64,000 nt of DNA from Burkholderiaceae bacterium (GTDB lineage Bacteria; Pseudomonadota; Gammaproteobacteria; Burkholderiales; Burkholderiaceae_C): positions 1,550,001-1,614,000 of the forward strand of contig JAHCKM010000002.1 of the NCBI GenBank assembly GCA_026125795.1, read 5' to 3'. The notes under the pieces were generated by a model. That model was given only the letters and a program-made list of their open reading frames with translations. It did no database searches and was not told the origin of the DNA. Both the position numbers and the translations under genes were made by a program. Shown one piece after another: positions 1 to 64,000 of the stretch (position 1 is the stretch's first letter; each line of letters starts with the position of its first letter).

Positions 1-722
1 AAGGCGTGGTGGCCGCATCGGTGCAAGGCAGCACCGGCGCACTGGTGGAGATCAACTGCGAGACCGACTTCGTCTCCAAGAATGACGCGTTCCTCGCCTT
101 CGCCAATGCATGTGCCAAGCTGGTGGCCGACAAGAACCCGGCCGACGTGGCGGCGCTGTCGGCGCTGCCGCTCGCGCAGGACGGCTTCGGCCCGACGGTG
201 GAGGACGTGCGCAAGGGCCTGATCGGCAAGATCGGCGAGAACATGTCGATCCGGCGCTTCAAGCGTTATGCCGGCGGCGGCAACCTGGCGCACTACCTGC
301 ACGGCACGCGCATCGGCGTGCTGGTGCAGTTCGAGGGCAGCGACGTCGCGGCCAAGGACACGGCCATGCACATCGCGGCGATGAAGCCGGTGGCGCTGTC
401 GTCTTCCGACGTGCCGGCCGACCTGGTCGCCAAGGAACGCAAGATCGCCACCGAGAAGGCCGCCGAGAGCGGCAAGCCGGCCGACATCGTGGCCAAGATG
501 GTGGAAGGTTCGGTACAGAAATACCTCAAGGAGGTGTCGCTGGCCAACCAGCCCTTCGTGAAGGACGCCACCGGCAAGCAGACCGTCGAGCAGATGCTCA
601 AGGCCGCCAACACCAAAGTCTTGGGGTTCACCTTGTACGTGGTGGGCGAGGGCATCGAGAAGCGCGCGGACGACTTTGCCGCTGAAGTGGCGGCGCAGGT
701 GGCCGCGGCCAAGGGACAGTGA
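1..722 (+). CDS. tsf: Elongation factor Ts, 5' end outside window
   Basis: EF-Ts is the guanine nucleotide exchange factor that recharges EF-Tu with GTP in the cytoplasm. The frame is already open at the left edge (first whole codon at base 3) and the last 239 codons are present, so only the N-terminal UBA-like region is missing. The motif [12 protein letters not shown] near the left edge is the conserved EF-Tu-contacting TDFV element; the remainder has the alanine/lysine-rich dimerisation region expected of the family. It ends 78 bases before pyrH, the usual rpsB-tsf-pyrH-frr order. The true start cannot be seen. Confidence 0.97.
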
Positions 723-800
723 GACGTCGCGTGGGCGGTGCTTGTCTGCCGCCGCGTAAACTGCGCGCCTGACGCCAAGGTTGCCTGGGAGAATCGCCGG

Positions 801-1511
801 ATGCCGGCCTACAAGCGAATCCTGCTGAAGTTGTCCGGCGAAGCGCTGATGGGTGAGGATGCCTATGGCATCAACCGCGGCACCATCGTTCGCATGGTGC
901 GCGAGTTGAAGGAAGTCACCGAACTGGGCGTCGAACTGGCGGTTGTGATCGGCGGCGGCAACATCTTCCGCGGCGTGGCGGGCGGCTCGGTCGGCATGGA
1001 TCGTGCCACCGCCGACTACATGGGCATGCTCGCCACGGTGATGAACTCGCTCGCGCTGGCCGACACCATGCGCCAGGCCGGGATGACGGCGCGCGTGATG
1101 TCGGCCATCGCGATCGAGCAGGTGGTCGAGCCCTATGTGCGCCCAAAGGCGCTGCAGTACCTCGAAGAAGGCAAGGTGGTGGTGTTCGCGGCTGGCACCG
1201 GCAACCCATTCTTCACCACCGACACCGCCGCCGCGCTGCGCGGCGCCGAGGTCGGCGCCGAGGTGGTGCTCAAGGCCACCAAGGTCGACGGCGTGTACAG
1301 CGCCGATCCCAACAAGGACCGTTCGGCGACGCGTTATGCGTCGATCAGCTTCGACGACGCGATCGCGCGCAACCTGCAGGTGATGGACGCCACTGCCTTC
1401 GCGTTGTGCCGCGACCAGAAACTGCCGATCCGGGTGTTCTCGATCATCAAGCCAGGCGCGTTGACACGCGTGGCGCAGGGCGAGGACGAGGGCACGCTGG
1501 TGCACGTGTAG
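801..1511 (+). CDS. pyrH: UMP kinase
   Basis: Phosphorylates UMP to UDP with ATP in pyrimidine nucleotide synthesis; bacterial UMP kinases are hexamers of the amino-acid-kinase fold, unrelated to eukaryotic UMP/CMP kinase. The product is 236 residues, the usual family length. Visible motifs are [10 protein letters not shown] at the N-terminus, [10 protein letters not shown], and [16 protein letters not shown] near the acceptor site. The ATG at 801 is chosen over upstream in-frame starts because the protein begins at the conserved lysine-containing strand and GGGAG lies about 10 bases upstream. A TAAACT hexamer at 757-762 could be a -10 element for a promoter in the tsf-pyrH gap, but no good -35 accompanies it. 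Confidence 0.97.
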
Positions 1512-1540
1512 CGCAATCGCACGCGCAAGGAGACACATCG

Positions 1541-2107
1541 ATGGCCAACACCATCCCCGAGATCAAGAAGCAGGCCGAGGCGAAGATGGCGAAGTCGGTC
1601 GAGGCGCTGAAGCACGAGCTGCAGAAGATACGCACCGGCCGCGCGCACCCCGGCATCCTCGATCAGGTGCATGTCGACTACTACGGCTCGTCGGTGCCCA
1701 TCAGCCAGGTGGCCAACGTGTCGCTGCTCGATGCACGCACGATCAGCGTTCAGCCGTGGGAGAAAGGCATGGGCTCGAAGATCGAGAAGGCCATCCGCGA
1801 GAGCGACCTCGGTCTCAACCCGGCCGCGCAAGGCGACTTGCTGCGCGTGCCGATGCCACCGCTGACCGAGGAACGCCGTAAGGAGCTCACCAAGGTCGTG
1901 CGCCATGCCGGCGAGGAGGCCAAGGTCGCGGTGCGCAACCTGCGCCGCGATGCCAACGAACACCTGAAGAAGCTGCTGAAGGACAAGCAGGTCGCCGAGG
2001 ACGAAGAGCGCCGGGCACAGGATGATGTACAGAAGATGACCGATCGCACCGTGGCCGAGATCGACAAGCTGGTGCACGCCAAGGAAGGCGAGGTGCTGGC
2101 CGTTTGA
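1541..2107 (+). CDS. frr: Ribosome recycling factor
   Basis: RRF works with EF-G to split post-termination ribosomes. The product is 188 residues, all of it the alpha-helical RRF domain, with the conserved [13 protein letters not shown] and the LTEERRKEL region. The ATG at 1541 has an AAGGAG Shine-Dalgarno at 1528-1533. It lies 29 bases after pyrH, and its stop codon overlaps the TTG start of uppS, so the two are probably translationally coupled. Confidence 0.97.
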
Positions 2108-2886
2108 CGGCCAGCCCCGAAGCCTTCGGTCGGTCCGAACGTCTGCCGGTGCAGCGCGATCTGAAACCCGTTCCACGTCACGTGGCCATCGTGATGGATG
2201 GCAACGGCCGCTGGGCCAAGAAGCGTTTCATGCCGCGTTTCTTCGGCCACAAGCAGGGCGTCGATTCGCTGGTGCGTTGTGTCCAGGCATGCTCCGACCG
2301 CGGCATCGAGTACCTCACGGTGTTCGCGTTCTCGTCGGAGAACTGGAAGCGGCCCGATGAAGAAGTGTCGGGCCTGCTCGGGCTGGTGCTGGTGGCGGTG
2401 TCGAAGTACCTGCGCAAACTGGCGGAGAAGGGCGTGCGAATCCGCATCGTCGGCGATCGCAGTGCGGTCAACGACAAGGTGCGGGCGGCGTGGGACGAAG
2501 CCGAGCGCGCCACCGAGCACAACACCCGGATCACGCTGTCGGTGGCGTTCAATTACGGCGGCCGCTGGGACGTGGTGCAGGCCTGTCGCCGCGCCATCGA
2601 GATGGGTCTGCGTGCGGAGCAGGTCACCGAGCAGTCGTTGTCGTCGCTGATGGCGCTGTCGCATGCGCCCGATCCCGATCTGTTCATCCGCACCGGCGGC
2701 GAGGTGCGCATCAGCAACTTTCTGCTGTGGCAGGTGGCTTACGCGGAGCTGTACTTCACCGACTGCCTGTGGCCGGACTTCGACGAGGCGCAGCTCGACG
2801 CTGCGCTGGCCGCGTTTGCCGGGCGTGAGCGGCGCTTTGGAGACGTGCGCGCCGCGGCGCTCGTGCCGTCGGCGGACGCCGCCTGA
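2104..2886 (+). CDS. uppS: Undecaprenyl diphosphate synthase (cis-prenyltransferase)
   Basis: Adds eight isopentenyl units to farnesyl diphosphate in cis, giving the C55 carrier for peptidoglycan and O-antigen. The product is 260 residues. The catalytic Asp sits in [12 protein letters not shown] near residue 35; the FSSENWKRP and [18 protein letters not shown] motifs bind diphosphate and IPP. The start is a TTG overlapping the frr stop; GAGGTG at 2089-2094 is a well-placed ribosome site, and the next GTG (2149) would remove residues before the conserved core only. Followed after 2 bases by cdsA. Confidence 0.96.
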
Positions 2887-2888
2887 CG

Positions 2889-3725
2889 ATGCTGGCACAG
2901 CGCATCGCAACGGCGCTCGTGCTGGTGGCACTGCTGCTGCTGACGTTATGGGCGAGCAGCCCATGGCCGTTTGTCGGTCTGACGCTGCTGCTGATCAGTG
3001 CCGCGGCTTGGGAGTGGGCGCGGCTGAACGGCTTGCCGCCGAAGATGTCCCTGGTGTGCGGGGTGTTGCTCGCCGGTGCCGGGCTGGGGCTGGTGCTGTC
3101 GGCGCGCACGGCGAACGAATCGCACACGCTGTGGCTGCTCGCCGCCGCCGCATGGTTGATCGGCGGCGCCCTCGTGCTGCGCGCCGGGCCCAAGCGCTGG
3201 GCACAGTGGCCGCAAGGCCTGCGCATCGCGGTCGGCGCGCTGTTGCTGGTGGTGGCCTGGTGGGCGCTGGCCCAGGCGCGCATCACCGGGGTCAACTACC
3301 TGCTGTCGGTGTTGTGCATCGTGTGGGCGGCCGACATCGCGGCGTACTTCGGCGGTCGAGCCTTCGGGCGCCACAAGCTGGCGCCCAGCATCAGCCCCGG
3401 CAAGAGCTGGGAGGGCGTGGTCAGCGGCATGCTGGGCGTGCTGGCGCTGGCCGCGTTCTGGCTGATGCTCGACACGCGCATGGCGGCCGACTCGGCCAGC
3501 GTGTTCACGCTGCTCAAGCAGCGCTTCGGCCTGGTGTTGATGACCTTGGCCGTGTTGGCGCTGGCGGCCATGAGTGTCGTGGGCGACTTGTTCGAGTCGC
3601 TGATCAAGCGCGCGGTCGGCGCAAAAGACTCCAGTGCGTTGTTGCCGGGGCACGGCGGCGTGCTGGACCGCGTCGACGCCCTGCTGCCGGTGCTGCCGTG
3701 CGCCATGGCACTGACCACGTGGTGA
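2889..3725 (+). CDS. cdsA: Phosphatidate cytidylyltransferase (CDP-diglyceride synthase)
   Basis: Converts phosphatidic acid and CTP to CDP-diacylglycerol, the branch point for all phospholipids. The 278-residue protein is an integral membrane protein with about eight hydrophobic segments. The CDP-DAG synthase signature is near the C-terminus: SLIKRAVGAKDSS followed by LLPGHGGVLDRVDALL, with the conserved Lys-Asp and Asp-Arg-x-Asp. It starts 2 bases after the uppS stop. It is followed by a 136-base gap, the first sizeable break in this operon, which has a G-run-rich inverted stretch before dxr. Confidence 0.95.
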   Translation: MLAQRIATALVLVALLLLTLWASSPWPFVGLTLLLISAAAWEWARLNGLPPKMSLVCGVLLAGAGLGLVLSARTANESHTLWLLAAAAWLIGGALVLRAGPKRWAQWPQGLRIAVGALLLVVAWWALAQARITGVNYLLSVLCIVWAADIAAYFGGRAFGRHKLAPSISPGKSWEGVVSGMLGVLALAAFWLMLDTRMAADSASVFTLLKQRFGLVLMTLAVLALAAMSVVGDLFESLIKRAVGAKDSSALLPGHGGVLDRVDALLPVLPCAMALTTW

Positions 3726-3861
3726 TTCCAGGCACCAGCGACAATCCCCGGTATGGCATGGACTGCACGCACGCTTTGCTGGTTGCCGCTCGGGCCCGGA
3801 CAGCGCCTTTTCATGGCTCCTGGGGCGCATCACCGCCTGGGGGCGGTCGGGTGCCGCTGAA

Positions 3862-5055
3862 ATGACGCCTCGACAACGGCTGTGCATCCTCGGCGCCACC
3901 GGGTCCGTGGGCATGAGCACGCTCGAGGTGGTCGCGCGCCATCCGGAGCGCTTTGAGGTGGTGGCACTCACCGCGCGCCAGCGGGTCGACGAACTGGCCG
4001 AACTCTGCGAGCGCTGGCGGCCGCGCTTTGCGGCAGTGGACGACGCATCCGGCGCGCGATGGCTGCGCGATCGCCTGATGCGCTCCGGCGTGCGCACCGA
4101 AGTGCTGCACGGCCGCGGCGCGCTGAGCGAGCTGGCCTCGCATCCCGATGTCGACACGGTGATGGCGGCGATCGTCGGCGCGGCCGGCCTGGACGCCTGC
4201 CTGGCAGCGGCGCGCGCCGGCAAGCGGCTGCTGCTGGCCAACAAGGAGGCACTGGTCGTCGGTGGCAGCCTGTTCATGCGCGCCGTCGAGTCGGGCCGCG
4301 CCACGCTTCTGCCGGTGGACAGCGAACACTCGGCGATCTTCCAATGCCTGCCGCTGGAGCGCGCGACCTGGCCGCAGCGCATCGATCACATCGTGCTCAC
4401 CGCGTCGGGCGGGCCGTTTCGCGACCGCGATCGGGCGTCGCTCCACGGCGTGACGCCCGATGAAGCCTGTGCCCATCCCAACTGGGTGATGGGGCGCAAG
4501 ATCTCGGTCGACTCCGCCACCATGATGAACAAGGCGCTCGAGGTGATCGAGGCGCGCTGGCTGTTCGGTCTGTCGCCCGACAACGTGCGCGTGGTGATGC
4601 ATCCGCAGAGCATCGTGCATTCGATGGTCGTGATGCGTGACCAGTCGGTGCTGGCGCAGCTCGGCACACCCGACATGAAGGTGCCGATCGCCTGTGCGCT
4701 GGCCTGGCCCGAGCGCATCGAGTCCGGCGCGGCGCCGCTCGACTTCGCGTCGATGGGCTCGTTGACTTTTCGTGATGCCGACCGGACGCGTTACCCGGCG
4801 TTGCGGCTGGCCTACGATTGCCTGCGCGCCCCGCCGGGTGCCACGAATGTGCTCAACGCAGCCAACGAGGTCGCGGTGGCGGCGTTTCTCGACGGCGCGA
4901 TCCGCTTCCCCGACATCGACGCCGTCAACGACGCCACGTTGGCGCAACTCGCCGGCGGCTTCGGCCCGCAGGATTCGCTCGACGACCTGCTGGATCTCGA
5001 TGAACGCGCGCGCGCGGCGGCGCGCCAGCATGTCAAGCGCAGGGCCATCGCATGA
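3862..5055 (+). CDS. dxr: 1-deoxy-D-xylulose-5-phosphate reductoisomerase
   Basis: Makes MEP from DXP with NADPH, the committed step of the MEP isoprenoid pathway (target of fosmidomycin). The 397 residues include the NADPH-binding GATGSVGMSTLEVV at residues 10-23, NKEALVVGG, the metal-binding DSEHSAIFQCL, the flexible loop SGGPFRD and the HPNWVMGRKISVDSATMMNKALE stretch split over substrate-binding residues. The ATG at 3862 gives the family-typical N-terminus. The stop overlaps the rseP start (ATGA). The same pathway is served by ispDF at 61498. Confidence 0.97.
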   Translation: MTPRQRLCILGATGSVGMSTLEVVARHPERFEVVALTARQRVDELAELCERWRPRFAAVDDASGARWLRDRLMRSGVRTEVLHGRGALSELASHPDVDTVMAAIVGAAGLDACLAAARAGKRLLLANKEALVVGGSLFMRAVESGRATLLPVDSEHSAIFQCLPLERATWPQRIDHIVLTASGGPFRDRDRASLHGVTPDEACAHPNWVMGRKISVDSATMMNKALEVIEARWLFGLSPDNVRVVMHPQSIVHSMVVMRDQSVLAQLGTPDMKVPIACALAWPERIESGAAPLDFASMGSLTFRDADRTRYPALRLAYDCLRAPPGATNVLNAANEVAVAAFLDGAIRFPDIDAVNDATLAQLAGGFGPQDSLDDLLDLDERARAAARQHVKRRAIA

Positions 5056-6413
5056 TCACGGTGCTCGCTTTCATCGTCACGCTCGGCCTGCTGATCGTCG
5101 TGCACGAGTACGGACACTATCGCGTCGCGGTGGCATGCGGCGTGAAGGTGCTGCGCTTCTCGGTGGGCTTCGGCCGCACGCTGTGGCGCCGCCAGCGCGG
5201 CGAGACCGAGTTTGTCATCGCCGCGCTGCCGCTGGGCGGCTACGTGCGCATGCTCGACGAGCGCGAGGCCGCGGTGCCCGCGCACGAGGTGCACCGCGCG
5301 TTCAACCGAGCCTCGTTGTGGAAGCGCACGGCGATCGTCGCCGCCGGTCCGCTGGCCAACCTGCTGCTGGCGGTGCTGCTGTACGCGTCGGCGCACTGGA
5401 TCGGCATCGAAGAGCCCAAGGCGATTCTCGGCACGCCGCCGGCGGCGAGCGCGTTCGAGCGTGCCGGGTTGACTGCCGGCGACTGGGTGCGCGCCTACGC
5501 CGAAGGCGACAGCCAATGGCGTGACCTGGCGTCGCTCAACGAGCTGAACTGGCAGGTGATGCGCCATGCACTCGACCGCGAGGACCTGCAGCTGCTGGTC
5601 ACCGATGCGCAGGGACGCGGCCAGCGCTCGGTCGTGCTCGAGCTCGGTCGCGTGCAGGCGCGTGAGATCGATGCCGACACGGTCCGCCGCATCGGCTTGC
5701 CGAGCGCGTTCCGCGAGCCGGTGATGGGCGAGGTCCGCGCCGGCGGGCCGGCCGCGGCAGCCGGACTGCGCGCCGGGGACCGCATCGTTCGCATCGACGG
5801 GCAGCGCATCGACGAGGCGCTGCCCGTGTTCGAGCGCATTCGCAACGCGGTGCGCGACGGCAACGGCGTGCCGATGGACTGGCAGGTGATACGCGACGGC
5901 GCAACGCTCAACATCAGCGTGACGCCGCGCGTGATCACCGAGGGTCCGCGCCCGATCGGGCGCATCGACGCCGCCGTGGGCACGCCGCCGCAACGCGTGG
6001 TGGTGCGCCACGGTGCGATCGACGGCCTGGTCAAAGGCGCGCAGCGCACCTGGGACATGGCCCTGCTGAGCCTGAAGATGCTCGGCCGCATCGTGATCGG
6101 CGAGGCGTCGGTGCGCAACTTGAATGGTCCGCTGACGATCGCCGATGCCGCCGGACAATCGGCGCAGCAAGGGTTCGTCACCTTCATCGGCTTTCTCGCC
6201 GTGGTGAGCTTGAGCATCGGCGTGTTGAACCTGCTGCCGCTGCCGATGCTCGATGGCGGACACCTGATGTATTATCTTTTCGAGGCCGTCACCGGTCGTC
6301 CCGTGTCGGACCTCTGGCTCGCACGGCTGCAGCGCGGCGGCGTCGCGATCCTGCTGCTGGTCATGTCGGTGGCGCTGTACAACGACGTGGCCCGATTGCT
6401 GGGCCTGCACTGA
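5052..6413 (+). CDS. rseP: RseP/YaeL site-2 intramembrane metalloprotease
   Basis: Zinc protease that cuts within the inner membrane and completes degradation of the anti-sigma-E factor when outer-membrane proteins misfold. The 453 residues have the catalytic HEYGH at 18-22 in the first membrane segment, the GFG after it, tandem PDZ-like regions in the middle (RAGGPAAAAGLRAGDRI is typical) and the second active-site motif MLDGGHLMYY near residue 400. ATG overlaps the dxr stop by 4 bases. Its place before bamA and skp fits a role in envelope quality control. Confidence 0.96.
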   Translation: MITVLAFIVTLGLLIVVHEYGHYRVAVACGVKVLRFSVGFGRTLWRRQRGETEFVIAALPLGGYVRMLDEREAAVPAHEVHRAFNRASLWKRTAIVAAGPLANLLLAVLLYASAHWIGIEEPKAILGTPPAASAFERAGLTAGDWVRAYAEGDSQWRDLASLNELNWQVMRHALDREDLQLLVTDAQGRGQRSVVLELGRVQAREIDADTVRRIGLPSAFREPVMGEVRAGGPAAAAGLRAGDRIVRIDGQRIDEALPVFERIRNAVRDGNGVPMDWQVIRDGATLNISVTPRVITEGPRPIGRIDAAVGTPPQRVVVRHGAIDGLVKGAQRTWDMALLSLKMLGRIVIGEASVRNLNGPLTIADAAGQSAQQGFVTFIGFLAVVSLSIGVLNLLPLPMLDGGHLMYYLFEAVTGRPVSDLWLARLQRGGVAILLLVMSVALYNDVARLLGLH

Positions 6414-6432
6414 CCCAGTCGTCCCGACGAGC

Positions 6433-8736
6433 ATGCTCTGTGTTTCCGAGGTGAATCCGCTGCGCCCGCTGGCCGCCGCGGTGGTGGTGGCGATCGGCCT
6501 CGCCGCCGGCCGCGCCCATGCCGTGGAGCCCTTCGTGCTGCAGGACATCCGCGTTGAAGGCCTGCAGCGCACCGACGCCGGCACGGTGTTCGCGGCGCTG
6601 CCTTTTCGCATCGGCGACACCTACAACGACGACAAGGGCGCGACCGCGCTGCGCTCTCTGTTTGCCACCGGCCTGTTTAAGGACGTGCGCATCGAGATCG
6701 AGGGCAACGTCGTCGTCGTCATCGTCGAAGAGCGCCCGGTGATCCAGACCGTCACCTTCGTCGGGCTGAAGGAGTTCGACCGCGAGCAGCTGATCAAGTC
6801 GCTCAAGGAGTCGGGCATCGGCGAGGGCTTGCCGTTCGACAAGGCCCTGGTCGACCGCGCCGAGCAGGAGATCAAGCGCCAGTACCTGTCGCGCAGCCTG
6901 TACGGCGCCGAGGTGGTGACCACCATCACGCCGGTAGAGCGCAACCGTGTCAACGTGACGTTCACCATGACCGAAGGCGATGCCGCGCGCATCGCCGAGA
7001 TCCGCATCCTCGGCAGCAAGGTGTTCTCCGAGGGTACGCTGGTGGGACTGATGGAGCTCACCACCAGCGGCTGGCTGACCTGGTACACGAAGAACGACCG
7101 TTACTCGCGCGCCAAGCTCAACGCCGACCTCGAGACCATCCGCTCGTACTACCTCAACCGCGGTTACCTCGAGTTCAACGTCGAGTCGACACAGGTCACG
7201 ATCTCGCCCGACAAGCAGGAGATCTCGATCACGATCACCGTGAGCGAAGGCCAGCCTTACACGGTGACCGGCGTGCGGCTGCAGGGCGACTACCTCGGCA
7301 AGGAAGACGAGTTTCGCCGGCTGGTGCGCATCAAGCCGGGCGAGCCGTATCGCGCGATCGACGCCACCGAAACGACCAAGGCGTTCTCCGACCGCTTCGC
7401 GGTCTACGGCTATGCCTTCGCGCGCGTCGATGCCACACCCGAGATCGACCGCGCGACCGGCCAGGTGGCCATCACGTTGCGCGCCGATCCGCAGCGCCGC
7501 GTGTACGTGCGCCGCGTCGAGGTGGCCGGCAACACGCGCACGCGCGACGAGGTGGTGCGGCGCGAGTTCCGTCAGTTCGAGTCGTCGTGGTACGACGGAC
7601 AGAAGATCAAGCTTTCGCGCGATCGTGTAGATCGCCTCGGCTACTTCAAGGACGTGACCGTCGACACCAACGAGGTCGCCGGCTCGCCCGACCAGGTGGA
7701 TCTCACGGTCAACGTGACGGAGAAGCCCACCGGCAACCTGTCGCTCGGCATGAGCTTTTCCAGCACCGAGAAGCTGGCGTTCGCGGCCTCGGTCAAGCAG
7801 GACAACGTGTTCGGCTCGGGTAACTACCTGGGGGTCGAGGTGAACACCAGCCGCTATTCGCGTGCGCTGGTGCTGAGCACGGTCGATCCGTACTTCACCA
7901 TCGACGGCGTGTCGCGCGCGATCGACGTGTACTACCGCACCTCGCGTGCGATCAACAGCCTGGCCGACGAGTACCAGATCGTCACGCCGGGCGCAGCGGT
8001 GCGCTTTGGCGTGCCGTTCTCGGAATTCGACACGGTGTTCTTCGGCATCGGTGCGGAGCGCACCGAGATCAAGGGCACCAACTCGATTCCGAACGCGTAC
8101 TTCCTGTATCGCGACCTGTACGGACCCACCAGCAACTCGTTTCCCCTCACCATCGGTTGGGCGCGCGACCAGCGCGACAGCGTGATCGCGCCGACCACCG
8201 GCCGCTTCCAGCGCGTCAACCTGGAGTGGGGTGCGTTCGGCGACGTGCGCTACCTGCGTTCGAACTTTCAGTTCCAGCAGTACATCCCGCTGACCACCCG
8301 GTTCACGCTGGGCGTCAACGCCGAGCTTGGCATCGGCAAGGGCCTGGGCGACCGGCCGTTCCCGATCTTCAAGAACTTCTATGGCGGCGGCCTCGGGTCG
8401 GTGCGTGTGTTCGAGCAGAGCTCGCTCGGCGTGGTGGATCCGACCGGCGCGTACATCGGCGGTGCCAAACGTCTCAACGTCAACGCCGAGCTGTATGTGC
8501 CCGTTCCAGGGTCCGGCAACGACAAGTCGCTGCGCATCTTCGGCTTCATGGACACGGGCAACGTATGGAGCGACGGTGAACCGATGCGAGCCGGTGACCT
8601 GCGCGCGTCGGCGGGTGTCGGCCTGTCCTGGATCTCGCCGGTGGGGCCCTTGAAGTTGAGCTGGGGTAAACCCTTGCGCAGCAAGCCGACGGATAGAATC
8701 CAGCAATTCCAGTTTCAGATCGGGACCGCGTTCTGA
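6433..8736 (+). CDS. bamA: Outer membrane protein assembly factor BamA
   Basis: Core of the BAM complex that inserts beta-barrel proteins into the outer membrane. The 767-residue product has a signal peptide (about 30 residues, cleavage likely after RAHA), five POTRA domains to about residue 420, and a 16-strand barrel ending in the terminal phenylalanine expected for barrel insertion. The barrel has the conserved region around GAFGDVRYLRSNF. The ATG at 6433 lies 19 bases after rseP; a GTG at 6451 is a possible alternative and would leave a shorter signal peptide. The stop overlaps the skp start. Confidence 0.97.
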   Translation: MLCVSEVNPLRPLAAAVVVAIGLAAGRAHAVEPFVLQDIRVEGLQRTDAGTVFAALPFRIGDTYNDDKGATALRSLFATGLFKDVRIEIEGNVVVVIVEERPVIQTVTFVGLKEFDREQLIKSLKESGIGEGLPFDKALVDRAEQEIKRQYLSRSLYGAEVVTTITPVERNRVNVTFTMTEGDAARIAEIRILGSKVFSEGTLVGLMELTTSGWLTWYTKNDRYSRAKLNADLETIRSYYLNRGYLEFNVESTQVTISPDKQEISITITVSEGQPYTVTGVRLQGDYLGKEDEFRRLVRIKPGEPYRAIDATETTKAFSDRFAVYGYAFARVDATPEIDRATGQVAITLRADPQRRVYVRRVEVAGNTRTRDEVVRREFRQFESSWYDGQKIKLSRDRVDRLGYFKDVTVDTNEVAGSPDQVDLTVNVTEKPTGNLSLGMSFSSTEKLAFAASVKQDNVFGSGNYLGVEVNTSRYSRALVLSTVDPYFTIDGVSRAIDVYYRTSRAINSLADEYQIVTPGAAVRFGVPFSEFDTVFFGIGAERTEIKGTNSIPNAYFLYRDLYGPTSNSFPLTIGWARDQRDSVIAPTTGRFQRVNLEWGAFGDVRYLRSNFQFQQYIPLTTRFTLGVNAELGIGKGLGDRPFPIFKNFYGGGLGSVRVFEQSSLGVVDPTGAYIGGAKRLNVNAELYVPVPGSGNDKSLRIFGFMDTGNVWSDGEPMRAGDLRASAGVGLSWISPVGPLKLSWGKPLRSKPTDRIQQFQFQIGTAF
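8674..8699 (+). promoter_or_regulatory. Candidate internal promoter for skp in bamA 3' end
   Basis: TTGCGC at 8674-8679 and TAGAAT at 8694-8699, with a short 14-base spacer, lie 37 bases before the skp start. Internal promoters at this point would let the chaperone be raised independently of bamA. The spacing is not ideal, so this is only suggestive. Confidence 0.25.
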
Positions 8737-9272
8737 TGATCCACCTCACTCGCACCGGGCCGGCCTTTCGGGTCTTGACGGCCATCACGGCGGCGGCGGG
8801 GTTGCTGGCCGGTGCGGCCAACGCCCAGGAGCTGAAGATCGGTTATGTCAACAGCGAACGCGTGTTGCGCGAGGCCACGCCTGCAAAGGCGGCGCAGACC
8901 AAGCTCGAAGGCGAGTTCGGCAAGCGCGAGAAAGACCTGAGCGAACAAGCCGGCCGCTTGAAGGCTGCGGCCGACAAGCTGGAGAAAGATGCGCCCACGC
9001 TGAGCGAGGCCGAGCGCAATCGCCGGCAGCGCGAGCTGGTGGAGCAGGATCGCGATCTGCAACGCAAGCGGCGCGAGTTCCAGGAGGACCTGAACCAGCG
9101 CAAGAACGAGGAGCTCGCCGCGGTGGTCGAGCGCGCCAATCGTGTGATCAAGCAGATCTTCGACCAGGAGAAGTACGACCTGATCGTTCAGGAGGTGGTG
9201 TTTGCCGGCCCGCGCGTCGACATCACCGACAAGGTCATCAAGGCGCTGAACGCGGCGCCGCCTTCGCGCTGA
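8736..9272 (+). CDS. skp: Periplasmic chaperone OmpH/Skp
   Basis: Holdase that carries unfolded outer-membrane proteins across the periplasm to BamA. The 178 residues start with a signal peptide (cleavage near AANA-QE, residue 30), then the [11 protein letters not shown] strand typical of the family and a long Lys/Glu/Arg-rich coiled coil, ending in the short [14 protein letters not shown] strand. The ATG overlaps the bamA stop by one base (TGATG), so translation is coupled to bamA. Confidence 0.94.
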
Positions 9273-9300
9273 CATCGCGCCCGGCGCACGCGGCACGCCG

Positions 9301-10326
9301 GTGAACACGACCCGCCTGGCCGATATCGTTGCCGCACTCGGCGGCGAACTGCACGGCAACCCCGAGACGACGGTCGAGCGCATCGCGCCGCTCGATGGCG
9401 CCGACGAGCGCTCGATCGCGTTCCTGTCGCACAGCCGCCATGCCGCCAAGCTGGCGCAGTGCCGCGCTGCCTGCGTGATCGTGGCCCCCGCCTTGCAGGA
9501 GCAGGCGCGTGCGCGCGGTGCCACCCTGGTGCATCCGGATCCGTACCTGTACTACGCACGGCTGACGCGATGGTGGGTGCAGCGGCACGAGCCGATGCCG
9601 TCGCCCGGTGTGCACGCCAGCGCCGTGGTCGATGCGTCGGCGCAGCTCGATCCCACCGCACATGTCGGCGCGCTGGCCGTGGTGGGGGCCGGCGCGCGCA
9701 TTGGCCCGCATGCAGTGATCGGCGCGCAGGCGCATGTGGGCCGCGAAGCGCGTGTCGGCGAGCGCACGCGCCTGGCGCCGCACGTGATGTTGGGCGATCG
9801 CTGCACGATCGGTGCGCGATGCATCGTGCAGGCCGGTGCGGTGATCGGCGCCGACGGCTTCGGCTTCGCGCCGTTCGAAGGGCGCTGGGAGAAGATCGAG
9901 CAGCTCGGCGCAGTGGTGATCGGCGACGATGTCGAGATCGGCGCCAACACCTGCATCGACCGCGGCGCGCTCGGCGACACCGTGGTCGAGGATGGCGTCA
10001 AGCTCGACAACCTGATCCAGATCGCGCACAACGTGCACATCGGTGCACACACCGCGATGGCGGCCAAAGTGGGCATCGCCGGGTCCACGCGCATCGGCCG
10101 GCACGTGACCATCGGCGGCGCATCGGGCCTGGTTGGGCACATCGAGATCGCCGATCACGTGCACATCGACGCGGCAACCGTCGTCACGCGCTCGATCGCC
10201 AAGCCCGGGCGCTACAGCGGTCCGTTTCCGTTCGACGACAATGCGTCCTGGGAAAAGAACGCCGCCACCGTGCGTCAGCTCTACGCGCTGCGCGAACGGT
10301 TGCGTGCCTTGGAGAAGAAGTCATGA
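9301..10326 (+). CDS. lpxD: UDP-3-O-(3-hydroxyacyl)glucosamine N-acyltransferase
   Basis: Third step of lipid A synthesis: transfers an (R)-3-hydroxyacyl chain from ACP to the 2-amino group of acylated UDP-glucosamine. The 341 residues have an N-terminal uridine-binding domain (to about 100), a left-handed beta helix of hexapeptide repeats (about 105-300), with the catalytic His in [14 protein letters not shown], and a C-terminal helical part. The start is GTG at 9301, 28 bases after skp; no other start before the conserved N-terminus fits. Confidence 0.96.
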
Positions 10327-10423
10327 GACATCGCCGGGCCGCGCCGAGATGGCTCCCTTCGCAGGAGCCGCGCAGGCGCTGCTGCGGATCTTTGGGAGAC
10401 GTGAGCGCAGCGAACAAGGGGGC

Positions 10424-10873
10424 ATGTTGACCTCCCTGGACATCCACCAGATCCTCAAGCGGTTGCCGCACCGCTACCCGTTCCTGCTGATCGATCGCGT
10501 GCTGGAGTTCGAGGTCCACCAGCGCGTCAAGGCGCTGAAGAACGTGACGATGAACGAGCCGTTCTTCGTCGGCCATTTCCCGCATCGACCGGTGATGCCC
10601 GGCGTGCTCACGCTCGAGGCGCTGGCGCAGGCGGCGGCGATCCTGGCTTTCGAGTCCGCGGGGGCCTCGGTGGAGCCGAACTCGGTGGTGTATTTCGTCG
10701 GCATCGATGGCGCACGCTTCAAGCGGCCGGTGGAGCCGGGGGACCAGCTGATCCTCGACGTGACGATTGACCGCCAGAAGGCCGGCATCTGGAAATTCAA
10801 GACGCGCGCCAGCGTGAACGGCGAGATCGCGGTCGAAGCCGATCTGATGTGCACGCTGCGCAAGGTCGGCTGA
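10424..10873 (+). CDS. fabZ: 3-hydroxyacyl-[ACP] dehydratase FabZ
   Basis: Dehydrates 3-hydroxyacyl-ACP in fatty acid elongation and so competes with LpxA/LpxD for the same acyl-ACP pool. The 149 residues form one hot-dog fold with the active-site [20 protein letters not shown] (catalytic His and Glu). The frame is open upstream to 10133, but that part overlaps lpxD; ATG 10424, preceded by AAGGGGG, gives the standard length. The 97-base gap after lpxD holds a short inverted stretch (GGCTCC...GGAGCC at about 10351). Confidence 0.96.
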
Positions 10874-10876
10874 CCC

Positions 10877-11665
10877 ATGGCGGCGATCCACCCGAGCGCT
10901 GTCGTGGACGCGAAGGCCGAGCTCGATGCGTCGGTGAGCGTCGGCCCCTACGCGGTGATCGGGCCGCATGTGCGGATCGGCGCCGGCAGCAGCGTCGGCG
11001 CCCACAGCACGATCGAAGGGCACACGACGATCGGCAGCGACAACCGCATCTTCCAGTTCGTTTCGGTGGGAGCGCCGCCGCAGGACAAGAAGTACGGCGG
11101 CGAGCCCACGCGTCTGGAGATCGGCAACGGCAACACGATCCGCGAGTTCGTCACGATCAACACCGGCACCGTGCAGGACGCCGGCGTCACGCGGCTGGGC
11201 GACGACAACTGGATCATGGCCTACGTGCACATCGCGCACGACTGCCAGCTCGGCAGCCACCTGATCCTGGCCAATGCCGTGCAGCTGGCCGGCCACGTGC
11301 ATCTGGGAGATTGGGTGTTTCTCGGCGGGTTGTCGGGCGTGCATCAGTTCGTGCGGGTCGGTGCGCACGCGATGACCGGCTTTCAGACCCGATTGGCGCA
11401 GGATCTGCCGCCGTTCGTCACCGCGGCGGGCAATCCGGCGCAGGCGCAGGGCATCAACCAGGAAGGTCTGCGCCGCCGCGGCTATACGCCCGAGCGCATC
11501 GCGCCGGTCAAGCAGATGCACAAGGCGCTGTACCGCCAGGGCTTGACGCTGGCCGATGCGCGCAGCGCAATCGCGCAGATCGGCGCGCAGACGCCGGAAG
11601 GCCGCGCCGACGTGGAGCTGATGCTCGGCTTCCTCGCGTCAGCCGAGCGCGGCATCGTGCGCTGA
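10877..11665 (+). CDS. lpxA: UDP-N-acetylglucosamine O-acyltransferase LpxA
   Basis: First step of lipid A synthesis, adding the 3-hydroxyacyl chain to UDP-GlcNAc. The 262 residues are a left-handed beta helix of hexapeptide repeats with the catalytic His in [12 protein letters not shown], followed by a C-terminal helical domain. It starts 3 bases after fabZ. The acyl-chain ruler residue cannot be judged with confidence by eye. Confidence 0.97.
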
Positions 11666-11688
11666 CTGCGGTGTTCGGTGCCACTCGC

Positions 11689-11750
11689 CCCGCGGTCGGC
11701 GCCGGGCCGCTCCCAAGCCGACCAGCCCCCTGCGGGGGCGGCGAACGCAA
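11689..11750 (-). repeat. Intergenic repeat copy A, before lpxB
   Basis: On the minus strand this reads as a C-run/G-run hairpin (CCCCCGCAGGGGG) followed by a GGTCGGCTTGGGAGCGGCCC-type segment ending GCCGACC. The same order is seen, in the opposite orientation, at 12904-12971, and related forms at 15276, 49963 and 50983. It fills the lpxA-lpxB gap. Confidence 0.6.
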
Positions 11751-12896
11751 GTGAGCGTGGGGGTCCCACGTCTCGCGATGGTCGCCGGCGAGGCATCGGG
11801 CGATCTGCTGGCCGGCCTGCTGCTCGGTGGCCTGCAGGCGCGCTGGCCGCAAGCACAAACCTTCGGCATCGGCGGCCCGTGCATGGTGCGGCGTGGTTTC
11901 GACGCGTGGTGGCCTTCCGACAAGCTCGCCGTGCGTGGCTATGTCGAGGTGCTGCGGCATTACCGCGAGATCTCGGGCATCCGACGCGCACTCGCCGAGC
12001 GGTTGCTGAAGCAACGGCCGGATGCCTTCGTCGGCGTCGATGCGCCGGACTTCAACCTCGGGCTGGCGCACCGACTGCGCGATGCTGGCTTGCGCACCAT
12101 CCAGTTCGTCTGCCCGTCGATCTGGGCCTGGCGCGCAAACCGCGTGGGCACGATCGCGCGCGCGGTCGACCATGTGTTGTGCCTTTTTCCGTTCGAGCCC
12201 GAGATCCTGCAGCGCGCCGGTGTCGCGGCAACGTTCGTCGGCCATCCGCTGGCCGATGAGATACCGCTCGATCCGCCGCGTGCCGCCAGCCGCGCAGCGC
12301 TCGGATTGGCACCTGGCGACCCCGTGGTCGCGGTGCTACCGGGCAGCCGCCGCTCGGAGATTCAGGCCAATGGGCCGGCCTTTCTGCAGGCCACCGATCG
12401 CCTGCACGCGCAGCGGCCGGAGCTGAAGTTCCTCTTGCCGGTGGCGCCCGGCCTGCGCGGCCTGGTCGAGCCGCTGCTGGCGCAATGGGCGCGCCGCGTA
12501 CCGATCGTGCTGCTCGACGGCCGCTCGCACGAGGCGTTGGCCGCGTGCGACGTGACGCTGATTGCAAGCGGCACGGCCACGCTGGAAGCGGCGCTGTTCA
12601 AGCGGCCGATGGTGATCGGCTATCGCATGAACGCGCTCTCGTACCAGATCATGAAGCGCATGCGCCTGCAGCCGTGGGTGGGGTTGCCCAACATCCTGTG
12701 CCGCGAGTTCGTGGTGCCGGAGCTGCTTCAGCAGGAGGCCACGCCGCAGGCCCTGGCCGCCGCTGTGGTGCAATGGCTGGACGCGCCGGCCCGATGCGAG
12801 GCCCTGGCCGGCCGCTTTCTCGAGGTTCACCAACAGCTTCGCCGCGACACCGCTGCCACTGCCACCGATGCGATTGCGCAAGTTCTTGCTCGCTGA
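11751..12896 (+). CDS. lpxB: Lipid-A-disaccharide synthase
   Basis: GT19 glycosyltransferase that joins lipid X and UDP-2,3-diacylglucosamine into the lipid A disaccharide. The 381 residues have MVAGEASGDLL at the N-terminus, the GGPCM region, IQFVCPSIWAWR, VGHPLADEIP, LPGSRRSEI and SGTATLEAALFKRPMVIGYR. The start is GTG at 11751 or 11757; ATG 11778 falls inside the conserved N-terminal strand and is too late. It is flanked by inverted copies of the intergenic repeat. Confidence 0.96.
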   Translation: MSVGVPRLAMVAGEASGDLLAGLLLGGLQARWPQAQTFGIGGPCMVRRGFDAWWPSDKLAVRGYVEVLRHYREISGIRRALAERLLKQRPDAFVGVDAPDFNLGLAHRLRDAGLRTIQFVCPSIWAWRANRVGTIARAVDHVLCLFPFEPEILQRAGVAATFVGHPLADEIPLDPPRAASRAALGLAPGDPVVAVLPGSRRSEIQANGPAFLQATDRLHAQRPELKFLLPVAPGLRGLVEPLLAQWARRVPIVLLDGRSHEALAACDVTLIASGTATLEAALFKRPMVIGYRMNALSYQIMKRMRLQPWVGLPNILCREFVVPELLQQEATPQALAAAVVQWLDAPARCEALAGRFLEVHQQLRRDTAATATDAIAQVLAR

Positions 12897-12903
12897 ATGG
12901 ACC

Positions 12904-12971
12904 CATTAGCCCGCTTCGCTAGCCTCCCCTCGAAGCGGCGCCGTCGGCTTGGGAACGGCCCGACGCCGACA
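12904..12971 (+). repeat. Intergenic repeat copy B, between lpxB and rnhB
   Basis: The segment GTCGGCTTGGGAACGGCCCG with closing GCCGAC matches copy A (11689-11750) in inverted orientation, and its left part (CGCTTCGCTAGCCTCCCC) resembles 50990-51016. If rnhB started at its first ATG (12897) this repeat would be translated, which argues for the later start at 12975. Confidence 0.6.
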
Positions 12972-12974
12972 CAG

Positions 12975-13568
12975 ATGGGACTCGACTGGCATCGGCCCGG
13001 CCTGATGGCCGGGGTCGATGAAGCGGGCCGCGGCCCGCTGGCAGGCCCCGTGGTGGCGGCCGCGGTGATCCTGGACGACGATCGCCCGATCGAGGGTCTG
13101 GCCGACTCCAAGGTGCTCACCCCGGCGCGGCGCGAGGAGCTGTACGAGGAGATCCGTGCGCGCGCGTTGGCCTTCTGCATCGCGCAGGCCGCGGTCGAGG
13201 AGATCGACACGATCAACATCCTGCAGGCCACGCTGCTGGCGATGCGCCGTGCGGTGCAGGGGCTGCGCCTGATGCCGGTGCGTGTGCTGGTCGACGGCAA
13301 CCAGCTGCCGATCCTGCGCGTTCCCAGCGAGGCGATCATCCAGGGCGATGCCAAGGTGGCGGCCATATCGGCCGCGTCGATCCTGGCCAAGGTCTATCGC
13401 GACCGACTGTGCGTCGATGAGCTGCATCGTTGCCATCCGGTGTACGGCTTCGACGCGCACAAGGGTTATGGCACGCCGGAGCATCTGCAGGCCCTGAAAG
13501 CGCACGGCGCCTGCGCCGCGCACCGCCGCAGCTTCGCGCCGGTGCGTGAAGCGCTCGAAGGCTGGTGA
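12975..13568 (+). CDS. rnhB: Ribonuclease HII
   Basis: Cuts the RNA strand of RNA/DNA hybrids and nicks at single misincorporated ribonucleotides. From ATG 12975 the protein has 197 residues, the usual RNase HII size. The catalytic [17 protein letters not shown] is at about residues 15-31, and later acidic residues lie in [16 protein letters not shown] and in the [15 protein letters not shown] segment. An in-frame ATG at 12897, abutting the lpxB stop, would add 26 residues coded by the intergenic repeat; neither start has a clear Shine-Dalgarno. The stop overlaps the next gene. Confidence 0.93.
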
Positions 13569-14347
13569 GCGCTTCGCGCAGCCGCATCGCGTCGCGCGAC
13601 AACGCGACGCTGGTTCGGGTTCGTAAGCTGCTTGCGGCGCCGGATGCGTATCGCAAGCTGGGAGTCGTCTGGCTCGAAGGCGATCACCTGATTCGTGCTG
13701 CACGGGCGCGCGGCTGGCACATCGACGAGATGCTGGTCGCTGCAGCGCGCGAGCACGAGCCATCGCTGCAGCCGCTGCTGCGTGACACGGGGCGCTTGCG
13801 TGTGGTGGACGACAACCTGTGGTCGGGTCTCGGTTCGCTGATCTCGAAGGCACCGATCGCCGCCTTGGCTGCATGGCCCGGGCCGCAGCCGATCGAGCCC
13901 GGCGCGGCGACAGTCGTTCTCGACCGCGTGCAGGATGCCGGCAACCTCGGCAGCATGCTGCGCAGCGCGGCCGCGTTCGGCGTTGCGCAGGTGATCGCAC
14001 TCAAGGGTTGTGCCGCGGTCTGGTCACCCAAGGTCCTGCGCGCCGGCATGGGCGCGCACTTTGGATTGCGCTTGATCGAGGCGGTCGACGAGAGCGCGCT
14101 CGATGCGCTGCAGATACCGCTGGTGGTGACCAGCTCGCATGCGGGCGAATCGATCGCCACGGCGAGGCTGCCCTCGCCGTGCGCCTGGGTGTTCGGCCAC
14201 GAAGGGCAGGGCGTGACCGCCTCGCTGCTGCAGCGTGCGGCACTGAGACTCGCGATCCCGATGCCCGGTGGCGAGGAGTCGCTCAACGTGGCGGCCGCGG
14301 CCGCCGTCTGCCTGTACGAGTCGGCGCGGCGCTGTCTGGAGGCGTGA
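13565..14347 (+). CDS. TrmH/SpoU-family RNA 2'-O-methyltransferase
   Basis: Probably methylates a ribose 2'-OH in rRNA or tRNA using S-adenosylmethionine, with the trefoil-knot SPOUT fold. The 260 residues show an N-terminal substrate-binding domain (1-100), motif 1 ([20 protein letters not shown], with Asn and Arg), motif 2 ([11 protein letters not shown]) and motif 3 ([20 protein letters not shown]). The GTG start overlaps the rnhB stop. Target RNA cannot be named from sequence; RlmB-like or a paralogue are both possible. Confidence 0.9.
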
Positions 14348-14357
14348 AGGGCCGCTC

Positions 14358-15218
14358 TCAGTAGATCAATCGATCGGGCCGGATGTCGCGCAGGATCGTG
14401 GTCGCGATCTCCTCGATCGACTTGTGTGTCGAGCTGAGCCACGCGATGCCTTCGCGTTTCATCATCGACTCTGCCTCGCGCACCTCCATGCGGCAGTTGT
14501 CCAGCGCGGCATAACGCCCGCCGGGGCGGCGCTCGTGCCGGATCTGCGCCAGCCGCTCGGGATCGATCGTCAAGCCAAAACACTTGCGCTTGTGCGCCAC
14601 CAGGCTCTTGGGCAGTTCGCCGCGCTCGAAGTCTTCGGGGATCAGCGGGTAGTTGGCGGCTTTGATGCCGTGCTGCATCGCCAGGTACAACGAGGTCGGC
14701 GTCTTGCCGCAGCGGCTCACGCCCACCAGGATGACCTCGGCGCCCTCGAGGTCGCGCGACGACTGGCCGTCGTCGTGTGCCAGCGAGAAGTTGATGGCCT
14801 CGATGCGCTCGTTGTACTCGTGGCTCTTGGCGACTTCGGAGAAGCGCCCGACGCGGTGGTTCGACTTGACCGCCAGCTCTCCTTCCAGCGGCTCGATGAA
14901 GGTGCGAAACATGTCGAGCACGAAGCCTTGGCAGCGCTCGTGCGTGAGCACGTCGCGCACCTCGTCGTTGACCAGCGTGATGAAGACGATGGGGCGCCGG
15001 CCTTCGGCCTGCGCGATGGTGTTGATCTCGCCCACCACGACGAGCGCCTTCTCGACCGAATCGATGAAAGGCCGGCGCACGTGTCGCGGCCGGATCGGAA
15101 ACTGCGCCAGGATCGAGTTGCCAAAGGTCTCGGCGGTGATGCCGGTGCCGTCGGACACGAAGAAGACGGTTCGATTGGCCAATTCGGCTCCGAGAACAGG
15201 GGGTTGGAGGAGGGGCAT
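14358..15218 (-). CDS. ppsR: PEP synthase regulatory kinase/phosphorylase PpsR (DUF299)
   Basis: Bifunctional regulator that inactivates PEP synthase by ADP-dependent threonine phosphorylation and reactivates it by Pi-dependent phosphorolysis. The 286 residues begin with the conserved [18 protein letters not shown] (16-33) and have the P-loop GVSRCGKT at 166-173. It is transcribed away from its target ppsA (15474). A TATGAT hexamer at 15234-15239 on the minus strand lies 15 bases before its ATG. Confidence 0.94.
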
Positions 15219-15256
15219 TCCAGGGCAGGCTGGATCATAGGCTCAGGGGCAACCCG

Positions 15257-15262
15257 TAGAAT
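15257..15262 (+). promoter_or_regulatory. Candidate -10 element upstream of ppsA
   Basis: TAGAAT at 15257-15262 on the plus strand lies back to back with TATGAT for ppsR. If used, the ppsA leader would be about 205 nt long and would contain repeat copy C. No convincing -35 was seen. Confidence 0.25.
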
Positions 15263-15275
15263 CGCCGCAATGGTG

Positions 15276-15364
15276 CCTCCAAGCTCGCTCCGCTCGCTGC
15301 CCCCCGAGGGGGCGCGTCAGCGGCTTCGGGCGGCCGGGCGCCGCCGACTTGCCCAGTCCGGCTG
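15276..15364 (+). repeat. Intergenic repeat copy C in the ppsR-ppsA gap
   Basis: Contains CTCGCTCCGCTCGCTGCCCC then CCGAGGGGGCGCGTCAGCGG, CTTCGGGCGGCCGGGCG. Nearly the same sequence is found at 49963-50033 (copy D). The CCCCC-GA-GGGGG core can form a hairpin. An open frame of 31 codons from ATG 15270 runs through it and ends at its right border. Confidence 0.7.
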
Positions 15365-15473
15365 ACGCTGCCATGAGCCCTCTCGGCCTTCCAAAAAGCA
15401 CTCCAACAGCAGATGGTCGCGCTCGCGTCAATGCCCGGACGGCACCGCTTATTCACCTTCACGGAGCCCTTCC

Positions 15474-17867
15474 ATGTCATCGACGTCTCTGGCGACCGCC
15501 CTGGTCGTACCGCTTGATCAGCTGAGAATGACCGATGTCGAGGTGGTCGGCGGCAAGAACGCCAGCCTCGGCGAGATGATCAGCCAGCTCGCGGCCAGCG
15601 GCGTGCGCGTGCCCGGCGGATTTGCCACCACGGCCCACGCGTTTCGCGAGTTCCTGAAGCACGGCGGACTCACCGAGCGCATCAACAGCCGGCTCGCCAA
15701 GCTCGACGTCGACGACGTGAAGGCGCTGGCCCAGGCCGGCGCCGAGATCCGCGCCTGGATCACCGACGCAGCACTGCCTCCGGCGCTGGAGGCCGCGATC
15801 CGCACGGCCTATGCCGCGTTGTCGGCCGGCGATGCCGAGGCCTCCTACGCCGTGCGCTCATCGGCCACCGCCGAAGACCTGCCCGACGCCTCGTTCGCCG
15901 GCCAGCAGGAGACCTTTCTGAACGTGAGCGGCATCGAGGATGTGCTGCACCGGATCAAGGAGGTGTTCGCGTCGCTGTACAACGACCGCGCCATCAGCTA
16001 CCGCGTGCACAAGGGCTTCGCGCACGGTGACGTGTCGCTCTCGGCCGGCGTGCAGCGCATGGTGCGCTCCGATCTCGGCAGCGCCGGCGTGATGTTCACG
16101 ATCGACACCGAATCCGGCTTCGACGAGGTGGTGCTCATCACGTCGAGCTACGGCCTGGGCGAGACCGTGGTGCAGGGCAGCGTCAATCCCGACGAGTTCT
16201 ACGTGCACAAGCCGATGCTGCGTGCCGGCAAGCAGGCCGTCATCCGGCGCTCGCTGGGCTCCAAGCTGCAGCGCATGGAGTTCGCGTCGCCGCAGGTCAA
16301 GGCAGCCACTGGCAAGCTCGTGACCACCGTCGACACGCCCCCCGAGCAGCGCAACCGCTACTCGTTGAGCGATGCCGACGTGCTCGAGCTGGCGCGTTAT
16401 GCGCTGGTGATCGAGCAGCACTACAAGCGGCCGATGGACATCGAGTGGGGCCGCGACGGTCGCGACGGCAAGCTGTACATCCTGCAGGCGCGGCCCGAGA
16501 CGGTGAAGAGCCAGGCGCAGGTCGAGCACCGCTACAAGCTCAAGGGCCATGGCACGGTGCTGACCGAAGGGCGCGCCATCGGCCAGAAGATCGGCACCGG
16601 TCGCGTGCGCGTGGTGCGCTCGCTCGACGACATGGATCGCGTGCAGCCCGGCGACGTGTTGGTCACCGAGATCACCGATCCGAACTGGGAGCCGGTGATG
16701 AAGCGCGCGTCCGCGATCATCACCAACCGTGGCGGGCGCACCTGCCACGCGGCCATCATCGCGCGCGAACTCGGCATCCCGGCCGTGGTGGGCTGCGGCG
16801 ACGCGACCGAGAAGCTCGCAGACGGCGCGCTGGTGACCGTGTCGTGCGCCGAGGGCGACACCGGCTACATCTACGAAGGCCTGCTCGAGACCGAGGTGAC
16901 CGAGGTCAAGCGCGGCCAGATGCCGTACTGCCCGATCAAGCTGATGATGAACGTGGGCAACCCGAGCCTGGCGTTCGAGTTTGCGCGCATTCCGAACTCC
17001 GGCGTCGGGCTGGCGCGGCTGGAGTTCATCATCAACACCAACATCGGCGTGCATCCGAAAGCCATCCTCGACTATCCCAACGTCGACCCGGAGCTGAAGA
17101 TGGCGGTCGAGTCGGTGGCGCGCGGACACGCGTCGCCGCGTGCGTTCTACGTCGACAAGCTGATGGAAGGCGTGGCGACGATCGCTGCGGCGTTCTGGCC
17201 CAAGCCGGTGATCGTGCGGCTGTCGGACTTCAAGTCCAACGAATACAAGAAGCTCATCGGCGGCTCGCGCTACGAGCCCGACGAAGAGAACCCGATGCTG
17301 GGCTTCCGCGGCGCCTCGCGCTACATCAGCGGCGACTTCGGCGATGCGTTCGCGATGGAGTGCGAGGCGCTGCGCCGCGTGCGCAACGAGATGGGCCTGA
17401 CCAACATCGAGATCATGGTGCCCTTCGTGCGCACCGTGCGCCAGGCCGAGCGCGTGAACCAGCTGATGGCCGAACGCGGCTTGGTGCGCGGCAAGGATGG
17501 CCTGCGCGTGATCATGATGTGCGAGGTGCCCAGCAATGCCATCCTGGCCGAGGCGTTCCTGCAGCACTTTGACGGCATGTCGATCGGCTCCAACGACCTC
17601 ACGCAGCTCACGCTGGGGCTCGACCGCGACTCCGGCCACGAGCAGCTGACCGGCGACTTCGACGAGCGCGACCCCGCGGTGCGGGCGATGATCTCGCGCG
17701 CCATCGCGGCCTGCCGGGCCACGGGCAAGTACGTGGGCATCTGCGGCCAGGGGCCGAGCGACCATCCCGACTTTGCCGACTGGCTCGCAGCCGAGGGCAT
17801 CGTGTCGATGTCGCTCAACCCGGACACCATCGTCGAGACCTGGCAAAGGCTCGCCACGGCCAAGTAG
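15474..17867 (+). CDS. ppsA: Phosphoenolpyruvate synthase
   Basis: Converts pyruvate, ATP and water to PEP, AMP and phosphate for gluconeogenesis from C3 compounds. The 797 residues have an N-terminal ATP-grasp domain ([11 protein letters not shown] near residue 24), the phosphohistidine domain with catalytic His425 in [15 protein letters not shown], and a C-terminal TIM-barrel PEP/pyruvate domain ([16 protein letters not shown], then CGQGPSDHP). Divergent from its regulator ppsR. A GGAG Shine-Dalgarno precedes ATG 15474. A TATAAT follows directly after its stop, belonging to the next operon. Confidence 0.97.
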
Positions 17868-17868
17868 C

Positions 17869-17874
17869 TATAAT
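17869..17874 (+). promoter_or_regulatory. -10 element for the rpsF operon
   Basis: A perfect TATAAT begins 2 bases after the ppsA stop and would start a transcript near 17881, giving a leader of about 107 nt before rpsF. The region 17 bases upstream (AAGGCT) is a poor -35, so the strength rests on the -10. Confidence 0.5.
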
Positions 17875-17929
17875 CCGAAGCTTTCCCTTGCCGCACCCCA
17901 CCTTGCTGACGCACACCGGGGGCGGCTAA

Positions 17930-17968
17930 CCGTGTACCCGGCGCGGTCAACGCGCAGGGGGTTCACGG
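17930..17968 (+). promoter_or_regulatory. Candidate S6:S18-binding leader of rpsF
   Basis: CCGTG at 17930-17934 pairs with CACGG at 17964-17968, CCC (17937-17939) can pair with GGG (17957-17959), and GCGCG (17941-17945) pairs with CGCGC (17951-17955) around a GTCAA loop. The structure sits just upstream of the rpsF ribosome site. Ribosomal protein S6 with S18 is known to bind a structured rpsF leader in many bacteria; assigning this hairpin to that class is an inference. Confidence 0.5.
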
Positions 17969-17987
17969 AAACCACAAGGAGCTATTC

Positions 17988-18350
17988 ATGCGTCACTATG
18001 AGATCGTGCTCCTGATCCACCCGGATCAAAGCGAGCAGGTTCCAGCCATGCTGGAGCGCTACAAGGCGCTGGTCACCGCGGGCGGTGGCAAGGTGCACCG
18101 GGTGGAGGACTGGGGGCGGCGCCAGCTGGCCTACATGATCCAGAAGCTCGCCAAGGCGCACTACCTGTGCCTGAACATCGAATGCGAGCAGAAGGTGTTG
18201 AGCGAGCTGGAGTCGGGCTTTCGCTTCAACGACGCCGTGCTGCGCCACCTCACGGTGGCCAAGAGCAAGGCCGAAACCAACCCGTCGGTGATGATGAAGG
18301 CCGTCGAGAAGGAAGAGGCCCGCAAGGCGGCGCAAGAGGCCAGCAGCTGA
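17988..18350 (+). CDS. rpsF: 30S ribosomal protein S6
   Basis: Binds 16S rRNA with S18 in the platform of the small subunit. The 120 residues start [18 protein letters not shown] and contain [16 protein letters not shown], both typical of S6; the C-terminal tail is Lys/Glu/Ala rich. AAGGAG at 17976-17981 precedes the ATG. First gene of rpsF-priB-rpsR-rplI. Confidence 0.98.
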
Positions 18351-18366
18351 GGCAATCGGGGCCGCG

Positions 18367-18648
18367 GTGAACCGTCTGGTCCTGTCGGGGCGTCTGGTCG
18401 AACGCGGTGCACTGCGCTACACGCCGGCCGGCTTACCGGCGCTGGACTTCAAGCTCGAGCACCAGTCAGAGCTGACCGAAGACCAACAGATGCGCAAGGT
18501 ATCGCTGCAGATCAAGGCCATCGCGATCGGTGCCGTGACACAGGCTCTGGCCGCATTGGCGCTCGGCGACTCGAATACGTTTGCCGGATTCCTCTCCGGC
18601 GCCCGCAACGGTCGCGGCCTTCTTTTCCACGTCACGTCGCTCGGCTGA
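18367..18648 (+). CDS. priB: Primosomal replication protein N (PriB)
   Basis: OB-fold single-strand-binding protein that helps PriA restart stalled replication forks. The 93-residue product begins MNRLVLSGRLVERGALRYTP and has the AGLPALDFKLEHQSE strand typical of PriB and Ssb-like OB folds. The start is GTG at 18367, 16 bases after rpsF. Its place between rpsF and rpsR is the usual proteobacterial arrangement. Confidence 0.93.
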   Translation: MNRLVLSGRLVERGALRYTPAGLPALDFKLEHQSELTEDQQMRKVSLQIKAIAIGAVTQALAALALGDSNTFAGFLSGARNGRGLLFHVTSLG

Positions 18649-18700
18649 GCGGCTTGGCAGCCATGAATCGAACAACCTGATTTTCTGAACGAGGTGTCCC

Positions 18701-18991
18701 ATGCCACCACCCAAAGGCAAAGGCAAGTTCTCAAAGGATCGCAAACCCAGGCGCAGCCAACAGTCGCTGCTGTTCCGCCGCAAACGCTTCTGCCGCTTCA
18801 CCGTCGCCGGCGTCGAGGAGATCGACTACAAGGATGTCGACACGCTGCGCGACTTCATCGGCGAGAACGGCAAAATCACTCCGGCGCGCCTGACCGGCAC
18901 GCGGGCGTTCTACCAGCGCCAGCTCACCACGGCCATCAAGCGCGCGCGTTTCCTCGCGCTGATCCCGTACTCCGACCAGCATCGCGTCTAA
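18701..18991 (+). CDS. rpsR: 30S ribosomal protein S18
   Basis: Small-subunit protein that pairs with S6. The 96 residues include a basic N-terminal tail, [20 protein letters not shown] and the signature [35 protein letters not shown] about 8 bases upstream supports ATG 18701. Slightly longer at the N-terminus than the 75-residue E. coli protein, as is common in this group. Confidence 0.97.
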
Positions 18992-19001
18992 GGGGACCAC
19001 C

Positions 19002-19454
19002 ATGCAAGTGATCCTGCTGGAAAAGATCGCCAACCTCGGCAACCTGGGCGACGTGGTCAAGGTCAAGGACGGCTTTGCGCGCAACTACCTGATCCCGTCC
19101 AAGCGTGCGCGCCGTGCCACGCAGGCCGCGATCCAGGAGTTCGAGAACCGCCGTGCCGATCTGGAAAAGGCCGCCGCCGACAAACTGACAGCGGCCCGGG
19201 CAGTGGGCGAGAAGCTCACCGGCCAGACCGTCACGGTAGTGCAGAAGGCCGGTGTCGACGGGCGTCTGTTTGGCTCGGTGACCAACTTCGACATCGCCGA
19301 AGGTCTGAAGAAAATGGGCTTCGAAATCCAGAAGTCGCAGATCCGCCTGCCCAACGGCCCGCTGAAAATCGTGGGCGATCATCCGGTGTCGGTGGCGCCG
19401 CACACCGACGTGGTGATCGACATCACCGTGCACGTGGTGGCAGAAACCGAGTAA
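19002..19454 (+). CDS. rplI: 50S ribosomal protein L9
   Basis: Large-subunit protein near the L1 stalk. The 150 residues start [19 protein letters not shown], with [20 protein letters not shown], the long connecting helix, and a C-terminal domain. AAGGGGA lies before the ATG. Last gene of the cluster; a hairpin terminator follows. Confidence 0.98.
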
Positions 19455-19476
19455 GAGCGACGCGCCACGACACGAT

Positions 19477-19505
19477 AACGGGCCGGCACACGCCGGCCCG
19501 TTTGC
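19477..19505 (+). terminator. Rho-independent-like terminator after rplI
   Basis: CGGGCCGGC (19479-19487), loop ACAC, GCCGGCCCG (19492-19500), extended by two A-T pairs and followed by TTTGCG. The stem is perfect (11 bp); the T tract is short. Confidence 0.7.
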
Positions 19506-19595
19506 GTTGCGGGACGACGTTGTCCGACGCCTGTCCAGGCGATCTCCACAGCTCTGTGCACAGGCGCACGCCGCGCCGCAAACTATCATCGGTGC

Positions 19596-21014
19596 ATGTC
19601 AGCGGTCTTCCAGCAATCCTCCGGCCAGGTCGATGACGATGTGGCGCGCCTGCGCGTGCCGCCGCATTCGATCGAGGCCGAACAGAGCGTGCTCGGTGGA
19701 TTGCTGCTCGACAACCTGGCATGGGATCGTGTCGCCGACCTGGTGACCGAAAGCGATTTCTATCGCTACGAGCACAAGCAGATCTATGCAGCCATCTCGG
19801 CGCTGGTGGGCGCCGGCAAGCCGGCCGACGTGGTGACGGTGCACGAGCACCTCCAGAGCCTCGGTCGTGCCGACGATTGCGGCGGACAGGTGTACCTCAA
19901 CGCGCTCGCGCAGAGCGTGCCGAGCGCGGCCAACATCCGCCGTTACGCCGAGATCGTGCGCGAGCGCGCGGTGCTCGTGAAACTGATCCGGGCCAGCGAC
20001 GAGATCGCGACGCAGGCGTTCAATCCGCAGGGCCGGCCGGTCACGCAGATCCTCGACGAGGCCGAGACGCGCATCTTCCAGATCGGCGAAGAAGGTTCGC
20101 GCAACAAGCAGGGCTTCATCGGCATCGACAAGCTGGTGGTCGAGCTGATCGACCGCGTGACCGAGCTGCACGAGAACGGGGCCGAAGAGGTGACCGGCGT
20201 GCGCACCGGCTTCTATGACCTCGACCGCTACACCGCGGGGCTGCAGAAGGGCGACCTGATCGTGCTGGCGGCGCGGCCCAGCATGGGCAAGACCGCCCTC
20301 GCGTTGAACATCGCCGAGCACGTGGCGGTGCGTGAAGAGCTGCCGGTGCTGGTGTTCTCGATGGAAATGGGCGCCGCGCAGCTGGCGCTGCGCATGGTGG
20401 GTTCGCTCGGGCGCATCGACCAGCAGCACCTGCGCACCGGCGCGCTGCGCGACGACGAGTGGACGCGCCTGACCGAGGCCGTGGATCAGCTCGGCAAGGT
20501 GAGCCTCTATATCGACGAGACCGCGGCGCTCAATCCGGCCGAGCTGCGTGCGCGGGCGCGGCGCATGGCGCGCCAGTTCGGCGGCACGCTCGGGCTGATC
20601 GTCGTCGACTACCTGCAGCTGATGAGCGGCTCGGTCGGCAGCGAGGAGAACCGCGCCACCGAACTGGGCGAGATCTCCCGCGGGCTGAAGGCGCTGGCCA
20701 AGGAACTGCAGTGCCCGGTGATCGCGCTGTCGCAGCTCAACCGCAGCGTGGAGACGCGCAACGACAAACGCCCGCTGATGAGCGACCTGCGCGAATCGGG
20801 CGCGATCGAGCAGGATGCCGACGTCATCATGTTCATCTACCGCGACGACTACTACAACAAGCTGGACGGCCCCACGCCGAGCAAGGAGCCGGGCGTGGCC
20901 GAAGTGATCATCGGCAAGCAGCGCAACGGCCCGGTGGGCACGGTCAAGCTCACCTTCCTGAAGCCGCTGACGCGCTTTGACAACCTGGCCGCCGGCGAAG
21001 CCTCCGAGTACTAG
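19596..21014 (+). CDS. dnaB: Replicative DNA helicase DnaB
   Basis: Ring helicase of the replication fork that also binds DnaG primase (present at 34566-36320). The 472 residues have the N-terminal helical domain (about 20-125), the linker, and the RecA-like core with Walker A in AARPSMGKTALALN (near 225-235), Walker B around LGLIVVDYLQLM, and KQRNGPVGTVKL at the end. No intein. TATCAT at 19584-19589 lies only 6 bases before the ATG and no Shine-Dalgarno is seen, so its message may be leaderless. The gap upstream contains CTCCACAG and TGTGCACAG, weakly DnaA-box-like. Confidence 0.97.
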   Translation: MSAVFQQSSGQVDDDVARLRVPPHSIEAEQSVLGGLLLDNLAWDRVADLVTESDFYRYEHKQIYAAISALVGAGKPADVVTVHEHLQSLGRADDCGGQVYLNALAQSVPSAANIRRYAEIVRERAVLVKLIRASDEIATQAFNPQGRPVTQILDEAETRIFQIGEEGSRNKQGFIGIDKLVVELIDRVTELHENGAEEVTGVRTGFYDLDRYTAGLQKGDLIVLAARPSMGKTALALNIAEHVAVREELPVLVFSMEMGAAQLALRMVGSLGRIDQQHLRTGALRDDEWTRLTEAVDQLGKVSLYIDETAALNPAELRARARRMARQFGGTLGLIVVDYLQLMSGSVGSEENRATELGEISRGLKALAKELQCPVIALSQLNRSVETRNDKRPLMSDLRESGAIEQDADVIMFIYRDDYYNKLDGPTPSKEPGVAEVIIGKQRNGPVGTVKLTFLKPLTRFDNLAAGEASEY

Positions 21015-21033
21015 AGCCCGCTCTGCCTACCGC

Positions 21034-21069
21034 TTGACGGCGGTTTGGATACTGTATAGATTTACAGTA
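21034..21069 (+). promoter_or_regulatory. Promoter with LexA (SOS) box overlapping the start codon
   Basis: TACTGTATAGATTTACAGTA at 21050-21069 has perfect 7-base inverted arms (TACTGTA/TACAGTA) and the CTGT-N8-ACAG core of proteobacterial LexA boxes. TTGACG at 21034-21039 and TAGATT at 21057-21062, 17 bases apart, make a promoter whose -10 lies inside the box. The last base of the box is the A of the ATG. Confidence 0.85.
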
Positions 21070-22202
21070 TGCCAAGCGCGATCAGCCGCTCCAGGCCTGC
21101 CCAGCCACCAACGGTGGTTCCGCTGACGTTCGCGCCCATCAAGGGGCGCGGCACGAACTGGTCGATCCAGCATCGCTTCGCGAGCGAGCAGCGAGAATCG
21201 TTCGACGATGGCTGGGGCGCGCTCGACCAAGCGGCGAGCGAGCAACCGCTGCCTCCCGGCACCGAGGTGATCCAGGAGCACGTCAAGTCCATCCTCACCG
21301 GCAACGATTCGCCGGACATCGGCTTCGATCTGTCGATCAACCCGTACCGCGGCTGCGAGCACGGCTGCGTCTACTGCTTTGCGCGGCCCACGCACAGCTA
21401 TCTCAACATGTCGCCGGGCCTCGACTTCGAGACGCGCATCGTCGCCAAGGTCAATGCGGCGGAGCGCCTGCGCGAGACCTTTGCCAAGCCAAGCTACACG
21501 CCGCTGGCGCTCAACGTCGGCTCGGCCACAGACGCCTATCAGCCGGTCGAGCGGCGTCTCGGCATCACGCGATCGATCATCGAGGTGTTGAGCGAGTGCC
21601 GGCACGCGTTCTCGCTGTTCACCAAGTCCTCAGGAGTCGAACGCGATCTCGACTTGATCGCGCCCATGGCGGCCAAAGGGCTGGTGGCCATCTACGTCTC
21701 GGTGACCACGCTCGATCCGCAGCTCGCGCGCACGATGGAGCCGCGTGCGGCTGCGCCATACCGGCGCCTGAAGACGATCGAGACTCTGGCCAAGGCGGGA
21801 GTGCCAGTGGGCGTGAGCCTCTCGCCGATGATTCCGTTTCTCAACCTGCACGACATGGAGCGCATCCTCGTCGCCGCACGCGATGCCGGCGCCAGCGCGG
21901 CGTCGAGCATCGTGCTCAGGTTGCCTTGGGAAGTGAGCCCGCTGTTCCAGCAGTGGCTCAAGCAACACGTGCCCGAGCGGGCCGAGCGCATCATGGCGCG
22001 TGTGCGCGAGATGCGCGGCGGCAAGAACTACGACTCCACGTTCGGGACCCGCATGACGGGCACCGGCGTCTGGGCCGAGATGATCCGCCAGCGCTTCGAC
22101 AAGGCCAGCGCCAAGCTCGGCTTCAACCGCATGCGCTTCGAGCTCGACCTCTCGCAGTTCCGCCGACCGTCGGCACAACCGGGACAGGCATCGCTGTTCT
22201 AG
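21069..22202 (+). CDS. Radical SAM protein, PA0069/SplB-like family, probably SOS-regulated
   Basis: The 377 residues carry the 4Fe-4S cluster motif C96-x3-C100-x2-C103 in a GCEHGCVYC context, followed by a TIM-barrel radical SAM core. The family is related to spore photoproduct lyase-type radical SAM enzymes and often annotated PA0069-like; its reaction is not established. ATG 21069 lies in a LexA box and has no Shine-Dalgarno; transcription from the overlapping promoter would begin near the ATG itself. A GTG at 21114 is the next possible start, just before the conserved PIKGRGTNW. A role in DNA damage response is inferred from the LexA box. It stands alone between dnaB and the convergent dnaJ. 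Confidence 0.88.
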   Translation: MPSAISRSRPAQPPTVVPLTFAPIKGRGTNWSIQHRFASEQRESFDDGWGALDQAASEQPLPPGTEVIQEHVKSILTGNDSPDIGFDLSINPYRGCEHGCVYCFARPTHSYLNMSPGLDFETRIVAKVNAAERLRETFAKPSYTPLALNVGSATDAYQPVERRLGITRSIIEVLSECRHAFSLFTKSSGVERDLDLIAPMAAKGLVAIYVSVTTLDPQLARTMEPRAAAPYRRLKTIETLAKAGVPVGVSLSPMIPFLNLHDMERILVAARDAGASAASSIVLRLPWEVSPLFQQWLKQHVPERAERIMARVREMRGGKNYDSTFGTRMTGTGVWAEMIRQRFDKASAKLGFNRMRFELDLSQFRRPSAQPGQASLF

Positions 22203-22304
22203 CAGTGCCACGCAACACCGCGGTTGCGCTCCGGCGGACCACTGGGTTGCGCTTTCCCTGGCGTCTGTCGCGGTGCCGAGGCGCCGGCTTGAGCGCTGCG
22301 GCGC

Positions 22305-23453
22305 TCACTTGAACAGGTCTTTGACCCGGTCTGTCCAGCTCTTGGCGTTGGGCGAATGGCGCTCGCCGCCTTTCTTCAGCGAGTCGTCGAGCTCCTTCAT
22401 CAGCTTGCGCTGATGTTCGGTCAGGCGCACCGGCGTCTCGACCGTCACGTGGCAATACAGGTCGCCGGGATAACTCGAGCGCACGCCCTTGATGCCCTTG
22501 CCGCGCAGCCGGAACGTCTTGCCGTGTTGTGTGCCTTCAGGCAGCTCGATCTCCGCCTTGCCGGCCAGCGTGGGCACGGTGATGCTGCCGCCCAGTGCCG
22601 CCAGCGTCAGCGTGACCGGCACGGTGCAGTGCAGGTCGTCGCCGTCGCGCTCGAAGATCTCGTGCTGCTTGATGCGGATTTCGATGTACAGGTCACCCGG
22701 CGGCCCGCCGTTAGTGCCCGGCTCGCCGTTGCCGACCGAGCGGATGCGCATGCCTTCGTTGATGCCCGCCGGGATCTTGACTTCGAGCGTGCGCTGCCTC
22801 TTCACCTTGCCGGCACCGTTGCAGGCGACGCAGGGGTCGGGAATCACGCGTCCGCTGCCGTGGCAGTGCGGGCAGGTCTGCTGGATGCTGAAGAAGCCCT
22901 GGCGCAGGTGCACCGTACCCGTGCCGTTGCACGTGGTGCAGGTCTTGGCGCTGGTGCCCGGCTTGGCGCCGCTGCCGTGGCAGGTGTCGCAGGTGTCCCA
23001 GCTGGGGATGCGGATCTGCGTGTCCTTGCCGTGCGCGGCTTCTTCGAGCGTGACCTCCATCGCATAGGACAGGTCGGCGCCGCGGTACACCTGCTGGCCG
23101 CCGCGCCGCGCGCCCGCTGCGCCGCCGAAGATGTCGCCGAAGATGTCGCCGAAGGCCTCGGCAAAGCCGCCGAAACCCTCGGCGCCGGGGCCGCCGCGGA
23201 AGCCGGCGCCGGCCATGTTGGGGTCGACGCCGGCGTGTCCGTATTGGTCGTAGGCCGCGCGCTTCTGCGGGTCGGACAGCATCTCGTAGGCCTCTTTGGC
23301 CTCCTTGAATTTCTCCTCGGCCTTCTTGGCTTCGTCACCCTGATTGCGGTCGGGGTGGTGCTTCATGGCCAGCTTGCGATAGGCCTTCTTGATGTCGTCT
23401 TCGGAGGCGTTCTTCGCCACACCGAGCACGTCGTAGTAGTCGCGTTTTGCCAT
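22305..23453 (-). CDS. dnaJ: Chaperone protein DnaJ (Hsp40)
   Basis: Delivers substrates to DnaK and stimulates its ATPase. The 382 residues have the J domain (1-70) with the HPD motif in KHHPDRNQG, a Gly/Phe-rich linker (about 75-120), four CxxCxGxG zinc repeats ([32 protein letters not shown]) and the C-terminal substrate-binding and dimerisation domains. Third of grpE-dnaK-dnaJ. Its gap to dnaK has two strong hairpins. Confidence 0.98.
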
Positions 23454-23495
23454 GAACAGTCTCAGTAGTCCTCAAGCGCAGCCGCCGCGTCGAGC

Positions 23496-23553
23496 GGCGG
23501 GCATGGCCCGCCGACTCCAACGCGGCGAGACGTGGCGGACGGTGTCCCGTCCG
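23496..23553 (-). other. Two hairpins between dnaK and dnaJ
   Basis: GGCGGGC-ATG-GCCCGCC at 23496-23512 and CGGACGG-TGTC-CCGTCCG at 23536-23553, each with a perfect 7-bp stem, occupy the 105-base gap. In transcription order (minus strand) the 23536 hairpin comes first, right after the dnaK stop. Neither is followed by a T tract, so they could be partial terminators, processing sites or stability elements. Confidence 0.5.
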
Positions 23554-23558
23554 TCATG

Positions 23559-25520
<1,962 letters not shown>

Positions 25521-25562
25521 TGTTGTGGCTCCTACAGCGGATGTGGATTCGATGTGTACGAG

Positions 25563-25588
25563 GTGTGGATAACTGCCCTTGTTTCAAG
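25563..25588 (-). promoter_or_regulatory. Sigma-32-type promoter for dnaK
   Basis: On the minus strand CTTGAAA (25582-25588) is followed after 13 bases by CCACAC (25563-25568), near the heat-shock pattern CTTGAAA-N13-CCCCAT. The -35 matches fully, the -10 partly. It lies between grpE and dnaK, so dnaK-dnaJ can be transcribed without grpE. Confidence 0.5.
25564..25572 (-). promoter_or_regulatory. Perfect DnaA box in the dnaK promoter
   Basis: TTATCCACA on the minus strand matches the consensus DnaA box at all nine bases and overlaps the -10 of the dnaK heat-shock promoter. A 7/9 match (GAATCCACA) lies 22 bases further downstream at 25542-25550. Confidence 0.6.
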
Positions 25589-25602
25589 TGCGGGCATTGC
25601 CT

Positions 25603-26178
25603 TCACTTGGGTGCAGCCACGGTGACGAGCGCCGGGCGCAGCACGCGCTCGGCGATCAGATAGCCCTTCTGGAGCACGCTCACGATGGTGTTGGCCTCCT
25701 GTTCGGCCGGCACCATCGATATGGCTTGGTGCTGGTGCGGATCGAAGCGCGTGCCAACCGGCGGGTTGATCTCGGTGATCCGGTTGCGCTCCAGTGCCTG
25801 GGACAGCTGGCGCAGCGTTGCGTGCACGCCGGCCAGCATCTGTTCCTTGGTGCCGTCGGGGATCGCGGTCGCGGCCTCGAGGCTGTCCTTCACCGGCAGC
25901 AAGCTTTCGGCGAACGACTCGACGGCAAACTTGCGCGCCTTGGCAATCTCCTCTTCGGCACGCCGGCGCGTGTTTTCGGCTTCTGCCTTGGCACGCAGGA
26001 ACGAGTCGGACAACTCGGCGTGTCGGGCCTCCAGCTCGGCCAGACGAGAATCCCCCTCGGTGGGCTGCCGCTCGGGTGCAGCCGCGCTCGGTGTCGGCGC
26101 TGGGGCGGATTCGGGTGCGCTCGGCGGCAGGGGGTCGATCCAGGGTTCGGTGAACTGCGGCGGTTCGTTCGGGCTCAT
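25603..26178 (-). CDS. grpE: Nucleotide exchange factor GrpE
   Basis: Releases ADP from DnaK. The 191 residues have a disordered Pro/Ala/Glu-rich N-terminus (1-45), a long coiled coil (about 45-110) with [19 protein letters not shown], and the C-terminal beta domain with the signature [14 protein letters not shown] and [19 protein letters not shown] sigma-32-like promoter lies upstream. Confidence 0.97.
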
Positions 26179-26212
26179 GGTTGTTGTGCAAGCGAAAATC
26201 GATCCTGACGGA

Positions 26213-26243
26213 CGCTGGGGGCGTCCGGATGCTTTTCAAGGGG
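26213..26243 (-). promoter_or_regulatory. Sigma-32-type promoter for grpE
   Basis: On the minus strand CCCCTTGAAA (26234-26243) and, after 12-13 bases, CCCCCAGCG (26213-26221). This is close to the heat-shock consensus CCCTTGAAA-N13-15-CCCCAT and sits 35 bases before the grpE ATG, in the gap between the hslR-like gene and grpE. Confidence 0.65.
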
Positions 26244-26275
26244 CCCGGTCGCGCCGCCGGTGACAAAAAGCGCCC

Positions 26276-26677
26276 TCATTCATCGGCGCGCGCGCTCCAG
26301 CGCTCCCATGACGCGAGGGCGCGCCGGTCGCGTTTGGTGGGGCGGCCTTGCTCGACGCTCGCCGCCGGTTCAGGCGCCAGCCTTCGCTGCTGCAGCAGTC
26401 GCTCATGCGCGGCCAGGCTTTCGGCGGTCTCTTCGTAGAGCGTGCGCGCCATCGTGGCGCCACCGCGTTGGCTGCTGATCCGCGTGATCACGAGTTCACG
26501 GCGGTAGCCCGCCTGCTGCAGCGAAACCCGGTCGCCCACGCGCAGTTCGCGTGCTGCCTTGGCAGGTGCCCCGTTGACCTCGACCCGACCGAGCGCTGCG
26601 GCGTGGGCCGCCAAGGTGCGCGTCTTGTACAGCCGTGCCGCCCACAGCCACTTGTCCAGTCGCATCGACTCGCCCAT
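26276..26677 (-). CDS. hslR: S4-domain RNA-binding heat-shock protein, Hsp15-like
   Basis: Hsp15 binds 50S subunits carrying stalled nascent chains; this protein has the same S4 RNA-binding domain. From ATG 26677 the product has 133 residues: MRLDKWLWAARLYKTRTLA is the S4 signature, followed by a VNGAPAKAARELRVGDRVSL loop and a basic C-terminal tail (GRPTKRDRRA). ATG 26665 (MRLDKW) is an equally good start with GGGCGAG upstream. It lies just upstream of grpE, consistent with a heat-shock neighbourhood. The exact identity with E. coli HslR is likely but not certain. Confidence 0.87.
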   Translation of the reverse strand: MGESMRLDKWLWAARLYKTRTLAAHAAALGRVEVNGAPAKAARELRVGDRVSLQQAGYRRELVITRISSQRGGATMARTLYEETAESLAAHERLLQQRRLAPEPAASVEQGRPTKRDRRALASWERWSARADE

Positions 26678-26806
26678 CGGTGTCGATTGTCTGCCACCGC
26701 GATACCGACGACCGCGACCTAGCATTTGCCCTAGTGATCCCACAAGCCGAACCATTGCCGCCACAGGCGATGATCACGGCAGGCAGGACTGAACCAGGAG
26801 ACCCGT

Positions 26807-27766
26807 ATGCGTCGCGACGACTTTCTGCGTGCCATGGCCGCATTCGCGGCAACCGGCACCATCCCTTGGACCGCACACGCCGCTGCCAACCTGAAGATGC
26901 TGATCCCGGCCAATCCCGGCGGGGGGTGGGACAGCACCGGCCGCGCGCTCGGCAAGGCAATGCAGGAGGCCGGTGCGGCCAGTGCCGTGAGCTACGACAA
27001 CAAGGGCGGCGCGGCCGGAGCGCTCGGCCTCGCGCAATTCGTCAATGCCAGCAAGGGCGATCCGAACGCCGTGATGGTGATGGGCGCGGTGATGCTGGGC
27101 GGACTGATCACGACCAAGGCCCCGGTGAGCCTGTCGCAGGCCACGCCCCTGGCCCGCCTGACGAGCGAATACAACGTGTTCGTGCTGCCGGAGTCGTCGC
27201 CGCTCAAGACGATGAAAGACGTGGTCGAGCAACTGAAGAAGGACCCGGCCAGCGTCAAGTGGGGCGGCGGCTCGCGTGGCAGCACCGAGCACATCGCGGC
27301 GGCCATGCTGGCGCGCGAGGTGGGCGTCGATGCGTCGAAGATCAACTACGTGGCGTTCCGCGGCGGCGGCGAGGCCGTGGCCGCGATCCTCGGTGGCAAC
27401 GTCACCGTGGGCGGCAGCGGCTACAGTGAGTTCCAGCAGTACATCGAAAGCGGCAAGATGAAGCCGATCGCAATCACCTCGCCGACGCGCCTCAAGGGCC
27501 TGAACATCCCAACGATGAAGGAGCTGGGCTACAACGTCGAGATCGGCAACTGGCGCGGCGTGTACGGCGCGCCGGGCATCACCGCCGACCAGCGCAAGGC
27601 GCTGATCGACACGGTCGTGAAGGCCACCAAGACCAAAGCCTGGGCCGAAGCGATGGAGAAGAACAACTGGACCGCAGCGCTGCTCACTGGCAAGGAGTTC
27701 GAGGAGTTCGTCGACCGCGAGTTCGCCTCGTTGCGCGCGACGATGGTCAAAGCCGGGATGGTTTGA
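26807..27766 (+). CDS. tctC: Tripartite tricarboxylate transporter substrate-binding protein (Bug/TctC)
   Basis: Periplasmic binding protein delivering a carboxylate to TctAB. The 319 residues begin with a signal peptide (MRRDDFLRAM then a hydrophobic run, cleavage near AHAAA, residue 25). The mature part has the Bug-family features: KMLIPANPGGGWDSTGRAL at the ligand pocket and the VSYDNKGGAAGALGLAQFVN loop. AGGAG at 26796-26800 supports the ATG. The substrate (citrate, other tricarboxylates or dicarboxylates) cannot be told. First of tctC-B-A with a 1-base junction to tctB. Confidence 0.94.
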   Translation: MRRDDFLRAMAAFAATGTIPWTAHAAANLKMLIPANPGGGWDSTGRALGKAMQEAGAASAVSYDNKGGAAGALGLAQFVNASKGDPNAVMVMGAVMLGGLITTKAPVSLSQATPLARLTSEYNVFVLPESSPLKTMKDVVEQLKKDPASVKWGGGSRGSTEHIAAAMLAREVGVDASKINYVAFRGGGEAVAAILGGNVTVGGSGYSEFQQYIESGKMKPIAITSPTRLKGLNIPTMKELGYNVEIGNWRGVYGAPGITADQRKALIDTVVKATKTKAWAEAMEKNNWTAALLTGKEFEEFVDREFASLRATMVKAGMV

Positions 27767-28279
27767 GTGGCTGAGAAGAACGCGGGAGGGCTGCATCAGA
27801 CGGTGATCGGCGCCGGCGCTCTGTTGATCGGCGCCGCGATGGCGTGGGGCGCGAGCCAGATCCCCGCGCAAGCCGGATATCAGGGCGTCGGCCCCAATTT
27901 CCTGCCGTGGCTGGTTGCGATCGTGCTGATGGTGTGCGGTGGATGGCTGGTCTACGAGGCCCGCACCGGCGGCTGGCGTGCGTTCGATGACCCACCCGGT
28001 GCCGCGCGCGGCGACTGGGCCGCTCTGCTGTGGGTGGTGGCGGGTATCGCGGCGAACGCGGCGCTGATCACCACCATCGGTTTCATCCTTGCCTGCACGC
28101 TGTGCTTCATGCTCGCAGTGCGCGGACTGCGCGCGGCCGAAGGCAAGGGGCAGGGCGGTGCCAAAGGGCTGGTGCTCGACTTCGTCACCGGCTTCCTGAT
28201 CGCAGCACCCGCGTTCTGGCTGTTCACGCTCGTGCTCGGCATCAACCTGCCCAACGTCACCGGCACCGGCTGGTTGTGA
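27767..28279 (+). CDS. tctB: Tripartite tricarboxylate transporter small membrane subunit TctB
   Basis: Small membrane component of the TTT transporter. The 170 residues contain four hydrophobic segments (about 15-35, 45-65, 90-125, 145-165), the TctB pattern. The GTG start at 27767 directly follows the tctC stop. Little else is conserved in this family; identity rests on size, topology and position. Confidence 0.9.
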   Translation: MAEKNAGGLHQTVIGAGALLIGAAMAWGASQIPAQAGYQGVGPNFLPWLVAIVLMVCGGWLVYEARTGGWRAFDDPPGAARGDWAALLWVVAGIAANAALITTIGFILACTLCFMLAVRGLRAAEGKGQGGAKGLVLDFVTGFLIAAPAFWLFTLVLGINLPNVTGTGWL

Positions 28280-28290
28280 CCCGATAGCTC

Positions 28291-29781
28291 ATGGACATCG
28301 GCGCCCAATTGCTGGCGGGCATCGCAACCGCCGCCACCCCGATCAATCTGCTGTGGGCCTTCCTCGGCTGCGCGGTCGGCACCGCGATCGGCGTGCTGCC
28401 CGGCCTCGGGCCCGCGGTGACGGTGGCGATGCTGCTGCCGATCACGTCGCAGGTGGAGCCGACCGCCTCGATGATCTTCTTCGCCGGCATCTACTACGGC
28501 GCGATGTACGGCGGCTCGACCACGTCGATCCTGCTCAACACGCCGGGCGAAACGGGCACGATGGTCACCGCGCTCGAGGGCTTCAAGATGGCCAAGAGCG
28601 GGCGCGCCGGCGCGGCGCTGGCCACCTCGGCGATCGGCAGCTTCGTGGCCGGCACCGTTGCCACCGTGCTGGTCACGCTCTTTGCGCCCTTCGTGGCCTA
28701 CCACGCGGTGAAGCTGGGACCGCCCGAGTACTTCATGCTGATGCTGCTGGCGTTCACCACGGTGACCGCGGTACTCGGCAAGAGCACGCTGCGCGGCATG
28801 ACGGCGCTGTTCGTCGGGCTGGGCGTGGGCTGCGTGGGCCTGGACCAGATCAGCGGCCAGGTGCGCTACACCGGCGGCATTCCCGAGTTTCTCGACGGCA
28901 TCGAGGTCGTGCTCGTCGCGGTGGGGCTGTTCGCGGTCGCCGAGTGCCTGTACATCGCGCTGTACGAGGGACGCACCGAATCCTCGCTGAACCGCATGGA
29001 CAAGGTGCACATGACGCGCCAGGAATGGCGGCGTTCGTGGCCGGCGTGGCTGCGCGGCACGGCGATCGGGTTTCCGTTCGGCACGATACCGGCGGGCGGC
29101 TCGGAGATCCCCACGTTCGTGAGTTATGCGGTCGAGCGCAAGCTGAGCAAGAACCCCGAGGAGTTCGGCACGCGCGGTGCGATCGAAGGCGTGGCCGGTC
29201 CCGAGGCGGCCAACAACTCGGCCGTCACCGCGACGCTGGTGCCGCTGCTGACATTGGGCATTCCCACCAGCGTGACGGCGGCGATCCTGCTGTCGGCGTT
29301 CCAGAACTACGGGCTCAACCCCGGGCCGCAACTGTTCCAGAGCAATGGTGCACTGGTGTGGGCGCTGATCGCATCGCTGTACATCGGCAACCTGATGCTG
29401 CTGGTGCTCAACCTGCCGCTGGTGGGCTTGTGGGTCAAGCTGCTCAAGATTCCGCGGCCTCAGCTCTACGCCGGCATCCTGATCTTCGCGACCATCGGCG
29501 TGTACGGCATGCGCCAGAGCGCGTTCGATCTGTTCCTGATGCTCGGCATCGGCCTGATCGGCGTGCTGATGCGGCGCTTTGATTTTCCGACCGCGCCGGT
29601 GATCGTCGGCATGATCCTCGGGCCGCTGGCCGAGGCGCAGATGCGCAACGCCCTGTCGATCGGCGAGGGCCACTGGAGCGTGTTCATTCAGCGGCCGGTC
29701 TCGGCGCTGTTGCTGGCGATCGTGATCGCCGTGCTGGTGCTGCCGCGCCTGCTGCGCCTGCTGCGCCGAAGCGCTGCCTGA
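28291..29781 (+). CDS. tctA: Tripartite tricarboxylate transporter large membrane subunit TctA
   Basis: Main transport channel, cation-coupled. The 496 residues form about 11-12 membrane segments. TctA signatures seen: [20 protein letters not shown] near residue 30, [20 protein letters not shown] near 70, and [22 protein letters not shown] in the middle. It starts 11 bases after tctB, with the cluster ending at hemH, which is convergent and only 14 bases away. Confidence 0.95.
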
Positions 29782-29795
29782 GCAGCGACCTTTCG

Positions 29796-30884
29796 CTAGC
29801 GGCGCGCGCCGACGCCAAGCGCGCGCTCGCGCCGATGCCGCAGTTCGCTGTCGGACTCCGGCTGCGTCGGCCAGCCCTGCAGATGGCGGATCGCCAGCTT
29901 GGCCAACGCATCGATCCATGCCGGGCTGTCGTTGAGGCAGGGGATCAAGTGGAAGTCCTTGCCGCCGGCGGCAACGAAGGTGCTGCGCCCTTCGATGCCG
30001 ATCTCCTCCAGCGTCTCCAGACAGTCGGCGACGAAACCGGGGCAGATCACGTCGACGCGCTCCAGGCCCTGCTGCGCCAGCTTGCGCAGCGTGGCGTCGG
30101 TGTACGGCTCGAGCCAGCGCGCACGACCGAAGCGGCTCTGGAACGTGACCTGGTGCTCCTCACGGGTCAGCCCCAGGCGATCGGCCAGCAGCCGCGCAGT
30201 CTTCAGGCACTGGCAGTGGTACGGGTCGCCGAGTGCCAGTGAGCGTGCCGGCAGGCCGTGAAAACTCATGACCAGCATGCGGCCACGCCCTTCGCGCATC
30301 CAGTGATCCTGCACGCGCGTGGCAAGGGCGTCGATCGTTCCCGCATCGTCGTGGAACTGGTTCACCATGCGCAACTCCGGCACGCGGCGCACGCGACACG
30401 TCCAGGCCTGTACCGCATCGATCGTGCTGCCGGTGGTCGAGGCGGCGTACTGCGGGTACAGCGGCAGCACCAGGACGCGCGTGGCGCCTTGCTCCTTCAG
30501 CGCATCCAGCGCGGCAGGGATCGACGGCTTGCCGTACCGCATGGCATGTTGCACCAGGACGGCATGACCACGCTCGCCGAGAGAACCCAACAAACGAACG
30601 GCCTGCGTGCGCGTCCACACCAGCAGCGGCGAGCCTTCACTGGACCAGATGGCGGCGTACTTGGCGGCCGACTTCGATGGTCGCGTGCGCAGGATCACCC
30701 CGTGCAGGATCGGCAGCCACAACGCGCGCGGAATCTCGACCACGCGCGGATCCGACAAGAACTCGGCGAGATAGCGGCGCACCGCCTTGGGCGTCGGCGC
30801 TTCGGGCGTGCCGAGGTTGACCAGCACGATGCCGGCGCGCTCGGGCCGGTCATGGGCGTGCGCGGGCTCTGCAGCGAAGCGCAT
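29796..30884 (-). CDS. hemH: Ferrochelatase
   Basis: Inserts Fe(II) into protoporphyrin IX to make heme. The 362 residues show LVNLGTPEAPTPKAVRRYLAEFLSD at the N-terminus, the active-site His in LVMSFHGLPARSL and the conserved CPGFVADCLETLEEIGIE. The N-terminal MRFAAEPAHAHDRPERAG is slightly longer than usual, so a later start is possible but no good codon is seen. Lies 9 bases downstream of the FHA-cyclase gene on the same strand. Confidence 0.97.
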   Translation of the reverse strand: MRFAAEPAHAHDRPERAGIVLVNLGTPEAPTPKAVRRYLAEFLSDPRVVEIPRALWLPILHGVILRTRPSKSAAKYAAIWSSEGSPLLVWTRTQAVRLLGSLGERGHAVLVQHAMRYGKPSIPAALDALKEQGATRVLVLPLYPQYAASTTGSTIDAVQAWTCRVRRVPELRMVNQFHDDAGTIDALATRVQDHWMREGRGRMLVMSFHGLPARSLALGDPYHCQCLKTARLLADRLGLTREEHQVTFQSRFGRARWLEPYTDATLRKLAQQGLERVDVICPGFVADCLETLEEIGIEGRSTFVAAGGKDFHLIPCLNDSPAWIDALAKLAIRHLQGWPTQPESDSELRHRRERALGVGARR

Positions 30885-30893
30885 GCAACCCGG

Positions 30894-31841
30894 TCAGACC
30901 AGGTGCGGAACGGTGTCGACGATCGACAGCACGTCGAAGCGGATGCTCGGCGACGCGGCATCGGCCGGCGCTCCGCCCAGGCCGATGACGCCGTAGCCGT
31001 GCAACGTGCAGCTGCCGCGGCGCAACGTGATCAGCTCGTCGGAGCCGCCGAAGCGCACATAGGTGCCGTTGTAGCTCATGTCGGTGAGCTGGAACGTGCC
31101 GCCGGTCCAGTCGATGCGGGCGTGCGAACGCGACACCTTCGAGTCGTCGAGGCGAAACGTGGCTTGCGGGCTGCGGCCCAGCACGACCGGCAGGTGCTCG
31201 GCCGCGTAGACCCGCACCATGTCCTGCCATGCGAGGCGGATGCCTTCCGGATCGGGCGAGGGCTCGACCGCGCCGAACTGCGTGGCCGCGGCGGCGTCCG
31301 CATGGCGACGCGTGCCGAGCACGTGCACATGCACCGGTTCTGCGCGTCCGCGCAGGTGCATCCAGTCGAGGCTGCGAAAGCGCGCGCGCTGGTCGGCCGG
31401 CAGGTCGTTCAAGACGCCCGCGGTGACCAAGGTTTCGTTGTCGCCCGCATGGTCGAGCAGCCGGGCCGCGACGTTGACCGCGTCACCGAAACAGTCGCCG
31501 GCCATCTCGACCACTTCGCCGCGTGCCAGCGCCACTTGCAGGCGCAGACTGCGCAGACCTGCGGAGGCGCCATGCTCGCGCCCGCGGGAAACCAGCTGCT
31601 CGAGCTCGTCGTGCATCAGACCCGCCGACTTCAAGCCGCCTTCGGAGCTGTCGAATACGGCCATCAGGCCGTCGCCGAGGGTCTTGATCAACTGGCCGTC
31701 GCACTTGGGCACGGTGCGGGCCATCATCGTCACCGTGTGCGTGACGACCGAGGTCGCCTCGGCGTTGCCGAGGGTCTCGTACAGCGACGTGCTGCCGCGC
31801 AAGTCGGCGAACAACACGGTGCGCTCGGAGATCCGCGTCAT
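30894..31841 (-). CDS. Class III nucleotide cyclase with C-terminal FHA domain
   Basis: The 315 residues join a class III adenylate/guanylate cyclase homology domain (about 5-180) to a forkhead-associated domain (about 205-290). Metal-binding Asp13 (LFADLRGST) and Asp57 (LGDGLMAVF), the base-selecting Lys53, and transition-state Asn123 and Arg127 (DAVNVAARL) are all present, so the enzyme looks active and more likely adenylate than guanylate specific. The FHA part has GRS (222-224), SRSH (237-240) and NGT (258-260), the phosphothreonine-binding positions. No membrane segment or signal peptide is seen, so it is cytoplasmic. Cyclic nucleotide output gated by a phosphorylated partner is an inference. 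hemH follows 9 bases later. Confidence 0.9.
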   Translation of the reverse strand: MTRISERTVLFADLRGSTSLYETLGNAEATSVVTHTVTMMARTVPKCDGQLIKTLGDGLMAVFDSSEGGLKSAGLMHDELEQLVSRGREHGASAGLRSLRLQVALARGEVVEMAGDCFGDAVNVAARLLDHAGDNETLVTAGVLNDLPADQRARFRSLDWMHLRGRAEPVHVHVLGTRRHADAAAATQFGAVEPSPDPEGIRLAWQDMVRVYAAEHLPVVLGRSPQATFRLDDSKVSRSHARIDWTGGTFQLTDMSYNGTYVRFGGSDELITLRRGSCTLHGYGVIGLGGAPADAASPSIRFDVLSIVDTVPHLV

Positions 31842-32012
31842 GTCGGCGCAGTGTAACGCCGTGCCCGGGCGTCAATGCTGCGCCGCGGTGCCCTGGTTCA
31901 ACCTGGCGCAAGGATGCCGCCCGGCACAACGCGCGGCATCGTCGCGACCGTTACAGATTGTTCAGGCGGGTGGTGCGGATACATGCGCCGTTGGCGGTAC
32001 GCATTGGGCCAA

Positions 32013-34277
<2,265 letters not shown>

Positions 34278-34327
34278 GCGGTTCCTCTATCGGTGTCGGG
34301 TGGCGGCAGGCCGCAACCTCCTGGACC

Positions 34328-34360
34328 GGGGCTGCGCTCGGCGCAGGCGAGCGCAGCCCC
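34328..34360 (-). other. Perfect 13-bp hairpin in the rpoD leader
   Basis: GGGGCTGCGCTCG (34328-34340), loop GCGCAGG, CGAGCGCAGCCCC (34348-34360). It lies about 50 bases before the rpoD ATG and downstream of the rpoD promoter. There is no T tract. It could end dnaG transcripts, stabilise the message or regulate rpoD translation. Confidence 0.6.
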
Positions 34361-34444
34361 GCGCAGCGGCCCGAGGCCGCACGCGGGCGGAGGTGTCTGG
34401 CAGGCAAGATCGCGTGAACGTCTTGAAAGACAGCGCCTGGAGGG

Positions 34445-34473
34445 ATATGTTGGCCTGGTTGGTCCCGTGTCAA
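34445..34473 (-). promoter_or_regulatory. rpoD promoter
   Basis: On the minus strand a perfect TTGACA (34468-34473) is followed after 17 bases by ACATAT (34445-34450). It lies in the 288-base dnaG-rpoD gap and would give a leader of about 160 nt. Confidence 0.6.
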
Positions 34474-34565
34474 GGGTGGCCGGGTCCCTGCCCGTCGGGG
34501 TCAGCGCTGCTGTCACTCTTGCCGCTGCAACGAATCCGGAATTATCGTCGAGCCGCTCAGCTTCG

Positions 34566-36320
34566 TCAAAGCCGATTCGGTTGTCGCATCACGGCGAGCT
34601 TGACGCTGTCCGTGCGCGGCTGCTGCAGGAACAGCAGCAGGTTCTTCATCAGCTGCCTCAGCTCCGGCTCGCCATAGTCCACCGGCACCTCGGCGCCATC
34701 GACCAGGGCACGGGCTTTGTCCGCCCAAACGGCGCACTCGGGCGCGTCGAGGTCCTGACGCAGAGCCGGCCAAGCCTGGGCGCCATGGTTTTCCAGGTGG
34801 CGATCCAGCCAGCGCATGGCCTCGCCATGCCAGGTTTCCAGGCTCAGCAGCACGTCGCGATCCGCCGCCGGCAAACCCTGCCACAGGCGGCTGTCGGCCA
34901 GCAGTGCGGCAACGATCGTGTTGCCCGGGGAGGGCATAGCATGGCGCAATGCAGCGGGCAGCGCCGCGCTGGCAGGGCGGCCCGGGGCCGTTGGCCGGCG
35001 CGACCGCTGGTTGGCTGCATCGGGCCGCCCCCACAAGCGCGCCAGGTCGTTCACGGCCACGCGCCCACGCTGGGCCAGGTCGTCGAGCAGCTGCGCCCGC
35101 AAGGCGCCGTCGGGCAGCGACTCCCACAGCGGCCGCGCCCGGGCCAGCATGCGCGCTCGCCCCTCGGCGCTGTCGAGATCGCAGTCCTGGGCACAGTGCT
35201 CCAGCAGCTGGCGCGACAGCGGCACCGCATCGGCAACGGCCTGCTGGAAAGCCGTGGCACCCCGCTCTCGCACGAAGCTGTCAGGGTCGTGCTCGGGCGG
35301 CAGAAAGAGAAACCTCACGCTGCGATGGTCGGCGGCGTGCGGCAGGGCGGCCTCCAGCGCACGCGCGGCGGCGCGCCGTCCCGCGGCATCGCCATCGAAG
35401 CTGAACACCACCTGGTCGGTGAAGCGGAACAGCTTGGCCACGTGATCGGCCGTGCACGCCGTGCCCAACGTGGCCACCGCGTGCGAAAAGCCGCTCTGCG
35501 CGAGCGCCACGACGTCCATGTAGCCTTCGACGACCAGCGCATAGCCCGCCTCACGCAACGCGGCGCGCGCCTCGAACAGGCCGTAGAGCTCTCGGCCCTT
35601 CACGAACAGCGGCGTCTCGGGTGAGTTGAGGTACTTGGGCTCGCCGTCGTCGATCACGCGGCCGCCGAAGCCGATGACCTCACCGCGCACCGAGCGGATC
35701 GGAAACATGATGCGATCGCGGAAGCGGTCGTAGCGCTTTTCCTCGTCGTCATCGCCTTGCACGATCACCAATCCGGCCTCAACGAGCGCGGGGTCGTCGT
35801 ACCGGCCGAAGATGCTCGCCAGGCTTCGCCACCCCGGCGGCGCATAGCCGAGGCCGAAGCGCGCGGCGATTTCGCCGCTGAGCCCGCGACCCTTCAAGTA
35901 CTCGATCGCGCGCGGCGCGGCCTTCAGTGCCGCCCGATAGTGCTGGCCGGCGCGTTCGAGGATTTCGCTCAACGACGCCTGTTTCTGGCGTTGCTCCGCG
36001 GCGCGCGCGCGCTCCTCGGGGCTTGCATCGCTCTCCGGCACCGTCACGCCCGCGCGCTGCGCCAGGTCGCGCACCGCGTCCATGAACGGCAGGCCCTGGT
36101 TCTCCATCAGAAAGCGGATCGCATCACCGTGCGCACCGCAGCCGAAACAGTGGTAGGTCTGGCGGCTCGGGCTCACCGTGAAGCTCGGGGTCTTCTCGCC
36201 GTGGAACGGGCAGAGACCTTTGTGCACCGTGCCGGCACGCTTGAGCTCGACGTGGCGGCCCACCACCTCGACCACGTCGACACGCGACAGAAGCTCCTGG
36301 ATGAATCCGTTGGGCAGCAC
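34566..36320 (-). CDS. dnaG: DNA primase DnaG
   Basis: Makes RNA primers for Okazaki fragments and binds DnaB. The 584 residues have the zinc-binding domain (CPFH at 37-40 and CFGCGAHGDA, CHC2 type), the TOPRIM catalytic core with VVEGYMDVVAL and FSFDGDAAGRRAA, and a C-terminal helical DnaB-binding domain. The start is GTG at 36320 (LPNGFIQELLSRVDVV follows, the family N-terminus). A TAGACT at 36329-36334 lies 8 bases before it, so the message may lack a leader. In many relatives rpsU and yqeY precede dnaG; here a GGDEF-EAL gene does. Confidence 0.97.
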   Translation of the reverse strand: MLPNGFIQELLSRVDVVEVVGRHVELKRAGTVHKGLCPFHGEKTPSFTVSPSRQTYHCFGCGAHGDAIRFLMENQGLPFMDAVRDLAQRAGVTVPESDASPEERARAAEQRQKQASLSEILERAGQHYRAALKAAPRAIEYLKGRGLSGEIAARFGLGYAPPGWRSLASIFGRYDDPALVEAGLVIVQGDDDEEKRYDRFRDRIMFPIRSVRGEVIGFGGRVIDDGEPKYLNSPETPLFVKGRELYGLFEARAALREAGYALVVEGYMDVVALAQSGFSHAVATLGTACTADHVAKLFRFTDQVVFSFDGDAAGRRAAARALEAALPHAADHRSVRFLFLPPEHDPDSFVRERGATAFQQAVADAVPLSRQLLEHCAQDCDLDSAEGRARMLARARPLWESLPDGALRAQLLDDLAQRGRVAVNDLARLWGRPDAANQRSRRPTAPGRPASAALPAALRHAMPSPGNTIVAALLADSRLWQGLPAADRDVLLSLETWHGEAMRWLDRHLENHGAQAWPALRQDLDAPECAVWADKARALVDGAEVPVDYGEPELRQLMKNLLLFLQQPRTDSVKLAVMRQPNRL

Positions 36321-36436
36321 ACCGCCAGTCTACGGGCGGCGCGGGTTGGAAACCGTCCGGTGGACGTCCGCCGGGGGACAGGCGGCCGCCTGCAGCTGCC
36401 GCCCACTGCCGCGCGGGCGCTTGCGCCGGGCGCGCC

Positions 36437-39400
36437 TCACCGGCCGCGTGGCGCGGCCGATGGTGTGCTGGCTGCGGCCGGCGCGATCGCGAACAGACCC
36501 TTCCACTCCTTGACCCAGCGCGCCACGTCGGCCGCCGGCATCGGCGCGGCGATACCGGCCCCCTGGCCGACCTCGCAGCCGAGATCGAGCAGCGTGCGCG
36601 CCTGTGCCGGCGTCTCGACGCCCTCGGCCACGGCCACGCAGGAGAACGTGCGCGCCAGGCTGATCACGCCTTCGACGATGGCGCGGTCCTGCGAGTCGTT
36701 GAGCATGTTGTGCACGAACGAGCGATCGATCTTCAGCACCTGGACTGGCAGCCGTTTGAGGTAGGTGAGGGTGGAGTAGCCGGTGCCGAAGTCGTCGAGC
36801 GCAAAGCGCACGCCGAGTGCGGCACAGCGCTCGAGCAGCATCGAGGTGTAGGCCACGTCGGCCAGCGCCGCGGTCTCCAGCACCTCCAGCTCCAGACGCG
36901 CACCCAGCGGGCGCGCGTGGCGAGCCAGCAGCTCGCCGAGGCGCTGCACGAAGTCGGGTTCCTGCAGATGGCGCGCCGACACGTTGACGCTGACTGACAT
37001 CTCAAGCCCTTGCTCGAGCCAGCGCTCGAGCTGGTCAAGCGCCTGCCCGAGCACCCAATCGCCGACCCGTGCCGACAAGCCGGTGTGTTCGATCAGCGGC
37101 AGGAACTGCCCCGGCGGCACCACGCCGTGCTCGGGATGCTCCCAGCGCAGGAGCGCCTCCGCCCCCAGCACCGTGCCGCGCCGCAGGTCGACCTTGGGTT
37201 GGTAGTACAGGCGCAGCTCGTGCCGGTCGAGCGCTTCCTGGACGCGCCCGAGCGCCAGCACACGCTCCTCGGCGCGTCGGTTGTGCTCCGGGTCGAAGAA
37301 CAGGTAGCCGTTGCGGCCGGCCTGCTTGGCGCCGTACATCGCATGGTCGGCGTGGCGCAGCAGCGTGTCGGGGTCGCTGCGGTCGATCGGGAACACGGTG
37401 GCGCCGACGCTGGCGGTCAGCACCGTCGGCTCGGTCTGGGGATCGAGCGTGTAGGGCTGGGCGATCACGCGCTGCACGCGTTCCACGGCCAGGCGTGCCT
37501 CTTCCACGGTGTCGGCGCGCAGCAGCAGCACGAACTCATCGCCGCCCAGGCGCGCGGCCACGTCGGACCAGGTGGCATGGGCACGCAACGCGCCGCGTAA
37601 TCGGGCGGCCAGTTCCACCAGCACGCGATCACCTGCGCCGCGGCCATGGCGCTCGTTGATGTCCTTGAAGTGGTCGAGGTCGATGTAGCACACCGCGAGC
37701 AGGTAGCCCTCGCGTTCGCTGGCCGTCAGCGCCTCGCCCAGCAGTTGTGTCAGGCGCGCGCGGTTGGGCAGGCGCGTCAGCTCGTCGAAGTGCGCCTGGC
37801 GCTCCAGGCGCTCGCGCTGCAGCCGCTGCTCGGTGATGTCGGACACCATCAGCACGCGATAACGCACCGCGCCGTCGGGGTCGGGCACGGTGAACACGCT
37901 CAGGTGCAACGCGCACGGGTCGCCGTTGCGACGCCGCTCCACCACCTCGCCGCTCCAATGCCCGAGGCTGCGCAGGCCGGCCCAGATGGCACTTTGCTGC
38001 TGGCGCGCGATGGCATCGGTGGACGGCGAGCTGAGCAGGGTCGGCACGGTCCCGAGCAACTCGTCGCGCGGAATGCCGGTGATGCGGCTGTAAGTCGGGT
38101 TGACGTCGAGGATGCGCAGATCGGCATCGACGATGACCAGGCCCTCGTGCAGGTTCTGGAACAGGCTGCTCGACAGGCGCTCGCGGTCCTCGGCGCTGCG
38201 CTGCTCCTGCACGTCGGACAGCGTCGCCACGAGGCGCAGCGGCCGCCCGTCGGCGTCACGTTCGACCACCGCGATGCGCAGCTCGAACCAAGGCCATGCA
38301 TCGCCGACACGGATGCGCGCCTGTCGCCACACCGAGCGGTGCTCGGGCGCGTCGAGCGAGTCGATGGCGCGCCGCAGGTCGACCCGGTCGTCGCCGTGCA
38401 CGCGTGCGAGCCAGCCGTCGAGCGTGGACGTCCGGCTTCCATCGGGGTCGCCCAGCAGGCTGCGCCAGCGCGGCGACGTGTACGACATGCCGGTGCGCAG
38501 CGGCCACTCGGCCACGCCGATGTCGGCGGACTCCAGCGCCAGCTCGTAGCGCCGCGCGGCGTTGTCGGAGCGGCCGGCGAACACATGCACCAGCAGCGCC
38601 AGCGCCTGAGCCGCGGCCAGGCAACCCCACAACGAGCGCAGTCCCAGCGTGGCCACCAGCTCCGGCATCGGGCGCGATCCGGCGGCATACAACCCGGCCG
38701 CCAGCAACGCCATCGCGCCGAGCGCCACGGCCGGAAGCAGCAGGCCGCCGCGCAGCGTGAGCCAGGCCAGCGCCACCATCGGAAGCAGGGCGAAAGGCAA
38801 CAGCGCGAGGCGCCCCGCCAGCAACGCATTGACCACCACGGCCAGCGACAGCGCCATGCCGAGCAAGAGGGCGGCATCGCCGATCCAGCGCTGCGGCGGC
38901 CGGGCCAGGCGCGCCAGCGATCGGGGCAACGCGAGCAGCGCCACGCCCACCAGGACCAGGCCGGTGACTTCGCTGAACCACCAGCCGAGCCAGGTGCTCG
39001 CCAGATCGATCAATGGAACGCGCCCGGCCAACAGCAGCCAGCTGGCGGCATTGGCGGCACTCAGCACGAGGCCGCCGCACAGCACCGCGCCGGTCCAGAC
39101 CCAGAGGTCGCGCGGTTGTTCCATGCGCGCATCGAATCCTGCGCGCCCCAACCAGAAGGCGGACACCAGCGCACCGAGGCACTGGCCGGTGGCGATCGCC
39201 AGCGCCAGCAACGGCGAGGCGCCGCCCCACCACAAGCCGAGCGCCAGCCCGAGCCACGCACCGGGCGCGACCGCGGGCCCCCAACGCATGGCGGCAGCCC
39301 AAGCCAGGCCCACGGCCGGCGCAAAGGTGGCCACCAGGCTCGGTGTCTCGGCGGTCGCCACGCCGAGGCGGGCGCCCAACGCGCAGCCCAGCAGCAGCAG

Positions 39401-39466
39401 CGCATTGCGCACCAGCCAGCGCTGTTGCGCCGACTTCAGGTCGAGGGTGTCGATGGCGGCCGACAC
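36437..39466 (-). CDS. MASE1-PAS-PAS-GGDEF-EAL cyclic-di-GMP protein
   Basis: The 1009-residue inner-membrane protein has an N-terminal block of 8-10 hydrophobic segments (about 20-300, MASE1-like sensor), two PAS domains (about 310-430 and 440-560), a GGDEF domain with intact LGGDEF near residue 640 and an EAL domain with intact EALLRW (near 769), DDFGTGYSTL and EGVETPAQ. Both catalytic sites look complete, so it could make and break c-di-GMP. The product-inhibition I-site is not conserved: TWSD replaces RxxD before the GGDEF. Signal unknown. It sits between dnaG and the H-NS-like gene on the same strand. Confidence 0.92.
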   Translation of the reverse strand: MSAAIDTLDLKSAQQRWLVRNALLLLGCALGARLGVATAETPSLVATFAPAVGLAWAAAMRWGPAVAPGAWLGLALGLWWGGASPLLALAIATGQCLGALVSAFWLGRAGFDARMEQPRDLWVWTGAVLCGGLVLSAANAASWLLLAGRVPLIDLASTWLGWWFSEVTGLVLVGVALLALPRSLARLARPPQRWIGDAALLLGMALSLAVVVNALLAGRLALLPFALLPMVALAWLTLRGGLLLPAVALGAMALLAAGLYAAGSRPMPELVATLGLRSLWGCLAAAQALALLVHVFAGRSDNAARRYELALESADIGVAEWPLRTGMSYTSPRWRSLLGDPDGSRTSTLDGWLARVHGDDRVDLRRAIDSLDAPEHRSVWRQARIRVGDAWPWFELRIAVVERDADGRPLRLVATLSDVQEQRSAEDRERLSSSLFQNLHEGLVIVDADLRILDVNPTYSRITGIPRDELLGTVPTLLSSPSTDAIARQQQSAIWAGLRSLGHWSGEVVERRRNGDPCALHLSVFTVPDPDGAVRYRVLMVSDITEQRLQRERLERQAHFDELTRLPNRARLTQLLGEALTASEREGYLLAVCYIDLDHFKDINERHGRGAGDRVLVELAARLRGALRAHATWSDVAARLGGDEFVLLLRADTVEEARLAVERVQRVIAQPYTLDPQTEPTVLTASVGATVFPIDRSDPDTLLRHADHAMYGAKQAGRNGYLFFDPEHNRRAEERVLALGRVQEALDRHELRLYYQPKVDLRRGTVLGAEALLRWEHPEHGVVPPGQFLPLIEHTGLSARVGDWVLGQALDQLERWLEQGLEMSVSVNVSARHLQEPDFVQRLGELLARHARPLGARLELEVLETAALADVAYTSMLLERCAALGVRFALDDFGTGYSTLTYLKRLPVQVLKIDRSFVHNMLNDSQDRAIVEGVISLARTFSCVAVAEGVETPAQARTLLDLGCEVGQGAGIAAPMPAADVARWVKEWKGLFAIAPAAASTPSAAPRGR

Positions 39467-39491
39467 GAACAGGCGGGCCCGAGCCGATGCG

Positions 39492-39806
39492 TCAGATGGC
39501 GAAGTCGCTCAACTTGCGACCGCTGGCCAGGGCCGCCTTGAGCCACTTGGGGTGCAGCCCGCGGCCGCTCCACGTGGTGCCGGTGGCCGGGTCGCGGTAC
39601 TTGGGCGGAACTTTGCCGCCCGTGCGCGCGCGTGGGGCCGAGGCTGCGGCGCCCGGCTTGCCAGCGAGATCGGCCAGTGTCAGCCCATGCTCGGCCATCA
39701 AGGCCTTGATCTGCGCAATGGCGCCGGCGCGCGCCTCACGACGCGCCTCGGCGATCCTTTGTTCGAGCGCGGCCTTCTGCGCGATCAAATCGGCCAGATC
39801 CGACAT
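39492..39806 (-). CDS. H-NS-family nucleoid protein
   Basis: Small DNA-binding protein likely to silence AT-rich DNA. The 104 residues have an N-terminal coiled-coil oligomerisation region (5-45), a Gly/Ala/Pro linker and a C-terminal domain with YRDPATGTTWSGRGLHPKWL, the H-NS DNA-binding core of the betaproteobacterial type. ATG 39806 is preferred over the longer open frame because it follows GGGGGAT and opens directly into the coiled coil. TAATAT at 39835-39840 is a likely -10 on the minus strand. Confidence 0.9.
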   Translation of the reverse strand: MSDLADLIAQKAALEQRIAEARREARAGAIAQIKALMAEHGLTLADLAGKPGAAASAPRARTGGKVPPKYRDPATGTTWSGRGLHPKWLKAALASGRKLSDFAI

Positions 39807-39868
39807 TGAATCCCCCGGCTGAGAATGCCGAGGGATATTACCTGCGCCTGCAGGTCCGGGTATGCGGA

Positions 39869-40900
39869 TCAGCGATAACCCACGCGATCGAGCATTTGCT
39901 GAACCTTGACCTGGTTCATGCCGACCACCGACACCGGAATCGTCTCGGATTTGAACTTGCCGAGCTTCTCGAGCGCCGGATTGGAGAAGTCGAGGCCCGT
40001 CACCACCGGCCACTCGTTGTTGCCATTGGCGAAATAGGCCTGCGCCGCATCGCTGGCGAGATACTCGAGAAACTTGCCGGCCGCATCCACATTCTTGGCG
40101 TGCTTGGCGATCGCACCGCCGGTGATATTGATGTGCGTGCCCCAGCTATTCTGGTTGGGGAACACCACGCCGACTTTTTCCATGACCGCTTGGTCGTCGG
40201 CCGACTTCGAGCGCATCAGGCGGGCCAGGTAATAGGTGTTGGTGATGCCGATGCCGCATTCCCCGGCCGCGACTGCCTTGATCTGGTCGGTGTCGCCGCC
40301 CTTTGGCGGACGGGCCATGTTGTTGACCAGGCCCTGCAGCCAGGCCTCGGCCTTTTGCGGGCCGAGATGTTCGGTCACGGCGCCGAACAACGACAAGTTG
40401 TACGGATGCGAGCCCGAACGCGTGCACAGCTTGCCCTTGTTGCGTGCGTCGGCCAGTTTCTCGTAGGTGTCGACGTCGCCCGGTTGCACCGTGGCCTTGT
40501 TGTAGACCACCACGCGCGCGCGCGTCGAAAAGCCGAACCACTGTGAACCCTGGCCGTCGTCCTTGCCGCGCAGGTGCGCGGGAATGCGCTGGGCCAGCAC
40601 GGGGCTCTTGAAGGGCTGGAACAGGCCCTCGGTCTCGGCCTTCCACAGGCGCGCCGCGTCGACCAGCAGGATCACGTCGGCGGGACTGGCGCTGCCCTCG
40701 GCCTTCAGGCGCGACAGGATGCCGGCGTCATCGGCATCGACGCGCTGGATGCGGATGCCGGTGGCCTTGGTGAAGTTGGCATAGAGCGCCTCGTCGGTCT
40801 GGTAGTGGCGTGCCGAGTACAGGTTCAAAACCGGCTGGGCCTGCGCGCACAACGCCCACAACAAACCCGCGGCCAGCGCGGCGCGACGAACGGACAGCAT
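39869..40900 (-). CDS. Fe(III) ABC transporter substrate-binding protein (FbpA/FutA type), orphan
   Basis: Periplasmic ferric-iron-binding protein. The 343 residues begin with a signal peptide (MLSVRRAALAAGLLWALCAQ, cleavage near AQAQ) followed by LNLYSARHYQTDEALYANF. The tyrosine pair in GITNTYYLARL corresponds to the iron-ligating tyrosines of FbpA/FutA proteins. Its permease and ATPase partners are not in the window. A Fur box overlaps its promoter, which supports iron-uptake function. The ATG at 40900 is chosen for the signal peptide; the open frame runs further upstream across the yggX remnant. Confidence 0.92.
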   Translation of the reverse strand: MLSVRRAALAAGLLWALCAQAQPVLNLYSARHYQTDEALYANFTKATGIRIQRVDADDAGILSRLKAEGSASPADVILLVDAARLWKAETEGLFQPFKSPVLAQRIPAHLRGKDDGQGSQWFGFSTRARVVVYNKATVQPGDVDTYEKLADARNKGKLCTRSGSHPYNLSLFGAVTEHLGPQKAEAWLQGLVNNMARPPKGGDTDQIKAVAAGECGIGITNTYYLARLMRSKSADDQAVMEKVGVVFPNQNSWGTHINITGGAIAKHAKNVDAAGKFLEYLASDAAQAYFANGNNEWPVVTGLDFSNPALEKLGKFKSETIPVSVVGMNQVKVQQMLDRVGYR

Positions 40901-40933
40901 GGCAAGACTCCCGCAGCGGTGGAAACAGCCGCG

Positions 40934-40965
40934 AGTATACGCACGAACGAGAACGATTCCTATTT
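40934..40965 (-). promoter_or_regulatory. Fur box and promoter of the Fe(III)-binding protein gene
   Basis: AACGAGAACGATTCCTATTT at 40946-40965 (plus strand) closely follows the classic Fur pattern AATGAGAATGATTCTCATTT. On the minus strand TATACT (40934-40939) is a good -10, with TAGGAA 17 bases upstream inside the Fur box, so bound Fur would block RNA polymerase. Confidence 0.75.
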
Positions 40966-41003
40966 GATTAACCGCAACGCCGGTCGCGATCCCGGGAGCC
41001 GTC

Positions 41004-41066
41004 TCAACTCGAAGGAGGAACGTAGCCCGCCGGCTTGTCGGAGCTGCCTCCAAACAAGAACTGTTG
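41004..41066 (-). pseudogene. Second, diverged copy of the yggX 3' end
   Basis: Translated on the minus strand this reads [20 protein letters not shown] then TGA, against [19 protein letters not shown] then TGA at the end of the intact yggX (41130). Fifteen of nineteen amino acids agree, all four changes are Ala/Ser, and half the codons differ, mostly at third positions. No 5' part of a second gene is present. The copies are 126 bases apart in the same orientation. Confidence 0.8.
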
Positions 41067-41129
41067 GTGCGCCCGTCACGGACGCTGCGCGTCCATGAGT
41101 GCGCCCCGCGTTCTGCGCGTGCGCTGCGC

Positions 41130-41402
41130 TCACGCCGCCGGCGGGACATAGCCCGCCGGCTTGTCGGCTGCGCCGCCAAACAGGAACTGCTCCATCTGGC
41201 GCGCCAGGTACTGGCGGGCGCGCTGATCCGCCAGGTTGAGCCGGTTCTCGTTGACCAGCATCGTCTGGTGCTTGAGCCACATCCCCCACGCCTCCTTGCT
41301 GATCTCGTTGTAGATGCGCTTGCCGAGTTCACCCGGGTAGGTGGGGAAGTCCAGCCCTTCGGCTTGCTTCTTCAGGTAGGCACATGACACGGTGCGAGCC
41401 AT
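41130..41402 (-). CDS. yggX: Fe(2+)-trafficking / oxidative damage protection protein YggX
   Basis: Small cytoplasmic protein linked to protection of iron-sulfur clusters. The 90 residues start [19 protein letters not shown], with [22 protein letters not shown] and [14 protein letters not shown], all strongly conserved in the family. AGGAG at about 41411 supports the ATG. The downstream gap (41067-41129) has a GGACGC-TGC-GCGTCC hairpin at 41080-41094 and then the remnant copy of its own 3' end. Iron genes lie on both sides of that remnant. Confidence 0.95.
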
Positions 41403-41444
41403 CGTCGAACTCCTGAGAACGTTGGGCCTTCGATCGAACGATCG

Positions 41445-42785
41445 TCAGGCGAGTTTCTTCACCAGCACCTGCGAGCGCCGGTCCCAGTTGTACTTGCGTT
41501 TGCGCGCCTCGGGCAGCCACTCCGGGTCCACCTGCTGGAAGCCGCGCTTGATGAACCAGTGCATCGTGCGCGTGGTCAGCACGAAGATGCTGTCCAGCGC
41601 CATGGCGCGGGCGCGCTGCTCCACCCGCTTGAGCAGACGCTCGCCGTCGCCCTGGCCCTGCACGTGCGGCGACACCGTGAGCGCGGCCATCTCGCCGGTG
41701 CGCGCGTCGGGATAAGGGTACAGCGCCACGCAGCCGAAGATCACGCCGTCGTGCTCGATCACGGTGTAGTTGCCGATGTCGCGCTCGATTTCGGTGCGAC
41801 TGCGCTTGACCAGCGTGCCGTCATTCTCGTACGGCTCGATCAACGCCAGGATGCTGCCGATGTCGTCGGCGCTGGCTTCGTGCAGCGTCTCGAGCTTCTC
41901 GTCGACCACCATGGTGCCGATGCCGTCGTGCGTGAACACCTCCTGCAGGATCGCGCCGTCCACCGCATACGGCAGGATGTGCGAGCGTTCGACGCCGCCT
42001 TCGCAGGCGCGCACACAATGCCGCAGGTAGAACGCCGCGTTGCCGGGCTTGCTGGGGTCGGGCAGCTGCGTGAGCAGGCGCTGTGCATCGACCAGCGCGA
42101 GCTCGGTGTCGATGGCCGACTCGACGTCGTCGGGCTTCTCGTGAATGCCGGGCACCTCCGTCACGTAGAGCAGCTTGTCGGCCTGCAGCGCAATCGCGGT
42201 CGAGGTGGCCACGTCTTCCATCGTCAGATTGAACGCCTCTCCGGTGGGAGAAAAGCCGAACGGCGACAGCAGGACCACAGCGCCGCCATCGATCGCGCGG
42301 CGGATCGTCGCGGCGTCGACACGCCGCACGACGCCGCTGTGCATGAAGTCGATGCCGTCGACGATGCCGACCGGCCGCGCGGTGAGGAAGTTGCCCGACA
42401 CCACGCGCACCGCGGCGTTGGCCATCGGCGTGTTGGGCAGGCCCTGCGAGAACGCGGCCTCGATCTCGAAGCGCAGCTGGCCCGCGGCCTCCTGTGCGCA
42501 GTCGAGCGCCACGCTGTCGGTGATGCGCTGCCCGTGGGAAAAGCGCGATGCGTGACCCTTGGCCTTGAGCTGCTCGTCAACCTGAGGACGGAAGCCGTGC
42601 ACCAGCACGAGCTTGATGCCCATCGCGTGCAGGATCGCGAGGTCCTGCACGAAGGCATTGAGTTTGCCGGCAGCGATCGCCTCGCCCACCAGCCCCACGA
42701 TGAACGTCTTGCCGTGGTAGGCGTGGATGTAAGGCGCGACCGCGCGAAACCATGGGACGAAGGTGTGCGGGAAGACGACGCTCAT
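41445..42785 (-). CDS. argA: Amino-acid N-acetyltransferase (N-acetylglutamate synthase)
   Basis: First step of arginine synthesis: acetyl-CoA plus glutamate to N-acetylglutamate. From ATG 42785 the protein has 446 residues: an N-terminal amino-acid-kinase-like domain (about 15-290; FIVGLVGEAIAAGKL, LVLVHGFRPQVDEQL) that binds arginine for feedback control, and a C-terminal GNAT domain (about 300-440; ALTVSPHVQGQGDGERLLKR is the acetyl-CoA loop). An ATG at 42818 would add 11 residues without homology. Divergent from hrpA. Confidence 0.95.
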   Translation of the reverse strand: MSVVFPHTFVPWFRAVAPYIHAYHGKTFIVGLVGEAIAAGKLNAFVQDLAILHAMGIKLVLVHGFRPQVDEQLKAKGHASRFSHGQRITDSVALDCAQEAAGQLRFEIEAAFSQGLPNTPMANAAVRVVSGNFLTARPVGIVDGIDFMHSGVVRRVDAATIRRAIDGGAVVLLSPFGFSPTGEAFNLTMEDVATSTAIALQADKLLYVTEVPGIHEKPDDVESAIDTELALVDAQRLLTQLPDPSKPGNAAFYLRHCVRACEGGVERSHILPYAVDGAILQEVFTHDGIGTMVVDEKLETLHEASADDIGSILALIEPYENDGTLVKRSRTEIERDIGNYTVIEHDGVIFGCVALYPYPDARTGEMAALTVSPHVQGQGDGERLLKRVEQRARAMALDSIFVLTTRTMHWFIKRGFQQVDPEWLPEARKRKYNWDRRSQVLVKKLA

Positions 42786-42856
42786 GTCGCGTGGGATTGT
42801 GCCGCACCGCTCGTGCACGGCGCTTCGCCGGTTGCGGCGCGTATCATGCGCGCCCC

Positions 42857-45800
42857 GTGAACGTGCCGTCGCCGCGACACACGCCCGCCCCGCGCAACCG
42901 GGTGCGCGAAGCGAACCCGATCCCGCCGATCACCTATCCCGAGGCGCTGCCGGTCAGCGCGCGCCGCGACGAGATCGCGCAGGCGATCCGCCAGCACCCG
43001 GTGGTGATCGTGAGCGGCGAGACCGGGTCCGGCAAGACCACGCAGCTGCCGAAGATCGCGCTCGCGCTCGGCCGCGGTCTGGGCGCCGGCGGCACGGGGC
43101 TGATCGGCCACACGCAGCCGCGCCGCATCGCCGCGTCGAGCGTGGCCAAGCGCATCGCCGACGAGCTCGGCTCGCCGCTCGGCGACGTGGTGGGCTACAA
43201 GGTGCGCTTTCAGGATCGGCTGCAGCGCGGCGCGTCGGTGAAGCTGATGACCGACGGCATCCTGCTTGCCGAAACGCAGACCGATCCCGAGCTGCGCGCC
43301 TACGACACGCTGATCATCGACGAGGCGCACGAGCGCAGCCTGAACATCGACTTCCTGCTTGGGTATCTCAAGCAGCTGCTGCCGCGCCGGCCCGACCTGA
43401 AGATCGTCGTCACGTCGGCCACGATCGATGCCGATCGCTTCGCGCAGCACTTTGCATCGGCGCGCGGTCCGGCGCCGGTGATCCAGGTGTCGGGCCGCCT
43501 GTACCCGGTTGAACAGCGCTGGCGGCCGTATGAGGAGAGCCGCGACTTCGACCTGAACGACGCGATCGCCGACGCCGTGGACGAGCTGTGGCGCGAGGCT
43601 CCAGGCGATGCGCTGGTGTTCCTGCCCGGCGAGCGCGAGATCCGCGAGGCGGCCGATCACCTGCACAAACATCTGGCCAAACAGGCTCGCGCCGGTCCCC
43701 AGTTCGACATCCTGCCGCTGTTCGCGCGGCTGTCGCAGGCCGAGCAGGACCGCGTCTTCACGCCCGGCAACGGCCGGCGCATCGTGCTGGCGACCAACGT
43801 GGCCGAGACCTCGCTCACCGTGCCCGGCATCCGCTACGTGATCGACTCCGGCCTGGCACGCGTCAAGCGCTACAGCTACCGCAACAAGGTCGAGCAGCTG
43901 CAGGTCGAGCCGATCGCCCAGGCCGCGGCGCAACAGCGCGCGGGGCGCTGCGGTCGCGTGGCCAACGGCGTGTGCATCCGCCTGTACGACGAAAAGGACT
44001 TCGCCGAGCGGCCGCGCTTCACCGACCCCGAGATCCTGCGTTCGTCGCTGGCCGGCGTGATCCTGCGCATGAAGAGCCTGCACTTCGGCGCGGTGGAGGA
44101 CTTCCCATTCCTGGAGCCGCCGCCGCGCAAGGCGATCAGCGACGGCTATGCGCTGCTCGCCGAGCTGAACGCGGTCGACGACGACAACGAACTCACCGAG
44201 ATCGGCCGCGAGCTGGCCAAGCTGCCGCTCGACCCGCGCGTGGGACGGATGATCTTGGAGGCGCGGCAGCGCCAGGCTCTGGCCGAGGTGCTGGTGATCG
44301 CCGCCGCGCTGAGCGTGCAGGACGTGCGCGACCGCCCGCTCGACAAGCAGCAGGCGGCCGACGAAAAGCACAAGCTGTTCGACGACGAGAAAAGCGAGTT
44401 CTACGGCACGCTCAAGCTGTGGCGCTGGATCGAGCAGGCGCGCGGCGTGCACGGGCATCCCGGCACCGGGGCCACGCCCACCGATTCGCACAAGCTGAGC
44501 AACCGCCAGCAGGAGCAGCGGCTGCGCGATCAGTTCGTCAATCCGCGCCGGGTGCGCGAGTGGCGCGACATCCACTCGCAGCTGCACACCGTGGTGGCCG
44601 AGCAGGGCTGGCGCCTGAACGGATCCCCCGCCACTTACGAACAGCTGCACCAGTCGCTGCTCGCCGGGCTGCTGGGCAACGTCGGGCTCAAGAGCGATGA
44701 TGATGAGTGGTACCACGGCGCGCGCGGCATCAAGTTCTGGCGCCATCCGGGCGCCAACCTGAGCAAGAAGCCGGGCCGCTGGATCGTTTGCGCGGAACTG
44801 ATCGAGACCACACGGCTGTACGGCCGCGGCATCGCGGCGATCGAGCCGCAATGGATCGTGCAGATCGCCGGCCACCTGCTGAAGACCCAGCTGCTGGAGC
44901 CGCACTGGGAGAAAAAGCCCGCCGAGGTGGTGGCGCTGGAGCGCGCCACGCTCTATGGCATCGTCGTGTACAACAACCGGCGGGTGAACTTTGGCCGTGT
45001 CGACGCCGCGGCCGCGCGCGCGATCTTCATCCGCCAGGCGCTGGTCGAGGGCGATTGGGACACCAGGCTTGCCTTCCTGGCGCACAACCGCAAACTGATT
45101 GCGCAGGTGCAGGAGCTCGAGCACAAGCAGCGCCGCCAGGATGTGCTGGTCGACGATGAGCTGATCTTCGCCTTTTATGACCAGCAGATACCGGCCGACG
45201 TGCACTCCGGCGCCACGCTCGAACGCTGGTACCGCGACGCGCTTAAGCGTGACCCGAAGCTGCTGCATCTCACGCGCGACGAGCTGATGCGGCACGAGGC
45301 CGCGGGCATCACGACCGCGGCGTTTCCGAGGACGATCCGTCTCGGCGGCGTCGACTGCGCGGCTGAGTACCTGCACGAGCCCGGCGATACGAGAGACGGC
45401 CTGACGGTGACGGTGCCGATCTATGCCCTCAACCAGGTGAGCGAAGTGCGCTGCGACTGGCTCGTGCCGGGCATGCTGCCGCCCAAGGTGCACGCGCTGC
45501 TGAAGAGCCTGCATCAGAAGCCGCGCGCACGCCTGGTGCCGTTGCCGGACGCAGTGGCCGAGTTCGTCGAGCTGACGCCGTTCGCGCAAGGCGAGTTGCT
45601 CGACGCGCTGCTCAAGTTCGTGCGCGAGCGCACGCAGCTCGCGGTGCAGCGCAACGACTTCAAGCTCGAGCAGCTGCCGCCGCACCACTGGATGAACGTG
45701 CGCGTGGTCGACGAGCATGGGCGCCAGCTCGACATGGGCCGCCATCTGGCTGCATTGAAGGCCGAGCTGGGCGGCCGCGCACGCTCGGCGTTCCAGGCGC

Positions 45801-46729
45801 TGGCCGCTCTGAAGCCCGCGGTGGCACGCGAGGCCGCGCCGACTCGCGCGCCCGCCGAGCCGCCCGCCGCTTCAGCGCCAGCTGCCGCGCACACCGCTTG
45901 GACCTTCGGCACGCTGCCCGAACTGATGGAGATCCGCAAGGGCGGGCAGGTGCTGGTGGGGTTTCCGGCGCTGATCGACAAGGGCACGCACGTCGAGATC
46001 GAGGTTTTCGACGAACCGGATGTCGCTGCGGAGAAGCACCGCGCCGGGCTGAGGCGCCTCGTTGCGCTGGCCATCCGCGAGCCGCTGAAGTATCTGGAGA
46101 AGAACATCCCCGATCTGCAGCGCATGGGCACGGCTTTCATGCCGCTCGGCACGGTCGACGAGCTGAAGGCACAGATCATCGAAGTCGCGCTCGATCGCGC
46201 GTTCCTCGCCGACCCACTGCCCACCGAAGAGTCCGGCTTCAAGGCGCGCATCGACGAAGGCCGCGCGCGCCTGAACCTGATTGCCCAGGAGGTGGCGCGC
46301 CAGGCATTGACCGTGTTGACCGAGTTCGCCGCAGCGCAGCGCAAGCTGAAAGACGCACGGCCGCCCAAGGAGGTGGCCGACGACATCGCCGCGCAACTGC
46401 AGCGGCTGGTCCCCAAACGATTTCTGGCCAGCACGCCTTGGGCACAGTTGCAGCACCTGCCGCGCTACCTCAAGGCGATCGTGATGCGCCTGGATAAACA
46501 ACGCGCCGACCCGGCGCGCGACGCGCAGCGCCTGGCCGAGCTGCGCCCGCTCGAGCAGCGCTGGCTGCGCCGCGTGGTCGAGCGCAAGGGCACGGCCGAT
46601 GCGCGTCTCGACGAATACCGCTGGCTGCTCGAGGAACTGCGCGTCAGCTTCTTCGCGCAGGAGCTGCGCACGCCGCAACCGGTGAGCGCCAAGCGCCTGC
46701 AGAAGGCGTGGGAACAAATCGAAGCCTGA
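42857..46729 (+). CDS. hrpA: ATP-dependent RNA helicase HrpA
   Basis: DEAH-box RNA helicase. From GTG 42857 it has 1290 residues, close to E. coli HrpA (1300). Walker A GETGSGKTTQ lies near residue 54, the DEAH box (IIDEAHERSLN) near 154, SATIDADRF after it, and QRAGRCGR motif VI near 360; HA2 and OB-fold regions follow, then the long HrpA-specific C-terminal domain after an Ala/Pro linker (near 1000). The frame is open upstream into argA antisense, but TATCAT at 42842-42847 and the divergent argA favour the GTG. Confidence 0.95.
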   Translation: MNVPSPRHTPAPRNRVREANPIPPITYPEALPVSARRDEIAQAIRQHPVVIVSGETGSGKTTQLPKIALALGRGLGAGGTGLIGHTQPRRIAASSVAKRIADELGSPLGDVVGYKVRFQDRLQRGASVKLMTDGILLAETQTDPELRAYDTLIIDEAHERSLNIDFLLGYLKQLLPRRPDLKIVVTSATIDADRFAQHFASARGPAPVIQVSGRLYPVEQRWRPYEESRDFDLNDAIADAVDELWREAPGDALVFLPGEREIREAADHLHKHLAKQARAGPQFDILPLFARLSQAEQDRVFTPGNGRRIVLATNVAETSLTVPGIRYVIDSGLARVKRYSYRNKVEQLQVEPIAQAAAQQRAGRCGRVANGVCIRLYDEKDFAERPRFTDPEILRSSLAGVILRMKSLHFGAVEDFPFLEPPPRKAISDGYALLAELNAVDDDNELTEIGRELAKLPLDPRVGRMILEARQRQALAEVLVIAAALSVQDVRDRPLDKQQAADEKHKLFDDEKSEFYGTLKLWRWIEQARGVHGHPGTGATPTDSHKLSNRQQEQRLRDQFVNPRRVREWRDIHSQLHTVVAEQGWRLNGSPATYEQLHQSLLAGLLGNVGLKSDDDEWYHGARGIKFWRHPGANLSKKPGRWIVCAELIETTRLYGRGIAAIEPQWIVQIAGHLLKTQLLEPHWEKKPAEVVALERATLYGIVVYNNRRVNFGRVDAAAARAIFIRQALVEGDWDTRLAFLAHNRKLIAQVQELEHKQRRQDVLVDDELIFAFYDQQIPADVHSGATLERWYRDALKRDPKLLHLTRDELMRHEAAGITTAAFPRTIRLGGVDCAAEYLHEPGDTRDGLTVTVPIYALNQVSEVRCDWLVPGMLPPKVHALLKSLHQKPRARLVPLPDAVAEFVELTPFAQGELLDALLKFVRERTQLAVQRNDFKLEQLPPHHWMNVRVVDEHGRQLDMGRHLAALKAELGGRARSAFQALAALKPAVAREAAPTRAPAEPPAASAPAAAHTAWTFGTLPELMEIRKGGQVLVGFPALIDKGTHVEIEVFDEPDVAAEKHRAGLRRLVALAIREPLKYLEKNIPDLQRMGTAFMPLGTVDELKAQIIEVALDRAFLADPLPTEESGFKARIDEGRARLNLIAQEVARQALTVLTEFAAAQRKLKDARPPKEVADDIAAQLQRLVPKRFLASTPWAQLQHLPRYLKAIVMRLDKQRADPARDAQRLAELRPLEQRWLRRVVERKGTADARLDEYRWLLEELRVSFFAQELRTPQPVSAKRLQKAWEQIEA

Positions 46730-46735
46730 GCCGGA

Positions 46736-46817
46736 CACATGACAGCACCTGCGTGCTGTCGTGTGCCTGCGTCAGCGCTCGCGCTGCGGCGCAGGCTCAC
46801 ATCGCGCAGCGATGTGA
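46736..46817. other. Cluster of inverted repeats after hrpA
   Basis: CACATGACAGCAC-CTGC-GTGCTGTCGTGTG (46736-46765, 13-bp stem with one G-T pair) is followed by CCTGCG...CGCAGG around 46766-46795 and by TCACATCGC-GCA-GCGATGTGA (46797-46817, perfect 9 bp). No T tract follows. The rest of the 235-base gap to 46964 shows only GC-rich short repeats and no credible gene. Confidence 0.5.
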
Positions 46818-46964
46818 AGGCGGCATCGCCGCCGGCCGAAGCCAAGGGGCCGGCGCATGCAGGCGCCGGCGCGGGCTGCAGGCCTAGGCAGCACGCGAGC
46901 TCTCGCCTACAGTCGCGCGCTGACGGCGGCAGCGGGCCGCCGCACGGCTCGGAAAGGGCGCTCC

Positions 46965-47225
46965 ATGCAATACGTCTGGATGGTCATCGTCGGCTTCGTC
47001 GTGGGCCTGATCGCGCGGGCGCTGTTGCCCGGCGACCAGAAGCTCGGTCTGATCATGACGGCGGTGCTCGGCATCGTCGGGTCGTTCGTCGCGGGCTTTC
47101 TCGGCCAGGCCATCGGCTGGTACCAGGCCGGCGAGGGCGCCGGCTTCATCGGCTCGGTGGTCGGCGCGATCCTCGTGTTGTTCATCTATGCCAAGCTGGT
47201 CAACAAGCCGTCGCCTCCAGCTTGA
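46965..47225 (+). CDS. GlsB/YeaQ/YmgE-family small membrane protein
   Basis: The 86 residues form three hydrophobic helices rich in glycine (MVIVGFVVGLIARALLPG, MTAVLGIVGSFVAGFLG, GFIGSVVGAILVLFIY), the pattern of the transglycosylase-associated family of stress-induced membrane proteins. The biochemical role is unknown. ATG 46965 follows GGAAAGGG; the frame is open upstream without homology. Confidence 0.87.
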   Translation: MQYVWMVIVGFVVGLIARALLPGDQKLGLIMTAVLGIVGSFVAGFLGQAIGWYQAGEGAGFIGSVVGAILVLFIYAKLVNKPSPPA

Positions 47226-47369
47226 GGGCCGCCGGCCACCGGAACGGCGTGGCACGCGACTTGCGATGCCTTGAGGCAAACCCCTGATGGGTCATCGCCC
47301 GCACTTCGGCTAGTGTTGGCTGCACTCGAATGGGGAGCCAATAAGGTGCGTGAAGCGGAGTTTGCGACG

Positions 47370-48956
47370 ATGGCAATGACCTTCAAACGATGGACGCTGG
47401 CTGCGGCCCTGGCTGCGGCGGCGCTGATGCATGGCACGGCACAGGCGCAGAACAACGTGCTGCGCGTGGTGCCGCACTCCAACCTGGCGATACTGGATCC
47501 GATCTGGACCACGGCGTACATGAGCCGCAACCACGGCTACATGATCTACGACACGCTGTTCGGCACCGACGAGAACGCCAAGATCAAGCCGCAGATGGTC
47601 GAGAGCTGGAACGAAAGCCCCGACCATCGGCTGTGGACCTTCAAGCTGCGCAAGGGGCTGGAATTCCATGACGGCAAGCCGGTCACCGGCGAGGACGTGA
47701 TCGCGTCGTTGCAGCGCTGGGGGAAGCGCGATGCGATGGGTTCGGCGCTGATGCAGTTTGTGCAGCGCATGGATTCGCCCACGCCCGACACCTTCCGCAT
47801 CTTCCTCGGCGAGGCCTGCGGCTTCGTGCTCGAGGCGCTCGGCAAGCCGAGCTCCAACGTGCCGTTCATCATGCCCAAGCGCATCGCCGAGACCGATGCG
47901 GGCAAGCAGATCGAGGAGCACATCGGCTCCGGGCCGTACATGTTCAAGCGCGACGAGTTCAAGCCCGGCGACAAGGCGGTGTACGTCAAGAACCCCAAGT
48001 ACGTGCCGCGCAGCGAGCCGCCATCGGGTACGGCCGGCGGCAAGCATGCCTACATCGAGCGCGTGGAGTGGAACCTGGCATTGCGCGACGCGCAGGCGCA
48101 GGTCAATGCGCTGAAGAACGGCGAGGTCGACATCATCGAGGCGCTGGGCTTTGATTTCTACGAGACGGTCAAGGCCGATCCGACGCTGCAGATGCCGAAG
48201 TACGCCAACCTCGGGCTGCAGTACATGGCGCGCTTCAACCACCTGCACAAGCCGTTCGACAACGCCAAGGTGAGGCAGGCCGCGCTGGCGGCGTTTGCGC
48301 AGGAGCCGTTCCTGCGCGCGCAGGTGGGCGTGAAGGCGCTCTACCGGCCGTGCCCGTCGATGTTCATCTGCAACACGCCGTACGGCAGCACCGCAGGCAG
48401 CGAGATCCAGGCCAAGAGCAACATGAAGAAGGCGCAGGAGCTGCTCAAGGCCTCGGGCTACGACGGCACGCCGATCGTGCTGATGAAGCCCACCGACCTG
48501 GCGTCGATCCAGAAGCTGCCCGACGTGGCGGCGCAACTGCTGCGCCAGGCCGGCTTCAAGGTCGATCTGCAGGCGATGGACTGGCAGACGCTGGTCGGTC
48601 GCCGCGCCAAGAAAGACCCGATCGACAAGGGCGGCTGGCACATGTTCCTCACCGCCTGGAACGTGTTCGACGTCTGGAGCCCGATCGCCAATCCGACGAT
48701 GGACACGCGTGGCGAGAAGAGCGGCTGGTTCGGCTGGGCCAGCGACGACAAGCTGTTCGAGCTGCGCAACCAGTTCATGCGTGCCACCGACGAGGGCGCC
48801 AAGAAGAAGCTGGCCGACCAGATCCACGCGCGTGCATTCGAGGTCGCCACGCACGCGCCGCTCGGTGAATACGACCAGCCGATGGCGGCGCGCAAGAACA
48901 TCAGCGGGTTCTTCGTCACCAACGGGAACATCTACTGGAACCTGAAGAAACAATGA
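47370..48956 (+). CDS. Peptide-type ABC transporter substrate-binding protein (SBP family 5)
   Basis: Periplasmic binding protein of the DppA/OppA family. From ATG 47370 it has 528 residues. A signal peptide (RWTLAAALAAAALMHGTAQA, cleavage near AQA-QNN) precedes VLRVVPHSNLAILDPIWTTA, and ESWNESPDHRLWTFKLRKGL with EFHDGKPVTGEDVIASLQRW is the family signature. GGAG lies 9 bases upstream; a GTG at 47346 is a possible alternative. First of four transporter genes. The ligand is not predictable, but the neighbouring peptidase and amidase suggest peptides or amides. Confidence 0.94.
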   Translation: MAMTFKRWTLAAALAAAALMHGTAQAQNNVLRVVPHSNLAILDPIWTTAYMSRNHGYMIYDTLFGTDENAKIKPQMVESWNESPDHRLWTFKLRKGLEFHDGKPVTGEDVIASLQRWGKRDAMGSALMQFVQRMDSPTPDTFRIFLGEACGFVLEALGKPSSNVPFIMPKRIAETDAGKQIEEHIGSGPYMFKRDEFKPGDKAVYVKNPKYVPRSEPPSGTAGGKHAYIERVEWNLALRDAQAQVNALKNGEVDIIEALGFDFYETVKADPTLQMPKYANLGLQYMARFNHLHKPFDNAKVRQAALAAFAQEPFLRAQVGVKALYRPCPSMFICNTPYGSTAGSEIQAKSNMKKAQELLKASGYDGTPIVLMKPTDLASIQKLPDVAAQLLRQAGFKVDLQAMDWQTLVGRRAKKDPIDKGGWHMFLTAWNVFDVWSPIANPTMDTRGEKSGWFGWASDDKLFELRNQFMRATDEGAKKKLADQIHARAFEVATHAPLGEYDQPMAARKNISGFFVTNGNIYWNLKKQ

Positions 48957-49015
48957 CGGTGGGGGCGCGGCACCGCGCCGCGCCCATCGCCGGCTGACTG
49001 GCGCCGGGCCCTCGC

Positions 49016-49957
49016 ATGCTGTCGTTCCTGCTGCGCCGCCTGCTGTCGACCATCCCGGTGCTGCTGATCGTCGCGGTGCTGGTGTTCGGCATCCTGCGCC
49101 TGACACCGGGAGATCCTGCGGCGATCCTCGCCGGCGATGCCGCGACCACCGAGCAGATCGCGCAGATCCGCAAGGGTCTCGGTCTCGACCGCTCGATCCC
49201 CGAGCAGTTCGGCATCTGGTTCGGCCGCATGCTGACCGGCGACCTCGGCGAGTCGTTCTACTACAAGACCGAGGTCACCACGCTGATCGGCCAGCGGCTG
49301 GAGCCGACGCTGTCGCTCGCGGCGGTGACGATCACCATCGCCGTCGTCGTCGCGGTGCCGCTCGGCGTGCTGGCGGCGTGGCGCTTCGGCGGCTGGCTCG
49401 ACCGCGGTCTGATGGCGTTCTCGGTGCTCGGTTTCTCGGTGCCGGTGTTCGTGCTGGCGTACCTGCTGATCTGGCTGGTGTCGCTCAAGCTCGGCTGGCT
49501 GCCGGTGCAGGGCTACCAGCGCATCGGCGACGGCGTGGGCCCGTGGCTGCGGCACCTGGTTCTGCCGTCGCTGACGCTGTCGGTGATCTACATCGCGCTG
49601 ATCGCTCGTGTCACGCGCGCGTCGGTGCTGGAGACGCTGGGCGAGGACTACATCCGCACCGCACGGGCCAAGGGCCTGCCCGAGGCCAAGGTGCTGCTGC
49701 GCCACGCGCTGGCCAACGCAGCGGTGCCGATCGCCACCGTGATCGGCATCGGCATCGCGCTGCTGATCGGCGGCGTGGTGGTGACCGAGTCGGTCTATGC
49801 GATCCCGGGTCTGGGGCGGCTCACGGTCGACGCCGTGCTGGCGCGCGATTTTCCGACCATCCAGGGCGTGATCCTGCTGTTTTCGTTCGTCTACGTGCTG
49901 GTCAACCTGGCGGTCGACCTGTCGTACGTGGTGCTCGATCCACGCATCCGCTATTGA
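49016..49957 (+). CDS. Peptide-type ABC transporter permease (DppB-like)
   Basis: The 313 residues have six membrane segments. The N-terminus (LSFLLRRLLSTIPVLLIVAV), the LRLTPGDPAAILAG segment and the EAA loop (EDYIRTARAKGLPEAKVLLRHAL) are typical of DppB/OppB permeases. It follows the binding-protein gene by 59 bases. The DppC-like partner is separated from it only by a repeat element bounded by TGACATGA. Confidence 0.94.
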   Translation: MLSFLLRRLLSTIPVLLIVAVLVFGILRLTPGDPAAILAGDAATTEQIAQIRKGLGLDRSIPEQFGIWFGRMLTGDLGESFYYKTEVTTLIGQRLEPTLSLAAVTITIAVVVAVPLGVLAAWRFGGWLDRGLMAFSVLGFSVPVFVLAYLLIWLVSLKLGWLPVQGYQRIGDGVGPWLRHLVLPSLTLSVIYIALIARVTRASVLETLGEDYIRTARAKGLPEAKVLLRHALANAAVPIATVIGIGIALLIGGVVVTESVYAIPGLGRLTVDAVLARDFPTIQGVILLFSFVYVLVNLAVDLSYVVLDPRIRY

Positions 49958-50041
49958 CATGAAGGCCGCACGCTCGCTTCACCCGCTGCCCCCCAAGGGG
50001 GCGCGTCGGCGCCTTCGGACGGCCGGGCGGCACTGACATGA
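49955..50041 (+). repeat. Intergenic repeat copy D, bounded by an 8-bp direct repeat
   Basis: TGACATGA occurs at 49955-49962 and 50034-50041. Between them lies an element nearly identical to copy C: CCGCTGCCCCCCAAGGGGGC, GCGTCGGCGCCTTCGG, ACGGCCGGGCGG. In both places TGACATG is a stop codon, C, then a start codon. The stretch from the first ATG is a 25-codon open frame ending in the second TGA. The pattern looks like insertion with target-site duplication, although the short stop-start junction makes chance possible. Confidence 0.7.
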
Positions 50042-50982
50042 GCCCGAAGGAATGGACGCCCACCGATCTCGCCGCGCTGTCGGTCGAGACGGCGACCGTC
50101 GTGCCGCAGTCGTCGGCGTGGTCACGCGTGCGCGCCAGCTGGTCGGTGCGCATCGGCGGCGTCGTGCTCGTCTTGTTGGTGGCCATCGCGCTGCTCGCGC
50201 CGTGGCTCGGCACCGTGGACCCTTCGCTGTTCGATCCGGCCAGCCGCGATCTCCTGCCCGGCCAACAAGGCGAGATCACAACGCTGGAGGGTGCGACGCT
50301 GCAGCACACCTTCTGGATGGGCAGCGACAGCTTCGGCCGCGACATCTACAGCCGCGTGATCTACGGCACCCAGGTGTCGCTGGTGGTGGGTGTGGCCACC
50401 GCGCTGCTCGCGCTGGCCTTCGGCATCGTGCTCGGCTTGTGCGCCGGGTATCTGCGCTGGCTCGACGGGCCGCTGATGCGCGTGATGGACGGCGTGATGG
50501 CGATCCCGGCGATCCTGATCGCCATCGCGCTGGTGGCGATGTGGAAGGGCAGCCTGCTGACGGTGGTGGTGGCGATCGCGGTGCCGGAGATCCCGCGCGT
50601 CACGCGGCTGGTGCGCTCGCTGGTGCTGTCGATCCGCGAGGAGCCCTACGTCGAGGCGGCGATCTCGCTCGGCACGCCCACCTGGCTGATCATGGTGCGC
50701 CACATCCTGCCCAACTGTGTGGCGCCGCTGGTGGTGCAGGGCACATTCATCTGCGCGTCAGGCATCCTGGTGGAGGCCATCCTGTCGTTCCTCGGCGTGG
50801 GCCTGCCGCCCGACATTCCCACCTGGGGCAACGTGATGGCCGAAGGCCGCGCGCAGTTCAACCAGTACCCGCACAACATCTTCTTTCCCGGCGTGTTCCT
50901 CGCGGTGACGGTGCTGGCGGTCAACATCCTCGGTGACGGCTTGCGCGACACGCTGGATCCCAAGATGGCCAAGCGCGTATGA
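50038..50982 (+). CDS. Peptide-type ABC transporter permease (DppC-like)
   Basis: The 314 residues have six membrane segments after a hydrophilic N-terminus (1-45). HTFWMGSDSFGRDIYSRVIY and the EAA loop (EPYVEAAISLGTPTWLIMVRH) are typical of DppC/OppC. It pairs with the DppB-like permease. A Leu/Val-rich helix near 50-70 and a large periplasmic loop follow the family plan. Confidence 0.94.
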   Translation: MSPKEWTPTDLAALSVETATVVPQSSAWSRVRASWSVRIGGVVLVLLVAIALLAPWLGTVDPSLFDPASRDLLPGQQGEITTLEGATLQHTFWMGSDSFGRDIYSRVIYGTQVSLVVGVATALLALAFGIVLGLCAGYLRWLDGPLMRVMDGVMAIPAILIAIALVAMWKGSLLTVVVAIAVPEIPRVTRLVRSLVLSIREEPYVEAAISLGTPTWLIMVRHILPNCVAPLVVQGTFICASGILVEAILSFLGVGLPPDIPTWGNVMAEGRAQFNQYPHNIFFPGVFLAVTVLAVNILGDGLRDTLDPKMAKRV

Positions 50983-51072
50983 CGCCCCCCCCGAAGCGAC
51001 CTAGCGGTCGCCTCCCCCCAGGGGGCGCCGCCAGCGGCCCGGCAGAGCCGGATCCGCGGCGTCCGCTTGGCT
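50983..51072 (+). repeat. Intergenic repeat copy E, before the ATPase gene
   Basis: GCCTCCCCCCAGGGGGCGCC is the same C-run/G-run core as in copies A, C and D, preceded by CCGAAGCGACCTAGCGGTCG (resembling copy B) and followed by a GGCCCGGCAGAGCCGG segment. It fills the gap between the second permease and the ATPase gene. Confidence 0.6.
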
Positions 51073-51088
51073 GGTACCGAGGTACTCC

Positions 51089-52714
51089 ATGAATGCCGCG
51101 GTATCGAACGTTCTGGAGGTGCGCCACCTCACGATCGCATTGCCACCCGGTGGCGAGCGTGCAACGGCGGTGCAGAACGTCTCGTTCAGCGTGGGCCGCG
51201 GCGAGATCGTGTGCCTGGTCGGCGAGTCGGGCTCCGGCAAATCGGTGATCGCGCACAGCGTGATGGGCCTGCTGCCGCAGGCCTTGCCGGTGCGCAGCGG
51301 GCAGATCCTGCTGCAGGGCGAAGACATCACGCACGCCGGCGCCGCACGGCTGCGCGAGTTGCGCGCCACGCGCATGAGCATGATCTTCCAGGAGCCGATG
51401 ACGGCGCTGAACCCGGTGATGACCTGCGGCGACCAGATCGACGAGGTGCTGCGCGAGCACACCAAAGCGTCGGCCGCCGAGCGGCGCGACAAGGTGCTGG
51501 CCATCGTGCGCGAGGTGCTGTTGCCGGAGCCCGAGCGCATCGTCGCCAGCTATCCGCACCAGCTTTCCGGCGGCCAGCGCCAGCGCATCATGATCGCGAT
51601 GGCGCTGGTACTAGAGCCGGTGCTGCTGATCGCCGACGAGCCCACCACCGCGCTCGACGTGACCACGCAGGCGCAGATCCTCAAGCTGGTGCTGCAGCTG
51701 CAGGCGCAACACGGCACCGGCGTGTTGTTCATCACGCACGACTTCGGCGTCGTGGCCGAGCTGGCACACCGCGTGGCGGTGCTGCGCCTGGGCGATCTGG
51801 TCGAAGTCGGCAACAAGCACGAGGTGCTGCAGCAGCCGCGTCACGAATACACGCGCATGTTGATCGGCGCGGTTCCGACGTTGAAGACTCAAGCGCGCGC
51901 GGTCAATGCGTCGGCGCCGGTCGTGCTTCGCACCCAGCGCCTGGCCAAGACCTACTTCGGTGGGGGCTGGTTCGGCAAGCGGCGCAGCGTGCACGCCGCG
52001 CAGGACGTCAATCTCGAGATCCGGCGCGGCCAGACGCTGGGCATCGTCGGCGAATCGGGCTCCGGCAAGAGCACGGTGGCGCGCTGCATCGTGCGGCTGG
52101 TCGACCCCACCGGCGGCCAGGTGCTGCTCGGCCACGACGACATCGCGATGATGCCCAGCCACCGGCTGCGGCCGCTGCGCAAGCGCGTGCAGATCGTGTT
52201 CCAGGATCCGTACCGCTCGCTCAATCCGCGCCGCACGGTGGGCGATGCGCTGGTCGAGGGGCCGGTCAACTACGGGCTGTCGCGCAACGAGGCGCTGGAG
52301 CGCGCGAAGAAGCTGCTGGCGATGGTGCGCATGGACTCCGGCAGCATGGAGCGCTATCCGCACCAGTTCTCCGGCGGACAGCGCCAGCGGCTGTGCATCG
52401 CGCGCGCGCTGATGATGGAGCCCGAGCTGCTGATTGCCGACGAAGCGGTGTCGGCGCTCGACGTGTCGGTGCAGGCCCAGGTGCTGAAGCTGCTGGAGGA
52501 GATTCGCGAACGGCTGAACCTGGCAATGCTGTTCATCACGCACGACCTGCGCGTGGCGTCGCAGGTGTGTGATCAGCTGGCGGTGATGTCACAAGGCAAG
52601 GTGGTGGAGTACGGCCCGGCGCACCAGGTGTTCGGCGCGCCGCAGCACGAGTACACACGCGCTTTGTTCGCGGCCGCGCCGGGGCGCGACTTCGCGTTCG
52701 GCGAAGTCGCCTGA
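51089..52714 (+). CDS. Fused double ATPase of a peptide-type ABC transporter (DppD-DppF fusion)
   Basis: The 541 residues hold two complete nucleotide-binding domains. Domain 1 (about 5-265) has Walker A GESGSGKSVIA, signature LSGGQRQRI and Walker B ADEPTTALD; domain 2 (about 275-535) has GESGSGKSTVAR, FSGGQRQRL and ADEAVSALD. Both are complete, and a single chain serves the two permeases, as in GsiA/YejF-type systems. It closes the set of four transporter genes; the M81 gene is convergent, 10 bases on. Confidence 0.95.
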   Translation: MNAAVSNVLEVRHLTIALPPGGERATAVQNVSFSVGRGEIVCLVGESGSGKSVIAHSVMGLLPQALPVRSGQILLQGEDITHAGAARLRELRATRMSMIFQEPMTALNPVMTCGDQIDEVLREHTKASAAERRDKVLAIVREVLLPEPERIVASYPHQLSGGQRQRIMIAMALVLEPVLLIADEPTTALDVTTQAQILKLVLQLQAQHGTGVLFITHDFGVVAELAHRVAVLRLGDLVEVGNKHEVLQQPRHEYTRMLIGAVPTLKTQARAVNASAPVVLRTQRLAKTYFGGGWFGKRRSVHAAQDVNLEIRRGQTLGIVGESGSGKSTVARCIVRLVDPTGGQVLLGHDDIAMMPSHRLRPLRKRVQIVFQDPYRSLNPRRTVGDALVEGPVNYGLSRNEALERAKKLLAMVRMDSGSMERYPHQFSGGQRQRLCIARALMMEPELLIADEAVSALDVSVQAQVLKLLEEIRERLNLAMLFITHDLRVASQVCDQLAVMSQGKVVEYGPAHQVFGAPQHEYTRALFAAAPGRDFAFGEVA

Positions 52715-52724
52715 CGCCGGGGCG

Positions 52725-54215
52725 TCACATCGCGTCGACAGGGTAGATCGGCCGCCGCACGTTCTTGAACGCCAGCGTCGCGTAGTCCGACGTGCAGACG
52801 CCGGTGCCGGCGCACTCCACCACCGCGTGCGCCAGCGAACTCAGCCCGGCGCGCCAGTGGATGCGGCTCTTGAGCATCACGAAGCGCTGCCGCTGCGGCG
52901 CGATGCCCACGGCGGTGAAGGCGGCGAGGTCATGCGGTTCCACGTGGTTGGAGATGACGACGATCCTGACATTGCCGGTGTCGAGCACGGCCGTGGGGCC
53001 CATGTCGTTCAGCTCGCCGCGCGCCATCGGCCCGTAGTTCTTGTACTGCCCGTCGCAGATCAGCCGCACGGTGCCGCTGACCGCGCGCGGCTCGCCTTTC
53101 AACCCGATCGCCGGCATGTCGAGCTTGCCGCCGAGCGACAGCGTGACCCGGTTGCCGACGCCGGCTGCGATCATCTGCTGCACCGCCTGCGGGTCGAAGA
53201 CCGCGAACGCGGCCACGTCCTCGAGGCCGGCGTCGAGGATGGCGCCCAGCACCGTCATCGTGTCCATGGTGCCGCCCGAGGCGCAGTTGTCGCTGTGGTC
53301 CAGCAGCACCACAGGGCCGCTGCCCGGCGGCTTGGCCGCGGCGATGGCCCTGGCCTGGGCGATCGAATCGGCCAGCGGAGTCACCTCGTAGACGAACTTC
53401 GCGCGCTGCGACCACGCCATCTCCAGCAGCTCATCGGCGAAGCGGCGCGCCAGCGCGGGATCGTTGTCGGTCACCACCACCGCCGACAGGCCGGCGTACT
53501 CGATGTCGGCGTTCGGAAAGCCGACGAACACGGTGGCGCACAACGCGCCCTGTGCTTCCATCTCCTTGCAGCGCGCCTGCAGCTCGCGGTTGGGCGAATC
53601 GTCGCTGCCCTGGCGCATCACGTGCGGCAGCATCGGCTGGCGCCCCCAGGCCATGGTCGGTCGAGCCCTGCCTTGCAGCTGGGCGAGCAACGCGCGACCG
53701 GCGCGTTGTCCGGTCTCCAACATGTCAACGTGCGGATAGGTCTGGTAGCCGGCGATCACCTGCACCTTCTGCGCAAAGGCGTCGTACAGGTTGGTGTGCA
53801 TGTCCATCGCCGCGGCGATCGGCACCTGGGGCGCGACGGCGCGGATGCGGCGCAGCAACTCGCCTTCGCCGTCTTCGTGGCTTTGCGTCACCATCGCACC
53901 GTGCAGGTCGAGCAGCACGCCGTCGCAGCCTTGCGCCACCGCGTCGCAAATGCGCTGCGCGATGTGGTCGAACGCGCGGTCTTCCACCGGACCGCTCGGC
54001 CAGGCGCTGGCCGCAATGGGCACGACGATGTCGGCTCCGGCGCTCTCGGCCAGCTCGATGAAGGCGCCGAGCGCCGAGCCCGTGCCGCGGTAGGCGCGAA
54101 CCGCCGCATCACCCTCCGGCGGCGTGTCGCTGCCGTGCGCAAAACGTGCCAACGGCGTGGGCACCGGCGAGTAGGTATTGGTCTCGTGCTTCATCTGCGC
54201 GATCACCAGTCTCAT
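52725..54215 (-). CDS. M81-family metallopeptidase (MlrC-like)
   Basis: The 496 residues match the MlrC/microcystinase C family. The N-terminus MRLVIAQMKHETNTYSPV, LLDLHGAMVTQSHEDGEGEL, AAMDMHTNLYDAF and TYPHVDMLETG carry the Asp and His residues that bind zinc. A second domain has LLDHSDNCASGGTMDTMTVL. Members act on peptide or amide bonds of small substrates; the substrate here is unknown. It is convergent with the ABC ATPase and divergent from the amidase. The ATG at 54215 gives the family N-terminus. Confidence 0.92.
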   Translation of the reverse strand: MRLVIAQMKHETNTYSPVPTPLARFAHGSDTPPEGDAAVRAYRGTGSALGAFIELAESAGADIVVPIAASAWPSGPVEDRAFDHIAQRICDAVAQGCDGVLLDLHGAMVTQSHEDGEGELLRRIRAVAPQVPIAAAMDMHTNLYDAFAQKVQVIAGYQTYPHVDMLETGQRAGRALLAQLQGRARPTMAWGRQPMLPHVMRQGSDDSPNRELQARCKEMEAQGALCATVFVGFPNADIEYAGLSAVVVTDNDPALARRFADELLEMAWSQRAKFVYEVTPLADSIAQARAIAAAKPPGSGPVVLLDHSDNCASGGTMDTMTVLGAILDAGLEDVAAFAVFDPQAVQQMIAAGVGNRVTLSLGGKLDMPAIGLKGEPRAVSGTVRLICDGQYKNYGPMARGELNDMGPTAVLDTGNVRIVVISNHVEPHDLAAFTAVGIAPQRQRFVMLKSRIHWRAGLSSLAHAVVECAGTGVCTSDYATLAFKNVRRPIYPVDAM

Positions 54216-54252
54216 GCGTGCGCTCCTGCAGCTGCTCGGGGGTTGTTGCATG

Positions 54253-55746
54253 ATGCCGCAGATCGCCGATCCGGATCCGGACATGAACGAACTGGCTTTC
54301 CTCCCGGCCCATGAACTCGCCCGGCGCATCCGCCGCAAGGGCGTGTCGGCGCTCGAGCTGCTCGAGCTGTACCTGGCGCGCATCGAACGGCTCGATCGCG
54401 CGATACGCGCCGTGCCCGTGCTCGACGCCGAACGCGCGCTCGAACGCGCCCGCCAGGCCGATGCGGCGCTGGCTCACGGCGAGCCATGGGGCCCGCTGCA
54501 CGGCGTGCCCATGACGGTGAAGGAGTCCTTCAATGTCGCCGGACTCCCCACGACTTGGGGCTACGAGTCGCTGCGCGACAACCGGCCCGAGCGCGACGCG
54601 CTCACCGTGGCGCGGCTGAAGGATGCCGGCGCGGTCATCCTCGGCAAGACCAACGTGCCGGTGTACCTGGCCGACTGGCAGACCTTCAATCCCGTGTACG
54701 GAACCACCTGCAACCCGTGGGACCTGGCGCGCACGCCGGGCGGCTCGTCCGGCGGCTCGGCTGCCGCGCTGGCAGCGGGCCTGAGCGCGCTGGAGCTCGG
54801 CAGCGACATCGGCGCGTCGATCCGCAACCCCGCCCACTACTGCGGCGTGTACGGCCACAAGCCGACCTGGGGCGTGGTCTCGCTCGAGGGGCAGCAGATG
54901 CGGCCGGTGCCGTGCATCGACCACACCGACATCGGCGTGGCCGGTCCGCTGGCGCGCAGCGCATTCGACCTGGAGATCGCGCTCGACGTGCTGGCGTCGC
55001 CGCTCAGCGCCATGACGCCGCTGGGACGTGTGCCGATGGCCTGGCGCACACGCGGCACCGCACCGCGTCGTTGCCGCGTGGCGGTGTTGTTAGACGATGC
55101 CCTCGCCGAGGTCGACGCCAGCGTGCAGCAGGCCCTGCGCGACCTGGTGGCTTTCCTGCGAGCGCAGGGGGTCGTGGTTCGCGAGCAGGCGCGCCCGGTC
55201 GACAGCCGGGAGACGCACCACACCTATATCCATCTGCTGCGCGCGTCAACCGGTGCGGCGATCAATGAAGCGGGTTACGCGCAGGCTTTCGAGCGCGCCA
55301 AGGGCTACACGGCCGACGACGCGAGTTATGCCGCCTGGCACCACCGCGGCATGACGTTGAGCCATCGCGACTGGGTTCGGATCGATCAGGTGCGCGCCAA
55401 GCTGCGCCGACAGTGGGATGTGTTCTTCGAGCAGTACGACTTTCTGATCTGCCCGACGGCCACGACACCGGCGTTCGAGCGCAACGAGCGTGGCGAGCGT
55501 TGGGAACGTCTGATTCCGGTCAACGGCAGACCGCAGCCGACCACCGACGCGCTGTTCTGGGCCGGCTATCCCGGTGTCGTGGGGCTGCCCGCCACCGCGG
55601 TGCCGCTCGGCCTGAGCCCGCAAGGCCTGCCGATCGGCGCGCAGATCGTCGCGCCGGCCTTCGGCGACCTCGACGGTCTGCGCTTCGCCCAGTGGTTGGA
55701 GCGCGAGTACCGCGCCTTCGTGCCGCCGCCGATGGCCGCCGACTGA
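54253..55746 (+). CDS. Amidase-signature family amidase
   Basis: Hydrolyses amides through a Ser-cisSer-Lys triad. The 497 residues (from ATG 54253) have the catalytic Lys in MTVKESFNVAG, the glycine/serine loop RTPGGSSGGSAAALAAG and the nucleophile in LGSDIGASIRNPAHYCG. ATG 54283 (MNELAFLPAHELARRI) would give an equally family-like N-terminus and is a fair alternative; GGGGG lies upstream of 54253. Divergent from the M81 gene with a 37-base gap, so the two may share control. Substrate unknown. Confidence 0.93.
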   Translation: MPQIADPDPDMNELAFLPAHELARRIRRKGVSALELLELYLARIERLDRAIRAVPVLDAERALERARQADAALAHGEPWGPLHGVPMTVKESFNVAGLPTTWGYESLRDNRPERDALTVARLKDAGAVILGKTNVPVYLADWQTFNPVYGTTCNPWDLARTPGGSSGGSAAALAAGLSALELGSDIGASIRNPAHYCGVYGHKPTWGVVSLEGQQMRPVPCIDHTDIGVAGPLARSAFDLEIALDVLASPLSAMTPLGRVPMAWRTRGTAPRRCRVAVLLDDALAEVDASVQQALRDLVAFLRAQGVVVREQARPVDSRETHHTYIHLLRASTGAAINEAGYAQAFERAKGYTADDASYAAWHHRGMTLSHRDWVRIDQVRAKLRRQWDVFFEQYDFLICPTATTPAFERNERGERWERLIPVNGRPQPTTDALFWAGYPGVVGLPATAVPLGLSPQGLPIGAQIVAPAFGDLDGLRFAQWLEREYRAFVPPPMAAD

Positions 55747-55755
55747 AGCCCGAGC

Positions 55756-57120
55756 TCAGGCCGGCACGCTGGGCAGGCCCGCCAGTGCCATCGCCAACTC
55801 GGCCTCGTCGTAGTCCTGGTCGACCAGCTTGTCCGCAAAGTAGGCCTGGTAGGCGCTCATGTCGAAGTGGCCGTGGCCGCACAGGTTGAACAGGATCGTG
55901 CGCGACTTGCCTTCGGCCTTGCAGCGCAGCGCCTCGTCGATCGCACCCTTCACCGCGTGGTTGGCCTCCGGCGCCGGCACGATGCCTTCAGCCCGCGCGA
56001 ACTGCACGCCGGCGTCGAACACCGTCTTCTGTTGGTAGGCCTTGGCCTCGATGAGGTCGAGCTCGAGCAGGTGCGACACCAGCGGCGCCATGCCGTGGTA
56101 GCGCAGGCCGCCGGCATGAAAGCCCGGCGGCGTGAAGGTGGAGCCCAGCGTGTGCATCTTGACCAGCGGCGTCATGTGCGCGGTGTCGCCAAAGTCATAG
56201 GCGTACTTGCCGCGTGTCAGCGACGGGCAGGCCGCCGGCTCCACCGCCACGATGCGGCGCTTCTTGCCCCCGCGCAGCTGTGCACCGATGAAGGGGAACG
56301 CGATGCCGGCAAAGTTGCTGCCGCCGCCGGTGCAGCCGACGATGACGTCGGGGTCGTCACCGGCCATCTCCAGCTGCAGCATCGCCTCCTGGCCGATGAT
56401 GGTCTGGTGCATCAGCACGTGGTTCAGCACTGAGCCGAGCGAATACTTCACGTCGTCGTGTGTCGCGGCCACCTCCACCGCCTCCGAAATCGCGATGCCC
56501 AGCGAGCCGGGATGGTCAGGCCGCTGCGCAAGGATGGCGCGGCCGGCGTTGGTTTCGTTGGAGGGCGAGGCGATGCAGCGCGCGCCATAGGTTTCCATCA
56601 GCGCGCGGCGGTACGGCTTCTGGTCGTACGACACGCGCACCTGGAACACCGTGACGTCGATGCCGAACAGCGAGCCGGCGAACGCCAGCGACGAGCCCCA
56701 CTGGCCGGCGCCGGTTTCGGTGGTGAGCTTCTTGATGCCGGCCTGCGCGTTGTACCAGGCCTGCGGCACGGCGGTGTTCGGCTTGTGCGAGCCGGCCGGC
56801 GACACGCCCTCGTACTTGTAGTAGATCTTGGCCGGCGTGCCGAGCGCCTTCTCCAGGCGGTGCGCACGGTACAGCGGCGACGGCCGCCACAGGCGGAATA
56901 CCTCGCGCACCGGCTCCGGGATCTCGATCTCGCGCTCGGTGGAGACCTCCTGCGCGATCAGCGCAATCGGGAACAGCGGCGCCAGATCGTCCGGGCCCAC
57001 CGGCTGTTGCGTGCCCGGGTGCAGCACGGGTGGCGGCGGCTTGGGCAGATCGGCCGCAATGTTGTACCAGTGGCGCGGCATCTTGCTCTCGTCGAGCACG
57101 AACTTGGTAGGCTGACTCAT
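55756..57120 (-). CDS. TrpB-like PLP enzyme (TrpB2 type)
   Basis: Relative of the tryptophan synthase beta subunit. The 454 residues are longer than TrpB1 (about 400). PLP-binding Lys113 lies in AGSHKPNTA; the phosphate-binding loop is [12 protein letters not shown], and [15 protein letters not shown] is the conserved catalytic stretch. Known TrpB2 enzymes make Trp from indole and serine, and some use O-phosphoserine. No trpA or trpF is nearby, so it is not the canonical tryptophan operon gene. serB lies just upstream. The ATG at 57120 follows GGAGA. Confidence 0.92.
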
Positions 57121-57149
57121 CGCGGTCTCCGGTGGGCAGGGCAGCCGCC

Positions 57150-57177
57150 ATCGTAGGCGCGGCGCGCCGGCGTGCAA
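57150..57177 (-). promoter_or_regulatory. Candidate promoter for trpB2
   Basis: On the minus strand TTGCAC (57172-57177) and TACGAT (57150-57155) with 16 bases between them, in the serB-trpB2 gap. It would let trpB2 be transcribed separately from serB. Confidence 0.4.
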
Positions 57178-57213
57178 GGCGGAAACGCCCTGGGTTTGAC
57201 CTGACCGGGCGTG

Positions 57214-57927
57214 TCAGGCGCGCAGCACCTCGAGCGCGCGCTCCATGCCGCCGCGCTCGATCGAGATCGCGGCTTTCTCGCGCACCGCGAGCTTGCCGTG
57301 GAATGCGATCGAAAGTCCCGCCGCGCTCATCATCGGCAGGTCGTTGGCGCCGTCGCCGACCGCGATCGCCTGGGCCGTCGTGATGCCCATCAGCTCGCAC
57401 ACCTCGAGCAGCACACGGCGCTTCTCGGCGCCGTCGCAGATGTCGCCCCACGGGTGGTCGAACAAGGTGCCGGTGAGCCGGCCCTGCGACGTGCCGAGCG
57501 TGTTGGCGCGCGCGAAGTCGAGCTGCAGGCGACGGCGCACCCGTTCGCTGAAGAAGTCGAAGCCGCCGGACACGAGCAGCGTCTTCAGGCCGGCGCGCTG
57601 GCAAGCCTGCACGAACGTCTCGACGCCGCCGTTGAGCCGCAGCCGCTCGTCGTACACGCGCTGCAGCGCGCTTTCCGGCACGCCGGCCAACATCGCCACG
57701 CGGCGGCGCAGGCTGTCCTTGTAGTCGGCGATCTCGCCGCGCATCGCTGCCTCGGTGATCGCCGCCACATCGGCCTTGCGGCCGACCACGTCGGCGATCT
57801 CGTCGACGCACTCGATGTTGATCAGCGTCGAATCCATGTCGAACGCGATCAGCTTGAAGTCGCCAAGCGCCAGCGGTGGCGTGATGCCGCGCACGAACAG
57901 GCCGGGCGCGAACTCGATGGCGGTCAT
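57214..57927 (-). CDS. serB: Phosphoserine phosphatase
   Basis: Last step of serine synthesis, O-phospho-L-serine to serine. The 237 residues form a HAD-fold phosphatase: nucleophile Asp30 and acid Asp32 in FDMDSTLIN, motif II in LLVSGGFDFFSERV, motif III Lys in EKRRVLLE and the acidic pair in VGDGANDLPMM. It lacks the N-terminal ACT-like domain of E. coli SerB and keeps only a short extension. Ends 10 bases before mfd's 3' end on the same strand, so it lies downstream of mfd. Confidence 0.96.
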   Translation of the reverse strand: MTAIEFAPGLFVRGITPPLALGDFKLIAFDMDSTLINIECVDEIADVVGRKADVAAITEAAMRGEIADYKDSLRRRVAMLAGVPESALQRVYDERLRLNGGVETFVQACQRAGLKTLLVSGGFDFFSERVRRRLQLDFARANTLGTSQGRLTGTLFDHPWGDICDGAEKRRVLLEVCELMGITTAQAIAVGDGANDLPMMSAAGLSIAFHGKLAVREKAAISIERGGMERALEVLRA

Positions 57928-57937
57928 GGCGGTGAGC

Positions 57938-60900
57938 TCATGCCGCGATCGTGGCCTGCGGCACGCCGAGCGAGCGCAGCACGTCGCGCACGAACTGCGC
58001 GCGCTCGCGCGGCTCGGTGAGCTCGCGCTCGATGCGCAGGCGGTCGTTGCCGGCCAGCCTGATGTGGCGGTTGCGCTGCACCAGCTCGATGATGCGCTGC
58101 GCGTCGAACGGCGGATTGGGCTTGAACGTGATGCTTATCGCCTTCGGGCTGGCATCGACCTTGAGCACGCCGTAGCCCTTGGCCAGCACGCGCAGCCGGT
58201 GCGTGTCGAACAGCACCTGGCCTTGCGGCGGCAGCTTGCCGAAACGATCGGTGATCTCCTCGAGCAGCGTGTCGAGCTGCTCGGCCCTCTCGGCCATCGC
58301 CAGACGCTTGTAGAGGTTCAAACGTGCGTGCACGTCGCCGCAGTACGCCTCGGGCAGCAGTGCCGGCGCGTGCAGGTTGATCTCGGTGGTGGCGGCCAGC
58401 GGCGACAGCAGGTCGGGCTCGCGGCCGGCCTTGAGCGCTCGCACCGCGGCGGCCAGCATGTCGTTGTAGAGCTGGAAGCCCACCTCCTGCATGTTGCCGC
58501 TCTGGTTCTCGCCCAGCATCTCGCCGGCGCCGCGGATCTCCAGGTCGTGCATCGCCAGGTAGAAGCCCGAGCCCAGCTCCTCCATGCTCTGGATCGCGTC
58601 GAGCCGCGCCTGCGCCTGCTTGGTGAGCGAGCGCGTGTCGGGCACCATCAGGTAGGCATAGGCCTGGTGGTGCGACCGGCCGACGCGGCCGCGCAGCTGG
58701 TGCAACTGGGCCAGACCGAACTTGTCGGCGCGGCTGATCACGATGGTGTTGGCGCTCGCCACGTCGATGCCGGTCTCGATGATGGTCGAGCACAAGAGCA
58801 GGTTGTAGCGCTGCGCCACGAAGTCGCGCATCACCTGCTCGAGCTCGCGCTCGGGCATCTGGCCGTGCGCCACCGCGATGCGTGCCTCGGGCACCAGCTC
58901 TTCCAGGTGCTTGCGGCGCTGCTGGATCGACTCGACCTCGTTGTGCAGGAAGTACACCTGGCCGCCGCGCTTCAACTCGCGCAGCACCGCCTCGCGAATG
59001 ATGCTGTTGCCCTCGTCGCGCACGAAGGTCTTGATGGCCAGGCGGCGCTGCGGCGCGGTGGCGATCACGCTCAGGTCGCGCAGACCCTCGAGCGCCATGC
59101 CCAAGGTGCGCGGGATCGGCGTGGCGGTGAGCGTGAGCACGTCCACCTCCGAGCGCATCGCCTTGATCGCCTCCTTGTGGCGCACGCCGAAGCGATGCTC
59201 CTCGTCGATTACCAGCAGGCCGAGGCGCTTGAACTGCACGTCCTTGCTGAGCAGCTTGTGCGTGCCGACGACGATGTCGATGCTGCCGTCGGCCAGCCCG
59301 GCCAGCGCCGCGGCCGTTTCCTTGCCGGTGCGGAAGCGCGACAGCTCGGCCACCTTGACCGGCCACTTGCCGAAGCGGTCGCCGATGGTCTGGAAGTGCT
59401 GCTCGGCCAGCAGCGTGGTCGGCGCCAGCAGCGCCACCTGTTTGCCGCCCAGCACGGCGATGAACGCGGCACGCAGTGCCACCTCGGTCTTGCCGAAGCC
59501 GACGTCGCCGCACACCAGGCGGTCCATCGGCTTGGGGCTGACCATGTCCTGGATCACGGCGTGGATCGCGGCACGCTGGTCGGGCGTCTCCTCGAAACCG
59601 AAGCCGGCGGCGAACGCCTCGTAGTCATGTGCCGAGAAGCGGTGCGCATGGCCTTCGCGTGCGGCGCGGCGCGCGTAGAGGTTGAGCAGCTCGGCGGCGG
59701 TGTCGCGCACTTGCTCTGCGGCCCTGCGCTTGGCTTTGTCCCATTGGCCCGAGCCGAGCTTGTGCAGCGGCGCTTCAGAGGCATCGACGCCGGTGTAGCG
59801 GCTGATCAGGTGCAGCTGAGCGACCGGCACGTAAAGCGTGGCGTCATCGGCATAGCCCAGGTGCAGGAATTCGCTGCTGCCTTCGCCGCCCAGATCGAGG
59901 TTGATCAGCCCGCGGTAGCGGCCGATGCCGTGGTTGACGTGCACCACCGGATCGCCCACCTGCAGCTCCGACAGGTCCTTGATCAACGCCTCGACGTCGC
60001 TCACGGCCTCCTGGCGGCGCCGGCGCCGCAACGCCGGCGTGGCGGCGAACAGCTCGGTTTCGGTGATGAAAGTGATCGTCGGCAGGTTCTCGCGCTTCCA
60101 GACGAAGCCGCGTGCCAACGGGGCCGCGGCGATTGCGACGCCTTCTTCGCTGCCTTCGAACGCGGCCAAGGTGGCGACGCTCGGCACGTGGATGTGGTGG
60201 TCGCGCAGCAGCTCCACCAGGCTCTCGCGCCGGCCTTCGCTCTCGCCGATCAACAGCACGCGCGTGGTCTGGGAATCGATGAGCCCGCCCAGCGCGGCCA
60301 GCGGTTCCTGCGAGCCGCGCTCGACGCTGACGTCGGGCGCCGGCGCGGCCCACGGATGCGCCGCCGCCGCGTCGTGGCCCGATGGAGGGCGCAAGGCCAG
60401 CGTGGCATGTGGCGCCGTGGCCGCGAAGAACTCGTCGGCGCGCAGGAAGATCGCCTCGGGCGGCAGGATCGGCCGCTCGGGATCGTGCTGCAGGAAGCGA
60501 TGGCGTTCGCGTGTGTCGCTCCAGAAGCGGTTGATTGCGGCGTCGAGGTCGCCGTGCAGCACCAGCGAGGCCTGCGGCCCGAGGTAGTCGAAGATCGTCG
60601 CCGTCGCGTCGAAGAACAGCGGCAGGTAGTACTCGATGCCGGCGCCGGCGATGCCTTGCGCGATGTCCTTGTAGATGCTCGAGCGCGTGGGGTCGCCTTC
60701 GAGCCGCTCGCGCCAGCGCGAGCGAAATCCGGCGCGTGCCGTTTCGTCCAGCGCAAACTCGCGCCCCGGCAGCAAACGCACCTCGGGCACCGGGTAGAGG
60801 CTGCGCTGCGTGTCGGGATCGAAGGTGCGGATCGAATCGACCTGGTCGTCGAACAGGTCCACGCGGTAGGGCACCGGAGACCCCATCGGGTAAAGGTCGA

Positions 60901-61402
60901 TCAGCCCCCCGCGCACTGCATATTCGCCCGGCGAGACCACCTGGCTCACGTGGTTGTAGCCCGCGAGCGTGAGTTGCGCCTTCAGCGCCGCCTCGTCGAG
61001 CCGCGTGCCCTGCTTGAAGTTGAACGTGGTGGCGGCCAGAAAACTCGTCGGCGCAAGGCGCGTCAGCGCGGTGGTGGCCGGCAGCAGCACCACGTCGAGG
61101 TCGTGCTGCAGCAGCCGCCACAGCGTGGCCAGGCGCTCGGACACCAGGTCCTGGTGCGGCGAGAACGTGTCGTACGGCAGCGTCTCCCAATCGGGAAACA
61201 CCGCCACGCGCAACTCCGGCTCGAAGAACAGCAGTTCGTCGGCCAGGCGTTGCGCATCGGCGGGGTCGGCGGTCAGCACGCCGGTGCAACGCCGGTCGTT
61301 CTTGTGCCCCCGCGCCAGACGCGCAAGCAGCAGCGCATCGGCCGAACCGGGTGGCAACGGCAGGGCAAATCGTTTACCGGGAGCGATGCGGGGCAACTGC
61401 AT
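57938..61402 (-). CDS. mfd: Transcription-repair coupling factor Mfd
   Basis: Removes RNA polymerase stalled at lesions and recruits UvrA. The 1154 residues have the UvrB-like N-terminal module (1-350), the RNA-polymerase-interacting domain with VVHVNHGIGRYRGL (near 490), the translocase with Walker A GDVGFGKTEVALRA (near 632) and DEEH box (near 732), the TRG motif and the C-terminal UvrA-masking domain. ATG 61402 gives the family N-terminus. Divergent from ispDF over a 95-base gap. Confidence 0.97.
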   Translation of the reverse strand: MQLPRIAPGKRFALPLPPGSADALLLARLARGHKNDRRCTGVLTADPADAQRLADELLFFEPELRVAVFPDWETLPYDTFSPHQDLVSERLATLWRLLQHDLDVVLLPATTALTRLAPTSFLAATTFNFKQGTRLDEAALKAQLTLAGYNHVSQVVSPGEYAVRGGLIDLYPMGSPVPYRVDLFDDQVDSIRTFDPDTQRSLYPVPEVRLLPGREFALDETARAGFRSRWRERLEGDPTRSSIYKDIAQGIAGAGIEYYLPLFFDATATIFDYLGPQASLVLHGDLDAAINRFWSDTRERHRFLQHDPERPILPPEAIFLRADEFFAATAPHATLALRPPSGHDAAAAHPWAAPAPDVSVERGSQEPLAALGGLIDSQTTRVLLIGESEGRRESLVELLRDHHIHVPSVATLAAFEGSEEGVAIAAAPLARGFVWKRENLPTITFITETELFAATPALRRRRRQEAVSDVEALIKDLSELQVGDPVVHVNHGIGRYRGLINLDLGGEGSSEFLHLGYADDATLYVPVAQLHLISRYTGVDASEAPLHKLGSGQWDKAKRRAAEQVRDTAAELLNLYARRAAREGHAHRFSAHDYEAFAAGFGFEETPDQRAAIHAVIQDMVSPKPMDRLVCGDVGFGKTEVALRAAFIAVLGGKQVALLAPTTLLAEQHFQTIGDRFGKWPVKVAELSRFRTGKETAAALAGLADGSIDIVVGTHKLLSKDVQFKRLGLLVIDEEHRFGVRHKEAIKAMRSEVDVLTLTATPIPRTLGMALEGLRDLSVIATAPQRRLAIKTFVRDEGNSIIREAVLRELKRGGQVYFLHNEVESIQQRRKHLEELVPEARIAVAHGQMPERELEQVMRDFVAQRYNLLLCSTIIETGIDVASANTIVISRADKFGLAQLHQLRGRVGRSHHQAYAYLMVPDTRSLTKQAQARLDAIQSMEELGSGFYLAMHDLEIRGAGEMLGENQSGNMQEVGFQLYNDMLAAAVRALKAGREPDLLSPLAATTEINLHAPALLPEAYCGDVHARLNLYKRLAMAERAEQLDTLLEEITDRFGKLPPQGQVLFDTHRLRVLAKGYGVLKVDASPKAISITFKPNPPFDAQRIIELVQRNRHIRLAGNDRLRIERELTEPRERAQFVRDVLRSLGVPQATIAA

Positions 61403-61482
61403 GGTCTGGCGGGATCGCGACGGCCCGGCTCATTCCCCGGGCTTCACCGCGGTACCGAAGCATCGCTCTTCGACATGGATTC

Positions 61483-61488
61483 TAGAAT
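61483..61488 (+). promoter_or_regulatory. Candidate -10 of ispDF
   Basis: TAGAAT at 61483-61488, 9 bases before the ATG at 61498. No clear -35 was seen. If used, the message would have almost no leader. Confidence 0.35.
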
Positions 61489-61497
61489 CCCCGGCAC

Positions 61498-62706
61498 ATG
61501 AGCCCCCTTGCATCCCCACCGCGCCTGTATGCGCTGGTCCCCTGCGCGGGCTCGGGCGTGCGCGCGTGCGCGCAAGGGCCCAAGCAGTACGTGCAGCTCG
61601 CTGGCCAGGCGATGGTCGGCCACACGCTGGCGGCGTTGCAGCAGGTGCCGCGCCTGCATGCGGTGCTGGTGATGCTGGCACCCGATGACAGCGCGTTCGA
61701 GCGCGAGGTGCCCGGTTTCGCCGGGCCGCGCGCCTGGGTGGTCCGCAAAGGGGGTACGACCCGTGCGGGCACGGTGGCCAACGGGCTCGACGCACTGCGC
61801 GCCCACGGCGCCGCCGACGACGATTGGGTGCTGGTGCACGACGCGGCGCGCGCGCTGGTGCGACCCGCCTGGATCGACCGCCTGATCGACGAGTGCCTCG
61901 GCGATGCGGTGGGCGGCCTGTTGGCGCTGCCGGTGGCCGACACGCTGAAAGACGAGTCGGGGGGCCGCGCTGCGGCCACGGTGGAGCGCCGTGGCAAGTG
62001 GGCCGCGCAGACGCCGCAGATGTTTCGCCTGGGCGCGCTGCGCCAGGCGCTGGCGCGCGCGGGCGACGCGGTCACCGACGAGTCCAGCGCGATCGAGTTC
62101 ACCGGACAGCGGCCGAAGCTCGTGATGGGCGACGCTTCGAACATCAAGATCACATGGCCCGAGGACTTTGCGCGCGCACAGGCCTTGTTGGCGCTGGACT
62201 CTGGAGATGCATCGATGCAAGCCACCGCGCTGCGCATGGGCGAGGGTTGGGACGTTCATGCGCTGGTCGCCGGCCGGCCGCTGATCCTGGGCGGCGTGAC
62301 GATCCCGCACACACACGGGCTGCTCGCGCACTCCGACGGCGACGCGCTGCTGCACGCGATCATCGACGCGCTGTTCGGCGCCGCCGCGCTCGGCGACATC
62401 GGGCGTCACTTTCCCGACACCGATGCGCAATTCAAGGGTGCCGATTCGGTGGCCCTGCTCATCGAAGCCGCGAAGCGCGTGCGCGCCGCGGGCTACCAGA
62501 TCGTCAACGTCGACTCGACCGTCATCGCCCAGGCGCCGAAGCTCAGCCCACACATCGAGGCGATGCGTGCACGCATCGCCGAAGCGCTCGCGCTCGACCT
62601 CACGCGTGTCAACGTCAAGGCCAAGACCGCCGAGAAGATGGGCCCGGTGGGCGAGGGCAGTGCGATCGAGGCGCGCGCGATCTGCCTGCTGCAGGGCGCT
62701 TCCTAG
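61498..62706 (+). CDS. ispDF: Bifunctional IspD-IspF (MEP cytidylyltransferase / MEcPP synthase)
   Basis: The 402-residue open frame joins IspD (1-235; forms CDP-ME from MEP and CTP) and IspF (about 245-402; makes MEcPP from CDP-ME2P) with no stop between. Isp[50 protein letters not shown]. IspF: zinc ligands in GWDVHAL (Asp252, His254) and [18 protein letters not shown], then [12 protein letters not shown] and [19 protein letters not shown] at 62203-62206 is 8 bases before Met240, so IspF may also be made alone. IspE is not present. Both enzymes are known as fusions in some bacteria. Confidence 0.93.
62203..62217 (+). other. Internal ribosome-site-like sequence before the IspF half
   Basis: GGAG at 62203-62206 followed after 8 bases by ATG (62215-62217), in frame and at the position where an independent ispF would begin. 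It looks like the remnant of a separate start. Confidence 0.5.
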
Positions 62707-62717
62707 CGAGCACCGCA

Positions 62718-62732
62718 CGGGGCTTGACCCCG
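62718..62732. terminator. Weak hairpin between convergent ispDF and kinase gene
   Basis: CGGGG-CTTGA-CCCCG, a 5-bp GC stem in the 31-base gap. No T tract on either strand, so terminator function is uncertain. Confidence 0.3.
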
Positions 62733-62737
62733 CATGC

Positions 62738-64000
62738 TCACGGCGCGCGTTTCAGGCGGATATGCGCCACCAATCCGCCATCGGCCGCGTTGTCGAGCTC
62801 GAGCGCGCCGCCCATGCGCGCCAGCGCCTTCTCGACGATAGCGAGCCCCAGCCCGGCACCCGTGGCCGCGGTGCGCGCCGCATCGCCGCGAAAGAATGGC
62901 GTCGTCAGCTGGTGCATCTTCTCCGGCGCCACGCCGGAGCCGTGATCGCGCACGCTGACGATCACCCACGGGCCGGTGCGCGCGTACGTCACGTGCACGA
63001 GCGCGATGCCGGTGTCGATCGACCGGCCGTAGCGACGCGCGTTTTCAAACAGGTTGGAGAACACGCGGCCGAGTTCGATCTCGTCGGCCATCACCGAGAC
63101 ATCGATCGCCACGCGGTGCTGGATGCGGATCGTGCTCGGGTCGCGAAAGCCCTGCATCTCGCGCTCAATCACCTGCGCCAGGTTCACCGGCTTGAGCTTG
63201 GTGTCGCCCGGCCGCGCGTAGTCCATGAACTTGTCGATGATGGCGTCGAGCTGGTCGATGTCCTGCGCCATGTTGCGCTGCGCCTCGTCGTCGTGCACGC
63301 TCATCTCGGCCTCGAGCCGCAGGCGCGCCAGCGGCGTGCGCAGGTCATGGCTGATGCCGGCCAGCATCACGGCGCGGTCTTCTTCCACCTTGGCGAGCTC
63401 GCGCGCCATGCGGTTGAACCCCATGTTGACCTCGCGGATCTCGCTGGTCATCGTGTTCTCGTCGAGGCGGGAGTCGAACTCGCCCTCGCGGATGCGGCTG
63501 GCGGCGAAGCTGAGTTCGCGCAGCGGCTGGTTGATCAGCCGCGCGATCGCCACCGATCCGAAGATGGTGGCCAAGAGCGCAATCCCGACCCACACGAACC
63601 ACGTGGGGCCGGTGAGGGCGCGCACGCGGCCGAGCTCGGTCTGCAGCCACCAGTTGTCCTTTTCGATGTTGAAGCCGACCCACAAGCCGGGCTGGCCGTT
63701 GACGCTGCGCGCCACGATGGTGTCGGGGCCCAGGCGATGGTGCAGCTCGGACGACACGGCACGCGTGAAGCGGTCCTCCTCGAACGGTTCGAACTTGTCG
63801 CTCGGCTCGTGCGGGGCGATGCGGATCGCCTCCTGGGCGGACAAGGTCTTGACCATCGCGACGCGGTTGATCGCATCCGACGTGCGCAGTGCCGCGCGAG
63901 CGAGGTTCACCAGGCTCGCGATCTGCTGCGCCGCCGACAGCGCGCGCGGCTCGAACTCCAGCGAGCGCAGCGTCCACACCCAGGCCATGATGCCGCTGCC
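62738..64000 (-). CDS. EnvZ/RisS-type sensor histidine kinase, 5' end outside window
   Basis: Membrane sensor kinase of a two-component system; the frame is still open at the right edge, so the N-terminus is missing. In order: part of a periplasmic sensor domain, a membrane segment (WFVWVGIALLATIFGSVAIA), a HAMP linker, the HisKA box with the phosphorylated His in GISHDLRTPLARLRLE, the N box (FSNLFENARRYG), the G1 box (RDHGSGVAPE) and the G2 box (GAGLGLAIVEKAL). The H-box resembles EnvZ, consistent with an OmpR-type partner, which would lie beyond the window. Its stop lies 31 bases from ispDF (convergent). Confidence 0.93.
   Translation of the reverse strand, partial: GSGIMAWVWTLRSLEFEPRALSAAQQIASLVNLARAALRTSDAINRVAMVKTLSAQEAIRIAPHEPSDKFEPFEEDRFTRAVSSELHHRLGPDTIVARSVNGQPGLWVGFNIEKDNWWLQTELGRVRALTGPTWFVWVGIALLATIFGSVAIARLINQPLRELSFAASRIREGEFDSRLDENTMTSEIREVNMGFNRMARELAKVEEDRAVMLAGISHDLRTPLARLRLEAEMSVHDDEAQRNMAQDIDQLDAIIDKFMDYARPGDTKLKPVNLAQVIEREMQGFRDPSTIRIQHRVAIDVSVMADEIELGRVFSNLFENARRYGRSIDTGIALVHVTYARTGPWVIVSVRDHGSGVAPEKMHQLTTPFFRGDAARTAATGAGLGLAIVEKALARMGGALELDNAADGGLVAHIRLKRAP

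Follow-up and report, generated by a model that had tools for sequence, protein, structure and literature searches.

Does a radical SAM gene whose promoter and start codon lie under a LexA-type palindrome belong to the SOS response of its host, and what kind of enzyme does it encode? The question is raised by a locus from a Burkholderiaceae genome, in a stretch of 64,000 nucleotides (contig JAHCKM010000002.1, positions 1,550,001 to 1,614,000) that was analysed as a whole and is called the window here. The original prediction, made from the letters of this stretch, had proposed a LexA box, induction by DNA damage and a leaderless message. The features of the locus are collected in Table 1.

Table 1. 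Features of the radical SAM locus (positions are those of the window).
Feature	Position	Strand	Basis and remarks
dnaB, co-directional upstream neighbour, possible source of read-through	19596..21014	+	ORF; named by eye from sequence and gene order
-35 hexamer TTGACG	21034..21039	+	promoter scan
Predicted hairpin in read-through RNA	21044..21076	+	21044-21056 pairs with 21063-21076; A and U of AUG paired, G bulged
Putative LexA operator TACTGTATAGATTTACAGTA	21050..21069	+	core CTGT-N8-ACAG at 21052-21067; near-perfect; kept upstream of orthologues
-10 hexamer TAGATT	21057..21062	+	within the operator; 17-nt spacer to the -35 hexamer
Predicted transcription start on the A of the ATG, leaderless	21069..21069	+	from the -10 position and the conserved start-in-operator geometry
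PA0069-family radical SAM protein, 377 aa	21069..22202	+	NF033668, 458.8 bits vs. cut-off 360; Pfam PF04055
Cx3Cx2C cysteines C96, C100, C103 (codons 96-103)	21354..21377	+	invariant in 38/38 aligned sequences including that of the window

The near-perfect LexA box that had been described, with 7-base arms and a CTGT-N8-ACAG core, is indeed present at 21050-21069; its arms are perfect over 7 bp (TACTGTA/TACAGTA). The coordinates also bear out the promoter layout that had been claimed, with TAGATT inside the box, TTGACG 17 bases off, and the last base of the box being the A of the ATG. This is the single sigma-70-like -35/-10 pair found in 20950-21200 by the promoter scan (shuffle mean 0.1), and a scan of the same stretch detected no terminator. 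With a start seven bases past the -10 hexamer, transcription would begin on the first base of the radical SAM gene's ATG. A GTG at codon 16 is an alternative start candidate of this gene.

Allowing up to three mismatches, the 20-mer TACTGTATAGATTTACAGTA has one site in the 64 kb and none in 100 shuffles. The bare core could suggest that the box arose by chance as a palindrome or serves another regulator, since 0.56 such cores are expected in 64 kb and the genome shows no enrichment (17 sites vs. 21 for the reversed pattern). When the extended form TACTGT-N8-ACAGTA is searched with two mismatches allowed, noise dominates (10 genome sites vs. 36 for the reversed pattern). The exact extended form occurs at two sites in the 6.57 Mb genome, with about 0.04 expected from base composition: one is the operator of the radical SAM gene and the other lies 135 bases before a match to NF033429 (imuA; contig 2, 1377009-1377617). 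The genome has a lexA gene that scores above the curated cut-off, and motifs of the CTGT-N8-ACAG type precede lexA and other SOS genes, with one-mismatch cores before lexA, recA, and a dnaE2-like gene (dnaE2 named by eye) and a LexA-type box in the exact extended form before imuA.

The box before imuA occupies bases 1501-1520 of locus L001 in the window's genome (contig 2, 1376855-1376874). A possible start of imuA, an ATG at base 11, lies inside its operator too.

Conservation was assessed in the family to which the window's genome belongs, where 108 of 150 genomes have a match to the gene. Upstream regions were obtained for 107 loci from 105 of the 108 genomes, the fragment matches in G031, G101, and G136 having been left out, and 106 of these were usable (L130 was dropped with 3 nt upstream; L067 was kept with 107 nt). 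The exact core is found in 79 of these 106 family loci, a core with one mismatch in 16, with two in seven, and with three in four, so that 95 carry a core within one mismatch. The exact-core background for this set is given by 30 family loci that were read whole (about 4 kb each): the exact core lies upstream in 28, and one further exact core lies elsewhere. Shuffles belong to a wider draw only, a subset of all matches that comprises 70 loci outside the class, eight of the same order, 31 of the same class, and one extra locus of the same family (G318). In this draw, exact cores appear in 0-0.8% and one-mismatch CTGT cores in 5-10% of shuffled 300-nt stretches, and the 16 one-mismatch family loci therefore weigh less.

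The exact core is also present at G318, at six of the eight other same-order loci, and at 21 of the 31 other same-class loci. Outside the class it is replaced: none of the 70 loci has an exact CTGT core, whereas 62 have an exact GTTC-N7-GTTC (below 1% in shuffles), which is the LexA motif of alphaproteobacteria. We infer that these 70 loci are alphaproteobacterial. Three motifs were also scored in 80 named loci, with beta-labelled loci left untallied; among contigs labelled alphaproteobacterial, eight of nine carry an exact GTTC-N7-GTTC, and the ninth (L174, Rhodospirillales) has neither motif. The gene's LexA motif follows that of its lineage, and this is the strongest argument for its membership in the SOS regulon. 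The original prediction had made its case depend on the box being present before the orthologues of close relatives, and this is what the 79 of 106 family loci show, with the wider groups in agreement. A chance palindrome is ruled out by the 0 of 100 shuffles together with the box being kept before orthologues and replaced by a second LexA motif outside the class. These last two points also speak against the site of another regulator, as does the matching motif before lexA, recA, and imuA, and we regard this whole line of explanation as extremely improbable.

The exceptions count against SOS control: a box within one mismatch is missing from 11 of the 106 family loci, and the exact core is absent from 10 of the 31 same-class and two of the eight same-order loci. 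The ten same-class misses include all five loci of family f15 and both of family f24, and the LexA of these two families may read another motif. Eight named contigs of Xanthomonadaceae type (Lysobacter, Lysobacteraceae, Luteimonas, Rhodanobacter, Vulcaniibacterium) likewise have no exact match to either motif.

The f15 loci L345, L353, L354, L368, and L371 and the f24 loci L360 and L365 show no exact match to either of the two LexA motifs tested. L034 and L136, which lie on contigs of equal length, retain only half of the operator (GACTGTATATATTTAAGGGG), either as a lost site or through an assembly fault; the protein of L136 has about 75% identity to that of the window.

LexA binding and induction by damage are standard SOS biology, on which the following reading is based. 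In undamaged cells, LexA would cover the -10 hexamer and the start codon. Upon DNA damage, activated RecA would promote self-cleavage of LexA, and derepressed transcription would start on, or about one base away from, the A of the ATG. The resulting leaderless mRNA would then be translated, and damaged DNA, or else some other nucleic acid linked to damage, would be the most likely target of the enzyme's radical SAM chemistry. SOS control of the radical SAM gene, as originally proposed, is strongly supported at the level of sequence: the operator, the promoter geometry, the conserved box before orthologues, and the change of operator type beyond the class all point to it. A place of the enzyme in the DNA-damage response is very probable. 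We consider it highly likely that a LexA operator represses the promoter of this PA0069-family gene, with a leaderless mRNA predicted upon SOS induction and a damage-linked nucleic acid as the most likely substrate of the product.

How general is the overlap of operator and start codon? Among the 106 family loci, an in-frame ATG is located at base 20 of the operator in 37 (ATG20 loci; one of these also has an ATG at base 11), at base 21 in seven (ATG21), at base 11 in four, and elsewhere in 47, and the remaining 11 have no core within one mismatch. In 17 of the 37 ATG20 loci, no later ATG, GTG, or TTG precedes the conserved domain. A tree was computed from 102 rows and 132 columns, a number of columns so small that the deeper forks are unsure; one starred clade (95/92) of 40 rows, which includes the window, holds 35 ATG20 loci, three ATG21 loci, one other, and one without a box. 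None of the operators within one mismatch before 30 lexA, 28 imuA, and 25 recA genes has an ATG in frame at either of bases 20 and 21, and none of the 27 boxed radical SAM loci outside the family has an ATG at base 20, their starts lying mostly at 31-52. A -35/-10 pair that would place the transcription start on the A of the ATG or one base past it occurs in 15 of the 37 ATG20 loci vs. 2.3 expected; at the threshold used, 22 of the 37 show no -35/-10 pair. The predicted leaderless message is thus supported by promoter geometry and by conservation in one clade, and we read the start in the operator as a derived, probably leaderless SOS promoter. An SOS promoter of this design, which one clade has kept, would be very compact.

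A second peculiarity concerns the gene upstream. Among the 30 best-scoring family loci, a co-directional dnaB homologue is the immediate upstream neighbour in 15; every one of these is an ATG20 locus, compared with four of the other 15. Of 80 named loci, 61 could be classified; dnaB lies within 300 bases in nine, and six of these are ATG20 loci. The association fits a need to silence read-through from dnaB and fits equally well an arrangement inherited within one clade.

Several operators extend as inverted repeats beyond the 20-mer, and the sequence of the extension differs from genome to genome. Arm lengths, including the CTGT/ACAG core, reach 24 bp at L107 and 14-19 bp at L361, L336, L341, L369, and L072. 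The operators of the imuA loci L251 and L253 are likewise extended as genome-specific inverted repeats. In a flank-swap test, each operator was folded with its own left flank and with the left flanks of other loci. The native flank ranked at or below 0.05 in 23 of 95 family loci (4.8 expected), in eight of 28 further loci (27 outside the family plus G318 within it), and in eight of 28 imuA loci, but in only two of 30 lexA and two of 25 recA loci. Dinucleotide-shuffled flanks gave a similar picture (p at or below 0.05 in 20/95 family, 8/28 imuA, 2/30 lexA, and 1/25 recA loci), and the z values for an excess of symmetric Watson-Crick pairs are 4.8 for the family, 5.3 for the further loci, 2.0 for imuA, -2.6 for lexA, and -1.4 for recA. 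A control shifted by one base shows a small excess (z up to 2.2), and the rows behind all of these statistics are related, which makes the probabilities rough. An excess of self-complementary operator flanks over expectation is seen for the radical SAM gene and imuA and is lacking for lexA and recA.

One explanation is that the operator acts twice. As DNA it would bind LexA; in read-through RNA, its palindrome and flanks would fold over the start codon or ribosome site, and only the mRNA born under SOS induction, which starts within the palindrome and so lacks the 5′ arm (here being leaderless), would be translated. A dual role of this kind would concern the radical SAM gene and imuA, two genes that may have to be kept tightly silent, whereas lexA and recA would do without it. 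In its favour are the better folding of native left flanks in both kinds of control, the Watson-Crick excess with z values of 4.8 and 5.3, the long arms at some loci (24 bp at L107), and the ATG20 geometry, with the start codon beginning in the 3′ arm of the palindrome, of every one of the 15 family loci that dnaB directly precedes. In the window, the A and U of the AUG are paired in the predicted read-through RNA (Table 1), and the AUG is free in the fold of the predicted leaderless mRNA. The hairpin of the window is itself not significantly stronger than its controls, however (p 0.39; ranks 0.13 and 0.30), and the one-base-shifted control reaches a z of 2.2. The relatedness of the rows, the restriction of the dnaB association to one clade, and the selection of the 30 loci as the best-scoring ones also count against this dual role. 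G-U pairs show no excess over A-C mismatches (168 and 160 observed; 181 and 178 expected), so that a role in RNA has no advantage over symmetry of the DNA itself or mutational correction of palindromes. We consider the dual role rather unlikely.

The mutational alternative, in which template switching corrects near-palindromes to perfect inverted repeats without any function, is a possible explanation that we rate somewhat short of an even chance. It agrees with a Watson-Crick excess that is unaccompanied by a G-U excess, and with the lexA and recA boxes, which are more often imperfect (exact in 8/30 and 5/30, compared with 21/30 for imuA) and show no extension. Yet it predicts nothing about start codons, and the presence of extensions at the radical SAM gene and imuA and their absence at lexA and recA fit selection as well. 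The radical SAM promoter offers a clean place to test both leaderless translation and the silencing of read-through.

The enzyme had been called PA0069/SplB-like, and a role in DNA lesion repair or RNA modification had been suggested as possible, a suggestion that stays conjectural. The first half of the label stands: the match to NF033668 (PA0069 family radical SAM protein) covers residues 25-377 and the whole profile, and at 458.8 bits it exceeds the curated cut-off of 360. The window protein is alike across the profile, with no difference found; in the NCBI listing, NF033668 is a hypothetical equivalog without a function. It also scores 204.2 bits against the Rv2578c family radical SAM protein (NF038135) over residues 71-307, which is below that model's cut-off of 430. 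The second half of the label is weaker than it sounds, as the scores against the two spore photoproduct lyase models are 14.5 bits for TIGR04070 (cut-off 400) and 12.2 bits for TIGR03886 (cut-off 437.55). By these curated models, the gene product is not a spore photoproduct lyase.

Might the name splB nevertheless be right, and the protein an ordinary spore photoproduct lyase? The broad superfamily and the Cx3Cx2C motif, which TIGR04070 lyases share with the window protein, would agree with this, and an SOS gene described as a homologue of spore photoproduct lyase has been named splB (PMC3323433). The two low scores argue against it. A profile comparison with the lyase by hhalign aligns residues 184-297 of the window protein and no more. 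The hydrogen donor of spore photoproduct lyase is the cysteine of its FEASC motif; the PA0069 family has GxxTDxYQP instead, with S, T, V, I, A, or M and never C at the corresponding position (38/38 sequences, aligned by eye on TD, outside the hhalign alignment). In contrast, the lyase-like proteins L424-L426, which score 249-278 bits against TIGR04070 and thus stay below its cut-off, carry FEASCYTDP or FEGSCYADP. The upstream regions differ as well, since the lyase-family and lyase-like genes of another genus have no GTTC-N7-GTTC in the 300 nt upstream (eight loci). An ordinary lyase is, in our view, quite improbable.

These eight loci (L416-L420 and L424-L426) all come from one genus of the phylum; for comparison, the PA0069-family gene has GTTC-N7-GTTC at 62 of 70 loci outside the class.

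When the PA0069-family profile was compared with the PDB, the best match was SkfB (E 0.00065), followed by NifB and others above 0.1, and no spore photoproduct lyase was among the matches. PPR-protein matches from a single-sequence PDB search were discarded as weak repeat matches. A literature search found no paper on "PA0069 family radical SAM", one on PA0069, which deals with chromosome segregation, and none on Rv2578c and DNA damage. PA0069 reportedly appears in a Pseudomonas LexA study, to which the argument gives no weight.

SOS control of radical SAM genes has been described in several other systems. SplB (COG1533) radical SAM genes are reported as SOS-regulated or SOS-associated and are termed DNA repair enzymes or photolyases (PMC8565304, for Bacteroidetes; PMC3765255). 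They belong to other phyla or operon contexts and are likened to the present gene by description, not by sequence. RNA-seq and ChIP-seq are reported to identify the radical SAM gene vnz_31145 of Streptomyces venezuelae as a target of LexA (PMC9380542); this is the kind of target predicted here, though with a different SOS box, and the likeness is again one of description and not of family.

The closest precedent is a 2012 study (PMC3323433), whose account covers genomes with multiple chromosomes. SOS control of splB in alpha- and betaproteobacteria was already predicted there; the gene was read as serving photolesion repair. As in our data, this lyase homologue has two types of LexA site, one in alpha- and another in betaproteobacteria. 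Of 299 genomes from the phylum, five, which share a genus, have a TIGR03886 match over the cut-off, three more have weak matches, and those of the window's class have none, whereas the PA0069 family is found in 150 of the 299. On these counts, and by the shared pattern of LexA sites, the splB of that study is very probably the PA0069-family gene. The passages of that study considered here mention neither the PA0069 family nor operators that contain a start codon or extend as longer palindromes. The present analysis adds to this the assignment to a family that curated models separate from the lyases, a start codon inside the operator across one clade, and a symmetry of the flanks that the radical SAM gene shares with imuA. 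A widespread SOS gene that goes by the name splB falls outside the spore photoproduct lyase family by curated models, and its substrate thereby becomes a testable question.
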